From Streptomyces niger (GTDB lineage Bacteria > Actinomycetota > Actinomycetes > Streptomycetales > Streptomycetaceae): a stretch of 64,000 nt of DNA. The notes under the pieces are model-generated. The model had not been told where the DNA came from and made no database searches. It saw only the letters and a program-made list of their open reading frames with translations. The DNA lies in the NCBI RefSeq assembly GCF_000718305.1, contig NZ_JOFQ01000011.1, positions 124,001 to 188,000 of the forward strand. Reading direction: 5' to 3'. Every line of letters starts with the position of its first letter. Position 1 is the stretch's first letter. The translations under genes were made by a program, and so were the position numbers. This document shows, one piece after another, positions 1 to 64,000 of this stretch.

Positions 1-1
1 C

Positions 2-559
2 CACGACAAGCACCACGCGGCCTACGTGAAGGGCGCCAACGACACCCTGGAGCAGCTCGCCGAGGCCCGCGACAAGGACCAGTGGGGCTCGATCAACGGC
101 CTGGAGAAGAACCTGGCCTTCCACCTCTCCGGCCACATCCTGCACAGCATCTACTGGCACAACATGACCGGCGACGGCGGCGGTGAGCCGCTGGAGAAGG
201 ACGGCGTGGGCGAGCTGGCCGACGCGATCGCGGAGAGCTTCGGCTCCTTCGAGAAGTTCAAGGCCCAGCTGACCAAGGCGTCGGCCACGACGCAGGGCTC
301 CGGCTGGGGCGTCCTCGCGTACGAGCCGGTCACCGGCCGCCTCATCGTCGAGCAGATCTACGACCACCAGGGCAACGTCGGCCAGGGCTCGGTCCCGATC
401 CTGGTCTTCGACGCCTGGGAGCACGCCTTCTACCTGCAGTACAAGAACCAGAAGGTCGACTTCATCGAGGCCATGTGGCACGTCGTCAACTGGCAGGACG
501 TCGCCAAGCGGTACACGGCCGCGAAGGAGCGCGCGAACAACCTGCTGCTGGCCCCCTGA
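2..559 (+). CDS. sodF: Superoxide dismutase [Fe/Mn], 5'-truncated by window edge
   Basis: Cytoplasmic superoxide dismutase that disproportionates superoxide to peroxide and oxygen. The reading frame is open from base 2, so the true start lies outside; 185 residues are visible against about 200-215 for the family. The first visible residues (HDKHHAAYV) are the conserved N-terminal helix motif. A metal-ligand His lies in [14 protein letters not shown], and the signature Asp and His ligands lie in [10 protein letters not shown]. Iron versus manganese use cannot be settled by eye; sodF is the usual Streptomyces name for the Fe/Zn enzyme. A stem-loop about 70 nt after the stop probably ends the transcript. 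Confidence 0.95.
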
Positions 560-630
560 GCCGGTAGCACTCCGGTACGTCCTGCCTCGTGATCGTCTTC
601 TCACCGTTCACCCGGCAGGCGGAAATGCGG

Positions 631-665
631 AAGGCCCTCGCGAGGACATGACTCGCGGGGGCCTT
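631..665 (+). terminator. Hairpin terminator after sodF
   Basis: 14-bp arms (631-644 and 652-665, one mismatch) with a 7-nt loop, about 70 nt past the sodF stop. A short T/C stretch follows. Fits a sodF terminator. Confidence 0.7.
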
Positions 666-726
666 CTGCTCACTGCTCGTGGCGCCCTACGCTGACGTTC
701 CCTGAGCTGTCGAGGGGGCGAACTCG

Positions 727-924
727 ATGGATCTGTACTGCCACACCTGCCACTCCTACGAGGAGCACCGCGAGCCGACCAAGAAGGAAAAGGCGGCGCT
801 GCGGCCCCGTGTCAACAAGAAGAACGTGGACGACCACGTCATCTGCACCAACCCGGGTTGCGGCCATGTCCGCACCACCTGGACACCGTGCGCTACGGAG
901 AACGGCCACATCCGGGCCTCCTGA
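727..924 (+). CDS. Small zinc-ribbon-like protein, 65 aa
   Basis: Function not recognised. This short basic protein carries a CHTC knuckle near residue 5 and a second Cys pair in CTNPGC near residue 41, with a Cys near 55 and several His residues. This is the layout of a small zinc ribbon. A strong GAGGGGG ribosome site precedes the ATG by a few bases, which supports real translation. It lies between sodF and the convergent nitroreductase gene. Size and charge would fit a nucleic-acid or protein-binding adaptor, but that is inference only. Confidence 0.65.
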   Translation: MDLYCHTCHSYEEHREPTKKEKAALRPRVNKKNVDDHVICTNPGCGHVRTTWTPCATENGHIRAS

Positions 925-960
925 ACCGGCGGCAGCCGCGCACCCGCACGCGCGCCGGGC

Positions 961-1599
961 TCACTCGAAGCTGGGGGCCGCCGTGCGGGTGCGCTTGATC
1001 TCGTACAAGCCCGGGATGGACGCGACCATCAGGGTGCCGTCCCAGAGCTTGGCGGCCTCCTGGCCCTTGGGGGCCGGGGTGACGACCGGGCCGAAGAAGG
1101 CGATCTGCTCGCCGTCGGCACCGGGCACCGCGATGACCGGCGTGCCGACTTCCTGGCCGACCAGGTCGATGCCCTCCTTGTGGGAGGCGCGCAGCCGCTC
1201 GTCGTGCGCGTCGGTGTCCGCCGCGTCCGCCAGCTCGGCGGGCAGGCCCGCCTCCGCCAGCGCCGCGAGGATGGTCTCGCGGTTCCGCGGCAGACCCTGG
1301 TTGTGGAAGCGGGTGCCGAGCGCGGTGTAGAGCGGGGCCAGGACCTCGCTGCCGTACTTCTCCTCGGCCGCGATGCAGACGCGCACCGGGCCCCAGGCCT
1401 CGGTCCGCATCATCTCCTGGTAGTTCTCGGGCAGGTCGTCGAGCTTGTCCTCGTTCAGTACCGCGAGGCTCATCACATGCCAGCGGACCTCCACCGGCCG
1501 AACCTTCTCCACCTCCAGCATCCAGCGGGAGGTCAGCCATGCCCAGGGGCACAGCGGGTCGAACCAGAAGTCTGCTGGGGTCTTACCGGTGTCGGACAC
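961..1599 (-). CDS. DsbA-family mycothiol-dependent nitroreductase-like oxidoreductase
   Basis: Thioredoxin-fold protein of 212 aa, closely resembling Mycobacterium tuberculosis Rv2466c from recalled sequence: FWFDPLCPWAW at the N terminus, then HVMSLA, ENYQEM, WGPVRV, RFHNQG, GTPVI and AFFGPV. Family members use mycothiol to reduce nitro compounds and other electrophiles in the cytoplasm. The active site here is CPWA, whereas Rv2466c has CPWC, so the resolving Cys is absent and a monothiol mechanism is implied. Start chosen as GTG at 1599, preceded by GAGGAG; longer frames upstream overlap the divergent pepN promoter. Divergent from pepN, with about 100 bp between them. Confidence 0.88.
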   Translation of the reverse strand: MSDTGKTPADFWFDPLCPWAWLTSRWMLEVEKVRPVEVRWHVMSLAVLNEDKLDDLPENYQEMMRTEAWGPVRVCIAAEEKYGSEVLAPLYTALGTRFHNQGLPRNRETILAALAEAGLPAELADAADTDAHDERLRASHKEGIDLVGQEVGTPVIAVPGADGEQIAFFGPVVTPAPKGQEAAKLWDGTLMVASIPGLYEIKRTRTAAPSFE

Positions 1600-1702
1600 G
1601 AGAGTCTCCTCTACGAGCGGGTCGGTAGCCGGTTCAACCGCGACGGGCCGTGCCATGATTCCCAGTGTTCGATATTCGAGACACAGACGAGGGAGTCGCG
1701 TC

Positions 1703-4309
1703 GTGCCCGGTGAAAACCTGTCCCGAGACGAGGCCCGCGAACGGGCCCGGTTGCTGACCGTCGACGGGTACGAAGTGGCGCTGGACCTGCGGTCCGCCGT
1801 GGAGCAGGGCGACGCCTCCCGGACGTTCCGCTCCCGCACGACCCTCCGCTTCCGCTGCGCGGAGCCGGGCGCCGACACCTTCGCGGACCTCGTCGCGCCG
1901 TCGGTCACCGCGGTCACCCTGAACGGCCGCGAGCTGGACCCCGCCGCCGTCTTCGACGGCGCCCGGATCGCCCTGCCCGACCTGGCGGCGGAGAACGTCC
2001 TCGTCGTGGACGCGCAGTGCGCCTACAGCCGCACCGGCGAGGGCCTGCACCGCTTCGTCGACCCCGAGGACGGCGAGGTCTACCTCTACACGCAGTACGA
2101 GCCGGCCGACGCCCGCCGGGTCTTCGCGAACTTCGAACAGCCCGACCTCAAGGCCCCGTTCACCTTCGAGGTGACCGCTCCCGAGGGCTGGGTCGTCCTC
2201 AGCAACGGCGCCGAGGAGGGCGCCCCCGAGGGAGGGGTGGTGCACCGCTTCGCCACGACGAAGCCCATCTCCACCTACATCACCGCCGTCGTCGCGGGCC
2301 CGTACCACTACGTCTCCGACACCTACCGGCGTACGTTCGAGGACGGCACCGAGCTGGCGGTGCCGCTCGGCGCGCTCTGCCGCAAGGGGCTGGCCCGGCA
2401 CTTCGACGCCGACGACGTCTTCACCGTCACCAAGCAGGGCCTGGACTTCTTCCACGACCACTTCGACTACCCGTACCCCTTCGGCAAGTACGACCAGGCG
2501 TTCGTGCCCGAGTACAACATCGGCGCCATGGAGAACCCGGGCTGCGTCACCTTCCGCGAGGAGTTCATCTTCCGCGGCAAGGTCACCCAGGCGTCGTACG
2601 AGCGGCGGGCCAACGTCATCCTGCACGAGATGGCGCACATGTGGTTCGGCGACCTGGTCACCATGGAGTGGTGGGACGACCTGTGGCTGAAGGAGTCCTT
2701 CGCGGACTTCATGGGCGCGCTGTCGCTGGCGGAGGCCACCCGCTTCACGGACGGCTGGATCACCTTCGCCAACGGCCGCAAGGCCTGGGCGTACCGCGCC
2801 GACCAGCTGCCCTCCACCCACCCGATCACCGCCGACATCCGGGACCTGGAGGACGCCAAGCTCAACTTCGACGGGATCACCTACGCCAAGGGCGCGTCCG
2901 TGCTGAAGCAGCTGGTGGCGTACGTGGGACGGGACGCCTTCCTGGACGGTGCGCGGCGGTACTTCAAGCGGCACGCGTACGGCAACACCACGCTGGCCGA
3001 CCTGCTGGCCGCGCTGGAGGAGACCTCGGGCCGCGACCTGGCCGCCTGGTCCCGCTCCTGGCTGCAGACGGCCGGCGTCAACGCGCTCACCCCGCAGGTC
3101 ACCTACGACGCGCAGGACCGCATCACCGAGCTGTCCGTCCTCCAGGAGGCCTCCCCCGCCCGACCCGAGCTGCGGCCGCACCGGGTCGCGGTCGGCCTGT
3201 ACCGCCGGCAGACTGCGTTTGATGCAAGCGGCGACGGTTCGCTGGTCCGGTACGCCCGTGCCGAGCTGGACGTCGCCGGGCAGCGTACGGTCGTCGAGGA
3301 GCTGGCCGGGGCCGAGCGCCCCGACCTGATCCTGGTCAACGACGAGGACCTGACGTACTGCAAGATCCGCTTCGACGAGCGGTCGCTGGCCACCCTGCGC
3401 GGCCACCTCGGCGAGATCACCGACCCGATGGCGCGCGCCCTGTGCTGGTCCGCGCTGTGGGGGCTGACCCGCGACGGGCTGATGCCGGCCCGCGACTACC
3501 TCGACATCGTGCTGCGCTTCGCCGGGCGGGAGTCCGACATCGGCGTGCTGCAGACCCTGCACGCGCAGGCCCGCACCGCACTGCACCACTACACGGCCGC
3601 CGCCGGCCGGCAGGCCGGCGCGCAGCTGCTGGCCCAGGGTGCGCTGCGCGAGCTGCGGCTCGCCGAGCCCGGCAGCGGCCACCAGCTGACCTGGGCCCGC
3701 TTCTTCGCCTCCGTCGCCTCCACCGACGCCGACCTCCAGCTGCTGAACGGTCTGCTGGAGGGCACCGCGAAGATCGACGGCCTGGACGTCGACCAGGAGC
3801 TGCGCTGGGCGTTCCTGGAGCCGCTGGCCGCGCACGGCGCCGCCGACGCGCGGCGGATCGACGCCGAGCTGGCCCGGGACGACACCGCGTCGGGCAAGCG
3901 GCACCACGTCCGCTGCCTGGCGGCCCGGCCGTCCGCCGACGTCAAGGCCCGCGCCTGGGCGGACGTGGTGGAGTCCGACGCGCTGTCCAACGCCCTGGTG
4001 GAGGCCACGATTTCGGGCTTCGACCAGCCCGGCCAGCGGGAGCTGCTCGCGCCGTACGCGCCGAAGTACTTCGACGCCGTGCAGAAGGTCTGGCAGGAGC
4101 GGTCGATCGAGATCGGCATGGCCGTCGTCCGGGGCCTCTTCCCGGCGCTGCAGAGCAGCCCGGAGACGTTGGACGCGGCGGACGCCTGGCTCATCGCGCA
4201 CCCCGGAGCGGCTCCCGCGCTGCGCCGCCTGGTGTCGGAGTCGCGGGACGATCTCGCGCGGGCGCTGCGGGCACAGGCTTGTGACGCAAAGGTGGGCGAC
4301 AGGCCGTAA
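1703..4309 (+). CDS. pepN: Aminopeptidase N (M1 family), copy 1
   Basis: Cytoplasmic zinc aminopeptidase that trims N-terminal residues from peptides during protein turnover. 868 aa, the usual size for actinobacterial PepN. The GAMEN exopeptidase motif is at residues 274-278. The zinc site HEMAH starts at His308 and the third ligand is Glu331 in LKESFA. A long helical C-terminal ERAP1-like domain follows. Start chosen as GTG 1703 with GAGGGAG upstream; the open frame extends further 5' but would run into the divergent nitroreductase. A second, clearly related PepN lies at 11545-14115. They share the N terminus (TREEA/SRDEA-x-ERARLLTVD) and domain order, so they are paralogs. Confidence 0.96.
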   Translation: MPGENLSRDEARERARLLTVDGYEVALDLRSAVEQGDASRTFRSRTTLRFRCAEPGADTFADLVAPSVTAVTLNGRELDPAAVFDGARIALPDLAAENVLVVDAQCAYSRTGEGLHRFVDPEDGEVYLYTQYEPADARRVFANFEQPDLKAPFTFEVTAPEGWVVLSNGAEEGAPEGGVVHRFATTKPISTYITAVVAGPYHYVSDTYRRTFEDGTELAVPLGALCRKGLARHFDADDVFTVTKQGLDFFHDHFDYPYPFGKYDQAFVPEYNIGAMENPGCVTFREEFIFRGKVTQASYERRANVILHEMAHMWFGDLVTMEWWDDLWLKESFADFMGALSLAEATRFTDGWITFANGRKAWAYRADQLPSTHPITADIRDLEDAKLNFDGITYAKGASVLKQLVAYVGRDAFLDGARRYFKRHAYGNTTLADLLAALEETSGRDLAAWSRSWLQTAGVNALTPQVTYDAQDRITELSVLQEASPARPELRPHRVAVGLYRRQTAFDASGDGSLVRYARAELDVAGQRTVVEELAGAERPDLILVNDEDLTYCKIRFDERSLATLRGHLGEITDPMARALCWSALWGLTRDGLMPARDYLDIVLRFAGRESDIGVLQTLHAQARTALHHYTAAAGRQAGAQLLAQGALRELRLAEPGSGHQLTWARFFASVASTDADLQLLNGLLEGTAKIDGLDVDQELRWAFLEPLAAHGAADARRIDAELARDDTASGKRHHVRCLAARPSADVKARAWADVVESDALSNALVEATISGFDQPGQRELLAPYAPKYFDAVQKVWQERSIEIGMAVVRGLFPALQSSPETLDAADAWLIAHPGAAPALRRLVSESRDDLARALRAQACDAKVGDRP

Positions 4310-4434
4310 CCCGGGAGGGGACCAGCACTTATCGGCCGTCGAACGCTCGTACTTTAGGACGCGGTTGTGCGTAAACGTCGACGGATCGGTAACAGCGGTT
4401 AGGCGGCGGCTCAGGCGAGGGAAAGGGCGGTGAC

Positions 4435-5550
4435 ATGAACCACAACACCCCGCTCTCCCCTCGCCCGTTGCACCACCTCTCCGATGTACGGCACCGCGTC
4501 CTGACCGCCCGGCAGTTGCGCGAGCACGGCATCGCGCCGTCGGACCTCGCCGAGCGGTGCCGGCCCGGCGGTCCGTGGCAGCAGATCCTGCCGGGAGTGC
4601 ACCTGCTCCACCCCGGGCCGCCCACCAGTGAGGAGCGGCTGCACGCCGTCCTGCTCTACACGGCGCGGCGCACCCCGGCGGCGTCCGCCGGCCTGGACGG
4701 GGAGCCCGCCGTACCACCACAGGGCGGCGCCGACCGGCACGAGCCCGAGGCGATGATCACCGGGTTGGCGGCGCTGGCCCTGCACCGCTTCTCCTCCGCT
4801 CCCCCGCTGCTGTCCCTGGACCGCATCGAGGTGCTGGTGCCCCGCTCGCGGCGGCTGCGCTCGGCGGGCTTCGCACGGATCGTCCGGGCCCAGACGCCGC
4901 CGCCCGCGGTGGAGATCACGGGCCTGCCGGTGGCCCCGGTCCCCAGGGCGCTGGCCGACGCGGTGGCCCGGCTGACCGGCCCGCAGACCACCCGGTCCGG
5001 GTTCGGGGAGAGCGAGATGACGGCGCTGGAGGCGGTCGGCGGCCCGACGGCCATCCGCCGGCTGCTGAGCGAGGCGGTGCGCGGCGGGCACTGCGACCCG
5101 ACCACGGTGGTGCGGGAGTTGAGCCGGGCGCGGCTGCTGGGCAAGCCGCAGGTGATGGACGCGGTGGACGGCCTGCTGGCGGAGGGCAGGGCGCTCGCCG
5201 AGGGGATGCTGTACGCGCTGGTGCGGGACTACCAGCTGCCGGACCCGGTGTGGAACGTGGACCTGCGGCTGCCGGGCGGCCCCTACCTGGGCGGGGTGGA
5301 CGCCTTCTGGCCGGTGCAGGCGGTGGCGCTGACGATCGACGCGCGGTCCCCGAAGTACGCGGACCAGACGCTGTGGCCGGAGCACACCCGCACCCGTGAG
5401 CGGCTGGAGCGGCTGGGCATCACGGTGGTGCAGGTGACGCCGAAGAAGCTGCGGGAGGCGCCCGAGCAGCAGGCCGCGGTGGTGCGGACGGCGCTGATGG
5501 CGGCGGCCGACCGGGAGCCGAGCGCGTACGTGGCGGTGCTGCCCAAGTAG
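4435..5550 (+). CDS. AbiEi-antitoxin-like N-terminal domain fused to DUF559/Vsr-like nuclease fold
   Basis: 371 aa. The first ~60 residues (HLSDVRHRVLTARQLREHGI, then WQQILPGVHLLH) resemble the winged-helix N terminus of type IV AbiEi-type antitoxins: a region that recognises an operator or target and then a turn ending in GVY/HLL. The last ~110 residues (pattern W-N-V-D, then GGVDAFWP, then I-D-A-R, then ERLGITVVQVT) match the order of actinobacterial DUF559/Vsr-like endonuclease domains. The usual E-x-D and DGRxWH residues are altered here, so catalysis is doubtful. No AbiEii nucleotidyltransferase toxin gene is adjacent. ATG start is preceded by GAAAGGGCGG. Function unknown. Confidence 0.6.
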   Translation: MNHNTPLSPRPLHHLSDVRHRVLTARQLREHGIAPSDLAERCRPGGPWQQILPGVHLLHPGPPTSEERLHAVLLYTARRTPAASAGLDGEPAVPPQGGADRHEPEAMITGLAALALHRFSSAPPLLSLDRIEVLVPRSRRLRSAGFARIVRAQTPPPAVEITGLPVAPVPRALADAVARLTGPQTTRSGFGESEMTALEAVGGPTAIRRLLSEAVRGGHCDPTTVVRELSRARLLGKPQVMDAVDGLLAEGRALAEGMLYALVRDYQLPDPVWNVDLRLPGGPYLGGVDAFWPVQAVALTIDARSPKYADQTLWPEHTRTRERLERLGITVVQVTPKKLREAPEQQAAVVRTALMAAADREPSAYVAVLPK

Positions 5551-5571
5551 GGCCGGCGGGCAGCGGCGGGA

Positions 5572-5599
5572 GGGGCGGGTCCGGTGGCGGACCCGCCCC
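5572..5599. terminator. Bidirectional hairpin between convergent genes
   Basis: Perfect 12-bp inverted repeat (5572-5583 with 5588-5599), GTGG loop, midway between the stops of the AbiEi-like gene (+) and the serine hydrolase gene (-). Confidence 0.75.
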
Positions 5600-5633
5600 C
5601 GCGCGCGTCAGGGCCCGCGCGGGCCGCCGGGTG

Positions 5634-6788
5634 TCACTTCCCGCCGCAGAACTCCGCCGCCACGATGTCCACGCTGTCACCGGTCCAGTCGGCGTTGAGG
5701 TTGAATGCCGCGGTGTGCCGGCCGTCGCGGGTGGCGACCGCCTCGGCGGACGAGCCGTGGATGCCGCCGCCGTGGCCGTACAGCCGGATCCCGCAGGGCA
5801 GGTCCTGCGTCATCAGGCCGAGCCCGTACCGGAGGCCGGGCTCCTCCTCGTCCGCGGGAACGGTGGTGAGCATCTCCTTCAGCTGGCGCTGCGGGAACAG
5901 CCGGCCGCGCAGCACCGCCCGGTAGAACCGGTTGAGGTCGCCCGTGGTGGAGAGCATCTCGCCGGCCGCCCCCGCCAGCGAGGGGTTGAACTCGGTGGCG
6001 TCGTACACCTCTGCCGCCGGCTTCTCCGCCATCAGCTTGGAGTACGCGATGCCGTGCGGCCCCGGTATCCGCGGGTCCGTGCCGGGCACGGAGGTGTGGC
6101 GCAGTCCGAGCGGCTCGATGATGCGGTATTCGATCTCCTTCCCGTAGGGCCGGCCGGTGGCCTTCTCGATGACCATGCCGGCGAGCATGTAGTTGGTGTT
6201 GGAGTAGCTCCAGGACGTGCCGGGTTCGAAGGTGGGCGCGCCCTTCATGGCGAGGCCGACGAGTTGCCGCGGCGTCCAGGTGTCGTAGCGGTGCGTCAGG
6301 AATCCGGGGCCGGTGGCCTTGTCGGTGAACTCCGGCTCGTCGAAGACGTCGCGGATGCCGCTCGTGTGGTTGAGCAGCTGCCGCAGGGTGACGCGGCGGC
6401 CGTCGTGGCCGTGGCCGCGTACGACGCCGGGCAGCCAGCGCTCGACGGTGTCGTCCAGGTGCAGCCGGCCCTTCGCCGCCAGTTGGAGCGTGACGGTGGC
6501 CACAAAGGTCTTGGTGATGCTGCCGACGCGGAAGACGTCGTCGGCGCCGCGCGGCTGCCCGGTGTCGGTGTTCCCCACGCCGGAGGTCGCCCGCCACACC
6601 TTCCGGCCCTCGACGACCTGCCCGATCACGCCGGGGACGCCCTTGGCGACCTCCGCTTCCATGGCCGCCCTGGTGCGCCGGTGGTCGTCGCGGCCCTGCC
6701 CGGCGGCGGTGGCCGCGGGCGCGCTGAGCAGTGCCGCGCCCGCGACGGCGGCGGCCAGCGCAACGGCCGGCGCGCTCCGTGCTCTCAT
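5634..6788 (-). CDS. Secreted serine hydrolase, class C beta-lactamase / D-Ala-D-Ala carboxypeptidase fold
   Basis: 384 aa with a Sec signal peptide (hydrophobic core around residues 7-29, Ala-rich cleavage region ATAAG). Penicillin-recognising serine hydrolase motifs are in order: S90-I-T-K93 (SxxK), Y195-S-N197 (YxN), and HGGG near residue 345, which replaces the KTG box as in class C-like peptidases and esterases. LLNHTSGI is also typical. Likely substrates are D-amino-acid peptides, peptidoglycan stems or small esters outside the cell; true beta-lactam resistance cannot be inferred. Monocistronic, with its own terminator at the convergent boundary. Confidence 0.9.
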   Translation of the reverse strand: MRARSAPAVALAAAVAGAALLSAPAATAAGQGRDDHRRTRAAMEAEVAKGVPGVIGQVVEGRKVWRATSGVGNTDTGQPRGADDVFRVGSITKTFVATVTLQLAAKGRLHLDDTVERWLPGVVRGHGHDGRRVTLRQLLNHTSGIRDVFDEPEFTDKATGPGFLTHRYDTWTPRQLVGLAMKGAPTFEPGTSWSYSNTNYMLAGMVIEKATGRPYGKEIEYRIIEPLGLRHTSVPGTDPRIPGPHGIAYSKLMAEKPAAEVYDATEFNPSLAGAAGEMLSTTGDLNRFYRAVLRGRLFPQRQLKEMLTTVPADEEEPGLRYGLGLMTQDLPCGIRLYGHGGGIHGSSAEAVATRDGRHTAAFNLNADWTGDSVDIVAAEFCGGK

Positions 6789-6901
6789 CGTTCCCCCTCA
6801 CTGCGGCGCCGGTGGCGTGGCGCCTGATGACGACTGTGGTCGGCGAGGGAGACCCGGTAACCGGGGGCGGGGTTGAGCGGGGGCTCCGGGTTGGGCGTCA
6901 A

Positions 6902-8635
6902 TCAGCCACGCTTGAGGAGGAGTTCGGTGTTGCGGTCGCCGGACTGCCCGGCCAGGTCGGTGCGGGCCTCCGGTGCGTTGAAGGACAGCTCCCGGTAGAG
7001 GGCGGCGAGGCCGGTCTGGGAGAGGTCGTGGAAGTCCGTGCGGTGCGGCGCCGCCGACTCCACGAGCGTGGTGAAGAGCGAGACCGTCCCGTCGTGGTTG
7101 TCCACCACCTCGATCACCCGCGCGAGCTGCGGGAAGTCGATGTGGGACGCGGTGGAGACCTCCCAGAAGCCGTCGTGCGCGGTGATGTCGTTCTTGTGGC
7201 TGTGGCCGTTGATCCAGGCCAGCACGTTGCGGTGGCCGGACAGCAGCCGCACGAGCTCGTCGCCGCCGTGCCGCCCCTCGTCCGGGCGGGCCGGGTCGGG
7301 GCGGGTGTTGTCCATGGTCTTGCTGGTGTGATGGCTGAAAATCAGGACGTAGGAGTCCTTGTGCTCCTTCAGCTGCCGCTCCAGCCAGCGCAGCTGCCCG
7401 GTGCCGACGGAGCCGGTGTAGTGGCCGCCGGGGTCGGTGGTGTCCAGGCTGATGCCGATCACGTCGTCGGACACCTGGAAGCTGTAGTACAGCCGGTCGT
7501 CGTGGACGTTGGCCTCGGTGAAGCCGTGACCATGCGGGCCCTTGCCGGTGTAGGCGGGGTCGAGGTGGGCCCGGACGTACTCGGCGCGGGTGAAGGGCGC
7601 CCGCCGCGGGTCCGGCGTCACCTGCCGGGTGTGCCGGCGGTTCGCCTTCATCAGGGCCTTGAAGTCGGCGCCCGTGGGGTCCAGCCCCTTCTTCACGGCC
7701 GACCAGACCTGCTTCGCCTGGTCCGCCGGGAGCGTCTCCAGCTTCCGGCCGCCGGTCGCGACCTCCGTCCAGTACGAGTCGCCGGGGGCGTAGCAGCCGC
7801 CGGGCAGCTGGTCGTGGTTGCCGACGGTGGTGTACCAGGGGATGTCCAGGCCGGGGCTGTGCACGGTGCGGATCGCGGCGTCCAGGAAGCCGGGCAGCCG
7901 CGGGAAGCCGAGCTGCTTGTCGGCGTCGCGCAGGTCGCTGTCCGGCTGCCAGTACAGCTTCAGGTCGCTGTCCTGGACGCCTTCGTAGTGCCGGGGGTCG
8001 CCGGTGTTGGGGATGATGCGGCCGCCGCTCATCGCGGCGAGGAACCAGTCCAGCTCGATCTTGGAGTTGTTGTCGGTGTTGTCGCCGGTGGTCATCGCGA
8101 ACGCGAGCGGCGCACCGGTGGCGGGGCCGCCCTTGAGCGCGTTGACCCGCTCGATGAGCGAGACGAGCCCGGCCACCGACAGCGCCTCCTGCGGCCGCCA
8201 GGCGCTCGCGGTCTGCGCGCGCAGGTACTCGTAGCGCAGCGGGCTCTGCACGTCGACCAGGTGCAGGTCGGTGAACTGGACGAAGGAGGCCAGCGTGGTC
8301 CGCCGCTCGGCCCGCCCGGAGCGGGCCGACGCCAGCTCGGTACGGACGACGCGGGACCAGGCGGGGCCGTCGCCGAGGCGGCGGTAGCCGGTGGTGCCGC
8401 GCGGGGTGGCGACGGAGTCGAGGGTGGTGCCGCGGCGGAAGGGGACGGGCGGCACGGCGGGCGCGGCGACCGGCTCCGGCGCGAAGGGCGCGGGTCCGGC
8501 CTGGGCCGGCACGGCGGACGCCGTCCTGTCGGTCAGTCCGAGGGTGAGTCCGGCCCCGGCGGCGGCGCCGGCCACTCCGGTGGCGGCGAGGAAGGTACGG
8601 CGGTCGAGGGTGGCGGCGGACCGAATGCGGGACAT
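6902..8635 (-). CDS. Tat-exported metallophosphoesterase
   Basis: 577 aa calcineurin-like phosphoesterase. All five metal-binding blocks are present: TDLHLVD (D-x-H), GDNTDNN, VGNHDQ, FSHHTSK and NGHSHKND. The N terminus has a twin-arginine signal (DRRTFLAATG followed by an Ala/Gly-rich core), so the enzyme is exported folded, probably with its metals loaded. It belongs to the actinobacterial TIGR03767-like group; the substrate is not known. Start placed at ATG 8635 because GGGGAG sits just upstream and the signal begins directly after it; the frame stays open to 8836 but that extension would bury the Tat motif. Same strand as the hydrolase downstream, separated by 113 bp. Confidence 0.9.
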   Translation of the reverse strand: MSRIRSAATLDRRTFLAATGVAGAAAGAGLTLGLTDRTASAVPAQAGPAPFAPEPVAAPAVPPVPFRRGTTLDSVATPRGTTGYRRLGDGPAWSRVVRTELASARSGRAERRTTLASFVQFTDLHLVDVQSPLRYEYLRAQTASAWRPQEALSVAGLVSLIERVNALKGGPATGAPLAFAMTTGDNTDNNSKIELDWFLAAMSGGRIIPNTGDPRHYEGVQDSDLKLYWQPDSDLRDADKQLGFPRLPGFLDAAIRTVHSPGLDIPWYTTVGNHDQLPGGCYAPGDSYWTEVATGGRKLETLPADQAKQVWSAVKKGLDPTGADFKALMKANRRHTRQVTPDPRRAPFTRAEYVRAHLDPAYTGKGPHGHGFTEANVHDDRLYYSFQVSDDVIGISLDTTDPGGHYTGSVGTGQLRWLERQLKEHKDSYVLIFSHHTSKTMDNTRPDPARPDEGRHGGDELVRLLSGHRNVLAWINGHSHKNDITAHDGFWEVSTASHIDFPQLARVIEVVDNHDGTVSLFTTLVESAAPHRTDFHDLSQTGLAALYRELSFNAPEARTDLAGQSGDRNTELLLKRG

Positions 8636-8919
8636 GCGCGAACTCCCCGGGTGCGGACGCGGTGGCGGCGGGGGCGGGCCGGCCGCCCCCTCACCAGGGA
8701 TGTTTCGCACCGGGAGTGGACTGTGCGTGAACATGACCACAACGGCGGCCGCCGATCTCTGCACAGGGATCACGGCCGGGCGGGGCATTGGCGCGCCGGC
8801 CACGGACCGCTCGCGGGCCGGGCGGACGCACGTCATGTGGCGTTCACTTCACGGGGTAGCGCACCGCGTACGGGCGGACGCGGGGTGTGTGCTGCCTCAC
8901 GGGTACGCCGGGGCGTACG

Positions 8920-9480
8920 TCACCACCAGTACGCCGGGTACTTCCGGGAGGCCAGCCGGTGCAGGCAGAACCCGACGGTGGACAGGATCACCGTGGCCGC
9001 GGCCAGCAGGCCGAGGAAGGGCAGCGGGTCGGGCGCCTGGAAGCCGACGATCACGGACGTGGCCACGGCCGGCGAGTGCGGCGTGCGGGCCAGGGACGTC
9101 GCCCCGAAGGCCAGCGCGCCGGCCGCCACCGCGCTCCAGATGCCGGGCCCCGCGACGGCCACCACCAGGAAGCCGACGCAGGCCGCCAGCAGATGGCCGC
9201 CGATGACGCTCCGCGGCTGGGCGAGCGGCAGCGCCGGGGCGCCGGCGATCAGGGCGGCGCTGGCCGCGAGCGGCGGGATGAGCACGGGGTGCCGGACGAC
9301 GGCGCCGGTCCCCGCCAGCAGGAGCAGCGCGAGCGCGATCGCGGCGGTGGCGGCCAGCAGGACGATCAGCCGGGGGCGCGGCGGGGCCGCGGACCGCAGG
9401 GCACGTACGGGCGCGGTGGTGTCGGGGAGGGCGGGAGCGGCGGTCTCCGGGGCGTCGACGACGGGGGCAGGGGCGGTCAC
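8920..9480 (-). CDS. HPP-family integral membrane protein
   Basis: 186 aa with four to five hydrophobic segments. The HPP-family core is recognisable: HPVLIPPLAASA, then PLAQPRSVIGGHLLAA, then ARTPHSPAVATSVI. HPP proteins are small four-helix membrane proteins; plant and cyanobacterial relatives have been linked to nitrite transport, but the bacterial role is largely unknown. Start is uncertain: GTG 9480 gives a short Pro/Ala-rich cytoplasmic leader, and the frame continues upstream to 9633. Divergent from asd; the 279-bp interval 9481-9759 must hold both promoters. The 284 bp downstream (8636-8919) shows no gene. Confidence 0.75.
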   Translation of the reverse strand: MTAPAPVVDAPETAAPALPDTTAPVRALRSAAPPRPRLIVLLAATAAIALALLLLAGTGAVVRHPVLIPPLAASAALIAGAPALPLAQPRSVIGGHLLAACVGFLVVAVAGPGIWSAVAAGALAFGATSLARTPHSPAVATSVIVGFQAPDPLPFLGLLAAATVILSTVGFCLHRLASRKYPAYWW

Positions 9481-9711
9481 AGGAGCAGGGCCTCTCTGGG
9501 GGCGGTACGCCCCATTCGGTACCGGAACACACGGTCTTCGCGTCGGCACCTCGTCGTGACCTTCGCACTGTCCTTCGGGTAGGAGATTATGGGAGGTCAG
9601 CAGCGACTCAGAAGTCACTTGTCCGCATGGCAAGATTTGTTTTCCGCTCCAGTCCGTGAAACGGATTGGACAGGGCGACGGGTGTCACACGCATGATGGA
9701 GAGACTTCTGA

Positions 9712-10791
<1,080 letters not shown>

Positions 10792-10812
10792 CGCCCACCC
10801 CGGCAACACCGC

Positions 10813-10846
10813 GGGGCCCGTACGGACAACCTTCCGTACGGGCCCC
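10813..10846. terminator. Terminator between asd and mazF-like gene
   Basis: Perfect 14-bp stems (10813-10826 and 10833-10846), 6-nt loop, 21 nt after the asd stop and 20 nt after the convergent toxin stop. Likely serves both. Confidence 0.85.
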
Positions 10847-10866
10847 GGCGCGTTGCGGGGGTGCCC

Positions 10867-11214
10867 TCAGAGCGCCAGATGCCGTCGCAGGGCTGCGTCG
10901 AGCTCGGCCATCCTCGGTTGCGGCACAGAGCCGATCCGTTGCCGCAGCCGTTCCGGTGCGACGGCGCGCACCTGTTCGCACTGCGCCTTGGCGTCCTTCG
11001 CGAGCCGGCAGTCACCGGCCGGCAGGAACACCTGGAAGGCGAGCACTCGGGCGGTGTTCGACGTCAGGGGCACCACCGTGACCACACCCCGACCGTTGCG
11101 CTCCACCGACGCGTTGGCCGCGTTGTTGGACACGATCACCGCCGGGCGGGCCTTGTTGACCTCGCTGCCTCCGACCGGCTCGAAGTCGACCAGGTAGATG
11201 TCACCGCGACGCAT
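10867..11214 (-). CDS. MazF/PemK-family endoribonuclease toxin
   Basis: 115 aa. Typical family start RRGDIYLVDFEPVGGSE-x-x-KARPAVIVSN, then VTVVPLTSN and a C-terminal helical end with LRQRIG. MazF toxins cut single-stranded RNA at short sequences and are blocked by a MazE-type partner. Residues at the usual catalytic positions (Arg in KARPAVIV, Thr/Ser in PLTSN) are present. The gene overlaps its upstream antitoxin by 14 bp, so the pair is translationally coupled. Cleavage specificity cannot be read from sequence. Confidence 0.9.
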   Translation of the reverse strand: MRRGDIYLVDFEPVGGSEVNKARPAVIVSNNAANASVERNGRGVVTVVPLTSNTARVLAFQVFLPAGDCRLAKDAKAQCEQVRAVAPERLRQRIGSVPQPRMAELDAALRRHLAL

Positions 11215-11431
11215 CGGAGAGTCCGTCCGCGGCAGTCCGGTCCCACAGCGCGGCGTCCTCGCTCGCGTCCCACTCCTCGAACGCCTCCGTGTACTCGGCC
11301 TCCAGATCGGCCGCCCGTAGACATTCGATGGCGGCGTGTATCACCGCGGACCGCGATTCCGCCTCCGTCCGGGAGACGTACTCGTCGACGAAGGCCACGT
11401 CTTCCTGCGGGAGGCTCACACTGATCTTCAT
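11201..11431 (-). CDS. Ribbon-helix-helix antitoxin (MazE-like)
   Basis: 76 aa. Residues 1-45 fit a ribbon-helix-helix fold: beta strand MKISVSLP, DVAFVDEYV helix, then SRSAVIHAAIECLR helix. The acidic C-terminal tail (EAEYTEAFEEWDASEDA) would wrap the toxin. First gene of the toxin-antitoxin operon, overlapping the toxin start by 14 bp. Such antitoxins usually repress their own promoter, here within 11432-11544, which also separates them from the divergent second pepN. Confidence 0.88.
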   Translation of the reverse strand: MKISVSLPQEDVAFVDEYVSRTEAESRSAVIHAAIECLRAADLEAEYTEAFEEWDASEDAALWDRTAADGLSDASR

Positions 11432-11544
11432 GCTCTCGATCCTACCCGGGTAGGAAGATCCTTACTACCGGGAATACCACTCGCCGCCGAAGGGGTGCGG
11501 CGTGGAAGGATGGGCGAAACGTCCGATGCGAAGGAGATGACCGC

Positions 11545-14115
11545 GTGCCTGGCACGAATCTGACCCGCGAAGAGGCGCAGGAGCGGGCGCGCCTGCTGAC
11601 CGTCGACGCCTACGAGATCGACCTGGATCTGAGCGGCGCGCAGGAGGGGGGCGTTTTCCGGTCCGCGACCACGGTGCGTTTCGACGTGGCCGAGGACGGG
11701 GCGGATTCGTTCATCGACCTGATCGCCCCCGCCGTGCACGAGGTGGTGCTCAACGGCGCGGCGCTGGACGCCGCCGCGGTGTTCCAGGACTCGCGGATCG
11801 CGCTGGCGGGGCTGCGCTCCGGGCGCAACGAACTGAAGGTCGTGGCCGACTGCGCGTACACCAACACCGGCGAGGGCCTGCACCGCTTCGTCGACCCGGT
11901 GGACCAGCAGGCGTACCTCTACACGCAGTTCGAGGTGCCGGACGCGCGGCGGGTGTTCGCCAACTTCGAGCAGCCGGACCTCAAGGCCACTTTCCAGTTC
12001 ACCGTGAAGGCCCCCGAGGGCTGGACCGTGGTGTCCAACTCCCCGACGCCGGAGCCGAAGGACAACATCTGGTCCTTCGAGCCGACGCCGCGGATCTCCA
12101 GCTACATCACCGCGCTGATCGTGGGCCCGTACCACTCCGTGCACAGCTCCTACGAGAAGGACGGGCAGCGGGTGCCGCTGGGCATCTACTGCCGGCCCTC
12201 GCTCGCCGAGTTCCTGGACGCCGAGGAGATCTTCGCGGTCACCCGGCAGGGCTTCGACTGGTTCCAGGAGAAGTTCGACTACGCGTACCCGTTCGCCAAG
12301 TACGACCAGCTCTTCGTGCCGGAGTTCAACGCCGGCGCCATGGAGAACGCCGGCGCGGTGACCATCCGCGACCAGTACGTCTTCCGGTCCAAGGTGACCG
12401 ACGCGGCGTACGAGGTGCGCGCGGAGACCATCCTCCACGAGCTGGCCCACATGTGGTTCGGCGACCTGGTGACCATGGAGTGGTGGAACGACCTCTGGCT
12501 GAACGAGTCGTTCGCCACGTACACCTCGATCGCGTGCCAGGCGTACGCGCCGGGCAGCAAGTGGCCGCACTCCTGGACCACGTTCGCCAACTCCATGAAG
12601 ACCTGGGCGTACCGGCAGGACCAGCTGCCCTCGACGCACCCGATCATGGCGGAGATCCGCGACCTGGACGACGTGCTCGTCAACTTCGACGGCATCACGT
12701 ACGCCAAGGGCGCCAGCGTGCTCAAGCAGCTCGTGGCGTACGTCGGCATGGACGAGTTCTTCCGCGGCGTGCAGGCGTACTTCAAGCGCCACGCCTACGG
12801 CAACACCCGGCTCTCGGACCTGCTGGGCGCGCTGGAGGAGACCTCGGGCCGCGACCTGAAGACCTGGTCGAAGAAGTGGCTCCAGACGGCCGGCATCAAC
12901 GTCCTCCGCCCGGAGATCGAGACCGACGCGGCAGGCAACGTCACCTCCCTCGCCATCCGGCAGGAGGCGCCCGCGCTGCCCGAGGGCGCGACCGGTGAGC
13001 CGGTGCTGCGCCCGCACCGCATCGCGGTCGGCTGCTACGACCTCAAGGACGGCAAGCTCGTCCGCTCCGACCGGATCGAGCTGGATGTGGACGGCGAGCG
13101 CACCGAGGTGCCGTTCCCCGCGAACACCCCCCGCCCGGCCGTCATCCTGCTCAACGAGGACGACCTCTCCTACGCCAAGGTGCGGCTGGACGAGGAGTCC
13201 CTGAAGACCGTCACCGCGCACCTCGGGGACTTCTCCGAGTCGCTGCCGCGCGCGCTGTGCTGGGCCTCGGCCTGGGACATGACCCGCGACGGCGAGCTGG
13301 CCACCCGTGACTACCTGGAGCTGGTGCTCGCCAACATCGGCAAGGAGTCCGACATCGGCGTGGTCCAGTCCCTGCAGCGGCAGGTGAAGCTGGCGCTGGA
13401 GCTGTACGCGGCACCGGAGTGGCGCGAGACCGGCCTCGCCAAGTGGACCGACGCCTGCCTCAAGCAGCTGCGGGCCGCCGCGTCCGGCAGCGACCACCAG
13501 CTCGCGTGGGCCCGCGCGTTCGCCGCGACGGCCCGTACGACCGCGCAGCTGGACCTCCTCCAGAACCTCCTCGAGGGTACGGAGGAGATCACCGGCCTCG
13601 CCGTGGACACCGAGCTGCGCTGGGCGCTCCTGCAGCGGCTGGCCGCCACCGGCCGCGCGGACGAGAAGGCGATCGCGGCCGAGCTGGACCGGGACCGGAC
13701 CTCGGCGGGCGAGCGGTACGCCGCGACCGCCCGCGCGGCCCGTCCGACGGCGGAGGCCAAGGCCGAGGCGTGGGCGTCGGTCGTGGCCTCGGACAAGCTG
13801 CCGAACGCCGTGCAGGAGGCCGTCATCGGCGGCTTCGTCCAGACCGACCAGCGCGAGCTGCTGGCCCCGTACACCGCGCAGTACTTCGACGCGCTGAAGG
13901 GCGTGTGGGAGGCGCGCAGCCACGAGATGGCGCAGCAGATCGCGGTGGGGCTCTACCCCTCGCTGCAGGTCTCGCAGGAGACGCTGGACGCGACGGACGC
14001 CTGGCTGGCCTCGGCCGAGCCGAGCGCGGCCTTGCGTCGCCTGGTGACGGAGAACCGGGCGGGCGTGGAGCGGGCGCTGAAGGCCCAGGCGGCGGATGCC
14101 GCTGCCGCGGCCTGA
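11545..14115 (+). CDS. pepN: Aminopeptidase N (M1 family), copy 2
   Basis: 856 aa cytoplasmic zinc aminopeptidase. GAMEN at residues 264-268; HELAH with His298 and His302; Glu321 in LNESFA is the third zinc ligand. The protein is a canonical actinobacterial PepN with the C-terminal helical domain. It differs from copy 1 by Asn instead of Lys next to the last ligand (LNESFA versus LKESFA) and by GAMENAG versus GAMENPG, which may shift substrate preference. GTG start preceded by AAGGAGA. Two full-length PepN genes on the same strand, separated by metabolic genes, suggest an old duplication rather than a fresh tandem one. Confidence 0.97.
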   Translation: MPGTNLTREEAQERARLLTVDAYEIDLDLSGAQEGGVFRSATTVRFDVAEDGADSFIDLIAPAVHEVVLNGAALDAAAVFQDSRIALAGLRSGRNELKVVADCAYTNTGEGLHRFVDPVDQQAYLYTQFEVPDARRVFANFEQPDLKATFQFTVKAPEGWTVVSNSPTPEPKDNIWSFEPTPRISSYITALIVGPYHSVHSSYEKDGQRVPLGIYCRPSLAEFLDAEEIFAVTRQGFDWFQEKFDYAYPFAKYDQLFVPEFNAGAMENAGAVTIRDQYVFRSKVTDAAYEVRAETILHELAHMWFGDLVTMEWWNDLWLNESFATYTSIACQAYAPGSKWPHSWTTFANSMKTWAYRQDQLPSTHPIMAEIRDLDDVLVNFDGITYAKGASVLKQLVAYVGMDEFFRGVQAYFKRHAYGNTRLSDLLGALEETSGRDLKTWSKKWLQTAGINVLRPEIETDAAGNVTSLAIRQEAPALPEGATGEPVLRPHRIAVGCYDLKDGKLVRSDRIELDVDGERTEVPFPANTPRPAVILLNEDDLSYAKVRLDEESLKTVTAHLGDFSESLPRALCWASAWDMTRDGELATRDYLELVLANIGKESDIGVVQSLQRQVKLALELYAAPEWRETGLAKWTDACLKQLRAAASGSDHQLAWARAFAATARTTAQLDLLQNLLEGTEEITGLAVDTELRWALLQRLAATGRADEKAIAAELDRDRTSAGERYAATARAARPTAEAKAEAWASVVASDKLPNAVQEAVIGGFVQTDQRELLAPYTAQYFDALKGVWEARSHEMAQQIAVGLYPSLQVSQETLDATDAWLASAEPSAALRRLVTENRAGVERALKAQAADAAAAA

Positions 14116-14176
14116 GCCGACTTACGGGGGTGCCCCGCGCCCTCGGTGCTCGGCTCCCCCTGCGCTGTGGCTGAGC

Positions 14177-14220
14177 GCGCAGTTCCCCGCGCCCCTCAAG
14201 GGGCCCGCGGGGAACTGCGC
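14177..14220. repeat. Intergenic palindromic repeat, copy 1
   Basis: Long imperfect hairpin: left arm 14177-14196 beginning GCGCAGTTCCCCGCGCCCCT, right arm 14199-14220, with a one-base difference near the loop. A near-identical left arm occurs at 25258. It sits between the convergent pepN copy 2 and allantoicase genes, so it may also terminate transcription. The rest of 14116-14359 shows no gene. Confidence 0.8.
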
Positions 14221-14359
14221 GAGCAACCGAGACGGCGGGACGGTCGCGCAGAAACGGATGGCGCCCCGGCGTCGGCGTGGTGGAACCGTCCGGCGGACGG
14301 CGCGCGAGTCGCTGCCGTCCGCCGGACGAGTCGGTGAGTCGCGGCCGTAGGCCGCCCCG

Positions 14360-15505
14360 TCAGCCGTTCAGTTCATCGAAGCGGCGGCGCAGCGCGGCGC
14401 GGCCGTCCTCGGTGAGGCTGCCGTGTACGCGCATCCGCGCCAGGCCGCCGTCGGGGAAGACATCGAGCCGTACGTGGGTGGCGGTCACCGTGGCCGGCAG
14501 CGCGAACCGGTGCGGGGTGTCCGGCTGGAGCTTGGTCTTCGGGAGGATCTCGAACCAGGAGGACTCGTCCTCCGGCGTGCCGTCACAGCCGTACAGCGCC
14601 GCCCAGCCGGCCGAGTTGCCCTTGAGGTACGCCGTGTCGATCTCGATCGCACGGATCTCGCCCTGCGCGGCGAGGCGGAAGCGGACCCAGTCGTTGGTGC
14701 CCTTGACCCGGCGGCGGCGGTTCTCCCAGCCGTCGTCCATCTTGCGGGAGAGGTCGGGCTGGATGATCTGGGTGGGCGAGGAGTAGAAGCGGTCCGAGGC
14801 GTCCTCGACCGCGCCGCCATTCAGGACCGAGGCCAGGTCGACGGTGCCGAGCAGGTCCAGCCACTCGGGGTCGGCCACGACCTCGCCGTACACGCGGAAG
14901 CGGGCGATGCCGCCGTCGGGGTGCTGCTTGAGGCGGAGATGGGTGAAGCGGCGCTCGGCGGTGACCTCGAAGCCGTTGGCGGCGTGGCCGCGTACCGGCG
15001 TGCGGGGGACGATCTCCTCCCACTTCACGTCGTCGGCGAGCAGCTCCTCCGGGCTCGGGCTGCCCGGTACGGAGGTGGCCTCGACGGTGACCTGCTGCGG
15101 GTAGTTGCCGCGGAAGTGGGCGGTGTCGACGACGACGCCGCGGATCACGCCGGGCACGGCGAGGCGGATCAGCGCCCAGTCGTGCTCCTCGTCGGTCGGG
15201 AAGGGGTGGTCACCGTCGGCGCCGCGGCGGCGCCGGGTCTCCCAGCCGTCCATGATCTTGCCCTTGTGCCCGAAGTGGTGCGGGTCGAAGACCGCGGGCT
15301 CCGGCTTCAGCAGGTTCTCGCGCTCGGCGAAGAACTCGTCGTTCGCGGCGATCACGCCTGCGCCGAAGCGGCGGTCGGCGAGGTCGACGAGCGAGGTGAA
15401 GGCGAAGTCGCCGCCGCGGTAGTCGGCGTAGGGGTCGCCACCGCCGTACGGAGCGGCGTCGTTGGCGTGCGGATCGGTGGAGGAGGCGGCCGGGGTGGTG
15501 GTCAT
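14360..15505 (-). CDS. alc: Allantoicase
   Basis: Hydrolyses allantoate to ureidoglycolate and urea in purine degradation. 381 aa, built as two related allantoicase domains: DGWETRRRR and GVVVDTAHFRGNYP in the first, DGWENRRRR and AIEIDTAYLKGNSAG in the second, each with a conserved jelly-roll pattern. AAGGG lies a few bases before the ATG. The usual partners (allantoinase, ureidoglycolate enzymes, regulator) are not in this window, so the gene stands alone here. Upstream bases 15571-15616 carry inverted CTTTCG/CGAAAG elements that could bind a regulator. Confidence 0.93.
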   Translation of the reverse strand: MTTTPAASSTDPHANDAAPYGGGDPYADYRGGDFAFTSLVDLADRRFGAGVIAANDEFFAERENLLKPEPAVFDPHHFGHKGKIMDGWETRRRRGADGDHPFPTDEEHDWALIRLAVPGVIRGVVVDTAHFRGNYPQQVTVEATSVPGSPSPEELLADDVKWEEIVPRTPVRGHAANGFEVTAERRFTHLRLKQHPDGGIARFRVYGEVVADPEWLDLLGTVDLASVLNGGAVEDASDRFYSSPTQIIQPDLSRKMDDGWENRRRRVKGTNDWVRFRLAAQGEIRAIEIDTAYLKGNSAGWAALYGCDGTPEDESSWFEILPKTKLQPDTPHRFALPATVTATHVRLDVFPDGGLARMRVHGSLTEDGRAALRRRFDELNG

Positions 15506-15570
15506 CTCTGCCCTTCGTCGTCGTCCGGGGTGACGTGTGCTCACCGCGCGTACTGCGTGTTCACACCAAC

Positions 15571-15616
15571 GACTTTCGCAGCGTTGTTCGGGCAGGTCTA
15601 TCGAAAGTTTCTGCAG
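15571..15616 (-). promoter_or_regulatory. Possible operator upstream of allantoicase
   Basis: GACTTTCGCAG at 15571 faces CGAAAGTTTCTGCAG at 15602; the second half also contains the small palindrome GAAAGTTTC. The location, 66-111 nt before the allantoicase start, fits a regulator site such as an IclR-type operator, but no regulator gene is adjacent. Confidence 0.3.
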
Positions 15617-15669
15617 TGGTTGTGTAGCCGGCCTGAAAGGTCCGACCGCGGCGGTGCCTGCGCGTCCGC

Positions 15670-16587
15670 CTACTGGTCGGACAGCTCCGCCGCCACCTGG
15701 CGGAGGGCGGTCAGGGCTCTGGACATGCCGGGGGCGTCCTCCGCGCCTCGGCGGACGGCGGCGACGACGTGGCGGCGGGGCTGGTCGGCGTGGAGGACCC
15801 GGACGGCGACGCCGGCGCCGCCGCGTTCCGGGCGCATCGCCATGCGCGGGACGAGCGCCACGCCCATGCCGGCCGCGACCATCGACAGGATCGCCGCCCA
15901 GTCGGCCGCCGCGTGCGCCTGCTCCGGTACGAAGCCGGCGTTCTCGCAGACCGTGGTGGTGATCTCGGACCACGGCCCGCTCCGCCCGAAGATCCACGGC
16001 TCGCCCGCGAGGTCGGCCAGCCGCAGTCCGGGCTCGGCGGCCAGCGGGTGCCCGGCCGGCAGGGCCACGTCCAGCGGGTCGGCGAGCAGCGAGAGGCGGG
16101 CGTACTTGGGGTCGCGCGGCGTGGGCGCGTGCGCGGCGAGGGAGAGGGCGAGGTCCACGCTGCCCTCCGACAGCAGCTCGTACGCCTCGGCCGCCTCGGC
16201 CTCCCGTACCCGGACCACCAGGCCGGGGTGGGTCCGGCGCAGCCGCTCGACGGCGGGCACCACCAGCGCCGGGATCGCGGTGGAGAACGCGCCGACCTGC
16301 ACCTCGCCGACCTCGCCCTGGAGGTAGCCGAGCAGTTCCGCGTCCGCCCGCTCCAGCTGCGCGAAGACGGCGTCGGCGTGGCGGAGGACGAGGTGGGCCG
16401 CGTCCGTCAGCCGCACCCGGCGGCCGTGGGCCTGCAGGAGCGTCACCCCGAGCTGCTTGGCGAGCCCGGTCAGCTGCTGCGAGACCGCCGAGGGCGTCAT
16501 GTGCAGCGCCTCGGCGGTCGCGGTCACCGTGCCCAGCTCGCCGAGGGTGCGCAGGATCCGCAGCTTCTTGATGTCCCAGTCGGCCAT
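15670..16587 (-). CDS. LysR-family transcriptional regulator
   Basis: 305 aa. N-terminal winged helix: LRILRTLGELGTVTATAEAL followed by MTPSAVSQQLTGLAKQLG, where SAVSQQ is the recognition helix. A LysR substrate-binding domain fills residues ~90-295. Start ATG 16587 is the family-standard position. It begins 17 nt after the EamA transporter gene on the same strand, so the two are probably co-transcribed; the regulator may control the exporter in response to its substrate. The effector is unknown. Confidence 0.92.
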   Translation of the reverse strand: MADWDIKKLRILRTLGELGTVTATAEALHMTPSAVSQQLTGLAKQLGVTLLQAHGRRVRLTDAAHLVLRHADAVFAQLERADAELLGYLQGEVGEVQVGAFSTAIPALVVPAVERLRRTHPGLVVRVREAEAAEAYELLSEGSVDLALSLAAHAPTPRDPKYARLSLLADPLDVALPAGHPLAAEPGLRLADLAGEPWIFGRSGPWSEITTTVCENAGFVPEQAHAAADWAAILSMVAAGMGVALVPRMAMRPERGGAGVAVRVLHADQPRRHVVAAVRRGAEDAPGMSRALTALRQVAAELSDQ

Positions 16588-16604
16588 GCGGGCAGCGTAT
16601 GCGG

Positions 16605-17594
16605 TCACCGTGCGGCTCTTCGCCGCACGTCGGCAGCGAGCGTCACGCCGCCGAGGATGAGTCCCATGCAGAGGACCTGGACCGGTCCGGTGTGCTCGCC
16701 GAGCAGGACGTGGGCGAGCAGGGCGACGCAGACCGGCTGGAGGTAGTAGACGGCGCCCGCGCGGGCCGCGCCGACCAGAGCGATGGCCTTGTTCCAGGTG
16801 AAGAAGGCCACCGCGGAGGAGAAGATGCCGACGTAGAGCAGCGGCCCGACCGTGTCGGCGCCGGGCGTGAAGCCGCCCTGCACGGTGAGGCTGACGGCGT
16901 ACGCGGGGGCCAGCATCGCCGCGCCGAGGAGGAATGTCACGCACAGGAAGACCGGGCCGGCGATCTCCGCCGGCTTGTGGCGCAGCAGCGCGCTGTACCC
17001 GGCGAAGCAGGCCATGGCCGCGAGCATCCACAGGCTGCCGGCGTTGAGGTCGAGCCGGAACAGGGCCGTCGGATCGCCCTTGCCGATCAGCGTGAGCACG
17101 CCCGCGGTCGCGATGAGCATGCCGGCGGCGCGCCGCGCGCCGATCCGCTCGCCGCCGCGCCCGAAGCGTCCGAACAGCACCATCAGCGTCGGCGACGCGG
17201 CCATGAACATGCCCATGGTGCCGGCGGGCGTGGTCAGCCCCGCCTGGTGGACCAGGGTGTTGTAGAGGGCCACGCCGAGCAGCGAGGCCAGGAGCAGGAA
17301 ACGCAGGTGGCGGCGGAGCAGTGCCCGCTGCCGCCAGACCTGCCGCAGCGTCAGCGGCGCCACGGCGACCAGCGCGATCACCCAGCGCCAGAACACGGCC
17401 TGTACGGGCGGGACGCTGTCGTGCAGCGCCCGGGTCACGACGAAGCTGCCGGACCACGCGACGGTGGCGGTCAGCGCGAGCGCGAGGCCGGTGAGGACGG
17501 CGGGGCGGGCGGTGGCGGTGCGGGTGGCGGCGGGCCGGTCGGACCGGGGTGCGCCCCCGGTCCGTACGGCGTTCTGCTGGTCCAGGACTGTCAC
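16605..17594 (-). CDS. EamA/DMT-superfamily transporter (RhaT/YdcZ-like permease)
   Basis: 329 aa with about ten hydrophobic helices arranged as two EamA halves; typical motifs are WSGSFVVTRAL, GVALYNTLVHQAGL, AASPTLMVLFG, and in the second half VGIFSSAVAFFTWNKAI and YLQPVCVALLAHVLLGE. Such proteins export amino acids or other small metabolites. GTG 17594 is preferred over an ATG at 17621 because GAGAGGA lies just before the GTG and nothing comparable precedes the ATG. First gene of a two-gene unit with the LysR regulator. Confidence 0.88.
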   Translation of the reverse strand: MTVLDQQNAVRTGGAPRSDRPAATRTATARPAVLTGLALALTATVAWSGSFVVTRALHDSVPPVQAVFWRWVIALVAVAPLTLRQVWRQRALLRRHLRFLLLASLLGVALYNTLVHQAGLTTPAGTMGMFMAASPTLMVLFGRFGRGGERIGARRAAGMLIATAGVLTLIGKGDPTALFRLDLNAGSLWMLAAMACFAGYSALLRHKPAEIAGPVFLCVTFLLGAAMLAPAYAVSLTVQGGFTPGADTVGPLLYVGIFSSAVAFFTWNKAIALVGAARAGAVYYLQPVCVALLAHVLLGEHTGPVQVLCMGLILGGVTLAADVRRRAAR

Positions 17595-17665
17595 GGCTTC
17601 CTCTCGTCGGTGCGGAGGCATTTACCGTGGCAGGCCCGGACCTCTCAGGTCCACCGAAGGTTTTT

Positions 17666-17698
17666 GAGCATTCTTTTCAGCACAGCTGAAAGGTGCTC
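17666..17698 (-). terminator. Hairpin at the 3' end of the desaturase gene
   Basis: Arms CTTTTCAGC (17673) and GCTGAAAGG (17685), extended outward by GAGCA/TGCTC with a 2-nt bulge. It overlaps the desaturase stop codon and has no U-run on the transcript, so it may be a Streptomyces-style I-shaped terminator or a regulatory palindrome of the following EamA gene. Confidence 0.45.
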
Positions 17699-18674
17699 AG
17701 CCCTGACGGGCTGCCTTGCGGGCTTCCCGGGCCGCGAGCCGCTCGTCGAACTTGCGCGCCTGGTCGTCGAGACCGCCCATGAAGAGGCCCAGCTCCTCCT
17801 GTGCCCGCAGACCCGCAGGGCCCAGCCCGCCGATCTCCATGACCTTCAGGAAGCGCAGCACGGGCTGGATGACGTCGTCGTGGTGGATGCGGAGGTTGTA
17901 GATGCCGCCGATCGCCATCCGGGCCGCGGCCCGCTCGAAGCCGGGCATGCCGTGGCCCGGCATCCGGAAGTTCACCACCACGTCGCGTACGGCGCCCATG
18001 GTCTGGTCGGGGGCCATCTCGAAGGCCGCGGCGAGAAGGTTGCGGTAGAAGAGCATGTGCAGGTTCTCGTCCGTGGCGATCCGGGCGAGCATCCGGTCGC
18101 AGACCGGGTCGCCGGAGTGGCGCCCGGTGTTCCGGTGCGAGATGCGGGTGGCCAGCTCCTGGAAGGCCACGTACGCCACGGAGTGCAGCATGCTGTGGTT
18201 GTTGTCGGACTCGAACCCCTCCGACATGTGCGCCATGCGGAAGCGCTCCAGTTGCACGGGGTCGACGGCCCGGCTGGTCAGCAGGTAGTCGCGCATGACG
18301 ATGCCGTGCCGGCCCTCCTCGGCCGTCCAGCGGTGCACCCACGTGCCCCACGCGCCGTCCCGCCCGAAGAGGGTGGCGATCTCGTGGTGGTAGCTGGGCA
18401 GGTTGTCCTCGGTCAGCAGGTTCACGACCAGCGCCGTCCGGCCGATGTCGGTGACCTTGGACTGCTCGGGCGCCCAGGGCTCGCCGCCCATGACGCCGTC
18501 GAAGTTCCGCCCGTCACTCCAGGGCACGTACTCGTGCGGCATCCATTCCTTGGCTATGCCGAGATGCCGGTTCAGCTCCTTCTCGACGACTTCTTCCAGG
18601 GCGTACAGGAGTTGAGCGTCACTCCAGGCGGTCTGGCCGCGCTCTCCGTCTTGGTGGGCGGGGGCGATGGTCAT
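17697..18674 (-). CDS. Acyl-ACP desaturase (soluble di-iron, DesA family)
   Basis: 325 aa. Soluble stearoyl-ACP desaturase type: di-iron ligands Glu89 in LLTEDNLPSYHHE, Glu120/His123 in WTAEEGRHG, and a second pair in IATDENLHMLFYRN (ENLH). It introduces a double bond into acyl chains carried on ACP, so it helps set membrane fluidity. The family also includes the mycobacterial DesA proteins. Single gene with a strong cluster of repeats at 18701-18738, 27-64 nt before the ATG, where a TetR-type repressor would be expected to bind. No regulator gene lies next to it. Confidence 0.9.
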   Translation of the reverse strand: MTIAPAHQDGERGQTAWSDAQLLYALEEVVEKELNRHLGIAKEWMPHEYVPWSDGRNFDGVMGGEPWAPEQSKVTDIGRTALVVNLLTEDNLPSYHHEIATLFGRDGAWGTWVHRWTAEEGRHGIVMRDYLLTSRAVDPVQLERFRMAHMSEGFESDNNHSMLHSVAYVAFQELATRISHRNTGRHSGDPVCDRMLARIATDENLHMLFYRNLLAAAFEMAPDQTMGAVRDVVVNFRMPGHGMPGFERAAARMAIGGIYNLRIHHDDVIQPVLRFLKVMEIGGLGPAGLRAQEELGLFMGGLDDQARKFDERLAAREARKAARQG

Positions 18675-18700
18675 GCGGGGTCTCCTGGGGACGTGGAGAA

Positions 18701-18738
18701 AACCTTACGGCACCGTAGGTTACGACATCGTAGGTTAG
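18701..18738 (-). promoter_or_regulatory. Operator-like repeat cluster in the desaturase promoter
   Basis: AACCTTACGG (18701) is inverted relative to CCGTAGGTTA (18713), which recurs directly as TCGTAGGTTA (18729) with 16-bp spacing. The first pair forms a near-perfect palindrome. Pattern and position suit a TetR-family fatty-acid regulator bound as two dimers. Confidence 0.6.
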
Positions 18739-18810
18739 GACCGCGTCAAGAGAACCCGCCGTTCCGATCGAGTGGTCATTTCCGGTCAAAAAGGGCTCAT
18801 GGTGCAGCAA

Positions 18811-18848
18811 AAGGCGCCGAACGGTTCCTGCGAACCGTTCGGCGCCTT
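18811..18848 (-). terminator. Strong intrinsic terminator
   Basis: Perfect 17-bp stem (18811-18827 and 18832-18848), 4-nt loop, followed on the minus strand by TTTT. It lies 39 nt after the stop of the small membrane protein gene. Confidence 0.88.
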
Positions 18849-18886
18849 GCAGTATGTGGTGCCCAGTGAGCCTGGAGGGCCGGGTG

Positions 18887-19129
18887 TCAGCTCTTCTTGG
18901 CCTTGCGGGACTTGTCGCCCAGCATGACCAGACCAGCGATGATCAGGAAGAGGACGATGGGCGTCGCGACGTAGAGACCGAGCGTCTGGACAACGCTCAG
19001 GCCCGGACCCGGGTCGTCACCGTCGTCGCGGGTGAGCGCGAAAGCAGGGGACGACATCAGCAGCAGCAGCGCGGTACCGGCGGTGATCGTTCCGGCGCGC
19101 AGGGCGTGGTTCTTGACCTTGTTGCTCAC
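18887..19129 (-). CDS. Small secreted/membrane-anchored protein, 80 aa
   Basis: Function unknown. An N-terminal signal sequence (basic NKVKNHALR, hydrophobic AGTALLLLMSSPAFA) is followed by a short acidic linker, one transmembrane helix (LGLYVATPIVLFLIIAGLVM), and a basic cytoplasmic end (DKSRKAKKS). The predicted product is therefore a short single-span membrane peptide with a tiny outside segment. GTG 19129 chosen because TTGAGG sits five bases upstream; a TTG three codons earlier would also be in frame. It has its own strong terminator. Confidence 0.8.
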   Translation of the reverse strand: MSNKVKNHALRAGTITAGTALLLLMSSPAFALTRDDGDDPGPGLSVVQTLGLYVATPIVLFLIIAGLVMLGDKSRKAKKS

Positions 19130-19177
19130 GTACCTCAACGTATCGGACGCCCGAGCGACCCGCGCGCTCGGGGTGCC

Positions 19178-21274
19178 CTAACGGCTGAGCCCCGCCCCCG
19201 GCCGCGCGTCGAACTCGGCCGTCAGCGCCCGCAGCCGCGGCGACTCCACGATCTCCTCCAGCGTCATCGGCCGGCCGTCCGGCGCGGCGATCGGCAGCCG
19301 CCAGTTCGGATACTCGTCCCACGTACCGGGCAGGTTCTGCGGCCGCCGGTCGCCCACCGCGTCCGGCAGCCAGACGCCGACCATCCTGGCCGGGGTGCGC
19401 AGCAGGAAGCGGTGCAGCGCCGCGACCGCGGCCCGCTCGTCCGCCTCCGCGTCCCCGGACGCCGTGCCCTCCGGCAGCAGCCCCAGCCGGCCGAGCCACT
19501 CCAGCCAGGTGGCGACCTCGGCGCGGTCGGCCGCCTGCTCCTCTTCGAGAGTGCCGTCCAGCAGGCCGATGCGGTGCCGCAGCGCGGTGTGCTCGCCGGT
19601 CAGCCGCCCCGCCGTACTGGGCAGGTCGTGCGTGGTGACGGTGGCCAGGCAGTCGGCGCGCCAGCTCTCCGGCGGCAGCGGCGGCTGCCCCTCGGCGGTC
19701 CAGGCGCGCTCGAACCACAGGACGGACGTGCCGAGGACGCCGCGCTCCTCCAGCGCCTCGCGCACCCCGTCCTCGACCGTCCCCAGGTCCTCGCCGATGA
19801 CCGCGGTGTCGGCGCGGGCGGCCTCCAGCGCCAGCACGGAGAGCATCGCCTCGGCGTCGTACCGGACGTACGTGCCCTCCGTGGGCGGCCGGCCCTCGGG
19901 GATCCACCACAGCCGGAAGAGGCCCATGACGTGGTCGATGCGGAGCGCGCCCGCGTGCCGGAGCAGGCCGCGCAGCAGCGCGCGGAAGGGCGCGTAGCCG
20001 GTTTCCGCGAGCGTGTCGGGGCGCCAGGGCGGCAGCCCCCAGTCCTGGCCGCGGGAGTTGAAGGCGTCCGGCGGCGCGCCGACGGACATGCCGGCCGCGA
20101 AGGCGTCCTGGCGGGCCCAGGTGTCGGCCCCGCTGGGGTGCACGCCGACGGCCAGGTCGTGGACCAGCCCGATGCGCATGCCCGCCGCCCGCGCCCCGCG
20201 CTGGGCGGCCGCGAGCTGTTCGTCGGTGAGCCAGGCGGCCCTGCGGTGGAAGTCGATGCGGTCGGCCAGCGCGCGCCGCATCCGCTCGGTGCGGGCCGAG
20301 CGGGGGTCGCGCAGCCCTTCGGGCCAGGCGCGCCAGTCCGGGCCGTGCGCCTCGGCCAGCGCGTACCAGGTGGCGTGGTCCTCCAGGTCCTGGCCCCGGT
20401 CTGCGCGGAAGGCGTCGTAGGCGGCCTGCCGTGCGGTGCTCAGCGGCACCGTGCGCAGCAGCTCCAGGGCCTCCTTCTTCAGCTCCCAGACGGCGTCCCG
20501 GTCGATCAGCGCGCCGTTCTTCAGGACGGTGTCGCGGAGCGCGGCGGCGCGTCCGGTCAGCTCGTCGGCGCGCTGCCGGGCGGCGCCGGACAGCCGCGCG
20601 AACTCGGGGACGTCCGCGATCCGCAGGTGCACGGGGTCGGGGAAGCGGCGCGAGGAGGGGCGGTACGGGGAGGGGTCGGTGGGCGGTCCCGGTACGGCCG
20701 CGTGCAGCGGGTTGAGCTGGACGAAGTCCATGCCGAGGGTCCGGCCCGACCAGTCGGCCAGCCGGGCCAGGTCGCCGAGGTCTCCCATGCCCCAGGAGGC
20801 CTGGGAGAGCAGGGAGTAGAGCTGGACCATGAAGCCGTGCCCGCGACCGGACACGGCGGGCATCCGGTCGGGTGCGACGACGAGGTGGGAGTGCGCGGCG
20901 GCGCCGTCGGCGGTGTAGGCGCGCAGCACGTGCACGCCGAGCGGCAGCGGAGCCGCCTGCCCGCCGGGCACCAGGCCCCAGTCCAGCGTCCGCCCGTCCT
21001 CGGTGTCCACGCGCAGCGTGGTGCCGCCGGGCAGCCCGGCCAGGTCCGGCGGGCGACCTTCGCGGGTGACGAGGGTGGGCGGGAGGAGGGCACGGGCGGG
21101 TCCGTACTCGTACGCGTCCAGCGCGGCGCGTACGGCCTGCGGCGTGGAGGCGTCGACACCCAGCGCGGCGAGTACGGCGACGACCGTGTCCTCGGGAACA
21201 TGGACGGTGCGGCCCGGCGCTGGCTCGTAGGACGTGGTGACGCCGTGCAGCCGGGCGAGCCGCGCTCGGCCCAT
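19178..21274 (-). CDS. malQ: 4-alpha-glucanotransferase (amylomaltase, GH77)
   Basis: 698 aa disproportionating enzyme that transfers glucan segments between maltodextrins during glycogen and maltose metabolism. GH77 landmarks: QLNPLHA, the nucleophile Asp in RIDHVMGLFRLWWIPEG, the general acid Glu in GEDLGTVEDGV, and the transition-state Asp in TTHDLPSTAG. A family N-terminal extension of about 150 residues, common in actinobacteria, precedes the barrel. The start overlaps the stop of the upstream small gene by one base (ATGA), indicating translational coupling. Confidence 0.95.
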   Translation of the reverse strand: MGRARLARLHGVTTSYEPAPGRTVHVPEDTVVAVLAALGVDASTPQAVRAALDAYEYGPARALLPPTLVTREGRPPDLAGLPGGTTLRVDTEDGRTLDWGLVPGGQAAPLPLGVHVLRAYTADGAAAHSHLVVAPDRMPAVSGRGHGFMVQLYSLLSQASWGMGDLGDLARLADWSGRTLGMDFVQLNPLHAAVPGPPTDPSPYRPSSRRFPDPVHLRIADVPEFARLSGAARQRADELTGRAAALRDTVLKNGALIDRDAVWELKKEALELLRTVPLSTARQAAYDAFRADRGQDLEDHATWYALAEAHGPDWRAWPEGLRDPRSARTERMRRALADRIDFHRRAAWLTDEQLAAAQRGARAAGMRIGLVHDLAVGVHPSGADTWARQDAFAAGMSVGAPPDAFNSRGQDWGLPPWRPDTLAETGYAPFRALLRGLLRHAGALRIDHVMGLFRLWWIPEGRPPTEGTYVRYDAEAMLSVLALEAARADTAVIGEDLGTVEDGVREALEERGVLGTSVLWFERAWTAEGQPPLPPESWRADCLATVTTHDLPSTAGRLTGEHTALRHRIGLLDGTLEEEQAADRAEVATWLEWLGRLGLLPEGTASGDAEADERAAVAALHRFLLRTPARMVGVWLPDAVGDRRPQNLPGTWDEYPNWRLPIAAPDGRPMTLEEIVESPRLRALTAEFDARPGAGLSR

Positions 21275-21579
21275 CAGACCTCCAGGGACTCCGTGCCGTA
21301 GCCGGCGGCGGCGGGCTCACTGGTGAGCGGCAGCTCGGCGGCGATCGGGGTCTCGCTGGTGAGGGGGGTGCTGTCGGCGAGCGGGGGCTCGCTGGTCAAG
21401 GGAGGCTCGGAGAAGGTGAGCGAGCCGCATCCGTCCAAGCCGCAGTCCGGGTCGGAGACCCCTGCCAGCAGATCCGGCTCGGTCGGTTTGGAGAGGGCGT
21501 CGAGAAGAAGCTGAGCGGACGGAGCCACGAGGGCCTCCCGTTCGTCGAGAGTAGGACATCCGGGCCCTACCCAATCCAT
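21274..21579 (-). CDS. Hypothetical protein coupled to malQ, 101 aa
   Basis: No family recognised. The C-terminal half is low complexity, with repeated LTSEP/LTSET units separated by acidic/Pro spacers; a Cys cluster (DPDCGLDGCGSL) precedes it. Start is uncertain: ATG 21579 is used, but an in-frame start at 21603 is possible. Stop and malQ start overlap (ATGA). It is therefore expressed with malQ and may be a small accessory protein, though no function can be assigned. Confidence 0.55.
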   Translation of the reverse strand: MDWVGPGCPTLDEREALVAPSAQLLLDALSKPTEPDLLAGVSDPDCGLDGCGSLTFSEPPLTSEPPLADSTPLTSETPIAAELPLTSEPAAAGYGTESLEV

Positions 21580-21905
21580 GCCGCCGCAGACGTGTCCGGT
21601 CACTAAACGTGTTCCACCTCACACCCCCGCCCCGGCGAACGATTTGGCGGCGCGGCCGGTCCCTCACGCAGGAGATCCCGACTTAATGGACATCTTAGCG
21701 AAACTTCTGCGGCATTTCCCCCGGACCGCGACTCCCGCGCGCCCCCACGTTCACACAGGGCAAACGGGGGCACTTCGGCTACCGCCGTTGACACCTCGAC
21801 CCCCGAGTGGTGGGCTCACAAGCCCATGGCGGCCGCTCCGCCGAACCCGACCACGCGGAGCCGGCCCGCCGGCGAGGCTGCAGACCTACGGGACGAGGAG
21901 AGGCC
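21580..21905. other. Divergent promoter region, no gene seen
   Basis: 326 nt between the malQ operon (-) and the hexosaminidase gene (+). It contains a stretch less GC-rich than the surroundings near 21680-21705 (acttaatggacatcttagcg), suited to a promoter, but no convincing -35/-10 pair or operator. Confidence 0.4.
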
Positions 21906-24900
21906 GTGCGATTCCGTGGCGTCGGCGCCAGGAAACGGAACGGTGCCGGGTCCGGCGCCAAGGTGGCAGGCACCACTGCGCTGGCCGCCGCCGTCATAGG
22001 GGGACTGCTCGGCGGCGTACCGGCCGCCCAGGCCGCCCCCGACGAACCGTCCGTGGGCTCCCCTGACCAGGCCGCCGACGCGGGCGAACCGCCCGCCGTG
22101 TGGCCCCGCCCCCAGTCGCTGCGCAGCCTGGGCACCGCCGTGCCGCTGGGCACCGCCGCCACGCTCGTCACCGCCGACGGCACCGATCCGTACGCCGTCG
22201 AGGCGCTCCTGAAGCTGTTGCGGGGCGCGGGGGTGCGCACGGTCCACGAGGCGCGCCCCGGTGCGCCGGTCCCCGCCGACGGTCCGCTGATCCGCGTCGG
22301 CGGGCGGCAGGCGGCCGACGCGCTGCGGGCCCTGCACGCCCCGGCACGTGGCACGGACCTGCCGTCCGGCGGCTACCGGCTGGCCGTCGGCGAGGTCGCG
22401 GGCCGCCCCACCGTCGCCATGGAGGGCACCGGCCCGGACGGGGTCTTCCACGCCGTGCAGACCCTGCGGCAGCTCGTCACGGCGGGCCCGGACGGCGGCC
22501 GGCGGCTGGCCTCGGTCGCCGTGCGCGACTGGCCGGGCACCGCGGTCCGCGGCACCACCGAGGGCTTCTTCGGCGAGCCCTGGTCCCAGGCCGAGCGCCT
22601 CGCGCAGCTGGACTTCATGGGCCGTACGAAACAGAACCGCTACCTCTACGCGGCCGGCGACGACCCGTACCGCCAGGCCCGCTGGCGCGACCCGTACCCC
22701 GCCGCGCAGCGCGCCCACTTCCGCGAGCTGGCCGAGCGGGCCCGCGCCCGCCACGTCACCCTCGGCTGGGCCGTCTCGCCCGGCCACTCCCTGTGCATGT
22801 CCTCCGCGGAGGACGTACGGGCACTGCAGCGCAAGGTCGACGCCATGTGGGCGCTGGGCGTGCGCGCCTTCCAGCTCCAGTTCCAGGACGTCAGCTACAG
22901 CGAGTGGCACTGCGACGCCGACGAGGACGCCTTCGGCTCCGGCCCCGAGGCCGCGGCCCGCGCCCAGGCGCAGGTGGCGAACGCGCTCGCCGACCATCTC
23001 GCCGAGCGCCACCCCGGCTCGGAGCCGCTGTCCCTGATGCCCACGGAGTACTACCAGGACGGTGCGACGGCGTACCGCGAGGCGCTGGCGGACGCGCTCA
23101 CGGACCGGGTGGACGTGGCCTGGACCGGCGTCGGCGTCGTGCCCCGCACCATCACGGGCCGCGAACTGGCAAGGACCCGCGACGCGTTCGGGCACCGCCT
23201 GATCACGATGGACAACTACCCGGTCAACGACTACGCGCAGGACCGGATCTTCCTCGGCCCCTACACCGGGCGCGAGCCCGCCGTCGCCACCGGCTCCGCC
23301 GCCCTCCTGGCCAACGCCATGGACCGGCCCACGGCCTCCCGCATCCCGCTCTTCACCGCCGCCGACTACGCCTGGAACCCCCGCGACTACCGCCCCCAGG
23401 AGTCCTGGCGCGCCGCCATCGACGACCTCGCCGCCGACCAGGCGGGCGGCGCCGAAGCCCCCGCCGGCGTCCCGGCCGCGCGGGCGGGCTCCACGGCCGC
23501 CGAGGACCGCCGGACCCGTGCCCGCGCCGCGCTGCACGCCCTCGCCGGCAACGACGCCTCCTCCGTCCTGCACACCGGCGAGTCGGGCTACCTGCGCCCG
23601 CTCATCGACCGCTTCTGGGCGACCCGCGCCGCCTCCATCAACGGCGGCGACCAGGCCGACGACGCGCAGTACATCAAGGCCGCCGCCGCGCTCCGCTCGG
23701 CGTTCCGCACCATGAGCGAGGTCCCCGACCACCTGACCGGCGGCCTCGCCGAGGAGGTGCGCCCCTGGTCCGAGCAGCTGGCCCGGTACGGGCGGGCCGG
23801 GATGCAGGCCGTCGACATGCTGCGCGCCCAGGCCCGCGGCGACGGGGCCGCCGCATGGCGGGCCCAGCGCGCGGCCGAGGGGCTGCGCAAGGACATCGGC
23901 GAGCACGCCGCGACGGTCGGCAAGGGCGTCCTCGGCCCCTTCCTCGACCGCGCCCTGCGCGAGTCCGACGCCTGGACCGGCGCCGCCTCCGACACCCCGG
24001 CGCCGCACGAGGCGGCCCACGCCACCTCCCTGACCGTGCCGTTCGCGCGCCCCCGCACGCTCTCCGCCGTGACCGCGCTCACCGATCCGTCCCGGGACGC
24101 GCGCGCCACGGTGGAGGCCCGCGTACCGGGCAAGGGCTGGCGGCGCCTCGGCCGGCTCGCCGCCTCCGGCTGGACCCAGGCGGCGGCGCACGGCCTGCGC
24201 GCCGACGCGATCCGGCTGCACTGGGCCGAGGACGACCCGGCCCCCTCGGTGAAGTCCCTCACCCCCTGGTTCGACGACACGGCACCGGCCGGCCTCGAAC
24301 TCTCCCGGCGGGAGGTGGACGCCGACACCGGCGGCACGGTCTCCGTCGACGCGCTGGTCTTCTCCCGCCGCCCCGCCGACGTCCACGGCCGGCTCCGGGT
24401 CAAGGCCCCCAAGGGCTTCACCGTGCACGCCCCGGACCGGCTCACCGCGCCGCGCGGCGGCACCGCGACCGCCCGCCTGCGGATCTCCGTACCGAAGGAC
24501 GCCCGCTCCGGCGCGTACGAGATCCCGGTCGCGTTCGGGGACGAGCACCGGACCCTGACCGTGCGCACGTTCCCGCCGGCGGGCGGGAAGGACCTGGCGC
24601 GCGGGGCCCGGGCGACCTCCTCCGGCGACGAGACGGCCGACTTCCCCGCCTCGGCGGCCACCGACGGCGACCCGAGGACCCGCTGGTCCTCCCCCGCCGA
24701 GGACGGCGCCTGGCTGCAGTTCGCGCTGGACCGCCCGGTCCGCCTCGGCCGGCTCGTCCTCCACTGGCAGGACGCCCACGCCGCGCGCTACCGCGTCCAG
24801 ACCTCCCCCGACGGCCGCAACTGGCGCACGGCCACCACCGTCCGCGACAGCAAGGGCGGCCGCGAGAGCGTACGGATGGACGCGCCCGACGCGAAGTTCG

Positions 24901-25196
24901 TCCGCATCCAGGGCGACAAGCGGGCCACCCGCTTCGGCTACTCACTGTGGAGCGTGGAGGCGTATGCGGTCGCCGACGATGCGGTCTCCGACCGCGGGCA
25001 GCGGGACGACGATCGCCGCGGGGGCGGCGAGGGGCACCGGGACGATGGCCGTCGCCGGGACGATGGCGGGCGCGGGGACGATGGCGGGCGCGGGGACGGT
25101 GGCCGCCACGCGGACGAGCACGGCCGGCAGAGCGCTCGGGGGCGGCCGGACTCCCGTGGCCGGCCCGCGGAACACGCCCGGCCGCCGCGAGGGTGA
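21906..25196 (+). CDS. Secreted GH84-type beta-N-acetylglucosaminidase with F5/8C domain
   Basis: 1096 aa. Signal peptide with cleavage around AAQA-APDEP; GH84 N-terminal alpha/beta domain (residues ~50-205); catalytic barrel from about 210 (RGTTEGFFGEPWSQAERL, KQNRYLYAAGDDPY, WAVSPGHSLC) to ~500; helical region; C-terminal F5/8 type C (discoidin) carbohydrate-binding domain near residues 895-1020; then an Asp/Arg/Gly-rich tail. It probably cleaves GlcNAc from glycans outside the cell. The usual GH84 catalytic Asp pair aligns with Gln327-Asp328 (LQFQDVS), so the N-acetyl-orienting Asp is replaced. Start GTG 21906 follows GAGGAGAGG; upstream in-frame extension lacks a ribosome site. Confidence 0.85.
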   Translation: MRFRGVGARKRNGAGSGAKVAGTTALAAAVIGGLLGGVPAAQAAPDEPSVGSPDQAADAGEPPAVWPRPQSLRSLGTAVPLGTAATLVTADGTDPYAVEALLKLLRGAGVRTVHEARPGAPVPADGPLIRVGGRQAADALRALHAPARGTDLPSGGYRLAVGEVAGRPTVAMEGTGPDGVFHAVQTLRQLVTAGPDGGRRLASVAVRDWPGTAVRGTTEGFFGEPWSQAERLAQLDFMGRTKQNRYLYAAGDDPYRQARWRDPYPAAQRAHFRELAERARARHVTLGWAVSPGHSLCMSSAEDVRALQRKVDAMWALGVRAFQLQFQDVSYSEWHCDADEDAFGSGPEAAARAQAQVANALADHLAERHPGSEPLSLMPTEYYQDGATAYREALADALTDRVDVAWTGVGVVPRTITGRELARTRDAFGHRLITMDNYPVNDYAQDRIFLGPYTGREPAVATGSAALLANAMDRPTASRIPLFTAADYAWNPRDYRPQESWRAAIDDLAADQAGGAEAPAGVPAARAGSTAAEDRRTRARAALHALAGNDASSVLHTGESGYLRPLIDRFWATRAASINGGDQADDAQYIKAAAALRSAFRTMSEVPDHLTGGLAEEVRPWSEQLARYGRAGMQAVDMLRAQARGDGAAAWRAQRAAEGLRKDIGEHAATVGKGVLGPFLDRALRESDAWTGAASDTPAPHEAAHATSLTVPFARPRTLSAVTALTDPSRDARATVEARVPGKGWRRLGRLAASGWTQAAAHGLRADAIRLHWAEDDPAPSVKSLTPWFDDTAPAGLELSRREVDADTGGTVSVDALVFSRRPADVHGRLRVKAPKGFTVHAPDRLTAPRGGTATARLRISVPKDARSGAYEIPVAFGDEHRTLTVRTFPPAGGKDLARGARATSSGDETADFPASAATDGDPRTRWSSPAEDGAWLQFALDRPVRLGRLVLHWQDAHAARYRVQTSPDGRNWRTATTVRDSKGGRESVRMDAPDAKFVRIQGDKRATRFGYSLWSVEAYAVADDAVSDRGQRDDDRRGGGEGHRDDGRRRDDGGRGDDGGRGDGGRHADEHGRQSARGRPDSRGRPAEHARPPRG
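25039..25110 (+). repeat. 18-bp tandem repeat in the hexosaminidase tail
   Basis: Four units starting GGGACGATGG / GGGACGGTGG at 25039, 25057, 25075 and 25093; two units are identical. Encodes the D-G-G-R-G-D-rich tail. Confidence 0.85.
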
Positions 25197-25257
25197 CCCG
25201 CCACCCGCCGCGGGGGTGACCCACCCGGTGGCCGGTGCGGCCACGTCGTAGCTGGTC

Positions 25258-25293
25258 GCGCAGTTCCCCGCGCCCCTTCAGGGGCGCGGGGCC
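25258..25293. repeat. Intergenic palindromic repeat, copy 2
   Basis: GCGCAGTTCCCCGCGCCCCT followed after TCA by GGGGCGCGGGGC; same left arm as 14177. It lies between convergent hexosaminidase and HNH genes (25197-25327) and can form a hairpin, so it probably doubles as a terminator. Confidence 0.8.
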
Positions 25294-25327
25294 CGCACGC
25301 GTTCCCGGGAACGCGAATGGCCCGGTT

Positions 25328-25864
25328 CTACGCGGAAACCGCGTCGATTCGGGCCATTGCGTCGTCCGCGCCGTACGGCTGCAGGTATGGCAGCCAGCGC
25401 GGATCCCTATGTCCCGTGCCGATGATCCGCCACGCGAGCCCGGACGGCGGCGCGGGCTGATGCCGCAGCCGCCACCCGATCTCGGCGACGTGCCGGTCGG
25501 CCTTGACATGGTTGCAGCGACGGCATGCGGCCACGACGTTCTCCCAGGTGTGCTGCCCACCGCGGCTGCGCGGGATCACGTGGTCGACGCTGGTTGCGAC
25601 GCCACCGCAGTACGCGCACCGGCCGCCGTCACGGGCGAAGAGCGCACGGCGGGTCAGGGGAACAGGGCCACGAAAGGGCACACGCACGAACCGCTTGAGG
25701 CGTACCACGCTGGGAGCGGGGAGCGCACGGGTCGCACTGTGCATCAGGGCGCCGGAATCCTCAAGGCTGACGGCCTTGTCATTGAGTACGAGGATGAGCG
25801 CGCGGCGGAGCGGTACGACGCCGAGCGGCTCGTACGACGCGTTGAGGACCAGGACATGCGGCAC
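25328..25864 (-). CDS. HNH endonuclease family protein
   Basis: 178 aa. N-terminal LNASYEPLGVVPLRRALILVLNDKA is characteristic of a widespread actinobacterial/cyanobacterial HNH family. The nuclease core is CAYCG, then SVDHVIPRSRGG (the H of HNH), WENVVAAC, and RRCN, giving four zinc Cys plus the catalytic His. A nicking or double-strand cutting activity is likely; physiological role unknown, and no restriction or homing partners are nearby. GTG 25864 has GGAGG nine bases upstream. Divergent from the MscS gene; interval 25865-26130 must hold both promoters. Confidence 0.9.
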   Translation of the reverse strand: MPHVLVLNASYEPLGVVPLRRALILVLNDKAVSLEDSGALMHSATRALPAPSVVRLKRFVRVPFRGPVPLTRRALFARDGGRCAYCGGVATSVDHVIPRSRGGQHTWENVVAACRRCNHVKADRHVAEIGWRLRHQPAPPSGLAWRIIGTGHRDPRWLPYLQPYGADDAMARIDAVSA

Positions 25865-26130
25865 GGGTGCCTCCTTGTACGCCGGCGGCGCGTGGCTCGC
25901 GCCGGGACGATCTCCCCACAGTGTCCCCCGGTGCCTGGTCGGAGCGCCACCATGACCAGGTAACGGGTCGGAGGTGTTTTCGACCACACTCCTTTATTGC
26001 CCAACAAATGGGCTCGCTCTACTCGAACAACGGCGCGGACTGCCCGCGTTGCCCCGTTAGTGTGGTTGGTCTGCCCGATGTGCGGTTACGTGCCGCCCGG
26101 GTCTGCTGTCCCGTACGGAAGGTCCTTGCT

Positions 26131-27195
26131 GTGTTCTGGTCCGCCACCCCGGTCGCCGCTGCGGCACCGGACCCGTCCTCCATATCCGAGGCCACGGAGA
26201 AGGCCACCGACGCCGCCGGCTGGGTGCAGGAGAACTGGCAGAGCTGGCTCGACGCCGGCCTGCGCATCATCCTGATCGTGGTCATCGCGGTGGTCCTGCG
26301 GTCGCTGGTGCGCCGCGCGATCACCAAGCTGATAGCGCGCATGAACCGCAACGCCGGGGCGTCGCGCAACAGCGCACTCGGCGGCTTCCTCGTGAACGCC
26401 GAGCGCCGCCGGCAGCGCTCCGAGGCCATCGGCTCGGTGCTCCGCAGCGTCGCTTCCTTCGTGATCCTCGGCACAGCCGCGCTCACCGTCCTCTCCGTCC
26501 TGCAGATCAATCTCGCGCCGCTGCTGGCCAGCGCCGGCGTGGCGGGCGTCGCGATCGGTTTCGGCGCGCGCAACCTCGTCACGGACTTCCTCTCCGGCGT
26601 GTTCATGATCCTGGAGGACCAGTACGGCGTCGGCGACACCATCGACGCGGGCGTCGCCTCCGGCGAAGTCATCGAGGTCGGACTGCGGGTCACGAAGCTG
26701 CGCGGCGCCGAGGGCGAGATCTGGTACGTACGCAACGGCGAGGTCAAGCGGATCGGCAACCTCAGCCAGGGCTGGGCCACCGCCACCGTCGACGTGCAGC
26801 TGCGCGCGACCGAGGACCTGGACCGGGTGCGCGAGATCCTCACCGAGGCGGGCGAGGCGATGGCCAAGTCCGAGCCGTGGAACGAGCGCCTGTGGGAGCC
26901 GGTCGAGGTGCTCGGCCTGAGCGAGGTCCTGCTCGACACGATGACGATCACCGTCGCCGCCAAGACGATGCCGGGCAAGTCCTTCGCGGTCGAACGCGAG
27001 CTGCGCTGGCGCATCAAGCGCGCACTGGACGAGGCCGGCATCCACATCGTCGGCAACGCGCCGCTACCGGCGGAGGACGAGGAGCCGGTCGACCCGTCGG
27101 CCTCCGTAGCCGCCCCCTCCGCCTTCGCCAACCCCCTCTCCCCCCAGTCGGTAGCCAGCAACCCGGTCACGCCCCCACCGAACCTGAACAAGTAG
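26131..27195 (+). CDS. MscS-family mechanosensitive channel
   Basis: 354 aa small-conductance channel, opened by membrane tension to release osmolytes under hypo-osmotic shock. Hydrophobic helix at ~35-55, another at ~105-130, and the pore helix TM3 pattern (APLLASAGVAGVAIGFGARNLVTDFLSG) with Gly/Ala packing. The beta domain (MILEDQYGVGDTID) and alpha-beta C terminus follow, then a Pro/Ser/Ala-rich unstructured tail. Start placed at GTG 26131 with GGAAGG upstream. A perfect 19-bp terminator follows. Confidence 0.93.
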   Translation: MFWSATPVAAAAPDPSSISEATEKATDAAGWVQENWQSWLDAGLRIILIVVIAVVLRSLVRRAITKLIARMNRNAGASRNSALGGFLVNAERRRQRSEAIGSVLRSVASFVILGTAALTVLSVLQINLAPLLASAGVAGVAIGFGARNLVTDFLSGVFMILEDQYGVGDTIDAGVASGEVIEVGLRVTKLRGAEGEIWYVRNGEVKRIGNLSQGWATATVDVQLRATEDLDRVREILTEAGEAMAKSEPWNERLWEPVEVLGLSEVLLDTMTITVAAKTMPGKSFAVERELRWRIKRALDEAGIHIVGNAPLPAEDEEPVDPSASVAAPSAFANPLSPQSVASNPVTPPPNLNK

Positions 27196-27216
27196 CAGGC
27201 CGCACGGCCTCGCACA

Positions 27217-27259
27217 CGTCGGCCCGCCCCTCCCGATGTCCGGGAGGGGCGGGCCGACG
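27217..27259. terminator. Very strong bidirectional terminator
   Basis: Perfect 19-bp stems (27217-27235 and 27241-27259) with a 5-nt loop, between the convergent MscS and DUF397 genes. Confidence 0.9.
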
Positions 27260-27267
27260 CACATGCG

Positions 27268-27615
27268 TTACTCGGCAAGTTGCGCGACGAACGCCTGCCA
27301 CGCCGTCGCGCCGAAGACCAGCACGGGACCCTCGGGCCGCTTGCTGTCCCGGACCGGAACGAGCCCGGGGAACCCGTCAGCGACCTCGACGCAATCCCCG
27401 CCTTGGCTGTTGCTGTAACTGGATTTGTGCCAGACGGCGGCGCTGATGAAGGACCGCCACGCCTCCGCGCCGAAGACCAACACGGGCCCGCCGGACCGCT
27501 TGCTGTCCCGCACCGGGACAATCCCCGGGAACCCGTCAGCGACCTCTACGCACTCGCCGCCCTGCGCGTTGCTGTAGCTGGACTTTCGCCAGACGGCGGC
27601 GCTGGCGTCAGTCAT
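27268..27615 (-). CDS. Tandem-domain DUF397 protein
   Basis: 115 aa made of two DUF397 domains, each W-x-KSSYSN-x-QGG-(E/D)-CVEVADGFPG, then VPVRDSK and GPVLVFG-A-x-AW. Most DUF397 proteins have one such domain of 60-70 aa. In Streptomyces these small proteins accompany XRE regulators and act in development or antibiotic control (WhiJ/BldB-type and Scr-type loci). ATG 27615 lies inside the last codons of the upstream DUF397 gene (8-bp overlap), so the two are coupled. Confidence 0.9.
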   Translation of the reverse strand: MTDASAAVWRKSSYSNAQGGECVEVADGFPGIVPVRDSKRSGGPVLVFGAEAWRSFISAAVWHKSSYSNSQGGDCVEVADGFPGLVPVRDSKRPEGPVLVFGATAWQAFVAQLAE

Positions 27616-27823
27616 GGCGACCCGCCCCCAACCCGGCGACGAACGCCCGCCATGCATCGCCGGAGAACACGATCACCGGCCCCTCCGGCCGCTTGCTGTC
27701 CCGGACCGGAACGAGCCCGGGGAACCCGTCAGCGACCTCTACGCAATCCCCGCCTTGCGTGTTGCTGTGACTGGACTTGCGCCACTCGGCGGCGTTGAGA
27801 CCGGCTCGGGATACGTACGTCAC
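27608..27823 (-). CDS. Single-domain DUF397 protein
   Basis: 71 aa, one DUF397 domain (WRKSSHSNTQGGDCVEVADG, VPVRDSKRPEGPVIVF, AWRAFV). GTG start at 27823 lies inside the 3' end of the XRE regulator gene, overlapping it by 95 bp, and its stop overlaps the next DUF397 start. With the downstream two-domain protein it gives three near-identical DUF397 domains in a row, which points to recent internal duplication. Expected to bind or oppose the XRE partner. Confidence 0.88.
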   Translation of the reverse strand: MTYVSRAGLNAAEWRKSSHSNTQGGDCVEVADGFPGLVPVRDSKRPEGPVIVFSGDAWRAFVAGLGAGRHD

Positions 27824-28646
27824 GGTAGGTGCCCTCCAGCGCGCTCCGAATCAGGCCGGCCGAAGCCGCGCACGGCAGGGCCTGCGCCTGTAGGTGCTCG
27901 AATGCTAGGGCGTATTCCTTGACCGTTGCAGCCCTCTCGACGAGTTCTCCGGAGTGCGAGCCCTCCAGATACGCCACCTCGGGCCCGCTCGTGAACGAGA
28001 GCACCGTGAGTGAACCGCCCAGCATCGGATGTGCGCCCTGCTCGAACGGCAGGATCTGCACGCTGACGTGGTCCAACCGGCCCAGTAGGTGCAGCAGGTA
28101 CTCCAGTTGCTCACGCATGACCGCGAGTCCGCCCACGTGACGCCACAGGACAGCCTCGTCGAGAACGGCCCACAACGATGGCGGGCTCGGCTGCTGGAGT
28201 AGAGCCCGCCGAGCCGTTCTCGCCGCCACCATTTCTTCGAGCTTCTCGCCCACGCAAGGACGTGCAACGGTCAGCAAGGCCCTCGCGTAGGCATCGGTCT
28301 GCAGCAGACCCGGAACCGTGTGGGCGAGGTACTTGCGGATCCGGTCGGCCCGCGACTCGGCGTCCACATACCTCCGAGCCCACCCCGGGAACGGGGCCCG
28401 TCTTGCGTGTTGCCACAGGTCCGTGAGATCGCCGTCCGCGCCGAGGAGCCGGTCCAGCGCGGCGGAGACGTCCTCCGGTGGGGTTTCCTTGCCCAGTTCG
28501 AACTGGGCGATGCGGCTGTGCGCGATCGGTACCTTCGCGCCCAGTTCGCGCTGGGTCCAGCCCGCTTTCGTACGGAGCTTGCGCAGCTTCGTGCCGTACA
28601 GGGCCGGCAGGGACTCGGTCGGGTCGAGGTTTTTGGGACTGGGCAT
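27729..28646 (-). CDS. XRE-family regulator with DUF5753 sensor domain
   Basis: 305 aa. Helix-turn-helix at ~17-70 (LRKLRTKAGWTQRELGAKVP, HSRIAQFELGK). A DUF5753 domain covers ~100-280, with typical VPGLLQTDAYARAL, WAVLDEAVLWR, VSVQILPFEQGAHP and YLEG blocks. It probably represses or activates its own locus and pairs with the DUF397 proteins downstream. The last ~31 residues (rich in Arg and Gln) read through the DUF397 start region; this tail is unusual and could reflect a late frameshift that removed the original stop. Divergent from the small ORF/ATPase pair at 28766. Confidence 0.88.
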   Translation of the reverse strand: MPSPKNLDPTESLPALYGTKLRKLRTKAGWTQRELGAKVPIAHSRIAQFELGKETPPEDVSAALDRLLGADGDLTDLWQHARRAPFPGWARRYVDAESRADRIRKYLAHTVPGLLQTDAYARALLTVARPCVGEKLEEMVAARTARRALLQQPSPPSLWAVLDEAVLWRHVGGLAVMREQLEYLLHLLGRLDHVSVQILPFEQGAHPMLGGSLTVLSFTSGPEVAYLEGSHSGELVERAATVKEYALAFEHLQAQALPCAASAGLIRSALEGTYRDVRIPSRSQRRRVAQVQSQQHARRGLRRGR

Positions 28647-28765
28647 CGTGGCCCCCGTTTTCGTTCTGCGGTTCCGAAAACCGTCACTCCTAGTAATCGT
28701 ATGGACGCTGCGCCACGCTCGCGGGTGGAAGTACCGACCCCTTTGCCCGAAAGAAGCACGCCGTC

Positions 28766-28966
28766 ATGCGTCACGCCCTTGCCCGCGCCCTCGCGCCGCT
28801 CCTGCGCCTCGTCCTCCCGCCTGCGGGACGGCACCGACACCGGCCTCGGCGCCGCTACTGGCGCCAGTGCTGGTGCCAGTACCGGTGCCGGTGCGCCGTC
28901 CCCCTGCGCGGCGAGGGGAGCCGCCTTGTGCGGCCCTACGTGTACGGCGCGGAAGGCGTCCGGTGA
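28766..28966 (+). CDS. Small basic protein coupled to ATPase gene, 66 aa
   Basis: Product unknown. Hydrophobic N terminus (LARALAPLLRLVLPPAG), an Arg/Cys-rich middle (RHRHRPRRRYWRQCWCQYRC), and a C terminus PLRGEGSRLVRPYVYGAEG that I recall as recurring in small Streptomyces proteins beside anti-sigma-like ATPases. The stop overlaps the GTG of the next gene (GTGA), so translational coupling is likely. The DNA of the middle part is a short degenerate GGTGCCAGT-type repeat, which may have expanded. AAAGAAG upstream is a plausible ribosome site. Confidence 0.6.
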   Translation: MRHALARALAPLLRLVLPPAGRHRHRPRRRYWRQCWCQYRCRCAVPLRGEGSRLVRPYVYGAEGVR

Positions 28967-29394
28967 GCGCCGCGCCGCCGTACCGGCGCGACGCCGTGGT
29001 GGGGCGCTGGCCGCGGAGTCCGCGGTCCGTGCCGCGCGCCCGCGCCGCGTTGCGGAAGGCTCTGGCCGAGTGGGGGCTGTCCGCGCTGGAGGACCGGGCG
29101 GCCCTCGTGCTCACCGAGTTGCTGACCAATGCGGTCCGGCACGCCCACGTACCGCGCGACCGCCACATCCAGACCCGCATCCGTCCGCTCCGCACCGTCG
29201 CGCCATCGGGTGCGCCCGGCGGCGTCCGTCTCGAGGTGCACGACGCGGCGTACGCGCAGCCGCGCCTCCGCGCGCCGGGTCCGGATGTCGAGTACGGGCG
29301 CGGCCTCGTGCTGGTGGCCGCGCTCGCCGAGCGGTGGGGCTGTCACGCGCGCCCCGGGCCCGGCAAGGTCGTCTGGGCGGAAGTCCTCGGATGA
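28963..29394 (+). CDS. Anti-sigma-factor-like HATPase (GHKL) protein
   Basis: 143 aa single-domain GHKL ATPase of the SpoIIAB/RsbW-like regulatory group. N-box VLTELLTNAVRHAH, then LEVHDAA (G1-like), and GRGLVLVAALAERWG (G2). Such proteins in Streptomyces often sit beside XRE-DUF397 genes and are thought to regulate sigma factors or partner proteins. GTG 28963 has GGAAGG seven bases upstream and overlaps the previous stop. It is transcribed away from the XRE gene. Confidence 0.9.
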   Translation: MSAAPPYRRDAVVGRWPRSPRSVPRARAALRKALAEWGLSALEDRAALVLTELLTNAVRHAHVPRDRHIQTRIRPLRTVAPSGAPGGVRLEVHDAAYAQPRLRAPGPDVEYGRGLVLVAALAERWGCHARPGPGKVVWAEVLG

Positions 29395-29450
29395 GTCGCG
29401 CAGAACCCATTGACGGCCCGTGAGTGGGGACTTACCTTCCTGGGAGTTGT

Positions 29451-29470
29451 TGATCGGAAAGTTTCCTAAC
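29451..29470 (+). promoter_or_regulatory. Probable CsnR operator
   Basis: GGAAAGTTTCC at 29456-29466, an odd palindrome whose right flank TAAC extends it toward a GTTAGGAAA-x-TTTCCTAAC type box. It lies 29 nt before the csnR ATG. This resembles, from memory, the CsnR box of the S. lividans chitosanase regulon; de-repression by chitosan oligosaccharides would be expected. Confidence 0.7.
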
Positions 29471-29494
29471 AGATCAGTTGTGGCGGGGTGCGGG

Positions 29495-30775
29495 ATGCGC
29501 GGAACGGACGGCACGGGCGGCGTACCAGGCACGCCGAGCGTGCTGCGGGCGATGAACGACCGGGCCGCGCTGGAACTGCTCGTGTCGCAGGGCCCGTTGA
29601 CCCGTACCCGGATCGGCGAGCTGACCGGCCTGTCCAAGCCCACCGCCTCGCAGCTGCTGGGGCGACTGGAGGCGGCCGGGCTGGTGCGGACGACGGGGAA
29701 CGTGACCGGGCGCCCCGGCCCCAGCGCGCAGCTGTACGAGGTGAATCCGGAGGCGGCGTACGTGGCCGCGCTCTCGGTGGATCCGGGTGGCGTGACGGCC
29801 GTGGTCGCCGACATCACCGGGCGGGTCGTGGGCGAGGAGCGGGCCGCGGCCGACGGACAGGACACCCGGCCCACCGATGGGCAGGGCTCCCGGCCCACCG
29901 ATGGGGAGGGCTCCCGGCGCACCGATGGGCAGGACTGCCGGCCCACCGGTGGGCAGGACGCCGGGAGCGCGACCGCCCGGGTGGTCACCGCCGCCGTGGA
30001 CGGGGCGCTGGCCAAGGCCGGGCTGGCCCGGGGCGACCTGCACCGTGTCGTCATCGGGACGCCCGGCGCGCTGGACCCGCGCACCGGCGAGCTGCGGTAC
30101 GCCCCGCACCTGCCCGGCTGGCACTCGCGTGCGCTGCTCGGGGAGTTGGGGGACGCGCTGGGCGTGCCCGTCGTGGTGGAGAACGACGTGAACCTGGCCG
30201 CGCTGGCCGAGCAGTACGAGGGATCGGCGCAGGACCACGACGACTTCGTGCTGGTGTGGGTCGACGAGGGGGTCGGCGCGGCGATCGTCCTCGGGGGCAC
30301 GCTGCTGCGCGGTGCCACCGGCGGCGCCGGCGAGATCGGGTACATGCCGCTGCCGGGCGCGCCGCTCGCGCGGGGCGGCCCGGACGCGGCGGCCGCGCCG
30401 GACGCGGGCGGCGGTTTCCAGAGTCTGGTGGGGCAGCCCGCCATCCTCACCATCGCCCGTGACCTGGGGCTGGACCCGGCCGATGCGGCCGATGCGCTAG
30501 CGGACCAGGGCGTCGTGGACGAGGTCGCACGGCGGCTCGCGACGGGGCTGGCGGCCGTGGTCGCCGTGGTCGATCCGGAGCTGGTGGTGTTGTCAGGGCT
30601 CGTCGCGCAGGCCGGCGGCGAGCGGCTGCGGGTAAGGGTCGAGGAGGAGCTGACCGGGCTCGTGCTCCCCCGACCGCAGCTGCGGATCAGTGACATCGAG
30701 GGCGACCCGATCCTGACGGGTGCCCTGCGGACGGCCCTCGTCCAGGCGCGGGACGTCGTCTTCGACACGGCCTGA
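29495..30775 (+). CDS. csnR: ROK-family repressor of chitosan-utilisation operon
   Basis: 426 aa. N-terminal winged helix-turn-helix (LTRTRIGELTGLSKPTASQL) and ROK kinase-like fold (VIGTPGALDPRTGELRYAPH; VENDVNLAALAE; WVDEGVGAAIVLGG; GATGGAGEIGYMPLPG). In S. lividans and S. coelicolor the ROK repressor CsnR heads a csnR-E-F-G-H-K operon with the gene order seen here, and represses it and the chitosanase gene until chito-oligosaccharides arrive. ATG 29495 keeps the operator outside the gene; a longer frame from GTG 29420 would place the operator inside it. Residues ~125-157 are a four-unit repeat insertion in the first ROK half. Confidence 0.85.
   Translation: MRGTDGTGGVPGTPSVLRAMNDRAALELLVSQGPLTRTRIGELTGLSKPTASQLLGRLEAAGLVRTTGNVTGRPGPSAQLYEVNPEAAYVAALSVDPGGVTAVVADITGRVVGEERAAADGQDTRPTDGQGSRPTDGEGSRRTDGQDCRPTGGQDAGSATARVVTAAVDGALAKAGLARGDLHRVVIGTPGALDPRTGELRYAPHLPGWHSRALLGELGDALGVPVVVENDVNLAALAEQYEGSAQDHDDFVLVWVDEGVGAAIVLGGTLLRGATGGAGEIGYMPLPGAPLARGGPDAAAAPDAGGGFQSLVGQPAILTIARDLGLDPADAADALADQGVVDEVARRLATGLAAVVAVVDPELVVLSGLVAQAGGERLRVRVEEELTGLVLPRPQLRISDIEGDPILTGALRTALVQARDVVFDTA
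29867..29962 (+). repeat. 24-bp tandem repeat inside csnR
   Basis: Four units (CGGCCCACCGATGGGCAGGG type) at 29867, 29891, 29915 and 29939, giving RPTDGQGS-like octapeptides. Copy number is likely to vary between strains. Confidence 0.9.
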
Positions 30776-30855
30776 GCAGTCGTCGTGCGCGGCGGCGCCG
30801 CGTGCCCCTCCTCCCCCGAGTCCGCCGAGTCGCCTCCCTTGAGAAGGGTCCTGTC

Positions 30856-32193
30856 ATGTTCTCACCAAAAAGAGCCGGGGGCGGCATCGCGGCGGCCCTC
30901 GCCCTTCTCCTGGCCGCCGGCTGCGCCAACCCCGGCGTCGGCAGCGACCGGGACGATCCGACGAAGCCGGTCACGCTGCGGTTCTGGCACGGCTGGTCGG
31001 CGACGGGCGAGGTGAAGGCGATCGATGATTCGATCCGCCGCTTCGAGGAGCTGCACCCCAACATCCATGTCAAGGCGATCGGGAACGTCTCCGACGAGAC
31101 GACCAATCAGGCGCTGCGGGCCGGCGGCGAGGACGCACCCGACGTGGTGTCCTCCTTCACCACCAACAACGTGGGGCAGTACTGCGACTCGGGGATGTGG
31201 ACGGATCTGGATCCGTTCATGCAGAAGACCGGACTGGACAAGCACAAGGTGTTCCCGAAAACGCTGCTGGAATACAGCAGTTACGAGGGGAAGCAGTGTG
31301 CGCTGCCACTGCTCGCCGACGCGTACGGGATGTACTACAACAAGGACGCGTTCGAGGAGGCCGGTATCGCTCGGCCGCCCCGCACCATGTCGGAGTTGGT
31401 GCGGGACGCGAAGAAGTTGACGAAGCGGAAGGCCGACGGCGGGTACGAACGGGTCGGGTTCATGCCCAACTTCCGGATGTACCAGAACAGTCCGGACCGA
31501 CTGCTCGCACAGTGGGGGCCCACGTATTTCGACGGCAAGGGCAAATCCCGGCTGGCGGCGGAGAAGACGGTTCCCGAGTTCTTCCGGACCACCGACGCCC
31601 TCATGAAAGCCCAGGGCGGTTATGCCCCGCTGGAGAAGTTCCGGACGACGTTCGGGGACGAGATGTCCTCGCAGAACGCCTTTCTGACCGGGAAGCTCGC
31701 CATGCACATGGACGGCGAGTGGCGCGGGCTGATGCTGGACGAGGCGAAGGCGAAGTTCCGGTGGGGCACGGCGCCGCTGCCGGTGCCGGACGACCGGCCG
31801 GAGACGTACGGGCGCGGCTTCCTGACCGGCACGGTCGTGGGGATCGCGCACAGCAGTCGGCACCAGAACGCGGCCTGGGAACTGGTGAAATTCCTGACCG
31901 CCGACACCAAGCAGGTGGTGCGGTTCGCCAATGCCATTCACAACGTGCCGTCGACGAATGCCGCGCTGAAGTCGCCGGGGCTGGACGCGGACCGTTCCTT
32001 CCGCACCTTCCTCGACATCGCGCGCAATCCCTACAGCACGGCGCTGCCACCCTCCACCAACGGCGGGAGTTACCTCGTCTCGCTGCGGGACTTCGCCTAC
32101 AACGTGGAGGCGGGGAAAGTGCCCGACCTGCGGGCCGGGCTGCGCGCGCTCGATGCCCAGATAGACGCCGACACCCTCCAGTCCAAGAGCTGA
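30856..32193 (+). CDS. csnE: Sugar ABC transporter, substrate-binding lipoprotein
   Basis: 445 aa extracellular solute-binding protein, family 1. Lipobox LAAGC with Cys23 as the lipidated residue. Family motifs: LRFWHGWSATGEVKAI near the N terminus, APDVVSSFTT, ADAYGMYYNKD, GKLAMHMDGEW and a late AWELVKFL. Captures chito-oligosaccharides and hands them to CsnF/CsnG. GAAGGG precedes the ATG. The 80 nt between csnR and csnE shows no terminator, so co-transcription from the csnR promoter is likely. Confidence 0.9.
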   Translation: MFSPKRAGGGIAAALALLLAAGCANPGVGSDRDDPTKPVTLRFWHGWSATGEVKAIDDSIRRFEELHPNIHVKAIGNVSDETTNQALRAGGEDAPDVVSSFTTNNVGQYCDSGMWTDLDPFMQKTGLDKHKVFPKTLLEYSSYEGKQCALPLLADAYGMYYNKDAFEEAGIARPPRTMSELVRDAKKLTKRKADGGYERVGFMPNFRMYQNSPDRLLAQWGPTYFDGKGKSRLAAEKTVPEFFRTTDALMKAQGGYAPLEKFRTTFGDEMSSQNAFLTGKLAMHMDGEWRGLMLDEAKAKFRWGTAPLPVPDDRPETYGRGFLTGTVVGIAHSSRHQNAAWELVKFLTADTKQVVRFANAIHNVPSTNAALKSPGLDADRSFRTFLDIARNPYSTALPPSTNGGSYLVSLRDFAYNVEAGKVPDLRAGLRALDAQIDADTLQSKS

Positions 32194-32204
32194 GGACGAC
32201 TGCC

Positions 32205-33158
32205 ATGGCTCTCTCCGTCGCGCCCGAACTGCGGCGCAAGCACCGCCGTAACCGGCTCCGTACGCTCGGTTTCCTCTCGCCGTGGCTGGTCGGCTTCTCG
32301 GTCTTCTTCGCGTATCCGCTGCTCGCGACCGTCTATTTCTCCTTCATGCACTACAACCAGATCAAGGAGCCCACCTTCGTCGGGCTGCGGAACTGGACGT
32401 ACGTGCTGACGCAGATGCCGCTTTTCGGGCCGGCGCTGTGGAACACGCTGTGGCTGGTCGTGGTGATGGTCGCGCTGCGGGTGGTCTTCGGGCTCGGCAT
32501 CGGGCTGCTGGTCACGAAGGTCAAGAGCGGTGTCGGGCTCTTCCGTACCGCGTTCTACATCCCGTACCTGGCCCCGCCGGTCGCCGCGACCGTCGCCTTC
32601 GTCTTCCTCCTCAGTCCGGGCAGCGGGCCGGTCAACGAGATCCTGTCGGCGGTCGGGATCGACTCGCCGCCCACCTGGTTCAACGATCCGGCGTGGGCCA
32701 AGCCGTCGCTGGTGATGCTGTCCCTGTGGGGCATCGGCGACCTGATGGTCATCTTCATGGCCGCGCTGCTGGACGTGCCGAAGGAGCAGTACGAGGCGGC
32801 GGAGCTGGACGGGGCCGGCGCGTGGGCCCGGTTCCGGTACGTCACCTGGCCGTCGATCACCCCGATCGTGATGTTCGCGGTGGTGACCGGGGTCGTACAG
32901 ACGATGCAGTACTACACCCAGGCGCTGGTCGCCGGGAAGCTCGCCTCCGGCATCTCGGTGGGCCCCGGCACCGTCATCCAGCCCGGCTACCCGGACCATT
33001 CCACGCTCACGGTGGGGCAGCTCGTGTACTCGCTGGGCTTCCAGAACTTCAACACCGGCGCCGCGTGCGTGCTCTCGCTCGTGCTCTTCGCGATCGCGAT
33101 GGCCGTCACATCTTTGCTGATGCGTAAGCGCGCCGGACTGCTCACGGCGGAGGACTGA
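32205..33158 (+). CDS. csnF: Sugar ABC transporter permease (MalF-type)
   Basis: 317 aa with six transmembrane segments. The EAA loop that docks the ATPase is EAAELDGAGAWARFRYVTWP (residues ~195-215). RTLGFLSPWLVGFSVFFAYP is the first helix of MalF-like sugar permeases. Forms the membrane channel with CsnG. The ATPase is not encoded in this operon; Streptomyces sugar importers of this class usually share the multitask MsiK ATPase. Starts 11 nt after csnE. Confidence 0.93.
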   Translation: MALSVAPELRRKHRRNRLRTLGFLSPWLVGFSVFFAYPLLATVYFSFMHYNQIKEPTFVGLRNWTYVLTQMPLFGPALWNTLWLVVVMVALRVVFGLGIGLLVTKVKSGVGLFRTAFYIPYLAPPVAATVAFVFLLSPGSGPVNEILSAVGIDSPPTWFNDPAWAKPSLVMLSLWGIGDLMVIFMAALLDVPKEQYEAAELDGAGAWARFRYVTWPSITPIVMFAVVTGVVQTMQYYTQALVAGKLASGISVGPGTVIQPGYPDHSTLTVGQLVYSLGFQNFNTGAACVLSLVLFAIAMAVTSLLMRKRAGLLTAED

Positions 33159-33161
33159 CCG

Positions 33162-34064
33162 ATGACCACTACGGCACCGAGAGCGGCGACGGACGTCCGT
33201 ACCGGGAGCAGCGGCGGTCCGGCCGTCCGGGCGGTGCGGCGCAAGCGGGTGCTGCACTGGATCGCGCTGCACTCCCTCGCGCTCGCCGCCGCGCTCTTCT
33301 TCGTCCTGCCCTTCGTGTTCGTCTTCCTGACCTCGGTGATGAGCGACGGGCAGGCGATGAGCGGCGAGCTGTGGCCCCGCGCGTGGCACTGGGAGAACTA
33401 CGCGCAGGTCTTCCGCACCCCGGGGTTCCTGGACTGGTGGCGCAACTCGCTGCTGTACGCGGTGCTGGGCACGGTCTTCACGGTGTGCTCGTCCGTCCCG
33501 GTCGCGTACGCGCTGGCCAAGTTCCGCTTCCGGGGGCGGCGCACCGCGATGCTGCTGGTGATCTCCACGATGATGCTGCCTCCGCAGGTCATCGTGGTCC
33601 CGATGTACCTGGTGTGGGCCCAACAGCTCCACCTGACCGGCTCGCTGTGGCCGCTGATCATCCCGATGGCCTTCGGGGACGCGTACTCCATCTTCCTGCT
33701 GCGCCAGTTCCTGCTGACCATCCCCCAGGAATACCTGGAGTCGGCGCGGGTGGACGGCTGCGGGGAGCTGCGGACGCTGCTGCGGATCGTGGTGCCGATG
33801 GCGAAGCCCGGCATTGCGGCCGTCGCCCTCTTCCAGTTCTTCTACTGCTGGAACGACTACTTCGGGCCGCAGATCTACACCGCGCAGAACCCGGGCGCCT
33901 GGACGCTGTCCTACGGGCTGGAGACGTTCAAGAGCGCCCACATGGTCAACTGGAACCTCACCATGGCGGCGACGCTGCTGGTCATGGCTCCGGTGATCGT
34001 CGTTTTCTTCTTCGCACAGAAGGCCTTCGTCGAAGGCGTCACTCTCACAGGGGTCAAGGGCTGA
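33162..34064 (+). CDS. csnG: Sugar ABC transporter permease (MalG-type)
   Basis: 300 aa, six predicted helices, EAA loop ESARVDGCGELRTLLRIVVP. Partner of CsnF; together they take up chitosan oligosaccharides delivered by CsnE, probably with the shared ATPase MsiK. Begins 3 nt after the csnF stop and ends 7 nt before csnH, so all are on one transcript. The first 25 residues are a low-complexity cytoplasmic leader. Confidence 0.93.
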   Translation: MTTTAPRAATDVRTGSSGGPAVRAVRRKRVLHWIALHSLALAAALFFVLPFVFVFLTSVMSDGQAMSGELWPRAWHWENYAQVFRTPGFLDWWRNSLLYAVLGTVFTVCSSVPVAYALAKFRFRGRRTAMLLVISTMMLPPQVIVVPMYLVWAQQLHLTGSLWPLIIPMAFGDAYSIFLLRQFLLTIPQEYLESARVDGCGELRTLLRIVVPMAKPGIAAVALFQFFYCWNDYFGPQIYTAQNPGAWTLSYGLETFKSAHMVNWNLTMAATLLVMAPVIVVFFFAQKAFVEGVTLTGVKG

Positions 34065-34071
34065 AGCACGT

Positions 34072-35334
34072 ATGACAGGTATCAAGCTTGCAGTGGTCGG
34101 CGGCGGGTCGACCTACACCCCCGAACTCATCGACGGTTTCGCGCGGTTGCGGGACGTGCTGCCGGTGGCCGAGCTGGTCCTGATCGATCCGGCCGCCGAC
34201 CGGCTGGAGCTGGTGGGCGGGCTGGCCCGGCGCATCTTCGCCCGGCAGGGGCACCCGGGCCGGATCAGCTGGACCGGGGACCTGGACGCCGGGGTGGACG
34301 GCGCCGACGCCGTCCTGCTCCAACTGCGGATCGGCGGGCAGGCGGCCCGCAACCAGGACGAGACCTGGCCGCTGGAGTGCGGCTGCGTGGGCCAGGAGAC
34401 CACCGGCGCGGGCGGGCTCGCCAAGGCGCTGCGCACGGTGCCGGTGGTGCTGGACATCGCCGAGCGGGTGCGCCACCGCAACCCGGACGCCTGGATCGTG
34501 GACTTCACCAACCCGGTCGGCATCGTCACGCGGGCGCTGCTCACCGCGGGGCACAAGGCCGTCGGGCTGTGCAACGTGGCGATCGGCTTCCAGCGGAAGT
34601 TCGCCCGGCTGCTGGACGTGGCGCCGGACGACATCCAGCTCGAACACGTCGGGCTGAACCACCTGACCTGGGAGCGGGCCGTGCGCGTCGGCGGCGAGGA
34701 CGTGCTGCCGAAGCTGCTCGCCGAGCACGGCGACGCGCTCGCGGCCGACCTGCACATGCCGCGCACGCTGGTCGAGCGCCTCGGCGTGGTCCCCTCGTAC
34801 TACCTGCGCTACTACTACCAGCACGACGAGGTCGTCCGGGAGCTGCGCACCAAGCCGTCGCGGGCCGCCGAGGTCGCGGCGATGGAGAAGGAACTGCTGC
34901 GGATGTACGGCGACCCGGCGCTGGACGAGAAGCCGGAGCTGCTGGGCAAGCGGGGCGGCGCCTTCTACTCGGAGGCGGCCGTCGCGCTCACCTCCTCGCT
35001 GCTGCGGGACACCGGCGACGTGCAGGTGGTGAACGCGCTGAACAACGGCACGCTGCCGTTCCTGCCGGACGACGCGGTGATCGAGGTGCCGGCCACGGTG
35101 GGCGCCCGGGGCGCGGTGCCGGTGCCCGTACGCCCGCTGGAGCCGCTGTACGCCGGGCTCATCGCGAACGTCACCGCCTACGAACACCTCGCGCTGGAGG
35201 CGGCTTTGAAGGGCGGCCGGGACCGGGTCTTCGAGGCGCTGCTCGCCCACCCCCTCATCGGTCAGATCGCGTACGCGGACCGGCTGACCGACGAGCTGCT
35301 CGCACACAACCGGGAGCACCTGGCGTGGGCCTGA
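34072..35334 (+). CDS. csnH: GH4-family glycosidase (6-phospho-beta-glucosidase-like)
   Basis: 420 aa. NAD+-dependent glycosidase of family GH4: dinucleotide motif GGGSTYTPEL at 10-19, metal ligands Cys167 (LCNVAIGF) and His197 (VGLNHLTW), and AFYSEAA. Works on short oligosaccharides by an unusual oxidation-elimination mechanism. In this operon it probably cleaves imported chito-oligosaccharides or their phosphorylated forms in the cytoplasm. Whether the true substrate is phosphorylated is unknown; no PTS is present, though a sugar kinase (csnK) follows. The stop overlaps csnK by 10 bp. Confidence 0.9.
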   Translation: MTGIKLAVVGGGSTYTPELIDGFARLRDVLPVAELVLIDPAADRLELVGGLARRIFARQGHPGRISWTGDLDAGVDGADAVLLQLRIGGQAARNQDETWPLECGCVGQETTGAGGLAKALRTVPVVLDIAERVRHRNPDAWIVDFTNPVGIVTRALLTAGHKAVGLCNVAIGFQRKFARLLDVAPDDIQLEHVGLNHLTWERAVRVGGEDVLPKLLAEHGDALAADLHMPRTLVERLGVVPSYYLRYYYQHDEVVRELRTKPSRAAEVAAMEKELLRMYGDPALDEKPELLGKRGGAFYSEAAVALTSSLLRDTGDVQVVNALNNGTLPFLPDDAVIEVPATVGARGAVPVPVRPLEPLYAGLIANVTAYEHLALEAALKGGRDRVFEALLAHPLIGQIAYADRLTDELLAHNREHLAWA

Positions 35335-36332
35335 CCGGGAACGGGGCCGACCGGCCCGCGGCCCTGGCGGTCGACGCCGGGAACAGCAAGACCGACGTGG
35401 CGGTGGTCGGCGCGGACGGCAGCGTACTGAGCGCCGTGCGCGGCGGCGGCTTCCAGCCCCCGGTGGTGGGCGCCGCGCGGGCGGTGGCCGGGCTCGCGTC
35501 GCTCGTCGACGCGGCGCTGGCGCAGGCGGGCACCTCCCGGGTCGGGCACCTGTCCGCGTGCCTGGCCAACGCCGACCTGCCGGTGGAGGAGGAGCGGCTG
35601 ACCGAGCTGCTGACGGCGCGCGGCCGGTCGGACACCGTGACCGTCGCCAACGACACCTTCGCGCTGCTGCGGGCCGGGCTGCCGGACGAGGGGCCGCACA
35701 CCGGCGTCGCCGTGGTCTGCGGCGCCGGCATCAACTGCTCCGGGCTCGGCCCCGGCGGCCGTACCGCGCGCTTCCCGGCCATCGGGCGGATCTCCGGGGA
35801 CTGGGGCGGCGGCGGGCACCTCGCCGAGGAGGCGCTGTGGTGGGCGGCGCGCGCCGACGACGGCCGGGGCGCGCCCAGCGCCCTCGCGGACCGGCTGCCC
35901 GGCCACTTCGGGCTGGCGTCGATGCCGCAGCTCATCGAGGCGCTGCACCTGCGGGAGGTGGCGGCCGAGCGGCGCCATGAGCTGGTGCCGGTGCTGTTCG
36001 CGGTGGCCGCCGAAGGGGACGCGGTGGCGCGGGCGATCGTCACGCGCCAGGCCGAGGAGATCGTCGTCATGGCCACGGTCGCGCTGCGCCGCCTGGACCT
36101 GCTGGACGAGCCGGTCCCGGTGGTGCTGGGCGGCGGCGTGCTGGCCGCCCGGCACCCGGTCCTGCACGAGGCGGTGGTCACGCTGCTGGCCGAGCGCGCC
36201 CCGAAGGCGGTGCCGCAGGTGGTCACCGCTCCCCCGGTGCTGGGCGCCGCACTGCTGGCGCTGGACACGACAGGCGCGGCGCCGAACGCGTACGACCGAC
36301 TGCGCAGGCACTACGCGCCGGGCGGGCGGTAG
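35325..36332 (+). CDS. csnK: Sugar kinase (BadF/BcrA/N-acetylglucosamine-kinase type)
   Basis: 335 aa ASKHA-fold kinase. Phosphate-1 motif AVDAGNSKTDVAVV near residue 15, phosphate-2 motif VVCGAGINCSG near 130, ISGDWGGGGHL (typical of GlcNAc kinases), and adenosine motif VVLGGGVLAA. Last gene of the csn operon: phosphorylates glucosamine or glucosaminide released by CsnH for entry to amino-sugar metabolism. GTG 35325 overlaps csnH by 10 bp, GGGAG upstream. A compact terminator at 36332-36351 starts at the stop codon. Confidence 0.9.
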   Translation: MGLTGNGADRPAALAVDAGNSKTDVAVVGADGSVLSAVRGGGFQPPVVGAARAVAGLASLVDAALAQAGTSRVGHLSACLANADLPVEEERLTELLTARGRSDTVTVANDTFALLRAGLPDEGPHTGVAVVCGAGINCSGLGPGGRTARFPAIGRISGDWGGGGHLAEEALWWAARADDGRGAPSALADRLPGHFGLASMPQLIEALHLREVAAERRHELVPVLFAVAAEGDAVARAIVTRQAEEIVVMATVALRRLDLLDEPVPVVLGGGVLAARHPVLHEAVVTLLAERAPKAVPQVVTAPPVLGAALLALDTTGAAPNAYDRLRRHYAPGGR

Positions 36333-36351
36333 CCGCCGGCCGTCCGGCGGC
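36332..36351. terminator. Short hairpin between csnK and GntR gene
   Basis: Perfect 8-bp stem (36332-36339, 36344-36351), 4-nt loop, in the 21-bp gap between convergent stops. Serves both directions. Confidence 0.65.
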
Positions 36352-36353
36352 GG

Positions 36354-37040
36354 CTAGTCGTCCAGCGGCAGCGCGAGGTCCCGTACGTGCCCGGCGAGCA
36401 GCTCGACCGCGGCGTCCACCGCGGCTCCCTGGTCCTGCGCCCGGATCGCCTCGACGAGGAGGTGGTGCGGGTCGGTGGGGGCCGCCGTGGCGGTGTCCAG
36501 GCAGGCGGCGCGGCGCAGTTCCGCGCGCAGCGCCGTACTCAGCGAGCGGTAGATGTCGGCGAGGACGGGGTTGGCGCTCGCCTCGGCGACCAGGACGTGG
36601 AAGTCGGCGTCGGCGGCGGTGAACGCCTCGTCCTCGTGGGCCGCGAGCGCTTCCCGACGGCGGGCCAGCGCGGCCTCGATGGCGGCGAGCTGGGCGTCCG
36701 TGCGGTGCCGCGCCGCCTGCCGCGCGGCGATCACGTCCAGGCCCTGCCGGACCTGGGTGACATGGGTCAGCTCGGCCCGCTCCAGGCGGCGGCGGAGCGC
36801 CACCGCGCTGTCGTCGTCGGAGATCACGAACGTGCCGTCGCCCTGCCGGGTCTCCAGCAGCCCGGCGTGCACCAGGGCGCGGATCGCCTCCCGTACGGAG
36901 GCCCGGCTCACCTGGAGCGTCTCGGACAGGGCACTTTCGGGCGGAATACGGCTGCCCACCGGCCAGACCCCTTTCAGGATCTGCTCCCGGATCTCGTCGG
37001 TCGCCGTCTCCACCAGCGACACCCTGCGCACCGTCCGCAC
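36354..37040 (-). CDS. GntR-family (FadR subfamily) regulator
   Basis: 228 aa. Winged helix at ~10-75 (VGSRIPPESALSETLQVSRA, SVREAIRALVHAGLLETRQGDGTFV); FCD effector domain from ~90, with Asp and His residues of the metal/ligand site (DADFHVLVAEASANPVL, then DPHHLLVEAI). FadR-type proteins sense small acids or sugars. GTG 37040 is preferred because GGGGAGG sits six bases upstream; the frame reaches ATG 37094. The palindrome at 37101-37112 is probably its own operator. Convergent with csnK, so a link to amino-sugar use is possible but unproven. Confidence 0.88.
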   Translation of the reverse strand: MRTVRRVSLVETATDEIREQILKGVWPVGSRIPPESALSETLQVSRASVREAIRALVHAGLLETRQGDGTFVISDDDSAVALRRRLERAELTHVTQVRQGLDVIAARQAARHRTDAQLAAIEAALARRREALAAHEDEAFTAADADFHVLVAEASANPVLADIYRSLSTALRAELRRAACLDTATAAPTDPHHLLVEAIRAQDQGAAVDAAVELLAGHVRDLALPLDD

Positions 37041-37100
37041 GACACCCTCCCCTTCCGCCGGTTCGTCCCCCGGCGTCCGCCGCCCGCGGTTCACAGGTCA

Positions 37101-37112
37101 CCTGACGTCAGG
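37101..37112 (-). promoter_or_regulatory. Putative GntR operator
   Basis: Perfect 12-bp palindrome CCTGACGTCAGG, 61-72 nt before the GntR gene start, in the shared 334-nt divergent region with glnX (37041-37374). Size and symmetry fit FadR-subfamily operators; autoregulation is inferred. The remaining interval shows nothing else clear. Confidence 0.55.
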
Positions 37113-37374
37113 CAACTCTAGTCAGACCGGGCGCCGGCGGCTGCCCCTGGCGGGAACCGAACACCGTGCGAATGCGTCCAGAGGGGCACAAGGGGAGGCG
37201 TCGGGACCCGGGTGCGCAGTGCCGGGCGACCGGACCCGAACGAGATCGCGATCCGAACAAGATCGTGGCAATACCGGTGTGGTGACCGGTCCCTGCGGCC
37301 ATACTGCTGGCCGTGCACCCCTGTCCACGAAGAGGTCCGCGAGGTGCACGTCCAGCGACCGAGGGGGAGGTTCC

Positions 37375-38820
37375 GTGTCCTATCCGCCGACCGGCAGCGC
37401 GGCACCGCCCGCTCCGCCGCCGGCCCCGGAGCCGGCGGCGACCGGCACGCCCGGCGCCGAGCCCCCGCCGCCGTCCGGCGAACGCGCCGTATGGGCCGAA
37501 GGGCTGCGCCGGCTGCGCGCCGCGGCGACCACCGAGCCGGGCCGGCTGCGCATCATCGGCGCCGTACTCGCCGCGCTGGTCGTGCTGTTCGGCGCGCTGA
37601 CCGCCTGGCAGGTCACGGACCGGTCGGCCGCCGCGAGCGACGTCCTGGAGAGCAGCCAGCCGCTGAGCCGGGACGCGGCCGACATCTACCGCTCGCTGGC
37701 GGACGCCGACACCACGGCCGCCGGCGGCTTCCTGGCCGGCGACCGGGAGAGCGCGGCGTCCCGCAAGCGCTACACCGACGACATCGCCACCGCAGCCCGG
37801 CTGCTGGTCCGCGCGTCCGCCAACTCGCAGGGCTCGGCGACGGCCCGCGAAGAGATCGAGCGGCTGAACAACGGCCTGCCGCGGTACACGGGCCTGGTGG
37901 AGACCGCACGGATGTACAACCGCCAGGGCCTGCCGGTGGGCGGCGCCTACCTCCAGTACGCCAACGACCGGATGCGCACCCAACTGCTGCCGGCGGCGCG
38001 CCGGCTCTACGTCACCGAGACCGGCCGGCTCGACGCCGACCACGACGACGCCACCGCCTGGCCCTGGGTGGCGCTGGCCGCCGGGGTGCTGGCCGTCGGC
38101 GGGCTCGGCTGGGCGCAGCGCCGCACCTATCTGCGGACGAACCGGGTGTTCAACCGCGGGCTGCTGATCGCCACGGCCGCGTCCGCGGTGGCGCTGCTGT
38201 GGACGGTGGGCGGGCACGCGGTCGCCCGCGCGGGCCTGGACGACTCCATCGAGCACGGCGCCAGGTCGCTGCGGGTGCTGAACGAGGCGCGCATCGCGAC
38301 GCTGCAGGCGCGCGGCGACGAGAACCTGACGCTGGTGGCGCGCGGCGGCAAGGTCACCGGCCCCGACCAGCGGGACTTCTACGAGGTGGAGTACGCCGCG
38401 GGCATGCGGGACCTGGCCGGTACGGGGCAGGGCAGCGACGCGGCGGTGGGCGGCAAGCTGCGGGAGGCGCTGGCCCTCGCGGACGACGAGGCCGGCCGCG
38501 CGCCGGTGCGGGACGCCCTGAAGAACGTACGGGAGTGGCAGTCCCGGCACGCCGAGGCCCGTGCGGAGAACGACCGCGGCGACTACCAGGGCGCGCTGGC
38601 GAAGGTCATCGGCACCGACCGGCCCACGAAGGAGTCCTTCGACAAGGTGGAGGCGGCGCTGCAGCAGGCGCTCCGGCACGAGCAGGCCCAGTTCCGGGAC
38701 GCGGCGGAGGGCGGCCGGCGCGCGCTGACCGGGCTGGCCGGGGGCGCCGCCGTGCTGGCCGTACTGGCCGCCGCCGGCGCGGTGCTGGGCATCGGCCGCA
38801 GGCTGTCGGAGTACCGGTGA
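37375..38820 (+). CDS. glnX: GlnX-like membrane sensor protein
   Basis: 481 aa. Pro/Ala-rich cytoplasmic N terminus (1-60), then four transmembrane helices (IIGAVLAALVVLFGALTAW; PWVALAAGVLAVGGLGWA; LLIATAASAVALLWTVGG; ALTGLAGGAAVLAVLAAAG) flanking two large extracytoplasmic loops. This is the architecture of GlnX, which in mycobacteria and corynebacteria works with the binding protein GlnH and the kinase PknG to sense aspartate/glutamate or glutamine. GTG start with GGGGGAGG upstream. Directly followed by a GlnH-like gene with a GTGA overlap. It has no kinase or known signalling domain of its own. Confidence 0.82.
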   Translation: MSYPPTGSAAPPAPPPAPEPAATGTPGAEPPPPSGERAVWAEGLRRLRAAATTEPGRLRIIGAVLAALVVLFGALTAWQVTDRSAAASDVLESSQPLSRDAADIYRSLADADTTAAGGFLAGDRESAASRKRYTDDIATAARLLVRASANSQGSATAREEIERLNNGLPRYTGLVETARMYNRQGLPVGGAYLQYANDRMRTQLLPAARRLYVTETGRLDADHDDATAWPWVALAAGVLAVGGLGWAQRRTYLRTNRVFNRGLLIATAASAVALLWTVGGHAVARAGLDDSIEHGARSLRVLNEARIATLQARGDENLTLVARGGKVTGPDQRDFYEVEYAAGMRDLAGTGQGSDAAVGGKLREALALADDEAGRAPVRDALKNVREWQSRHAEARAENDRGDYQGALAKVIGTDRPTKESFDKVEAALQQALRHEQAQFRDAAEGGRRALTGLAGGAAVLAVLAAAGAVLGIGRRLSEYR

Positions 38821-39827
38821 CGGGAGCGGGGATGGGCATGCGCGCGCGAATGGCGGACCTCGGCTCCGCGCTGGCTCCGGTGGCCGCGGGCATGGGGGTG
38901 ATGGCGGCCGCGGCGGCGGTACTGGTGCCGGTGCTCAGCGGCGCCCCCGCCATACCGCCCCGGCCGCACGTCCCGGAGCCGCCCCGTACCGCCGTGGCCG
39001 CGCCCGCCGCCACCGGCTGCACGGAGGAGAACGCCGCGGAGAGCCTGCGCCCCTCCGACGCCGACGGCGACGCGGTGCAGCGGATCAAGAAGGCGGGCCG
39101 GCTGGTCGTCGGCGTCGACCAGAACAGCTACCGCTGGGGCTACCGCGACCCCGACAACCCCCGGAACCTCATCGGCTTCGACATCGACCTGGCGAAGGCC
39201 ATCGCCAAGGACATCCTCGGACCGCACCCGCACATCGTGTACCGCGCCATCCCCACCAACCAGCGCATCGACGCCGTACGGCAGCGCAGGGTGGACATGG
39301 TGGTGCGCACGATGACGATCAACTGCGAGCGCAAGGCGCAGGTCGCCTTCTCCACCTCCTACTTCAAGGCCGGCCAGCAGGTGCTCGCGCCGAAGAGGTC
39401 GTCGATCGACGCGTTCGACGACTCGCTGCGGGGAAAGAAGATCTGCACGGCGAGGGGATCGACGGGCGAGCAGCAGTTGAAACGGGAGGACCACGGCGCG
39501 GCGGTCATGACCGTGCCGAACCAGCTCGACTGCCTGGTGCGGCTCCAGCTGGGCGAGGCCGACGCCGTCGTGACGGACAGCGCGCTGGCCGCCGGCCAGG
39601 CCGCGCAGGACCCGACCGTCGAGCTCAAGGGCGAGCCGTTCAGCACGGACATGTACGGCGTGGCGATGAACAAGGAGGACGAGGACCTGGTGCGGCGGGT
39701 GAACAAGGTGCTGGAGGAGTACCGCGAAGGCGGCGCCGACAGCCCCTGGACGCACGCGTACGACAAGTGGCTCAAGGCCGACCTGCCGGGTGTCTCCGGC
39801 CCGCCGGCCCCGCAGTACAGCGACTGA
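38817..39827 (+). CDS. glnH: GlnH-like amino-acid binding protein
   Basis: 336 aa, extracytoplasmic solute-binding protein family 3: VGVDQNSYRWGYRDPDNP, LIGFDIDLAKAIAKDIL, RRVDMVVRTMTIN, ICTARGSTGEQQLK, and ADAVVTDSALAAG. A membrane-anchoring hydrophobic segment lies at ~20-42, and Cys68 follows a long linker. In related species GlnH binds acidic amino acids and signals through GlnX to PknG. Here the GTG start overlaps the glnX stop (GTGA), so the two are co-translated. Ligand unknown. The sixth to eighth downstream genes suggest a signal role rather than transport, as there is no permease or ATPase. Confidence 0.85.
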   Translation: MTGAGMGMRARMADLGSALAPVAAGMGVMAAAAAVLVPVLSGAPAIPPRPHVPEPPRTAVAAPAATGCTEENAAESLRPSDADGDAVQRIKKAGRLVVGVDQNSYRWGYRDPDNPRNLIGFDIDLAKAIAKDILGPHPHIVYRAIPTNQRIDAVRQRRVDMVVRTMTINCERKAQVAFSTSYFKAGQQVLAPKRSSIDAFDDSLRGKKICTARGSTGEQQLKREDHGAAVMTVPNQLDCLVRLQLGEADAVVTDSALAAGQAAQDPTVELKGEPFSTDMYGVAMNKEDEDLVRRVNKVLEEYREGGADSPWTHAYDKWLKADLPGVSGPPAPQYSD

Positions 39828-39833
39828 CCGGCC

Positions 39834-39860
39834 CGGCCGGACACGCCCCGCGTCCGGCCG
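39834..39860 (+). terminator. Hairpin between glnH and the coiled-coil gene
   Basis: 9-bp perfect stem (39834-39842 with 39852-39860), 9-nt loop. It may attenuate the operon at this point rather than end it. Confidence 0.5.
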
Positions 39861-39897
39861 TCCGCAGCGCACCGCACGCACTTTGGAGAGGTGATCG

Positions 39898-41181
39898 ATG
39901 GGGGTCCCTGGACCCGCCCCGGCCATGAGCCGCGACGAGGTGGACCGCGCCCTCGGCAGGCTCGGCGCCGAGCACGAGGCGATCGAGACCTCCCTGCTGG
40001 CACTGCAGGACCACGCGGGCCGCCGCCTCCTGGAAGGCGCCGAACTGACCGGGGTCACCAAGGACCGCTGGGCGACGGCCGAGCGGCAGATCACCGTGCT
40101 CTGGGCGCACTTCGAGGCGTACACCGCGGCGCTGGAGGCCGCCCGCGAGCTGCGCGCCCGCCGCCGCTGGCTCTCCCAGGACGACCTGGCCACCCTCACC
40201 GACATGCTGCGCGGCAACGGCGTCACCGTCTCCGGCGGATCGGCCGCCGGCAGCCCCGGCCGGCTCAGCGAACAGCTCAGCCTGGAGACGCTGGTCGACC
40301 GGATGAACGGGCTGTACGCGCGCGCCCTGGACGTCATCGTCAGCGCCGACTCCGTATGGACCGCGCTGCCCGCCCGCATCGACCTGCTCGCCGCCGAACT
40401 GCGCCGCACCCGCTCCCTCGCGCACTCCGTCGGCGTCCGCCCCGGCGAACACCCCTCCGGCGACGACCTGGAGGACATCACCGGCGAACTGGACCGGCTG
40501 CGCGCCGAAGTGCTCACCGACCCGCTCGCCTTCTGGGTGCCCGCCACCGACGCCAGCGCCGCGCCCGGTGGCGGCCGCCCCGACACCGACCGGTACGACC
40601 GTGCCGCGCGCGCCCTGGAGGACGTCCGGCGCGAGATCGAGGCGGTCCTCGCCGTGCGACAGGACGCCGAGCGGCGGCTGATGCAGGTGCGCGACCTGCT
40701 CTCGCGCGCCGACCGTACGCTCACCGAGGCGCGGCAGGCGCGCGGCGAGGTGCTGGCGAAGATCGCCGCATCCGAGGTGCCGGCCGTCTCCGGCCCGTCC
40801 ACCACGCTGCACGAACAGCTCGCCACCGCCGCCGAGTACCGCAGACGCGCCCGGTGGCACCTGCTGTCGCCGCTGCTGGAGAGCCTGGAGGAGCGCGCCG
40901 AGGAGGAGCTGCTGCGCGCCCGCGAGTCGCTGACCGCGGTGACCGCGCCACTGGCCGTCCGCGCCGAGCTGCGCGGCCGGCTCGACGCGTACAAGGCCAA
41001 GGTGGCGCGGCACGGCCTGGCCGAGGACCTGCTGCTGGTCGAGCGGTACGACATCGCCCGCCGGATGCTGTGGAGCGCGCCCTGCGACCTGCGCGCCGCC
41101 GAACACGCCGTACTGCGCTACCAGCACGCGGTGGCCGAGGCGCTGGCCGCCGGACAGCAGGACCACGAGGGGGAGTCATGA
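39898..41181 (+). CDS. Coiled-coil protein of the PknG locus
   Basis: 427 aa, no known family recognised. Mostly alpha-helical with heptad-like stretches at ~30-80, ~150-195, ~235-285 and ~310-400, rich in Glu, Arg, Leu and Ala; no signal peptide or membrane segment, so cytoplasmic. A Gly/Ser linker lies near residue 115. The ATG follows GGAGAGG, and the stop overlaps the pknG start (ATGA). Its position between the sensor pair and the kinase suggests a scaffold that links them, by inference. Confidence 0.8.
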   Translation: MGVPGPAPAMSRDEVDRALGRLGAEHEAIETSLLALQDHAGRRLLEGAELTGVTKDRWATAERQITVLWAHFEAYTAALEAARELRARRRWLSQDDLATLTDMLRGNGVTVSGGSAAGSPGRLSEQLSLETLVDRMNGLYARALDVIVSADSVWTALPARIDLLAAELRRTRSLAHSVGVRPGEHPSGDDLEDITGELDRLRAEVLTDPLAFWVPATDASAAPGGGRPDTDRYDRAARALEDVRREIEAVLAVRQDAERRLMQVRDLLSRADRTLTEARQARGEVLAKIAASEVPAVSGPSTTLHEQLATAAEYRRRARWHLLSPLLESLEERAEEELLRARESLTAVTAPLAVRAELRGRLDAYKAKVARHGLAEDLLLVERYDIARRMLWSAPCDLRAAEHAVLRYQHAVAEALAAGQQDHEGES

Positions 41182-43841
41182 CCACCGCGCCGGCCACCGC
41201 CTGCCAGCGGCAGGAGTGCGGGGGCGTGTACGAGGACGTCGGCGGCGGCGAACTGTACTGCGACACCTGCGGCATGGCGCCGGTCGTCTCGCCGACCGGC
41301 ATGGTGGCCTCGCCGCCGACCGGTGTCGCGGGCGCGGCCCGCTCCTCGGCCGGGTCCGGTTCCGCGCGGGGCTCCGGCAGTACCGGCTCCGCGCCCTCCG
41401 CCCGCTCCTCCGGCTCTTCCGGCTCCCGGCGCTCGGTCTCCGGGCGCCTCTCGCGCTCCCTGTCCGGGCCGTCGACCCAGCTGGTGTCCGTACGCAGCGG
41501 AAGCTCGGGGCAGGGCTCGTCGTCCGGCTCCGGATCCGGCTCCGGCGCGGGGCGCGGGCGGCTCGGCGCCGGGCTGGTGGCGGTGCCGGACGTGCCGCGG
41601 CCCGACCCCCGCGCGGTGGTGCTGGAGAACCCCGAGGTCCCCGAGCGCAAGCGGTTCTGCAGCCGGAGCGACTGCGGGGCGCCGGTGGGCCGGGCACGCA
41701 GCGGACGCCCCGGCCGTACGGAGGGGTTCTGCACCAAGTGCGGCCACCCGTACAGCTTCGTGCCGAAGCTGCGCGCCGGTGACGTGGTGCACGGCCAGTA
41801 CGAGGTCGCCGGCTGCCTGGCGCACGGCGGCCTGGGCTGGATCTACCTCGCGGTGGACCGGGCGGTCGCCGACCGGTGGGTGGTGCTCAAGGGCCTGCTG
41901 GACACCGGCGACGAGGAGGCGCTCGCGGTCGCGGTCTCCGAGCGCCGCTTCCTCGCCGAGATCGAGCACTCCAACATCGTGCGGATCTACAACTTCGTCG
42001 AACACCTCGACCAGGCGACGGGCAGCCTCGACGGCTACATCGTCATGGAGTACGTCGGCGGCAAGTCCCTCAAGGAGATCGCCAACGAGCGGCGCACGCC
42101 CCAGGGCCGGCGCGACCCGCTCCCGGTCGAGCAGGCCTGCGCGTACGGCATCGAGGCACTGGCGGCGCTGGGCCACCTGCACAGCCGCAACCTGCTGTAC
42201 TGCGACTTCAAGGTCGACAACGCCATCCAGCAGGACGACCAGCTCAAGCTGATCGACATGGGCGCGGTGCGCCGGATGGACGACCACGAGAGCGCGATCT
42301 ACGGCACGGTCGGCTACCAGGCACCCGAGGTCGCCGAGGTCGGCCCGTCCGTCGCCTCCGACCTCTACACCGTCGCGCGCACCCTCGCCGTCCTCACCTT
42401 CGACTTCCAGGGCTACACCAACGTCTTCGCGGACTCCCTGCCGGACCCCGAGCACATCGAGGTCTTCCGCCGGTACGAGTCCTTCTACCGGCTGCTCGTC
42501 CGGGCCACCGACCCCGACCCGGCCCGCCGGTTCGCCTCCGCCGAGGAGATGGCCGAGCAGCTGACGGGCGTACTGCGGGAGGTCGTGGCGCTGCAGAGCG
42601 GCGAGCAGCGGCCCGCGCTGTCCCAGCTGTTCGGCCCCGAACTGCGCGTCGTGGACACCGAGCTGATGCCGGTCGTGGAGGGCGACACCTCGCTGCTGGG
42701 CGGCCGGGCCACCCCGCCCCGCCGCCGGTTCCGGCGCCGGCAGCAGGCCGCTGCGCTCCCGGGCCGGGGCCCTTCGGCGGGGCTCGTGGGCGCCGCTCCG
42801 GCCACGCCGTCGATCCCGGCGCAGGTGTCGTACGAGGTCTCCCCGCTGCCCGGCCACGGGAGCCCGCCCGTGCTGCGCGCCCTGGACACGTCGGCCACCG
42901 TGCTGGCGCTGCCCGCGCCGCGGGTGGACCCCGGCGACCCGAACGCCGGCTTCCTCGCCGGCCTGCTGGCCGCGGCGCCCGCCGAACTGGTCGCCGCACT
43001 CCGCTCGGCGCCCGCCGATTCGCTGGAGGTCCGGCTGCGCGACCTGCGGGCCCGGCTGGAGATGGGCGACGGGCCCGAGGCCCGGCGGGTGCTGCGGGAG
43101 ATCGAGACGGACCCGCTGGCCGAGTGGGCGTCGGACTGGCGGGTGGTCTGGAACCGCGGCCTGGTGGCCCTGGCCGCCGGCGACAAGGAAACGGCGGCGC
43201 TGTCCTTCGACGCGGTGTACGACGCGTTCCCCGGCGAGCCCGCGCCCAAGCTGGCGCTGGGCGTCTGCGCCGAGGTGCTGGGCCAGCTGGACAACGCCGC
43301 CGAGTACTACCACCTGGTGTGGACCACCGACCACAGCTACGTGAGCGCGGCGTTCGGGCTGGCCCGGGTGCGGCTCGCGGCCGGTGACCGGGCGGGCGCG
43401 GTGCGTGCGCTGGAGGCCGTTCCCGAGTCCTCGATCCACTTCACCGCGGCCCGCATCGCCGCGGTACGGGCCCGGCTGCGGCAGCGCCCGGCCGGCGAAC
43501 CGCTGCTGGCCGACCTCCGGGCCGCGGCCCGGGAGATCGAGCGGCTGGCGGACTTCGGCCTGGACGCGCAGCGCCGCGAGACGCTGACCACGGAAGTGCT
43601 GGGCTGCGCCCTGGACTGGGTGCTGTCCGGGCGTACCGGGGAGCGGGTGCCCGGCACGCCGGAGGCGGAGCGGCCGGCGGACGGCCGCCCGGCGCTGCTC
43701 GGCTGTGCGCTGGACGAGCGCGGACTGCGCTTCGGCCTGGAGCGGTCCTACCGGCTGCTCGCCAGGCTGGCCCAGCGCGGTGATGAGAGGATCGAACTGG
43801 TGGAGCGGGCCAACCGCTTCCGCCCCAGGACGTGGGTGTGA
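41178..43841 (+). CDS. pknG: Serine/threonine kinase PknG with rubredoxin and TPR domains
   Basis: 887 aa. N-terminal zinc ribbon (CQRQECGGVY ... YCDTCG), a long Ser/Gly-rich linker to ~145, a rubredoxin-like domain (FCSRSDCGAPVG ... FCTKCGHPYSF) that senses redox in PknG, a kinase domain ~200-460 and a TPR domain to the C terminus. Kinase residues: glycine loop AHGGLGWIY, Lys238 in VVLKGLL, catalytic Asp343 in LLYCDFKVDN (non-RD, as in M. tuberculosis PknG), and Asp360 in IDMGAV. In related species PknG phosphorylates FHA proteins that control 2-oxoglutarate use. Coupled to the gene before (ATGA) and followed after 1 nt by the phosphatase. Confidence 0.93.
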   Translation: MTTAPATACQRQECGGVYEDVGGGELYCDTCGMAPVVSPTGMVASPPTGVAGAARSSAGSGSARGSGSTGSAPSARSSGSSGSRRSVSGRLSRSLSGPSTQLVSVRSGSSGQGSSSGSGSGSGAGRGRLGAGLVAVPDVPRPDPRAVVLENPEVPERKRFCSRSDCGAPVGRARSGRPGRTEGFCTKCGHPYSFVPKLRAGDVVHGQYEVAGCLAHGGLGWIYLAVDRAVADRWVVLKGLLDTGDEEALAVAVSERRFLAEIEHSNIVRIYNFVEHLDQATGSLDGYIVMEYVGGKSLKEIANERRTPQGRRDPLPVEQACAYGIEALAALGHLHSRNLLYCDFKVDNAIQQDDQLKLIDMGAVRRMDDHESAIYGTVGYQAPEVAEVGPSVASDLYTVARTLAVLTFDFQGYTNVFADSLPDPEHIEVFRRYESFYRLLVRATDPDPARRFASAEEMAEQLTGVLREVVALQSGEQRPALSQLFGPELRVVDTELMPVVEGDTSLLGGRATPPRRRFRRRQQAAALPGRGPSAGLVGAAPATPSIPAQVSYEVSPLPGHGSPPVLRALDTSATVLALPAPRVDPGDPNAGFLAGLLAAAPAELVAALRSAPADSLEVRLRDLRARLEMGDGPEARRVLREIETDPLAEWASDWRVVWNRGLVALAAGDKETAALSFDAVYDAFPGEPAPKLALGVCAEVLGQLDNAAEYYHLVWTTDHSYVSAAFGLARVRLAAGDRAGAVRALEAVPESSIHFTAARIAAVRARLRQRPAGEPLLADLRAAAREIERLADFGLDAQRRETLTTEVLGCALDWVLSGRTGERVPGTPEAERPADGRPALLGCALDERGLRFGLERSYRLLARLAQRGDERIELVERANRFRPRTWV

Positions 43842-43842
43842 G

Positions 43843-45078
43843 ATGGCAGTGACAGGTCCTTCCCGGTGCCCGGGCTGTGGCGAGCCGCTGGAGTCGGGGG
43901 ACAACTTCTGCGGCGTGTGCGGAGCCGACCTCTCCGGCACGGCGGACGGGAACGCCGCGGCCGGGGACCACCCGACGCTCGCGCTGACCCCGCAGGGCGC
44001 CCCTCGGACGGCGCCCGGTGACGGGGTGCCCGGCGGCGCGTACGGCGGGCCCGGGGCCGGGCTGCCCGACGAGGCGTACCGGGCGGCGCCCCCGCCCGCG
44101 CCGGAGACCCGGCTGCCGGACGCCGGCGTCCCCGCCGACCCCCGCGAGACCCTCGCCGTCCCGACCTGCGTGGCCTGCCGGACCGGCGCCGTCGACCAGG
44201 ACGGCTACTGCGAGCGCTGCGGCCACGCCCAGCCCCGCGAGCGCGACCACTTCGAGCGGGCGCTGACGCGCGTCGCGGCGGTCAGCGACCGCGGCTATCG
44301 CCACCACCGCAACGAGGACTTCTTCGCCGTCGCGGACACGACGCTCGTCGACGGCTCCCCGGCCGTGCTCGCCGTGGTCTGCGACGGCGTCTCCTCCGCG
44401 ACCCGGCCCGACGACGCGTCCCGGGCCGCGGCCGAGACGGCCGCCGAGGCGCTGGTGACGGCCCTCCCCCGGGAGCCGCAGCCGCAACAGGCCATGCACG
44501 ACGCGATCGTGGCCGCCGCCAAGGCCGTCGACGCGCTCGCGGCCGCGCCCGACGGGCCGCAGGAACACGACCCGTACCGCCGCCAGAACGCGCCGGCCTG
44601 CACGCTCGTCGCGGCCGTCGCGGCGGGCGGGGTGCTGACCGTCGGCTGGATCGGCGACAGCCGGGTGTACTGGATCCCCGACGACCGCACGGCGCCCGGC
44701 GCCCGGCTCACCGAGGACGACTCCTGGGCCGCGCAGATGGTGGCGAACAACCTGATGACGGAGGCGGAGGCGTACGCCGACGAACGGGCCCACGCCATCA
44801 CCGGCTGGCTCGGCGCCGACGCGTACGAACTCCAGCCGCACACCAAGGCCTTCCGGCCGGACCGCCCGGGCGTGGTCGTGGTGTGCACCGACGGCCTGTG
44901 GAACTACACCGAGGCCGCGGACGAACTGGCCGCCGTGCTGCCCCTGGACGCGGGCGAACGCCCGCTGGACGGCGCCCGAACGCTGGTGCACCACGCTCTG
45001 GACAGCGGGGGCCACGACAACGTAACAGTGGCCGTGGTGCCGTTCCCGGCCCCCGTACGCGGGGCAGGATCGGCCTGA
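43843..45078 (+). CDS. PP2C-type serine/threonine phosphatase with zinc ribbons
   Basis: 411 aa. Two N-terminal zinc ribbons (CPGCGEPL ... FCGVCG and CVACRTGAV ... YCERCG), separated by a Pro/Gly-rich linker, then a PP2C domain with all metal motifs: RHHRNEDFF, VVCDGVSS, GWIGDSRVYW, CTDGLWNY, GGHDNVTVAVV. It likely reverses PknG phosphorylation. It starts one nucleotide after the pknG stop, so kinase and phosphatase are made from the same message. Cytoplasmic, no membrane segment. Confidence 0.93.
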   Translation: MAVTGPSRCPGCGEPLESGDNFCGVCGADLSGTADGNAAAGDHPTLALTPQGAPRTAPGDGVPGGAYGGPGAGLPDEAYRAAPPPAPETRLPDAGVPADPRETLAVPTCVACRTGAVDQDGYCERCGHAQPRERDHFERALTRVAAVSDRGYRHHRNEDFFAVADTTLVDGSPAVLAVVCDGVSSATRPDDASRAAAETAAEALVTALPREPQPQQAMHDAIVAAAKAVDALAAAPDGPQEHDPYRRQNAPACTLVAAVAAGGVLTVGWIGDSRVYWIPDDRTAPGARLTEDDSWAAQMVANNLMTEAEAYADERAHAITGWLGADAYELQPHTKAFRPDRPGVVVVCTDGLWNYTEAADELAAVLPLDAGERPLDGARTLVHHALDSGGHDNVTVAVVPFPAPVRGAGSA

Positions 45079-45082
45079 GCCA

Positions 45083-45141
45083 CCGCGGCGACGCCGCGGC
45101 ACAGCAACGCGGTACGAACAACGAGCAACGAGCAACGAGCA
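45083..45141 (+). repeat. Hairpin plus heptamer repeat after the phosphatase gene
   Basis: A 7-bp hairpin (CCGCGGC/GCCGCGG, 45083-45099) follows the stop closely. Then ACGAACA and three ACGAGCA heptamers run 45114-45141. The 169-nt gap (45079-45247) has no gene; it may be an internal terminator and a promoter for the next two genes. Confidence 0.6.
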
Positions 45142-45247
45142 ACAAATGGTCCGGCACCTGGGGAGGTGCCGACGGGGGGACGGCCTGGGGTACTTCCGCC
45201 CGCCCGCATGCCGACGAGGTACGACGGAGCGCCAAGGAGCGGAACAG

Positions 45248-46600
45248 ATGGCCAACTTCTCGAAATCCACGGTGCCGCAGTTCTCCGTGGAGGTGTACCA
45301 GAACGAGTACCTCCCCGAGGGTGGCCGCGAGGTGAACGCCATCGTCACGGTCACCGCCACCGGCGGCGGCACGTCGGGCGGCCGGCCGCTCGCCGACGCC
45401 GGGCAGCCGTCCGCCGCGCGGGGTGCGCCGGACGCCGCCGTGGTCGTCATGGTCGACTGTTCGGGCTCGATGGAGTACCCGCCGGCCAAGATGCGCAACG
45501 CGCGGGAGGCGACCGCCGCGGCGATCGACACCCTGCGGGACGGGGTGGCCTTCGCGGTGGTGGCCGGCACCCACCAGGCCGCCGAGGTCTACCCCGGCGG
45601 CGGCCGCCTCGCGGTGGCCTCACCCGCCACCCGCGGCCAGGCCAAGGAGGCGCTGCGGCGGCTGCGGTCCGGCGGCGGCACGGCGATCGGCACCTGGCTG
45701 CGGCTGGCCGACCGGCTGCTGGCCTCCTCCGACGCGGCGATCCGGCACGGCATCCTGCTCACCGACGGCCGCAACGAGCACGAGTCGTCCGAGGACCTGC
45801 GGGCCACGCTGGACGCCTGCGCCGGGCGGTTCACCTGCGACGCGCGCGGGGTGGGCACGGACTGGGAGGTCGCGGAGGTCACCGGCATCGCCTCGGCCCT
45901 GCTGGGCAGCGCCGACATCGTCGCCGATCCGGCCGGGCTGGCGGCCGACTTCACGCGGATGATGGAGACCGCGATGGGCAAGGAGGTCGCGGACGTCGGG
46001 CTGCGGGTGTGGACGCCGCAGGGCGCCGAGGTCCAGTTCGTGAAGCAGGTCGCGCCGACGGTCGAGGACCTCACCGGCCGGCGCACCGACGCCGGGCCGC
46101 GGGCCGGCGACTACCCCACCGGCTCCTGGGGCGACGAGTCCCGCGACTACCACGTGTGCGTACGGGTCCCGGACGCCGGCGTCGGCCGGGAGATGCTGGC
46201 CGCGCGGGTGGCACTGGTGCTCCCTGTGCCGAGCGGCGAGGCGCCCCGGACGCTCGCGCAAGGCCTGGTACGGGCGGTGTGGACGTCGGACCTGGCCGCA
46301 TCGACGCAGATCAACCCACAGGTGGCGCACTACACGGGCCAGGCGGAACTGGCACGGGCCATCCAGCAGGGGCTGGATGCGCGTAAGTCCGGAGATATGG
46401 ATGGAGCGACCGCCCGGCTCGGCCGTGCCGTACAGCTCGCGAGCGCCTCCGGCAACGAGGACACTGCGAAACTGCTTGCGAAGGTGGTGGACGTCGTCGA
46501 TGCCACGACCGGTACTGTGCGGCTGAAGGCGAAGGTCGCGGAAGCGGACGAGATGACACTCGAAACACGCTCAACCAAGACTGTTCGCGTCAAAAAGTGA
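45248..46600 (+). CDS. von Willebrand factor A domain protein
   Basis: 450 aa. VWA domain from ~60 to ~250 with a complete MIDAS site: DCSGSM (DxSxS), Thr in GGGTAIGTW, and Asp in LLTDGRNEHES. N-terminal beta domain (FSVEVYQNEYLPEGGREVNAIVTV) and a C-terminal region with a helical repeat (ARKSGDMDGATARLGRAVQL). No signal peptide; cytoplasmic. AAGGAG precedes the ATG. Together with the kinase and phosphatase before it, it matches the composition of TerY-P triads (VWA + PP2C + kinase) described in tellurium/stress loci. Metal-dependent partner binding is likely. Confidence 0.9.
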   Translation: MANFSKSTVPQFSVEVYQNEYLPEGGREVNAIVTVTATGGGTSGGRPLADAGQPSAARGAPDAAVVVMVDCSGSMEYPPAKMRNAREATAAAIDTLRDGVAFAVVAGTHQAAEVYPGGGRLAVASPATRGQAKEALRRLRSGGGTAIGTWLRLADRLLASSDAAIRHGILLTDGRNEHESSEDLRATLDACAGRFTCDARGVGTDWEVAEVTGIASALLGSADIVADPAGLAADFTRMMETAMGKEVADVGLRVWTPQGAEVQFVKQVAPTVEDLTGRRTDAGPRAGDYPTGSWGDESRDYHVCVRVPDAGVGREMLAARVALVLPVPSGEAPRTLAQGLVRAVWTSDLAASTQINPQVAHYTGQAELARAIQQGLDARKSGDMDGATARLGRAVQLASASGNEDTAKLLAKVVDVVDATTGTVRLKAKVAEADEMTLETRSTKTVRVKK

Positions 46601-46662
46601 CACCCGAGTGACGAGTGAGACGTAACGCCGTCGGAAGACGGTACGGAGGGGGACATACCGAC

Positions 46663-48159
46663 ATGCCGACCTGCCCGAACGGCCACCAGTCAGTGGCCGA
46701 AGACTGGTGCGAGGTGTGCGGCCACCGCATGGCGGGCCCTGTCGCTTCACCGCCTCCTCCGCCCCCCGGCTTCCCCGGCGCCCCGGCCGCCCCCGCGCCT
46801 CAGCAGGGCGGGTACGGCTTCCCGCCGCCCCCGCCCGGGTCAGCGCCTCCGCCGGGCGGCTACGGCTTCCCGCCGCCGCCCGGCTCCGGTCAGGCCCCCG
46901 GGCCCGGCACCGGCCAGGCCGAGCTGTGCCCGCAGTGCGGTACGCCGCGCGAGGCCATGGCGCCGTTCTGCGAGGAGTGCCGGTACAACTTCCTGACGCA
47001 CTCCTCGACCTCCGCCTCGTACCCGGCGCCGCAGCAGCAGTCCGCGCCGCCGCCCGGCTTCCCGCCCCAGCCCGGCGGACCGGACCAGTACGAGTACCAG
47101 GGCTCGCGCCCCTCGCAGATGAACCGGCCCGCCGAGCCGCTCGGCCCCGGGCAGCAGTCGGGCCCCGCCGGCCCGCCGCAGCCGCCGTTCGGCGACGCGA
47201 CACCCCCGCCCTACGGTGACGCGGGTCCGCCGCCCCAGCCGCAGGGCCCGCAGCCGCAGGCGCCGTCCCAGGGCGGCGACGACTGGCTGCTGCCGCCGCC
47301 CGGCGGTTCGCAGGCCCCCGGCGCGCCGCAGGGCGTGCCGCAGCAGAGCCCGCCCGGCCAGCCCGGTCCCGGTCAGCCGGGCCCTGGTCAGGCCGCCCCT
47401 GGTCAGCCCGGCCCGTACGGGCAGCCGGGGCCGCAGGGCTTCCCGCCCCAGGGGCCCGGTACGCAGGGTCCCGGTACGCAGGGGCCGGGCCCGCACGGGC
47501 CGGGGCCGCAGGGGCCCTTCGAGCAGCCCGCTCCGCCGCCTCCGCCGTACGGGCAGTCCGCGCCCCCGGCGCCGCCCGGTCCGTACGACTCGCAGCAGTC
47601 CGGCCCGTACGAGCAGCAGCAGCCGTTCCCCCAGCAGCAGCCGCCGCCGTACGACCAGCCGGGCCAGCAGGGTCAGCCGGGCCAGCAGCAGGCCGGGACC
47701 GGTGAGCAGCCGTGGCCCCCGGGCGGCGGCGCTCCCGGCCCCGCGGCGACCGGCGCCGGCTGGGTCGCGGTGATCGCCCCGGACCGTGAGTACTTCACGG
47801 CGATGATGGGTCGCAGCGGCCCGGAGGCCGCCGGCCTGAACCTGCCCGCCTACTCCCCCGAGCAGCAGCTGCCGCTCTCCGGCCAGCAGGTCACCATCGG
47901 CCGCCGTCGACACAGCACGGGCGAGTCGCCGGACATCGACCTGGCGCGGTCGCCGGAGGACCCGGGCGTCTCGCACCAGCACGCGATGCTGGTCCAGCAG
48001 CCGGACGGCGGCTGGGCCGTGGTGGACCAGAACTCCACCAACGGCACGACCATCAACGGCGGCGAGGACCCGATCCAGCCGTACGTCCCGATCCCGCTCC
48101 AGGAGGGCGACCGGGTGCACGTCGGCGCCTGGACGACGATCACGGTCCGCCGCGGCTGA
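46663..48159 (+). CDS. FHA-domain protein with zinc ribbons and Pro/Gln/Gly-rich linker
   Basis: 498 aa. N-terminal ribbons CPNGH ... WCEVCG and LCPQCGTPRE ... FCEECR, a long low-complexity PGQPGPGQ-type linker (~100-380), and a C-terminal FHA domain (~400-498): LSGQQVTIGRRR, SPDIDLA, VSHQHAMLV, DQNSTNGTTIN. FHA domains bind phosphothreonine, so this is a natural reader of PknG phosphorylation. In corynebacteria and mycobacteria the PknG target OdhI/GarA is an FHA protein with an N-terminal ETTSVF motif; that motif is absent here. The 3' end of the gene is repeated in tandem after the stop. Confidence 0.92.
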   Translation: MPTCPNGHQSVAEDWCEVCGHRMAGPVASPPPPPPGFPGAPAAPAPQQGGYGFPPPPPGSAPPPGGYGFPPPPGSGQAPGPGTGQAELCPQCGTPREAMAPFCEECRYNFLTHSSTSASYPAPQQQSAPPPGFPPQPGGPDQYEYQGSRPSQMNRPAEPLGPGQQSGPAGPPQPPFGDATPPPYGDAGPPPQPQGPQPQAPSQGGDDWLLPPPGGSQAPGAPQGVPQQSPPGQPGPGQPGPGQAAPGQPGPYGQPGPQGFPPQGPGTQGPGTQGPGPHGPGPQGPFEQPAPPPPPYGQSAPPAPPGPYDSQQSGPYEQQQPFPQQQPPPYDQPGQQGQPGQQQAGTGEQPWPPGGGAPGPAATGAGWVAVIAPDREYFTAMMGRSGPEAAGLNLPAYSPEQQLPLSGQQVTIGRRRHSTGESPDIDLARSPEDPGVSHQHAMLVQQPDGGWAVVDQNSTNGTTINGGEDPIQPYVPIPLQEGDRVHVGAWTTITVRRG

Positions 48160-48224
48160 GCGTGGACGACGATCACGGTCCGCGCGGCTGAGCCTGGTCG
48201 ACGATCACGGTCCGCGCGGCTGAG
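48128..48224 (+). repeat. Triplicated 3' end of the FHA gene
   Basis: Three copies of a 32-33-bp unit (cctGGACGACGATCACGGTC, then CGCG-GCTGAG) at 48128, 48161 and 48193. Unit 1 is the last codons and stop; units 2 and 3 are outside the gene. Shorter CGCGGCTGA remnants continue to ~48270. Confidence 0.9.
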
Positions 48225-48300
48225 ATCCACCGCGGCTGATCCATCGCGGCTGAGGTCCACGGGGCTGAGGGCTCCGTGCCCGGACGGTCCCGTGCCGCTC

Positions 48301-48327
48301 GTCCGGCCCCGTCAGCCGGGGCCGGAC
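48301..48327. terminator. Hairpin overlapping the methyltransferase stop
   Basis: Perfect 10-bp stem (48301-48310, 48318-48327). The TGA of the convergent methyltransferase gene lies in the loop. Likely terminates both FHA and methyltransferase transcripts. Confidence 0.65.
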
Positions 48328-49349
48328 AGCGGCCAGCGGTGCGGGCCGTCCGGCGCGTCCAGCCACGCCCACTGCCGGTCACCCGCCACCGTCACCCCGA
48401 ACCGCTCCCGGTGCGGCCGGTGCGCCACGCGCCACAGCTCGTATGCCGCCTCCGGGTCCAGCGTTCCGGCGCTCAGCGTGCGCAGGAAGTGGAAGCGCTC
48501 GTCGCGCAGCGCCTCCGTCGGCAGCGCGGCGGTCGCGGCCTGCGCCCGGTCGTGCCCGTCGTCCGCCCGCGCGCCGCGGGGCCGGTCCGCTGAGCCCTCG
48601 ACCGCGCCGCGCAGCCGCAGGAAGTACGCCGGAGTGGACAGGAACCGGCCCTCCGCGTGCTCCGGCCCGGTCACCCGCAGCAGGACCAGCCCGGTGGCCA
48701 GCGGCGTGAGGATCAGCCCGCCGGTCCGGCACTGCGCGACCCACGCCGGCGGCACGGACGGCAGCCGGCAGGTCGCCATGATCCGGTCGAACGGCGCCCG
48801 CTCCGGACAGCCCCGCGCGCCGTCCCCGGTGATCACCCGGGGCCGGTACCCGGCCGCCGCCAGGTGCTCCCGGGCGGGCCCGGTGATGTCCTCGTCGAGG
48901 TCCACGGTGGTGACCCGCGCGTCGCCGAGCCGGTGCGAGAGCAGCGCCGCGTTGTAGCCCGTGCCCGCGCCGACCTCCAGCACCTCGTGCCCGTCCTCGA
49001 CCCGCAGCTCGTCCAGCATCGTGGCCATCAGCGACGGCTGGCTGCTGGAGGAGACCGGCTCCCCGTCGCGCACGTGCGTGGCCAGCGCGCTGTCCGCGTA
49101 CGCCCCGCGCAGCCACTCCTCGCGGCGCTCCGGGTCGGGATGGTCGGCGGCCCGCCGCTCGTACCCGCCGACCACGCCCACGTAGTAGACGGGGACGAAC
49201 AGATGCCGGGGCACCTCGGCGAACGCCGCCCGCCAGCGCGGGTCCGTGAGCCCGCCGCCCCGCGTGATCAGCCGTACCAGCCCGGCCCGGGCCGTCGCGG
49301 CCCCGGCGGCGTACGGATCGCTCTGTGGTCCCGTACCGTCACCGCTCAT
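48312..49349 (-). CDS. SAM-dependent methyltransferase, PCMT-like
   Basis: 345 aa. Class I fold with VLEVGAGTGYNAALLSHRL (motif I), TVDLDEDI (post I), FDRIMATCRLPSVP (motif II/III). The SSSSQPSLMATML stretch and overall order match protein-L-isoaspartate O-methyltransferases, which repair damaged proteins, but members of this actinobacterial branch also modify peptides. Substrate unknown. ATG 49349 has GGAGG only one base before it, which is too close for good initiation, so the true start may be a few codons downstream. Divergent from the globin gene. Confidence 0.85.
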   Translation of the reverse strand: MSGDGTGPQSDPYAAGAATARAGLVRLITRGGGLTDPRWRAAFAEVPRHLFVPVYYVGVVGGYERRAADHPDPERREEWLRGAYADSALATHVRDGEPVSSSSQPSLMATMLDELRVEDGHEVLEVGAGTGYNAALLSHRLGDARVTTVDLDEDITGPAREHLAAAGYRPRVITGDGARGCPERAPFDRIMATCRLPSVPPAWVAQCRTGGLILTPLATGLVLLRVTGPEHAEGRFLSTPAYFLRLRGAVEGSADRPRGARADDGHDRAQAATAALPTEALRDERFHFLRTLSAGTLDPEAAYELWRVAHRPHRERFGVTVAGDRQWAWLDAPDGPHRWPLSGPG

Positions 49350-49446
49350 ACCTCCACTGTGCTACGCACCCGCCGGTGCCGCCTTCACCGGTTTCTCCGG
49401 TCCTACGACTCCCGTACTCGGCCGGTGCGTCTGAGACCATGGAGGG

Positions 49447-49851
49447 GTGAACGAGATTCCGCGCGGCACGCTTCAGGACCAGACCTTCTACGAGCAGGTC
49501 GGTGGCGAGGAAACCTTCCGGCGTCTGGTGCACCGCTTCTACCAGGGCGTTGCGGAGGACCCGCTGCTCCGGCCCATGTACCCGGAGGAGGACCTCGGCC
49601 CGGCCGAGGAGCGCCTCGCGCTGTTCCTCATGCAGTACTGGGGCGGCCCGCGTACGTACAGCGAGGGCCGCGGCCACCCCCGGCTGCGGATGCGGCACAT
49701 GCCCTTCACCGTCGACCGCGCGGCGCACGACGCCTGGCTGCGGCACATGCGGGACGCGGTGGACTCCCTGGAGCTGGCGCCCGAGCACGAGACCCAGCTG
49801 TGGAACTACCTCACGTACGCGGCCGCCACGATGATCAACACGGACGGCTGA
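49447..49851 (+). CDS. Truncated hemoglobin, group II (trHbO)
   Basis: 134 aa 2-on-2 globin. FYEQVGGEETFRRLVHRFY is the A/B-helix start, PLLRPMYP and LMQYWGGPRTYSE are characteristic of group II, and RGHPRLRMRHMPF carries the proximal heme His. Group II globins such as HbO bind oxygen and help with redox or nitric-oxide chemistry. GTG start. A strong terminator and then a 28-bp duplication follow. Confidence 0.95.
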   Translation: MNEIPRGTLQDQTFYEQVGGEETFRRLVHRFYQGVAEDPLLRPMYPEEDLGPAEERLALFLMQYWGGPRTYSEGRGHPRLRMRHMPFTVDRAAHDAWLRHMRDAVDSLELAPEHETQLWNYLTYAAATMINTDG

Positions 49852-49868
49852 CGCCCACCCCCGACACA

Positions 49869-49910
49869 CGGCAGCGGCCGGGCCCCTTCTCAGGGACCCG
49901 GCCGCTGCCG
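49869..49910. terminator. Strong bidirectional terminator after globin
   Basis: Perfect 14-bp stem (49869-49882 with 49897-49910), further paired CCCT/AGGG inside, between the convergent globin and 49961-50671 genes. Confidence 0.85.
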
Positions 49911-49958
49911 TTCGTGGCGTCGTCCGCTGCCGCTGCCGTTCGTGGCGTCGTCCGCTGC
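49903..49958. repeat. 28-bp perfect tandem duplication
   Basis: CGCTGCCGTTCGTGGCGTCG, then TCCGCTGC, at 49903-49930 and again at 49931-49958. The first copy starts inside the terminator arm. Confidence 0.9.
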
Positions 49959-49960
49959 CG

Positions 49961-50671
49961 TCAGGCCGGGGTGACCGACAGGCCCTGGAGACCGCCCGTG
50001 CGGACGGCCACCGAGCCGTGCGGCGTACGGAACCGGAGCCAGCCGCCCGCGGCGAGCAGCGTGTACGGCTCCGGCAGGGGCCTGGCGCCCGCGGCGCCGA
50101 CCACGGCGCGCGCCGGACGCAGGAAGCCCAGCGACTGCGCGGCGTGCACGGCGCGCAGCGGCAGGTGGGTGTCGCCGACCGACCGCGACCAGATCTCCCG
50201 GCCGATGCGGTCCCGCTCCGTACGGGTGCGCCGCTCGGGCGGCAGCTCCCCGTCCCGGGCCCGGAACTCGGCGACCGAGGCCGCGAGCATCCGGCCCAGC
50301 GCGTCGGGCGCGGGCAGCCCCGGCACCCGGCGCCAGCCGCCCTGCGGCGGCAGCACCCCGGCCCACGGCGGGCCGGTGACCGCGGCGGGGACGGTGAGCT
50401 TGCCCGCCGGCTCCTCGATGCCGTCGAGCAGTTCGCCGGCCGAGACGGTGACGTCCAGCCGTACCGGCTCCGCGAGGCGCGCCGTACGGATGGCCAGTAC
50501 CTCGAAGGACGGCGGCCGGCCGAAGACGGCGAGCACGCCGCCGTCACCGGACCCGCCGGCGGGTGCTGCCTGCAGGCGCACCGCCGCGGCCCGGTCGTAG
50601 TGCAGCAGCCGGGACAGGAAGGCGGCGAGGTCCGCCGCCTCCCCGTCGTCGGCCAGGCGCAGGACCGTCAT
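49961..50671 (-). CDS. Conserved actinobacterial hypothetical protein, 236 aa
   Basis: No firm family known. The protein starts MTVLRLADDGEAADLAAFLSRLLHYD and has several hydrophobic-alternating strands; it has no signal, membrane helix, or catalytic motif that I recognise. The C terminus (LPLRAVHAAQSLGFLRPA, GGWLRFRTPHGSVAVR) is compact and could be a beta domain. The start overlaps the thioesterase stop (ATGA), so it is the third gene of an ettA-thioesterase transcript. Co-expression may link it to acyl or translation control, but nothing in the sequence shows this. Confidence 0.75.
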   Translation of the reverse strand: MTVLRLADDGEAADLAAFLSRLLHYDRAAAVRLQAAPAGGSGDGGVLAVFGRPPSFEVLAIRTARLAEPVRLDVTVSAGELLDGIEEPAGKLTVPAAVTGPPWAGVLPPQGGWRRVPGLPAPDALGRMLAASVAEFRARDGELPPERRTRTERDRIGREIWSRSVGDTHLPLRAVHAAQSLGFLRPARAVVGAAGARPLPEPYTLLAAGGWLRFRTPHGSVAVRTGGLQGLSVTPA

Positions 50672-51138
50672 GCGGCGACGGCCTCCGAGCGGTCGGCGCC
50701 GTCGTTCCCGCCGTCGGCGTCGTCCGTGTACTGCTGCAGGAACGCCTTCTCCTCGGCGCTGATGCGCCGCGGGCGCCCCGCTTCGAGGTCGTACGGCACC
50801 ACGATGGTCGAGGCCCGTACGTACACCGTTTCTTCCTGGTCCGGGCCGGCGGGGTCCTTGATTTCGTACTGGATGGTCAGCGACGCCGCGCTGATCCGGG
50901 TCACCCAGGACTCGATGGTCACCGGCGCGTGCCGGTGGACCAGCGGGCGCACGTAGTCGATCTCGTGCCGGGCCACGACGGACCCGCCGGAGAACGACGG
51001 GCTGCCGTCCCCCGGTGCCAGCCGGAACATGAAGTCGATCCGCGCCTCTTCGAGGTAGCGCAGGAAGACCACGTTGTTGACGTGGCCGAACGCATCCATG
51101 TCCGCCCAGCGCAGCGGGCAGGAGTAGACGTGTCGCAC
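50668..51138 (-). CDS. Acyl-CoA thioesterase, hotdog fold (YbgC/4HBT)
   Basis: 156 aa. Hotdog thioesterase motif LRWADMDAFGHVNNVVFLRYLEEAR, with the catalytic Asp in DMDAFGHVNN, then VVARHEIDYVRPL and ASTIVVPYD. Hydrolyses acyl-CoA or acyl-ACP; chain-length specificity is unknown. GTG 51138 is 10 nt after ettA, and its stop overlaps the next gene. The acidic C-terminal 15 residues are low complexity. Confidence 0.92.
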   Translation of the reverse strand: MRHVYSCPLRWADMDAFGHVNNVVFLRYLEEARIDFMFRLAPGDGSPSFSGGSVVARHEIDYVRPLVHRHAPVTIESWVTRISAASLTIQYEIKDPAGPDQEETVYVRASTIVVPYDLEAGRPRRISAEEKAFLQQYTDDADGGNDGADRSEAVAA

Positions 51139-51148
51139 GCGATCAGCC

Positions 51149-52813
51149 TCAGCCTCGGGTCAGCTTCTTGTAGGTGGCGCGGTGCGGACGGGCGGCGTCC
51201 GGGCCGAGCCGCTCGATCTTGTTCTTCTCGTAGGACTCGAAGTTGCCCTCGAACCAGAACCACTTGGACTCGCCCTCGTACGCCAGGATGTGCGTGGCGA
51301 CGCGGTCCAGGAACCAGCGGTCGTGGGAGACGACCACGGCGCAGCCGGGGAACTCCAGCAGCGCGTTCTCCAGCGAGGACAGGGTCTCGACGTCGAGGTC
51401 GTTGGTCGGCTCGTCGAGGAGCAGCAGGTTGCCGCCCTGCTTGAGCGTCAGCGCCAGGTTGAGGCGGTTGCGCTCACCACCCGACAGCACGCCGGCCGGC
51501 TTCTGCTGGTCCGGGCCCTTGAAGCCGAACGCGGAGACGTACGCGCGGGACGGCATCTCGACCTGGCCCACGTTGATGTAGTCCAGCTCGTCCGACACCA
51601 CGGCCCACAGGGTCTTCTTGGGGTCGATGTTGGACCGGTTCTGGTCCACGTACGAGATCTTGACCGTGTCGCCGACCTTGATCGAACCGGAGTCCGCGGA
51701 CTCCAGCCCCTGGATCATCTTGAACAGCGTGGTCTTACCGGCACCGTTCGGGCCGATGACGCCGACGATGCCGTTGCGCGGCAGCGTGAACGACAGGTCG
51801 TCGATGAGGACCTTGTCCCCGAACGCCTTCGAGAGGTGCTCGACCTCGACGACGATGTTGCCCAGGCGCGGGCCCGGCGGGATCTGGATCTCCTCGAAGT
51901 CCAGCTTCCGGGTCTTCTCCGCCTCGGCCGCCATCTCCTCGTACCGGGTCAGGCGCGCCTTGGACTTGGCCTGCCGGCCCTTGGCGTTGGAGCGCACCCA
52001 GTCCAGCTCGTCCTTCAGGCGCTTCGCCCGCTTGGCGTCCTTCTGGCCCTCGACCTTCAGGCGCGCGGCCTTCTTGTCCAGGTAGGTGGAGTAGTTGCCC
52101 TCGTACGGGTGGGCGCGGCCACGGTCCAGCTCCAGGATCCACTCGGCCACGTTGTCGAGGAAGTACCGGTCGTGGGTGACGGCGACGACGGTGCCGGCGT
52201 ACTGCGCGAGGTGCTGCTCCAGCCACTGCACGGACTCGGCGTCCAGGTGGTTGGTGGGCTCGTCGAGGAGCAGCAGGTCGGGGGCCTCCAGGAGGAGCTT
52301 GCAGAGCGCGACGCGGCGCTTCTCACCACCGGAGAGGTTGGTGACGCCCCAGTCGCCGGGCGGGCAGCCCAGCGCGTCCATGGCCTGCTCCAGCTGAGTG
52401 TCCAGGTCCCAGGCGTTGGCGTGGTCCAGGTCCTCCTGGAGCTTGCCCATCTCGTCCATGAGCGCGTCGCTGTAGTCGGTCGCCATGAGCTCGGCGACCT
52501 CGTTGAAGCGCTTGAGCTTGTCCATGATCTCGCGGGCGCCGTCCTGGACGTTCTCCAGCACCGTCTTGGACTCGTCCAGCGGCGGCTCCTGCTGGAGCAT
52601 CCCGACGGTGTAACCCGGCGACAGGAACGCGTCGCCGTTGGACGGCTGCTCCAGGCCCGCCATGATCTTCAGAACCGTGGACTTACCGGCACCGTTGGGG
52701 CCCACGACACCGATCTTGGCGCCCGGGTACATGCTCAGGGTGACGTCGTCGAGGATCACCTTGTCGCCGTGCGCCTTGCGCGCCTTGCGCATGGTGTAAA
52801 TGAACTCAGCCAA
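51149..52813 (-). CDS. ettA: Energy-dependent translational throttle protein EttA (ABC-F)
   Basis: 554 aa, the EttA-standard length. Two ABC domains: Walker A GPNGAGKS at 38-45 and GPNGAGKT in the second half; signatures LSGGEKRRVA and LSGGERNRLN; Walker B LLLLDEPTNHLD and LLLLDEPTNDLD. The linker between them (EGNYSTYLDKKAARLKVEG, SKARLTRYEEM) contacts the ribosome. EttA binds the ribosomal E site and gates the first peptide bond by ATP/ADP ratio. Start is TTG at 52813, giving the family N terminus MAEFIYTMRKARK; an unusual start codon that may limit expression. First gene of a three-gene operon. Confidence 0.96.
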   Translation of the reverse strand: MAEFIYTMRKARKAHGDKVILDDVTLSMYPGAKIGVVGPNGAGKSTVLKIMAGLEQPSNGDAFLSPGYTVGMLQQEPPLDESKTVLENVQDGAREIMDKLKRFNEVAELMATDYSDALMDEMGKLQEDLDHANAWDLDTQLEQAMDALGCPPGDWGVTNLSGGEKRRVALCKLLLEAPDLLLLDEPTNHLDAESVQWLEQHLAQYAGTVVAVTHDRYFLDNVAEWILELDRGRAHPYEGNYSTYLDKKAARLKVEGQKDAKRAKRLKDELDWVRSNAKGRQAKSKARLTRYEEMAAEAEKTRKLDFEEIQIPPGPRLGNIVVEVEHLSKAFGDKVLIDDLSFTLPRNGIVGVIGPNGAGKTTLFKMIQGLESADSGSIKVGDTVKISYVDQNRSNIDPKKTLWAVVSDELDYINVGQVEMPSRAYVSAFGFKGPDQQKPAGVLSGGERNRLNLALTLKQGGNLLLLDEPTNDLDVETLSSLENALLEFPGCAVVVSHDRWFLDRVATHILAYEGESKWFWFEGNFESYEKNKIERLGPDAARPHRATYKKLTRG

Positions 52814-53396
52814 GAGAAACCGTCCGGCAGTCTGGATCTGGAAGTGGGCAGTACTACCCATCTTGCCGTACGCCGGTCCCCCGACGAAAACGAGTAACGG
52901 CCCCACACCGAAGAGCACGGACGCTCGGGCCCCCTGAGGGAGGCCCGGGGGACGCCGGGGAGCGCGGAGGGGCGTCGGGGAGCGCCCGTGGGCGTCGGGA
53001 AAGGTCGGGGTGGCGCTGGGGAACGCGGAGGGGCGTCGGGGAGCGCCCGTGGGGTCGGAGAGCGCCCGGGGGTCGGGAAAGGTCGGGGTGGCGCTGGGGA
53101 GCGCGGAGGGGCGTCGGGGGACGTCGGGGAGCGCCAGGATCGTCGGGAAGCTTCGCTCGGGCGGGGGCAGGGACGGGGCAGCGGCGAGTCGCGGGGAGGG
53201 GGAGGAGGGGTAGGCGCTGGGGCGCGCGGCGTGAAGCGCGGGCGGCCTCGGCCCGAGCCCCGAGGGTGCGGCAGCCCGGGCCGATGGGCTACGGGTAGGC
53301 GACGGCCCCGGGCGCCTGGGGCGCTCCGGGGCCGGGCCTACTGCGCTACTGCCTACTGCTCGCGATGAGGGCTACTCACCGCGGGTCACACCGTTG
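52814..53396. repeat. GC-rich interval with minisatellite upstream of ettA
   Basis: 583 nt without a convincing gene. From 52950 to about 53145, blocks are repeated: GCGGAGGGGCGTCGGGGAGC at 52964 and 53025, and GTCGGGAAAGGTCGGGGTGG at 52994 and 53072, as 60-78-bp units. The segment nearest ettA (52814-52920) likely holds its promoter. The LAETG gene terminator is at 53304-53333. Confidence 0.75.
53304..53333 (-). terminator. Terminator of the LAETG surface-protein gene
   Basis: 8-bp outer stem (53304-53311, 53326-53333) extended by 5 bp with a one-base bulge, 64 nt past the stop on the minus strand. Confidence 0.65.
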
Positions 53397-54806
53397 TCAC
53401 TGCGTGACGCCGGCCTTCTTCTTGCGGAGGAAGAACACCGCCGCACCACCGATCACGACCAGCGCGACCGCGACGCCCGCGATCATCGGCGTGGCGCTGC
53501 TGGAACCGGTCTCGGCCAGGTCACCACCGGTGTCACCGGCCGAGTCGCCACCCGTGCCGCCGGCCGACGCCGGGCTCGGGTGCGCGGACGGGGCCGGGGT
53601 GCTGCCACCGTTGCCGGCGGTCTTGCAGTCCAGGACGCCGGTGAACTTCTTCGAGAAGCCGTTGTCACCCTTGACCGTGATCTCGTACGACTGGTCCTCG
53701 GCGACCGGCACGGTCACCGTCTCGGACTTGCCGGGCGCGACCTCGTAGTCCTTGCCGCCGAGCTGGAAGTGGAATGCCTCGTCACCCTTGTTGCTGGCGG
53801 TGACGTCGACGCCGCCCTTCGCGCAGTCCTTCTCCGCCGTCACGGCCGGAACCGCGCCCTGCTTCGCCCAGGAAGCGGTGGCCACGGCGGAGACGGTGGA
53901 CTCGCTGGAGCCCGCGAGGATCTGCGTCTGGCTCTTGGCGTGCTCACCGACGCCGGTGAACGCGCGACCGACCGGCACCTTCGTGGCGGCCTGGACGGTC
54001 AGCGAGGTGGAACCGTCTTCCGCGCCGGCCGGCACGTCGAAGAACAGCTGCGAGCCGTTCGGCGCGCTGGTGACCGGCTTGCCGCTCTTGTCGACGACCT
54101 TCACGCCGGACGGGACGTCCGCCGCCGGGGTGACCGTCGCGCTCTGCGCGTTGGTGTGCACCGTGACCGGGCCGAGCTTGCTGCCGGACTTGCCGGAGAC
54201 GGCCGGCGGGTCGAGCGTCAGGGAGGCGGTCGGCTCCTCCAGGTTCTGCGCGCTCTTCTCCAGGTAGTCCGCCAGCTTCTCCGCCGCCGGGTCGACCGCG
54301 TCGACCTTGACGTGGTCGGAGAAGCGCCAGATCGCGACCTGCGTACCGGCCGCCGCGGTCTTCTCGGTGAGCGTCCCGGCACCGGCCTTCTGCGCGAGCG
54401 CGGCCAGGTCGTTCACCTGCGGGTAGGAGTTCTGCAGGATCCAGCGGATCTTGCCGGCGTCGCTGTTGTTGTGCAGCGACGACTGGCTCCAGGGCACTTC
54501 CTGGTACTTGGCCTGGTTCTGCGTCGGGTTGTGGATGTCGATGCAGTACGTCTGGAGCGCACCGCCCTTGTCGACAGCCATCTCGAAGAGCCCGGCACCG
54601 ATCTTCTGGTTCCGGCCGTTGTCGTGGATGACGGCCTGGTCGTAGACCTTCAGGCCGCCGAGCGTGGCGGTGACGCCGCTGTGCGCCGGGGGCGCGTCAT
54701 CCGCGACAGCAGGCCCCGCGGTGGCTATCGCGCCCGCCGCGGCAAGGCCCGAGGCCAGGACCGCGGCGGCAAGGCGGGCCGCACCGCGCCTCTTCACAGA
54801 AATCAT
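53397..54806 (-). CDS. Thioester-domain surface protein with LAETG sortase signal
   Basis: 469 aa. Sec signal peptide (~1-36). Thioester (TIE/TED) domain of Gram-positive adhesins: Cys in LQTYCIDIHNPTQNQ and Gln in GTQVAIWRFSD, which can form an internal Cys-Gln thioester. Two Ig-like repeats follow, then a Ser/Pro/Gly linker and a C-terminal LAETG motif with hydrophobic helix and KKK tail, a class-E sortase substrate. So the protein is fixed to the cell wall and may bind covalently to a host or neighbour surface. GAGGGGA precedes the ATG. Confidence 0.93.
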   Translation of the reverse strand: MISVKRRGAARLAAAVLASGLAAAGAIATAGPAVADDAPPAHSGVTATLGGLKVYDQAVIHDNGRNQKIGAGLFEMAVDKGGALQTYCIDIHNPTQNQAKYQEVPWSQSSLHNNSDAGKIRWILQNSYPQVNDLAALAQKAGAGTLTEKTAAAGTQVAIWRFSDHVKVDAVDPAAEKLADYLEKSAQNLEEPTASLTLDPPAVSGKSGSKLGPVTVHTNAQSATVTPAADVPSGVKVVDKSGKPVTSAPNGSQLFFDVPAGAEDGSTSLTVQAATKVPVGRAFTGVGEHAKSQTQILAGSSESTVSAVATASWAKQGAVPAVTAEKDCAKGGVDVTASNKGDEAFHFQLGGKDYEVAPGKSETVTVPVAEDQSYEITVKGDNGFSKKFTGVLDCKTAGNGGSTPAPSAHPSPASAGGTGGDSAGDTGGDLAETGSSSATPMIAGVAVALVVIGGAAVFFLRKKKAGVTQ

Positions 54807-54890
54807 GAAATTCCCCTCTGGGCGAGGCAGGTCGATTGGGAGGTGGCCTCGCCGGAAAGAACCGAGAACTCAACAGCTGAACGGAACGAA

Positions 54891-54939
54891 CAGCCCCCGT
54901 GAGTCACTCGTGATGATCAGCCCCCGTGAGTCACTCGTG
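54891..54939 (-). promoter_or_regulatory. 22-bp direct repeat upstream of the LAETG gene
   Basis: CAGCCCCCGTGAGTCACTCGTG occurs at 54891-54912 and 54918-54939, 27 bp apart, 85-133 nt before the start. The core GTGAGTCAC is palindromic. Could bind a dimer twice in the promoter; 54807-55061 holds no gene. Confidence 0.5.
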
Positions 54940-55061
54940 GATCCTAGAGAGCGAGCGCAACAGCGTCCCCAGTGATGCCGTGAGACAAGCGATCCGAATC
55001 GCAATCGTTACCGAACAAGGCGCCGCTGACCTGGGATTATCGACAAATCCCCGGGGATAAT

Positions 55062-55856
55062 TCAGGACACTGACACCTTCTCCGGCGAATCACTTCCCAC
55101 CGCGGAAGCATCGATTCCGGCCAGTGATTCGTCATTTCCCTCTCCGGAGCGCCCAGTTCCGCTCGTGAAGACACCACTTTCCGGGCGGTGGCCGCCAGTT
55201 GTCATGGCCCGCGCCTCATCGCCGGTCTCTGCGGCGGAACTTCCGAATGCGGCTGTGCCTGGGGACGCGGGTGTGGGCTTGAGACCGGATGCGGGTGTGG
55301 GCTCGGGGTCGGATGTGGGTGTGGGCCTGCGGTCGGATGCGGGTGTGGGCTTGGGATCGGATGCGGGTGTGGGCCTGAGGTCGGATGCGGGTGTGGACTT
55401 GGGGTCGGATGCGGGTGTCGGCGTGAGTGTGGGTGTCGAGGCGGAGGTGGCCGCGTCGACGTCCATGCCAGAGAAGGCCGTCGCCCGGGCGGCGCGGCGG
55501 AAGGCGGCGGTGCCGCGGGTGAGATCGTGTCCGATCGATACGGCATCGACCTCCGCCGCGAACCAACGACCGCCACCGCGCTCCGGTGGATTCTCCCCCT
55601 CGCGCACCGTCAACCTCCCCCGTACGAGGAGTGGTTCGCCGACGGCCACCGAGGCCGCGAGGTTGTCGGCGAGGGCGCGCCAGGCCCGCACGGTGTAGAA
55701 ACTCGTGGGGCCGTCCGTCCAGCGGCCCTGCTCCCTGTCGAACCGGCGCGGCGTGCACGCCATCCGGAACCTCGCCGCTGCCGCGCCGTCCTTCGTATAG
55801 CGGTGCTCCACCGCCGTCGCCGCATTCCCCGTCAACGTCACCATCGTGTCGGTCAT
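55062..55856 (-). CDS. ssb: Single-stranded DNA-binding protein, repeat-tailed paralog
   Basis: 264 aa. OB-fold at ~1-110: MVTLTGNAATAVEHRYTKDG, ARFRMACTPRRFDREQGRW, TSFYTVRAWRALADNLA, GEPLLVRGRLTVRE. It binds ssDNA. The family's acidic C-terminal tip (DDDIPF) is missing; instead there is a 120-residue tail with 8-residue TPASDPKP-type repeats and a mixed end. It is therefore not the main replication SSB and looks like the second, sporulation- or transfer-associated SSB type seen in Streptomyces. GGGGGAA precedes the ATG at 55856. Confidence 0.88.
   Translation of the reverse strand: MTDTMVTLTGNAATAVEHRYTKDGAAAARFRMACTPRRFDREQGRWTDGPTSFYTVRAWRALADNLAASVAVGEPLLVRGRLTVREGENPPERGGGRWFAAEVDAVSIGHDLTRGTAAFRRAARATAFSGMDVDAATSASTPTLTPTPASDPKSTPASDLRPTPASDPKPTPASDRRPTPTSDPEPTPASGLKPTPASPGTAAFGSSAAETGDEARAMTTGGHRPESGVFTSGTGRSGEGNDESLAGIDASAVGSDSPEKVSVS
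55264..55431 (-). repeat. 24-bp tandem repeat in the SSB tail
   Basis: Seven units (GATGCGGGTGTGGGCTTGGG type) starting at 55264, 55288, 55312, 55336, 55360, 55384 and 55408; two or three are >85% identical to their neighbours. Encodes T-P-A-S-D-x-x-P. Confidence 0.92.
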
Positions 55857-56311
55857 CGTCAATTCCCCCGTTGCCGTTCTGTCGCGGCCGTTCCGTTCAC
55901 CTCGGCGAGCTCCGAGCCCGCCATCGGCCGCGTCGTGAAATCCATGCTGCACGGATTCGCGAAAACGCGTCGGGGGCTGTGGACAACCAGCGAACGGGAC
56001 ACGGGACAGGACGCCCGCCGGAGGCTGAACGGGGGCGAACGGGGGTCATGGGGAAAAGTCCGTCACTCGTATGGGTGAGCAGCAGCCCGAGCGGAGCCAC
56101 GGGCTGTGGTCCGAGCGGCCGGTTTCGCGGCCGATTTCGCGGGCGGGTGTGGGGACCGAGTGTCGGGGGCGCGGGTGTCCGGTGCCGGGTGTCGGGGGGG
56201 GTAGGTGTCCGGTGCCGGGTGTCGGGGGCGCGGGTGTCAGCCGCTCGCTTCCAGCGTCCCCCGACGATCACCCCGTCGGTCACGCGCTCACGCGCTCACG
56301 CGCTCACGCGC
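55857..56311. repeat. Interval upstream of SSB with G-rich and CACGCGCT repeats
   Basis: 455 nt without a supported gene. A 31-bp-type repeat (GTGCCGGGTGTCGGGGGCGC) appears two to three times at 56160-56246. Then CACGCGCT is repeated four times at 56281-56312 and once as CACGCGCC, running into the GTPase stop codon. Confidence 0.7.
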
Positions 56312-58762
56312 TCACGCGCCCGCCGCCACCGCGTACTGCTCACGCACCTCCCGGTACCGCAGCAGTTCGGCCGCGACCGGCTCCAGCACCCGGGCCCGCC
56401 CGGCCCCGGCAGCCGCGGCCCGCAACTCCCGCTCGGCGTCCTGTCCGTACCGCCGCGCCGGACCACGTGCGGCCACCCCGCACAGCCAGGACAACGCGGG
56501 CCCGCCGACCGTACCGACCGTGAGCAGCGTCAGTGCCGGCAGCCAGCCTGCCCCGCCGGGCGCCCGGTCCACCCCGCACAGCAGGCCGATCAACCACAGC
56601 ACGCCCAGCACCTGGAGTCCGACGAGCAGTCCCTGTCCCGCGGCGGCCACGGTCCACCACCGCGGTTTCGCCGGCGGCCCGGCCTGCAGCGCCTCGTCGG
56701 CCGCCTCCGCCGCCCGGTCCAGCGCTTCCGGCAGCCCGAGCGCTCCCTTGTCAGCCGCCTCCCGTACAGCCTGCGCCCACGGCACGGGCAGTCCCCGCGC
56801 CGCCTCGCTCGCCATGGCCCGCACGGCCTGCTCCGTAAGGGGCCGCGAAGTCTGCGCGCCGGAGCCGACCGGTACAACTGCCGCGACCGGCGCGGAGCGC
56901 GCGGAAGGCACGGACGGCACGGACGGCACGGACGGCACGGGTGCTCTGGAGACATTGGAGGTATTAGAGGCATTGGCATTGGCATTGGAGGCATCGCACG
57001 GGCTGGAGGTCCTCGGCGACGCAGCGGCCGGCCCGTACACATGCGCTTGCCCGTACACATGAGCTTGCCCGTACACGTGGGCCTGCCCGCTCACATGGGC
57101 CTGTCCGCTCACGCGGGCCTGCCCGTATGCGCGTGCGCCCGTCGCCTCTCCCGTGAGCGGGCCGCGCGGCCCAACGGCAGCGGCTTCCTTGCGTCTCGCG
57201 GCGTCCGCGCGCCAGTTCCGGAGGCGTACCCACGGGGTGGCGCAGGCGCGTTCCGCGTGGCGCAGCCAGTCACGTTCCGCGGCGCGCCCGGTCGCCGCGG
57301 AGCCCACGGCCTCGGCGAGTCGTTCCTCGAAGTCCTCACGGGCCTGTTCGGTCAGGCCGACCTGACCGTCCGCCACGTATACGGGCTGCAGCCGTTCCGC
57401 CGCCGCGTCCACGTCCGCGGCCAGGCGGCGCACCGCCGCGCCCCGCTCCCCGACGAACTCCCGCAGCATGTCCCGTAGTTCCCCGACCCCTTCTCCGGTC
57501 GCCGCGGACAGCGCGAGCACCGTGGCGCCCGGCTCGCCGTGTTCGCTGAGCGCCAGCCCGTCCTCGTCGAGCAGCCGCCGTAGATCGTCGACCACCTGGT
57601 CAGCGGCGTCGCCGGGCAGCCGGTCCACCTGGTTGAGCACTACGAACGTCACCTCGGCGTAGCCCGCCAACGGGCGCAGGTACCGCTCGTGCAGCACCGC
57701 ATCCGCGTACTTCTCGGGATCCACGACCCAGATGACTGCGTCCACGATCTTCAGCAGCCGGTCGACCTGGGCGCGGTGCCCGACGGCAGCCGAGTCGTGG
57801 TCCGGCAGGTCGAGCAGTACGAGTCCGCGCAGGTCGTGGTCGGCCGCGGGGCCGCCGCCCTGCCCGGTGTCCAGGGCCACCCCCGACCCTGCGCCCTGAC
57901 CGGCGTCCGGCCCGACCGCCGCGCCGGGGATGAACCGCCGCGATACGGGGATCTCCAGCCGGTGCAGCAGGGCCTCGGCTCCCGCCCGGTCGCCCGGCCA
58001 CACGCAGGCCACGGGCTGCGACGTGGTCGGCCGACGCGCGGCCACTTTCGAACACGGGGCGCCGGCGAGCGCGTTGAACAGCGAAGACTTGCCGCTGCCG
58101 GTCGCCCCGGCGATCGCCACGACCGTGTGCTCGCCCGACAGCCGGCCCCGCTCGTCCGCCGCGTCCAGCACCTGCCCGGCCTCGTCCAGCGTCCGCCCGT
58201 CCAGCCGCGTCCGGGACAACCCGATCAGCTCACGCAGCGCATCGATACGGGGCTGCAGCTCGTCCTCGACGGTGCGCCGCACGGACGAAACGTGCCCGTA
58301 GGACCCATGCGGTCCGTGGGACTCGTTGGACTTGTAGGGCTCGCGGGACTCGTAAGGCTCGTAGGAGGGGGCGGCATCCCGCGTCTCCTCAGTGGTCGGC
58401 CCCACCACTCCCCCACCCGAGGCGAGCCGTGCAGCGACAGGGGCGGGCCCCGGTACCGCAGGGGCGGGCGGCGGTGCCGCAGGGGCGACCTCCGGTACGA
58501 CGCGATCGCTCTCCGACACGGCACGGTATCCCTCCGCCGCGCCGGCATGACGCACAGGCCCGGCACTACCGACATCACCGCCATCATCGACACCGGCACT
58601 GACGCCACCCCCACCGATGCCCTCGCCACTCCGTTCCTCCACCGCCCGTCGAGCGGTCGGCCCCCCGCTCCGTTCCTCGCCGGCCCGGCGTGCGATGAGT
58701 CCGTCGTCCCAGCCGCTCCTTCGTGTAGCGCCGCCGTCCGCGCCCTCGTGCTCACCGCTCAC
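56312..58762 (-). CDS. Dynamin-like GTPase with membrane anchor, copy 1
   Basis: 816 aa. Ala/Pro/Gly-rich N terminus (~1-165), then GTPase: G1 GATGSGKSS, G3 DLPDHDS, G4 LNQVD, in the YfjP/50S-binding-like group. A large insert at ~540-640 contains six-residue (SGQAHV/YGQAHV) and PSV repeats. Two transmembrane helices near the C terminus (VLWLIGLLCGV; LLTVGTVGGPALSWLCGV). GTG start at 58762. It is next to another GTPase of the same type on the same strand, and such pairs are conserved in Streptomyces; they probably shape or fuse membranes. Confidence 0.88.
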   Translation of the reverse strand: MSGEHEGADGGATRRSGWDDGLIARRAGEERSGGPTARRAVEERSGEGIGGGGVSAGVDDGGDVGSAGPVRHAGAAEGYRAVSESDRVVPEVAPAAPPPAPAVPGPAPVAARLASGGGVVGPTTEETRDAAPSYEPYESREPYKSNESHGPHGSYGHVSSVRRTVEDELQPRIDALRELIGLSRTRLDGRTLDEAGQVLDAADERGRLSGEHTVVAIAGATGSGKSSLFNALAGAPCSKVAARRPTTSQPVACVWPGDRAGAEALLHRLEIPVSRRFIPGAAVGPDAGQGAGSGVALDTGQGGGPAADHDLRGLVLLDLPDHDSAAVGHRAQVDRLLKIVDAVIWVVDPEKYADAVLHERYLRPLAGYAEVTFVVLNQVDRLPGDAADQVVDDLRRLLDEDGLALSEHGEPGATVLALSAATGEGVGELRDMLREFVGERGAAVRRLAADVDAAAERLQPVYVADGQVGLTEQAREDFEERLAEAVGSAATGRAAERDWLRHAERACATPWVRLRNWRADAARRKEAAAVGPRGPLTGEATGARAYGQARVSGQAHVSGQAHVYGQAHVYGQAHVYGPAAASPRTSSPCDASNANANASNTSNVSRAPVPSVPSVPSVPSARSAPVAAVVPVGSGAQTSRPLTEQAVRAMASEAARGLPVPWAQAVREAADKGALGLPEALDRAAEAADEALQAGPPAKPRWWTVAAAGQGLLVGLQVLGVLWLIGLLCGVDRAPGGAGWLPALTLLTVGTVGGPALSWLCGVAARGPARRYGQDAERELRAAAAGAGRARVLEPVAAELLRYREVREQYAVAAGA
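57031..57138 (-). repeat. 18-bp tandem repeat in GTPase copy 1
   Basis: Six units starting GCCCGTACACATG / GCCCGCTCACATG at 57031 with exact 18-bp spacing, encoding Y-G-Q-A-H-V hexapeptides. Nearby CACGGACGG (9 bp) is repeated three times at ~56909-56939. Confidence 0.9.
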
Positions 58763-58883
58763 CAGAAGCCCTTTCCGTACGCACCAGCAGAGTCTTCAAC
58801 CTCACCGACGGCCGTTGTGACCAGCGTCGCCCCAGACGTCTTCGCTTCCGAATCGCTACCGGCCGAAGCGTCCCGTCACCCCG

Positions 58884-60767
58884 TCATCCCGCCATCGCCC
58901 CCTCCGGCACCGGGCCGCGTTCGGCGGCCAGGGCCGTGCGCAGGACCGACAGCGCGGCGATCAGCCCGGCCTGCTGGTCCGGCGGCACGGTCAGTTCGTC
59001 CAGTGGGGCCAGCCGGCGCTCGCGTTCGGCGGCCAGTGCCCGCTCCAGATATGTGTCGAGCAACGCGCCCCCCTTGTCGCGCAGCCGCAGCGCTCCGTGG
59101 GCGCCGAGCAGTTCGGCGAGGTTCTCGCCCGCCGTACGGGCCCGGCGGCCGCCCAGCAAGGAGGTGGCCAGCAGCGCCGCTGCCTCTTCGGAGACCGTGG
59201 CCCCCGTACGCTCCGGGCCGCGCGGCTCTCCGGGTACGCCGCGCGCCTCCCGTGACAGCCCTCGTACGCCGCCGAGCAGTCCGCGGGCGTCTCCGGCCGC
59301 TTCCCGTGCAGCCCGTGCCTCGCGCGCCTCTTCCTCCGCCAGTTCCTCCAGGCAGCGGCGCCAACGCCGCGCAAGAATGTCCAGCCGCCCGGCGGTACTC
59401 GCCTCCTCTGAGGCGCTGCGCCCGGGTGCTCCCTCGTGTACCGAGGCGCCCTGCCCCGATACGCCGAGCCCGGCCGCCGCCGGATCGCGGCGCCAGGCCT
59501 CCACCGTCCGCTCGTCCGCCTCCTCGACCGCGCAGCACAAGAGGGAGGCGAGGCCGCGGGTGAGGGAGTCCAGGAGTTCGTCGGGGCGGCCGCCGAGGGC
59601 ATGGTCACGCCAGTCGGCGCGGGCGTCGCCGGAGAGGACGTCACCGCCGGCCACGGCGTCCCGTACCCGCCCGGAGGCCTTCTCGTACGCCTCGTCGACC
59701 CGGTCGGCCAGCCGGACCGCAGCGGCGTGCTGGGCGGCGGAGGCGCCCGCCAGCGCGGGCAGCCGGCCACGCAGCGAGGCGATCGCCCCCGTCACGGAGC
59801 GGGCGGCCGCCGCCTCCCGGGCCACCGGGTCCTCGGCGTGCCGCTCCAGCCAGGCGCGCAGCGCGGCGACGGCGGTGGCCGGCAGCAGACCGCTGCCGCC
59901 GCCCGCCGACTCGGGCAGCTCGGGGATGGTGAAGCGCGGCACGTCACCGAGGCCCGCGCGGTTCAGCAGGGCGGCGTACCGGTCCGTGATGTCCGGCGCG
60001 ATCTGATGCGGGACCCGGTCGAGCACGGTGACGAGCGTGACGTCGTACTCCTTGGCGGTGCGCAGCAGGTGCCAGGGGACGGCGTCGGCGTACCGCGAGG
60101 CCGTGGTGACCAGCACCCACACGTCCGCCGCGCAGATGAGTTCGGCGGCGAGCTCGCGGTTGCGTGCCACGAGGGAGTCGATGTCCGGAGCATCCAAGAG
60201 GGCGAGCCCTCGGGGGACGCCCCGGTCCGTCTCGATACGCAGCGGCGAGGGCCCGTCGCCCTCCGAGGCGGCGCCGCCGTCATCCTCCTCGCCCTCGTAT
60301 GCGCAGCCGCCCACGCCCGCTTCGTCCCCGTAGAAATCGCTTGCGCAGGACCCCTCCCCATACGGGTGGTTCCCGGTGCCGCCCTGTTCGGGCATCCATA
60401 CGCGCACGAGATCGGGCAGGACACGGGAGCCGGTGAACCAGTGCCGGTCGTCGGGGTGGCACACGAGGACGGGCGTACGCGTCGTGGGTCGCAGCACGCC
60501 CGCTTCCGTGACGTGGCGGCCGACGAGGGAATTGACGAGCGTGGACTTCCCGGCACCGGTGGACCCGCCGACGACCGCCAGGAGCGGTGCCTGAGGAGCG
60601 TGCAATCGGGGCATCACATAGTCGTCGAGATGAGCGAGGAGTTCGGCGCGATCGCGGCGGGCGCGCGCGGCCCCTGGAAGCGGCAGCGGGAAGCGCGCGG
60701 CGGCGACGCGGTCACGCAGCACGGAGAGCGCGTCGATGATCCGGGGTCCTACGTCCAAGGTCGCCAC
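58884..60767 (-). CDS. Dynamin-like GTPase, copy 2
   Basis: 627 aa. G1 [17 protein letters not shown] near residue 63, G3 [10 protein letters not shown]4 TVLDRV. After a ~250-residue helical region comes a coiled-coil segment with many Arg-Glu repeats. No clear transmembrane helix, so it may bind membranes via its partner copy 1. GTG 60767 is chosen because the conserved [20 protein letters not shown] begins here; upstream residues look untranslated and there is no strong ribosome site either way. 121 nt separates it from copy 1. Confidence 0.85.
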
Positions 60768-61069
60768 ATGTGAAGAATGCCCAATTTCGACGGCTTTTTG
60801 AAGCGTATAGCCCCATGTGCGCGCCGCGCGAACCCACGCAAAACGGTACGTGTGACGCGTGGGGCGCCCGCGACAGGAGGGGCTCAGGCATAACGAGTGC
60901 ACAACACCCGTCCCGTGAGGCGCCAAAACCGGTGCAGAATTCGTACCTGCCTGCGATTATCGGGACCGCTTCACCGAACCTCCACAACGTGCCACGGAGG
61001 TGAAGCAACCGGGACGAGGCACGCGGCCCCCTATCCTGGTCCGCGGTCCGTGATCCACGTTCACGCCCG
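60768..61069. other. Promoter region of GTPase and tRNA genes
   Basis: 302 nt with no gene. Less GC-rich than the coding regions, with promoter-like TATAG/TTATCG words near 60809 and 60956, but no clear -35/-10 pair. Confidence 0.4.
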
Positions 61070-61142
61070 GCCCCCGTAGCTCAGTGGATAGAGCAGGTGC
61101 CTTCTAAGCACTTGGCCGCAGGTTCGAGTCCTGCCGGGGGCG
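61070..61142 (+). tRNA. tRNA-Arg (anticodon UCU)
   Basis: 73 nt, full cloverleaf: acceptor GCCCCCG / CGGGGGC with discriminator G, D stem GCTC/GAGC, anticodon stem GGTGC/GCACT around loop CTTCTAA (anticodon TCT, reads AGA), T stem GCAGG/CCTGC with TTCGAGT loop. CCA is not encoded. AGA is a rare codon in Streptomyces. Its 3' half is repeated at 61794. Confidence 0.96.
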
Positions 61143-61176
61143 CACCGCAAGGCCCTCCCTTGGGGAGGGTCTTTTT
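61100..61176 (+). repeat. Attachment-site-like repeat, left copy (tRNA 3' half and terminator)
   Basis: Bases 61100-61143 (anticodon loop to past the tRNA end) are identical for 44 nt to 61794-61837; similarity continues with few changes through the following CCCTCCC/GGGAGGG hairpin and T-run to 61176. This is the classic tRNA attL/attR layout. Confidence 0.9.
61153..61176 (+). terminator. Intrinsic terminator of tRNA-Arg
   Basis: 7-bp stem CCCTCCC/GGGAGGG, TTG loop, then TCTTTTT. Standard factor-independent terminator. Confidence 0.9.
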
Positions 61177-61210
61177 GCTGGTCAGCGTACGTGCACCAGC
61201 CCGAAGAAGG

Positions 61211-61252
61211 GCATCGGACCCTCCCTCGGTGATCGCGGGGAGGGTCCGATGC
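61211..61252. repeat. 15-bp inverted repeat in the islet
   Basis: GCATCGGACCCTCCC (61211) and GGGAGGGTCCGATGC (61238), perfect, 12-nt loop. Large and isolated; could be a second terminator or a recognition site left by an element. Confidence 0.75.
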
Positions 61253-61395
61253 TGTCCGACTGTCACCGGGTTTCTGCGGGTGGACACGGTGAATACGCGG
61301 TGACGTTCTCAGCAGATCGCCATCCGAAGAGGCGACCTGGCATCAGACGCGGCGCACAGCGCGTCGAGAGTTCGCCGCTCCCTCACTGAGCGGAC

Positions 61396-61427
61396 GAGGC
61401 GGCCTGCCTGTAATGACAGGCCGCCTC
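61396..61427 (-). terminator. Terminator of the Cys-rich peptide gene
   Basis: 11-bp perfect stem (61396-61406 and 61417-61427), 10-nt loop, 13 nt past the stop on the minus strand. Confidence 0.75.
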
Positions 61428-61440
61428 AGCAGTACACGCA

Positions 61441-61668
61441 TCAGAGACACACACATTCCTTTCCCTCGCCGGCCGATACGAAGAACGTCGGCTCCGTCCC
61501 AGGCGGGCAGGGAATGTCGCACCTCGCGGCTGCTGGCTGCTTGTATGCAGGACTGGCGGCGGCTGTGGATGCCGTGCCTGTCGCAGCTAGCCCGCCGAGG
61601 AGGACTGCGGATGCGCCCACCCTCACGAGCAGGGGAATAGGCGAGGACTTAGCTACTTTCCTGCGCAT
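61441..61668 (-). CDS. Small secreted Cys-rich peptide, 75 aa
   Basis: No family known. Classical Sec signal peptide (MRRKVAKSSPIPLLVRVGAS, then AVLLGGLAATGTASTAAA) with probable cleavage before S-P-A-Y; the mature part is ~38 aa with four Cys (CDIPC ... CVCL at the very end). Pro/Gly-rich, it could fold through two disulfides or bind a metal. AGAGG sits six bases before the ATG. It is the only gene between the tRNA and its 3' copy, in locally lower-GC DNA, so it looks acquired. Role unknown: antimicrobial, signalling or spore-coat peptide are all possible. Confidence 0.7.
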   Translation of the reverse strand: MRRKVAKSSPIPLLVRVGASAVLLGGLAATGTASTAAASPAYKQPAAARCDIPCPPGTEPTFFVSAGEGKECVCL

Positions 61669-61793
61669 AATGCACCTCTTTGTCGCAAGTGGAGCGTTTG
61701 ATGCGCTTATCGTCTCGCATATTCCTCCGCTCCGCACTCGGCGGCAGCGCAGCGGCAGGCATGCAGGTGAGCACAGCGCTAAGACTCCAACAC

Positions 61794-61870
61794 CTTCTAA
61801 GCACTTGGCCGCAGGTTCGAGTCCTGCCGGGGGCGCTCCGGAAGGCCCTCCCTTGGGGAGGGCTTTTTTT
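61794..61870 (+). repeat. Attachment-site-like repeat, right copy
   Basis: 44 nt identical to the tRNA-Arg 3' half (61100-61143), then the same hairpin and T-run (terminator 61847-61871). No 5' tRNA half precedes it, so it is not a functional tRNA gene. Right border of a 694-bp islet. Confidence 0.9.
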
Positions 61871-61935
61871 GTTGGGTGGGGGTGTGGGGCGGTGTAGCCG
61901 GCCGGTGGGGGGCGGGGTGATCGTACGGTGGGGGT

Positions 61936-62430
61936 GTGCACATCTGTTTCGTTTGTAGCGGGAACATCTGCCGGTCGCCGTCGGCTGCGCTGGTCTTCGG
62001 CGAGCATCTGCGGCGGGCCGGGCTGGATGCAGCAGTGCGGGTCAGCAGCGTCGGCATCGGGCCGTGGCATGTCGGCGAGCCCATTGACGAGCGGGCCGGT
62101 GAGGTGCTGGCTCGGCACGGTTATCCCACCCGGCACGTCGCGGCGCAGATCGGTGCCGAGCACAGGGATGCCGACCTGTTCGTGGCGATGGACCACGGTC
62201 ATGAGAAGGCGTTGCGCCGGCAGGTGGCGGATGTATCGCGGGTGCGACTGCTGCGATCCTTCGACCCGCGGGCGGTCAGCGGCTCGCAGGCCGCCGAGAG
62301 GGGCAGCGGGCTGGAAGTTCCCGATCCGTATTACGGCGGGCCGGAGGGGTTCGACGAGGTGCTGGGCATGATCGAGGCTGCGGTGCCCGGGCTGCTCGAC
62401 TGGGTGCGCGAGCGGCTGGACAGCGCGTGA
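61936..62430 (+). CDS. Low-molecular-weight protein-tyrosine phosphatase
   Basis: 164 aa. P-loop CSGNICRS with Cys7 (nucleophile) and Arg13 at the N terminus, and the general-acid Asp in VPDPYYGG near residue 130. Dephosphorylates protein tyrosines, or arginine phosphates in related bacterial forms; PtpA-type in Streptomyces affects development and antibiotic production. GTG start. The stop overlaps the next start (GTGA), so it is coupled to the kinase-like gene. Confidence 0.93.
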   Translation: MHICFVCSGNICRSPSAALVFGEHLRRAGLDAAVRVSSVGIGPWHVGEPIDERAGEVLARHGYPTRHVAAQIGAEHRDADLFVAMDHGHEKALRRQVADVSRVRLLRSFDPRAVSGSQAAERGSGLEVPDPYYGGPEGFDEVLGMIEAAVPGLLDWVRERLDSA

Positions 62431-63308
62431 GCGGCGGTACGGCGGCCGCGGGCGGGGAAGGCCCGGGAGAGGTGGCGGCCCGGCTCACCGGGCGGGCGGT
62501 CCGTGGGGAGCCGCGGCTGTCGGGGGCGCTTGCCGAGGTCACGCTCGACGACGGGCGCGTGGTGGTCGTCAAGCGTGGTGACAGCGACGGCGCGGTGGCG
62601 GCCGAAGCGGCCGGGCTGCGGTGGCTGGCCCGAGCCGACACCGTCCGGGTCCCTGCGGTGCACGGCCGGGACGGGCGCTGGCTGGTGATCGACCGCGTGG
62701 CGTCCGGACGGCCGAGCGTGGCGGCCGCCGACCGGTTCGGCCGGGAGTTGGCCGCCCTGCACGCCGCCGGCGCACCCGCGTTCGGCGCTCCGCCGCCCGA
62801 CGGCCCGCGGGACGCCGCCATCGGGCTCGCCCCGATGCGTAACGTCCCCGGTACCGACTGGCCCGAGTGGTACGCCGAGCACCGCCTCCTCCCCTACCTG
62901 CGCCGCGCCGTCGACGAAGGGACGGTACGTCCCGCCGAGGCGGCCGTGGTCGAGGAGGTCGCGGCCCGGCTCCCTGAGCTCGCGGGCCCGGCCGAGCCGC
63001 CCGCCCGGCTGCACGGTGACCTGTGGAACGGCAACGTGCTGTGGGGCGCCGACGACCGGGTCTGGTTGATCGATCCGGCCGCGCACGGCGGCCATCGCGA
63101 GACGGACCTGGCCATGCTGCACCTGTTCGGCTGCCCTCATCTGGATCGGGTTCTGGACGCTTACCAGGAAGCCGCGCCGCTGGCGGACGGTTGGGGCGAC
63201 CGTATCGGCCTGCATCAGTTGTTCCCCCTGCTGGTCCACGCGGTGCTCTTCGGCCGCGGCTACGCCGAGCAGGCCCTCGCTGCCGCCCGGTCGGCGCTGG
63301 CCGGGTAG
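62427..63308 (+). CDS. Fructosamine kinase family protein
   Basis: 293 aa aminoglycoside-phosphotransferase/choline-kinase fold. Lys in VVVVKRGDSDG, Brenner motif LHGDLWNGNVLW, and metal-binding LIDPAAHGGHRETDLAM. Fructosamine-3-kinases remove sugar adducts from proteins by phosphorylating them; substrate here is inferred from family. GTGA overlap with the LMW phosphatase, which is a frequent pairing in Streptomyces and suggests a shared repair or regulatory process. Confidence 0.9.
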   Translation: MSGGTAAAGGEGPGEVAARLTGRAVRGEPRLSGALAEVTLDDGRVVVVKRGDSDGAVAAEAAGLRWLARADTVRVPAVHGRDGRWLVIDRVASGRPSVAAADRFGRELAALHAAGAPAFGAPPPDGPRDAAIGLAPMRNVPGTDWPEWYAEHRLLPYLRRAVDEGTVRPAEAAVVEEVAARLPELAGPAEPPARLHGDLWNGNVLWGADDRVWLIDPAAHGGHRETDLAMLHLFGCPHLDRVLDAYQEAAPLADGWGDRIGLHQLFPLLVHAVLFGRGYAEQALAAARSALAG

Positions 63309-63321
63309 AGCCCGCAAGCCG

Positions 63322-63441
63322 GCCCGTACCTCTGCTGCCCGTACCCCGGCTGCCCGTACCCCGGCTGCCCGTACCCCGGCTGTCCGTACTCCGGCGGCCC
63401 GTACCCCTGCTGTCCGTACTCCTGCTGCCCGTACCTGTCGC
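63322..63441. repeat. 15-bp tandem repeat downstream of the kinase
   Basis: Eight units of GCCCGTACCCCGGCT type from 63322. On the minus strand one frame reads Y-G-Q-P-G repeats, as in Gln/Gly/Tyr-rich linker regions of Streptomyces membrane proteins; no start or conserved domain goes with it, so it may be a gene relic. 63309-63838 has no supported gene. Confidence 0.8.
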
Positions 63442-63777
63442 CCGTACCTGCTTCCTGCCCCTGCCTGGTCGGCCGGCGAAGCCCTCTGTCCTGGCCGACC
63501 GCCCTCTGCCTGCCCCGGCCGCCCCCTGCCCCGGCCGCCCTCTGCCTCGGCCGGCGAAGCCCCCTCTGCCCCCGGCCGACGAAGCCCCCTGCCCTCGCGC
63601 ACGAAACCCTCCACCGCGAGTCCCCGCCCCCACCCGAGTGACACCGCCCCTCCTCCCGTGGGTTCGTCGAGCGGTGGCGGCGTGTGGGGGTGACGGCGCG
63701 GGCGGTTCGGAGGTGAATGAGGGGATGGGTGCTCCATGCCGGTCTGGGGGTGCGGCGCGGCGGGTACTCGGCAGGGC

Positions 63778-63807
63778 CCGCCCGGCGGCGGAGCGGCCGC
63801 CGGGCGG
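63778..63807. terminator. Perfect 12-bp hairpin before the dehydrogenase gene
   Basis: CCGCCCGGCGGC (63778-63789) and GCCGCCGGGCGG (63796-63807), 6-nt loop, 31 nt before the ATG at 63839. Terminator of the upstream unit or a 5' leader structure. Confidence 0.55.
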
Positions 63808-63838
63808 ACCGTGACGGAACGACGAAAGGGCGTTGAGC

Positions 63839-64000
63839 ATGCGTGCGCTGACCATTCGACCGTTGCAGCCGGGGTCGCTGGAGGTGCGCGAGGTGCCCGA
63901 TCCGGTGGCCGGGGCGGGCGAACTGTTGGTGGACGGCCTCGACGTCGGGGTGTGCGGTACCGACAAGGAGATCGCGTCCGGCGACTACGGGGCACCGCCG
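63839..64000 (+). CDS. Glucose 1-dehydrogenase-like zinc alcohol dehydrogenase, 3'-truncated
   Basis: First 54 residues only; cut by the window end. MRALTIRPLQPGSLEVREVP and GELLVDGLDVGVCGTDKEIASGDYG match the N terminus of medium-chain glucose dehydrogenases, where the Cys of VCGTDKEI is a catalytic zinc ligand. It would oxidise glucose or a related sugar with NAD(P)+. AAAGGG nine bases before the ATG supports the start. Confidence 0.85.
   Translation, partial: MRALTIRPLQPGSLEVREVPDPVAGAGELLVDGLDVGVCGTDKEIASGDYGAPP

Follow-up and report, generated by a model that had tools for sequence, protein, structure and literature searches.

PknG is a long-studied tuberculosis kinase to which the nutrient route is still being worked out, and ArnA/ArnB is a starvation switch of archaea that acts on motility. 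In mycobacteria and corynebacteria, PknG belongs to a GlnH–GlnX–PknG operon, and residues R147, T162, and W232 provide the side-chain contacts of the Asp/Glu pocket of GlnH (PMC6069109). In Sulfolobus, ArnA uses its zinc finger to dock on ArnB that is not phosphorylated. Once a kinase with a TPR-like region has phosphorylated the C-terminal domain of ArnB, the FHA domain binds, and PP2A reverses the process (PMC12852372, PMC7472852). The complex is not impaired when T343 and T353 of ArnB are changed, and the ArnB-like architecture is widespread, most cases not being tied to such multiple phosphorylation (PMC12852372). A third arrangement, the TerY-P triad, combines a TerY-like VWA protein and a PP2C with a kinase whose zinc ribbon is C-terminal (PMC11090510, citing Anantharaman 2012).

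The present study concerns a seven-gene cluster at positions 37375-48159 of a 64,000-nucleotide stretch of Streptomyces niger DNA (the window), in which GlnX, GlnH, CC, PknG, PP2C, VWA, and FHA follow one another in that order, all on the + strand and all within the stated positions (Table 1). The cluster had been described as running without a break. This holds at CC/PknG, which overlap by 4 bases, and at PknG–PP2C, which are 1 base apart, but is slightly too strong elsewhere: by the chosen starts, gaps of 70, 169, and 62 bases separate GlnH–CC, PP2C–VWA, and VWA–FHA, respectively, and internal promoters are therefore possible. A promoter scan of the locus found none, and two terminator-like sites were seen versus 1.3 expected. 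Zinc ribbons had been reported on three members, and this is confirmed: PP2C and the FHA protein carry two each, and PknG has one in addition to its rubredoxin. Each ribbon cysteine is conserved in at least 27 of the 31 aligned rows and in up to all of them. The ribbons fit one shared assembly.

Table 1. Features of the seven-gene cluster (coordinates are positions in the window)
Feature	Coordinates	Strand	Description or basis
GlnX	37375..38820	+	membrane signal protein, family NF058618
GlnH	38832..39827	+	extracytoplasmic amino-acid-binding protein, N-terminal anchor, start uncertain; SBP_bac_3
CC	39898..41181	+	helical, scaffold-like; conserved C-terminal ELRG...PCDL region
PknG	41178..43841	+	N-terminal Zn ribbon, Ser-rich linker, rubredoxin, kinase, TPR
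PknG extra N-terminal Zn ribbon	41202..41270	+	sequence, compared across loci
PP2C phosphatase, two N-terminal Zn ribbons	43843..45078	+	PP2C_2 and NF033484
VWA, ArnB-like	45248..46600	+	VWA_3, VWA_3_C; close to 4fx5
VWA C-terminal tail ETRSTKTVRV, candidate phospho-Thr site (T443, T445)	46562..46591	+	conservation
FHA protein, ArnA-like: two Zn ribbons, Pro/Gln-rich linker, C-terminal FHA	46663..48159	+	

The arrangement is beyond chance, since gene order and strand are kept in all 80 Streptomyces-type loci (L020-L099; 79 named Streptomyces and one actinomycete MAG). All seven genes are matched in 68 of these, and 11 of the remaining 12 loci stop near a contig end; the VWA gene is truncated in L023 and L033, where the other genes are still present, and was not found in L069, although its other module genes persist. 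In a second, selected sample of 40 further loci, PknG has PP2C, VWA, and FHA as its neighbors in 26, and 21 of the 26 carry all seven genes. The PknG–PP2C–VWA–FHA set occurs in nine families, that of Streptomyces included, and the full seven-gene set in six of the eight others. Thus, the neighborhood is not limited to this strain, and the proposed combination, a GlnX/GlnH/PknG system with added phosphatase, VWA, and FHA genes, is conserved far beyond it. Among the matches listed from 394 genomes of the class, 89 genomes hold both PknG_TPR and VWA_3_C, which lie within 15 kb on one contig in 77. In the open-licence PMC literature, no title or abstract was found that describes the module; the one paper there to name PknG, vWA, FHA, and phosphatase together, PMC1262709, does not describe it in the passages concerned.

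This conservation bears on whether the genes are simply neighbors without shared function, linked by descent or expression only. The gaps of 169 and 62 bases would leave room for separate promoters, and the sensor pair evolves partly apart from the rest: pairwise-distance correlations reach 0.53-0.82 among the five core genes (CC, PknG, PP2C, VWA, and FHA) and 0.66 between GlnX and GlnH, compared with 0.24-0.52 between GlnX and the core and -0.06 to 0.28 between GlnH and the core, suggesting two evolutionary blocks. The placement of GlnX–GlnH also varies in the further loci: the pair may precede the core, follow it, or be convergent with it. However, linkage survives in nine families, including after rearrangement in two of the groups compared (f86 and f43), and of eight flanking genes tested, seven had no match beyond L020-L099 and L119, a locus of the same genus, and the remaining one had further matches in L110, L112, L136, and L147. 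In L124, every junction is overlapping or shorter than 10 bases by the chosen starts. We consider linkage without shared function very improbable.

The sensor pair is clearly related to that of the mycobacterial operon. GlnX matches NF058618 above the curated cut-off (E 1.7e-144) and by hydropathy displays four hydrophobic segments, two of them marginal; against the equivalog model for PknG-activating GlnX it scores 183 bits, below the cut-off of 780. The best PDB match of GlnH is M. tuberculosis GlnH (6h2t, E 1.5e-54). In the GlnH pocket, R147 and T162 are kept in the window copy and in all 80 aligned rows (79 of L020-L099 plus L119), and W232 is replaced by Q in the window copy, being Q in 79 rows and H in 1. 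The Asp/Glu-specific triad is thus incomplete, and because W232 is replaced, aspartate sensing by GlnH is not assured. A canonical Asp/Glu lipoprotein is not upheld either, as the window copy also lacks a canonical lipobox; a simple, start-dependent lipobox test was positive for 28 of the 77 complete GlnH copies of L020-L099 and for 11 of 13 others listed. Elsewhere in the same genome lies a GarA with the ETTS motif (L121, 1477-2346; 188.9 bits versus a cut-off of 200), which bears its own zinc ribbon and whose motif reads, by eye, SETTSTI. In all, the cluster shares with the mycobacterial/corynebacterial operon described in PMC6069109 the GlnX family, a GlnH-like binding protein, a PknG with rubredoxin, kinase, and TPR domains, and a GarA encoded elsewhere; it differs in having four more genes (CC, PP2C, VWA, and FHA), the extra N-terminal zinc ribbon on PknG, and the replaced W232 of GlnH.

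Of the added proteins, CC had no match in Pfam or NCBIfam at a threshold of E 0.01, and the best 120 of its 2567 homologs are all annotated as "hypothetical" or "uncharacterized" except for one "collagen-like protein." It had been labeled a coiled-coil protein, and it is mostly helical, but the AlphaFold2 model (mean pLDDT 93.7) predicts a well-ordered fold, for which no match was found among PDB folds (best E 0.24). PknG itself has PknG_TPR (287 bits, residues 567-885), rubredoxin (103 bits), and kinase domains, a match to 2pzi at E 1.3e-159, and the catalytic Lys, Asp, Asn, and DxG Asp kept in 31/31 aligned rows. Its N-terminal zinc ribbon is present in all 31 further loci with VWA, its fourth Cys being replaced in 3, and in only 1 of 9 without VWA, although co-loss of the two is not significant on the tree (3/4 independent pairs, p 0.25). 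No invariant Thr stood out as an FHA dock in 60 rows of the PknG Ser-rich linker. By eye, Ser/Arg motifs such as RRSVSGRLS recur in this linker. The metal-site aspartates of PP2C are each conserved in at least 30 of the 31 rows.

The kinase, phosphatase, and VWA genes had been likened to TerY-P, in which case they would act, beside the PknG sensor, as a switch that senses metals or damage and has ties to tellurite resistance or defense. The same three protein types do adjoin in TerY-P, with a Ser/Thr kinase, a PP2C, and zinc ribbons (PMC11090510). However, the kinase anatomy does not agree: TerY-P kinship calls for a C-terminal ribbon, whereas the ribbons here are N-terminal and the kinase ends in the PknG_TPR domain. 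Nor does the VWA family lend support, since the protein is 4fx5-like and matches ArnB by profile. TerY_C was not among the 15 families found in 12 VWA proteins, and was not found in this genome, although control genomes gave none either. Membership in TerY-P was rejected on kinase anatomy and gains no support from the families found in the VWA proteins, and we regard a stress triad of this type as improbable.

A better match for the VWA and FHA proteins, judged from their sequences, is the ArnB/ArnA pair. The VWA protein comprises N-terminal strands, a VWA domain with MIDAS, a β-sandwich region, and a C-terminal helical domain, and the MIDAS residues are kept in all 30 rows with letters. It matches 4fx5 with 461 bits over nearly its whole length, and by profile it matches ArnB (E 1.4e-9) over the VWA domain, with 4cn8 and ITIH4 scoring above ArnB. 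PDB 4FX5, which is Catenulispora acidiphila caci_2163, is the VWA protein of the seven-gene module, because the VWA sequence of L100, encoded within the same module, is identical to it over 439 residues. The fold of 4fx5 shares its tripartite structure with the ArnB paralog according to PMC6509490, where 4FX5 is treated, in the passages that concern it, by fold comparison only and without gene context. The AlphaFold2 model of the window VWA protein was poor (pLDDT 51.9), and its TM-scores were therefore ignored; a Foldseek search with this poor model listed 8s05 and 5a8j right after 4fx5.

The FHA domain spans residues 410-488, with S437 and N460 kept in 31/31 rows, and the protein lacks the ETTSVF motif of OdhI/GarA, as had been noted. 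Its profile is collinear with ArnA over ribbon, linker, and FHA domain (E 9.2e-10 and 1.4e-9), a score that owes part to linker composition (bias 14 bits). On a single stretch, ArnA leads GarA narrowly (37.2 versus 35.6 bits), and plant 1uht scores above ArnA and RNF8 above GarA. The possibility that the FHA protein is a diverged GarA was set aside: a GarA with ETTS lies elsewhere in the genome, so the window protein is not a degenerate copy of it, and the layout aligns with that of ArnA, the score difference being small. Comparison with the Sulfolobus ArnA–ArnB system, its kinases ArnC/ArnD, and PP2A (PMC6509490, PMC7472852, PMC12852372) extends the likeness to a Zn-ribbon–linker–FHA protein, a VWA protein with a β-sandwich and a helical C-terminal domain, a Ser/Thr phosphatase, a Ser/Thr kinase whose repeats are TPR or TPR-like, and a nutrient signal. 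In contrast, the window cluster is bacterial, has a dedicated transmembrane sensor, employs a PP2C and not a PP2A, and carries two zinc ribbons on the FHA protein with further ribbons on the kinase and phosphatase.

The C-terminal tail of the VWA protein is a candidate target for the kinase. The tail motif is present in 67/67 full-length VWA proteins of L020-L099, and across families T445 is invariant (31/31) and T443 is kept in 25/31. Outside L020-L099, 9 of 31 tails lack the strict motif. Five of these belong to second copies, one to L141, where the VWA gene is short, and three are f3 variants in which STKTVR is nevertheless retained. T445 could, however, be structural rather than phosphorylated: by Pfam, the C-terminal domain extends to residue 442, and the structural model of VWA is of low quality.

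Starting from the genes, residues, conserved linkage, and sequence relation to ArnB/ArnA observed directly, we infer a ligand, a phosphorylation site, a mode of zinc-ribbon docking, a role for CC, and an output for a single nutrient-responsive phospho-switch composed of the GlnX–GlnH sensor pair and the five-gene core, a reading that we hold to be evenly balanced between right and wrong. GlnH would bind an extracellular amino-acid-like ligand, and GlnX would relay the signal across the membrane to the PknG TPR domain, as proposed for mycobacteria. PknG would then phosphorylate the conserved VWA tail; the FHA protein, tethered loosely to VWA by its zinc ribbons, would clamp its FHA domain onto the phospho-threonine; and PP2C would reset the switch. 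CC would serve as a scaffold that links PknG to the core. GarA probably remains a substrate of PknG, in which case one sensor would feed both metabolism, through GarA, and a second output, through VWA–FHA.

Alternatively, the locus could serve the classic PknG–GarA pathway, with PP2C, VWA, and FHA only tuning PknG or the dephosphorylation of GarA and no separate VWA–FHA output. The genome encodes a GarA with the ETTS motif and its own zinc ribbon, GarA control is attributed to PknB and PknG (PMC12321487), the mycobacterial set is plainly related to GlnX, GlnH, and PknG here, and the FHA profile gives GarA a score nearly equal to that of ArnA. However, mycobacterial-type loci manage without PP2C, VWA, and FHA beside PknG, two genomes carry both the larger set and a mycobacterial-type locus, and the core has its own ArnA/ArnB-like anatomy. 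We consider such a helper role less likely than the phospho-switch.

In the midpoint-rooted PknG tree, the mycobacterial-type three-gene operon is nested among loci with the larger set, which suggests that it was reduced from that set. A broader reading can be put forward only tentatively, and we judge it somewhat doubtful when its four parts are taken as one claim: that PknG was ancestrally the kinase of an ArnA/ArnB-type nutrient phospho-switch in many large-genome actinobacteria; that the mycobacterial/corynebacterial GlnX–GlnH–PknG operon is a relic keeping only the GarA branch, having lost CC, PP2C, VWA, FHA, and the PknG zinc ribbon; that zinc ribbons on kinase, phosphatase, and FHA protein form a common docking code for a VWA hub; and that the FHA–VWA switch is an ancient nutrient-signaling device common to archaea and bacteria. 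Thus, the textbook PknG amino-acid-sensing operon may be a cut-down copy of a seven-gene unit. If the usual form of PknG is a seven-part machine, a native substrate and an antagonist phosphatase may have been in full view in Streptomyces and its relatives. The solved structure 4FX5 gains a genetic context, and an archaeal motility switch becomes a testable model for a nutrient response in antibiotic-producing bacteria.

The seven-gene locus originally predicted to join an amino-acid sensor to a kinase, phosphatase, VWA and FHA set is a real, conserved system in the 8.49-Mb, high-GC host genome, in which the window is contig 11, 124001-188000; the closest relatives that bear a name belong to Streptomyces. 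Its parts are of known kinds, and as far as literature searches reach, their combination is undescribed. The best solved relatives of GlnH and PknG are the Mycobacterium tuberculosis proteins of the same names (E 1.5e-54 and 1.3e-159), and that of the VWA protein is PDB 4fx5 (461 bits). The host genome has a single PknG_TPR and a single VWA_3_C match, both inside the module. The window copy of GlnX has four hydrophobic segments, two of them marginal. The helical protein CC could be assigned to no family by family search; it has 2567 homologues and, among the 120 matches listed, the named ones are “hypothetical” or “uncharacterized” except one “collagen-like.” Repeats between the PP2C and VWA genes are possibly an internal control region, and the methyltransferase- and truncated globin-like frames beyond the module are matched in 48/80 and 58/80 Streptomyces-type loci, respectively.

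Features of the module locus and of the GarA contig (window positions unless another locus is named)
Feature	Position	Strand	Remark
GlnX, GlnH, CC, PknG, PP2C, VWA, FHA (7 genes)	37375-48159	+	in that order
Repeats in the PP2C-VWA gap	45120-45172		AACGAGC direct repeats, short and seen by eye, plus an inverted repeat of 9 pairs
Open frames 3' of the module	48312-49851	-, +	methyltransferase (-), truncated globin (+); named by reading frames, not family search
GarA homologue, contig 44	L121:1477-2346	-	Zn ribbon, SETTSTI motif, FHA

A gene-neighborhood survey, proposed as a check on the original prediction, places the module well beyond one strain, in Streptomyces-type loci and in other families. 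The 80 loci (L020-L099; 79 named Streptomyces and one actinomycete MAG) are the best 80 of at least 533 confirmed PknG relatives. Gene order and strand are unchanged in all of them, and 68 have matches to every one of the seven genes; in 11 of the 12 incomplete loci a contig ends within about 550 bases on the side of the missing gene. VWA_3_C and PknG_TPR were each present in 38 of the 40 same-genus genomes shown, our own included. Forty further loci (20 + 20) were hand-picked from PknG and VWA matches, so that their counts describe a nonrandom sample: PknG, PP2C, VWA and FHA occur together in 26 (seven each in families f3 and f86, four in f87, two each in f5 and f9, and one each in f1, f43, f80 and f106), with all seven genes in 21 of these, from f1, f3, f5, f9, f43, f86 and f87. 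The VWA gene of L141 is short (195 residues). CC had no match in L131, L132, L134, L139 and L143 with a first profile; a second recovers it in L134, L139 and L143 and also picks up its C-terminal part in a protein encoded upstream in four of the Streptomyces second copies, with a weak match in one. Fourteen of the forty lack the four-gene set: six are second copies in Streptomyces, five belong to f5 and have just GlnX-GlnH-PknG, two are from f86 (one of them a second copy) and the last is from f110.

In a less biased sample of 394 genomes drawn evenly across the class, VWA_3_C is found in 101 and PknG_TPR in 143. Among the matches listed, at least 89 genomes have both and at least 77 have them no more than 15 kb apart on the same contig, counts that are lower bounds since the PknG_TPR matches listed (150 rows) cover 133 of the 143 genomes; in 11 of the other 12 genomes the two lie on separate contigs. 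Several f87 genomes (G347:C1:7094857, G330, G590 and others) have VWA_3_C proteins with no PknG_TPR gene nearby among the matches listed, which may belong to other kinase loci. In a phylum sample of 296 genomes, VWA_3_C occurs in 10: nine of the same genus (own included) and G209, of another class, where it could lie on a stray contig of the 270-contig assembly.

The order CC-PknG-PP2C-VWA-FHA is constant in all loci read, while GlnX-GlnH lies before it (Streptomyces, f3, f5, f9, f87, f80), after it (f86) or convergent to it (f43). Spearman correlations of pairwise distances are 0.53-0.82 inside the five-gene core and 0.66 between GlnX and GlnH, versus -0.06 to 0.28 for GlnH and 0.24 to 0.52 for GlnX against the core. 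Because of this placement and these correlations, we read the module as an exchangeable sensor pair joined to a five-gene core. Eight flanking genes were tested over L020-L148: outside the Streptomyces-type loci, seven have matches only in the same-genus locus L119, and the eighth in L119, L110, L112, L136 and L147.

The PknG-linked GlnH of Actinomycetales is predicted to be Asp/Glu-specific in the available part of PMC6069109. In the 80 Streptomyces-type sequences R147 and T162 are kept throughout and W232 is replaced by Q in 79 and by H in one; in f3, R147 is E in 5/7. Asp/Glu specificity of the Streptomyces-type protein should not be assumed. The window genome also encodes a GarA homologue (188.9 bits, cut-off 200), and the reading of the module FHA protein as a diverged GarA was set aside. 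The homologue carries a Zn ribbon of its own, which the short GarA/OdhI sequences are not known to have. Given its presence, PknG could still act on GarA, and the module FHA protein is something else.

The PknG tree (46 rows, midpoint rooted) labels as full any locus with PP2C and FHA. The five three-gene operons of f5, a family called mycobacteria-like from PknG scores and gene set, form a single clade (100/100); its sister group is the full-set f5 pair L124/L125, and the branch joining the two has 100/99. Most of the remaining rows are full loci, the starred branches require at least four label changes, and long branches come together among second copies. Since the three-gene clade is nested within mostly full loci, the simplest reading is that GlnX-GlnH-PknG is a reduced form. 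The L124/L125 genomes (G651, G572) carry the full module and separate GlnX-GlnH-PknG operons (L144, L147, L148); G651 has two more PknG copies (L145, L146) with no GlnX or GlnH match nearby. PknG bears an additional N-terminal Zn ribbon in 31/31 loci where a VWA gene is present, three of them with another residue in place of the fourth Cys, versus 1/9 where it is absent; co-loss of ribbon and VWA is supported by 3/4 independent pairs only (p 0.25). Four second PknG-like kinases of Streptomyces (L113, L116, L117, L118) bear this ribbon and adjoin a VWA protein whose frame ends, by eye, in a Zn-ribbon-like stretch; the upstream protein has a CC-like C-terminal region (weak in L113), and PP2C and FHA are without a match at these loci. 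A PknG-like kinase, a VWA protein and a GlnX-like protein that scores weakly (48 bits) occur at a second f86 locus (L127, G513), where GlnH, PP2C and FHA have no match.

The FHA profile (alignment A4, 21 rows) matches ArnA of Sulfolobus (PDB 8s05, E 9.2e-10; 5a8i, E 1.4e-9) across Zn ribbon, linker and FHA domain, in a single stretch of 37.2 bits (E 2.9e-8, composition bias 14 bits); plant 1uht ranks above ArnA (9.4e-11), and RNF8 (1e-8) and GarA (8.5e-8) below. The VWA profile (alignment A1, 12 rows) matches ArnB (8s05_A, E 1.4e-9) within the VWA domain alone, ranking behind 4fx5, 4cn8 and ITIH4. The VWA protein of L100 and 4fx5 are identical over 439 residues; 4fx5 (caci_2163 of Catenulispora acidiphila) is described as sharing the tripartite structure of the ArnB paralog (PMC6509490, in part). 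The available portions of the papers make no mention of a PknG-operon setting for this gene. As described in the accessible text of PMC12852372 and PMC7472852, the ArnA Zn finger docks on unphosphorylated ArnB, phosphorylation of the ArnB C-terminal domain by ArnC makes FHA binding tight, and PP2A undoes this nutrient-dependent switch.

The activity residues of the module are intact across the aligned families: the PknG Lys, Asp, Asn and DxG Asp and the FHA Ser and Asn in 31/31 rows, the PP2C metal-site aspartates in 30 or 31/31, and the VWA MIDAS residues in all 30 rows with letters in a 31-row alignment. The VWA C-terminal tail ETRSTKTVRV is kept, with at most small changes, in 67/67 full-length copies of the Streptomyces-type loci. 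Across families T445 is present in 31/31 rows, a count that includes the short L141; S442 is present in 30/31 and T443 in 25/31. The strict motif is found in 22/31 loci outside L020-L099, the nine misses being three f3 variants that retain STKTVR, five second copies and L141. The ArnB phosphopeptides, in the published text available, look similar to this tail by eye. From the ArnA/ArnB matches, the Sulfolobus mechanism and this likeness, we propose that PknG would be the ArnC-like kinase of the module, PP2C the phosphatase that resets the switch, VWA its hub and FHA its reader. The VWA protein is cut to 97 residues in L023 and 140 in L033, both among the 68 loci with all genes matched, and the rest of the module stays; the rest is likewise present in Streptomyces locus L069, with no VWA gene found in its 22.6 kb. 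These three loci amount to a natural experiment on the need for VWA.
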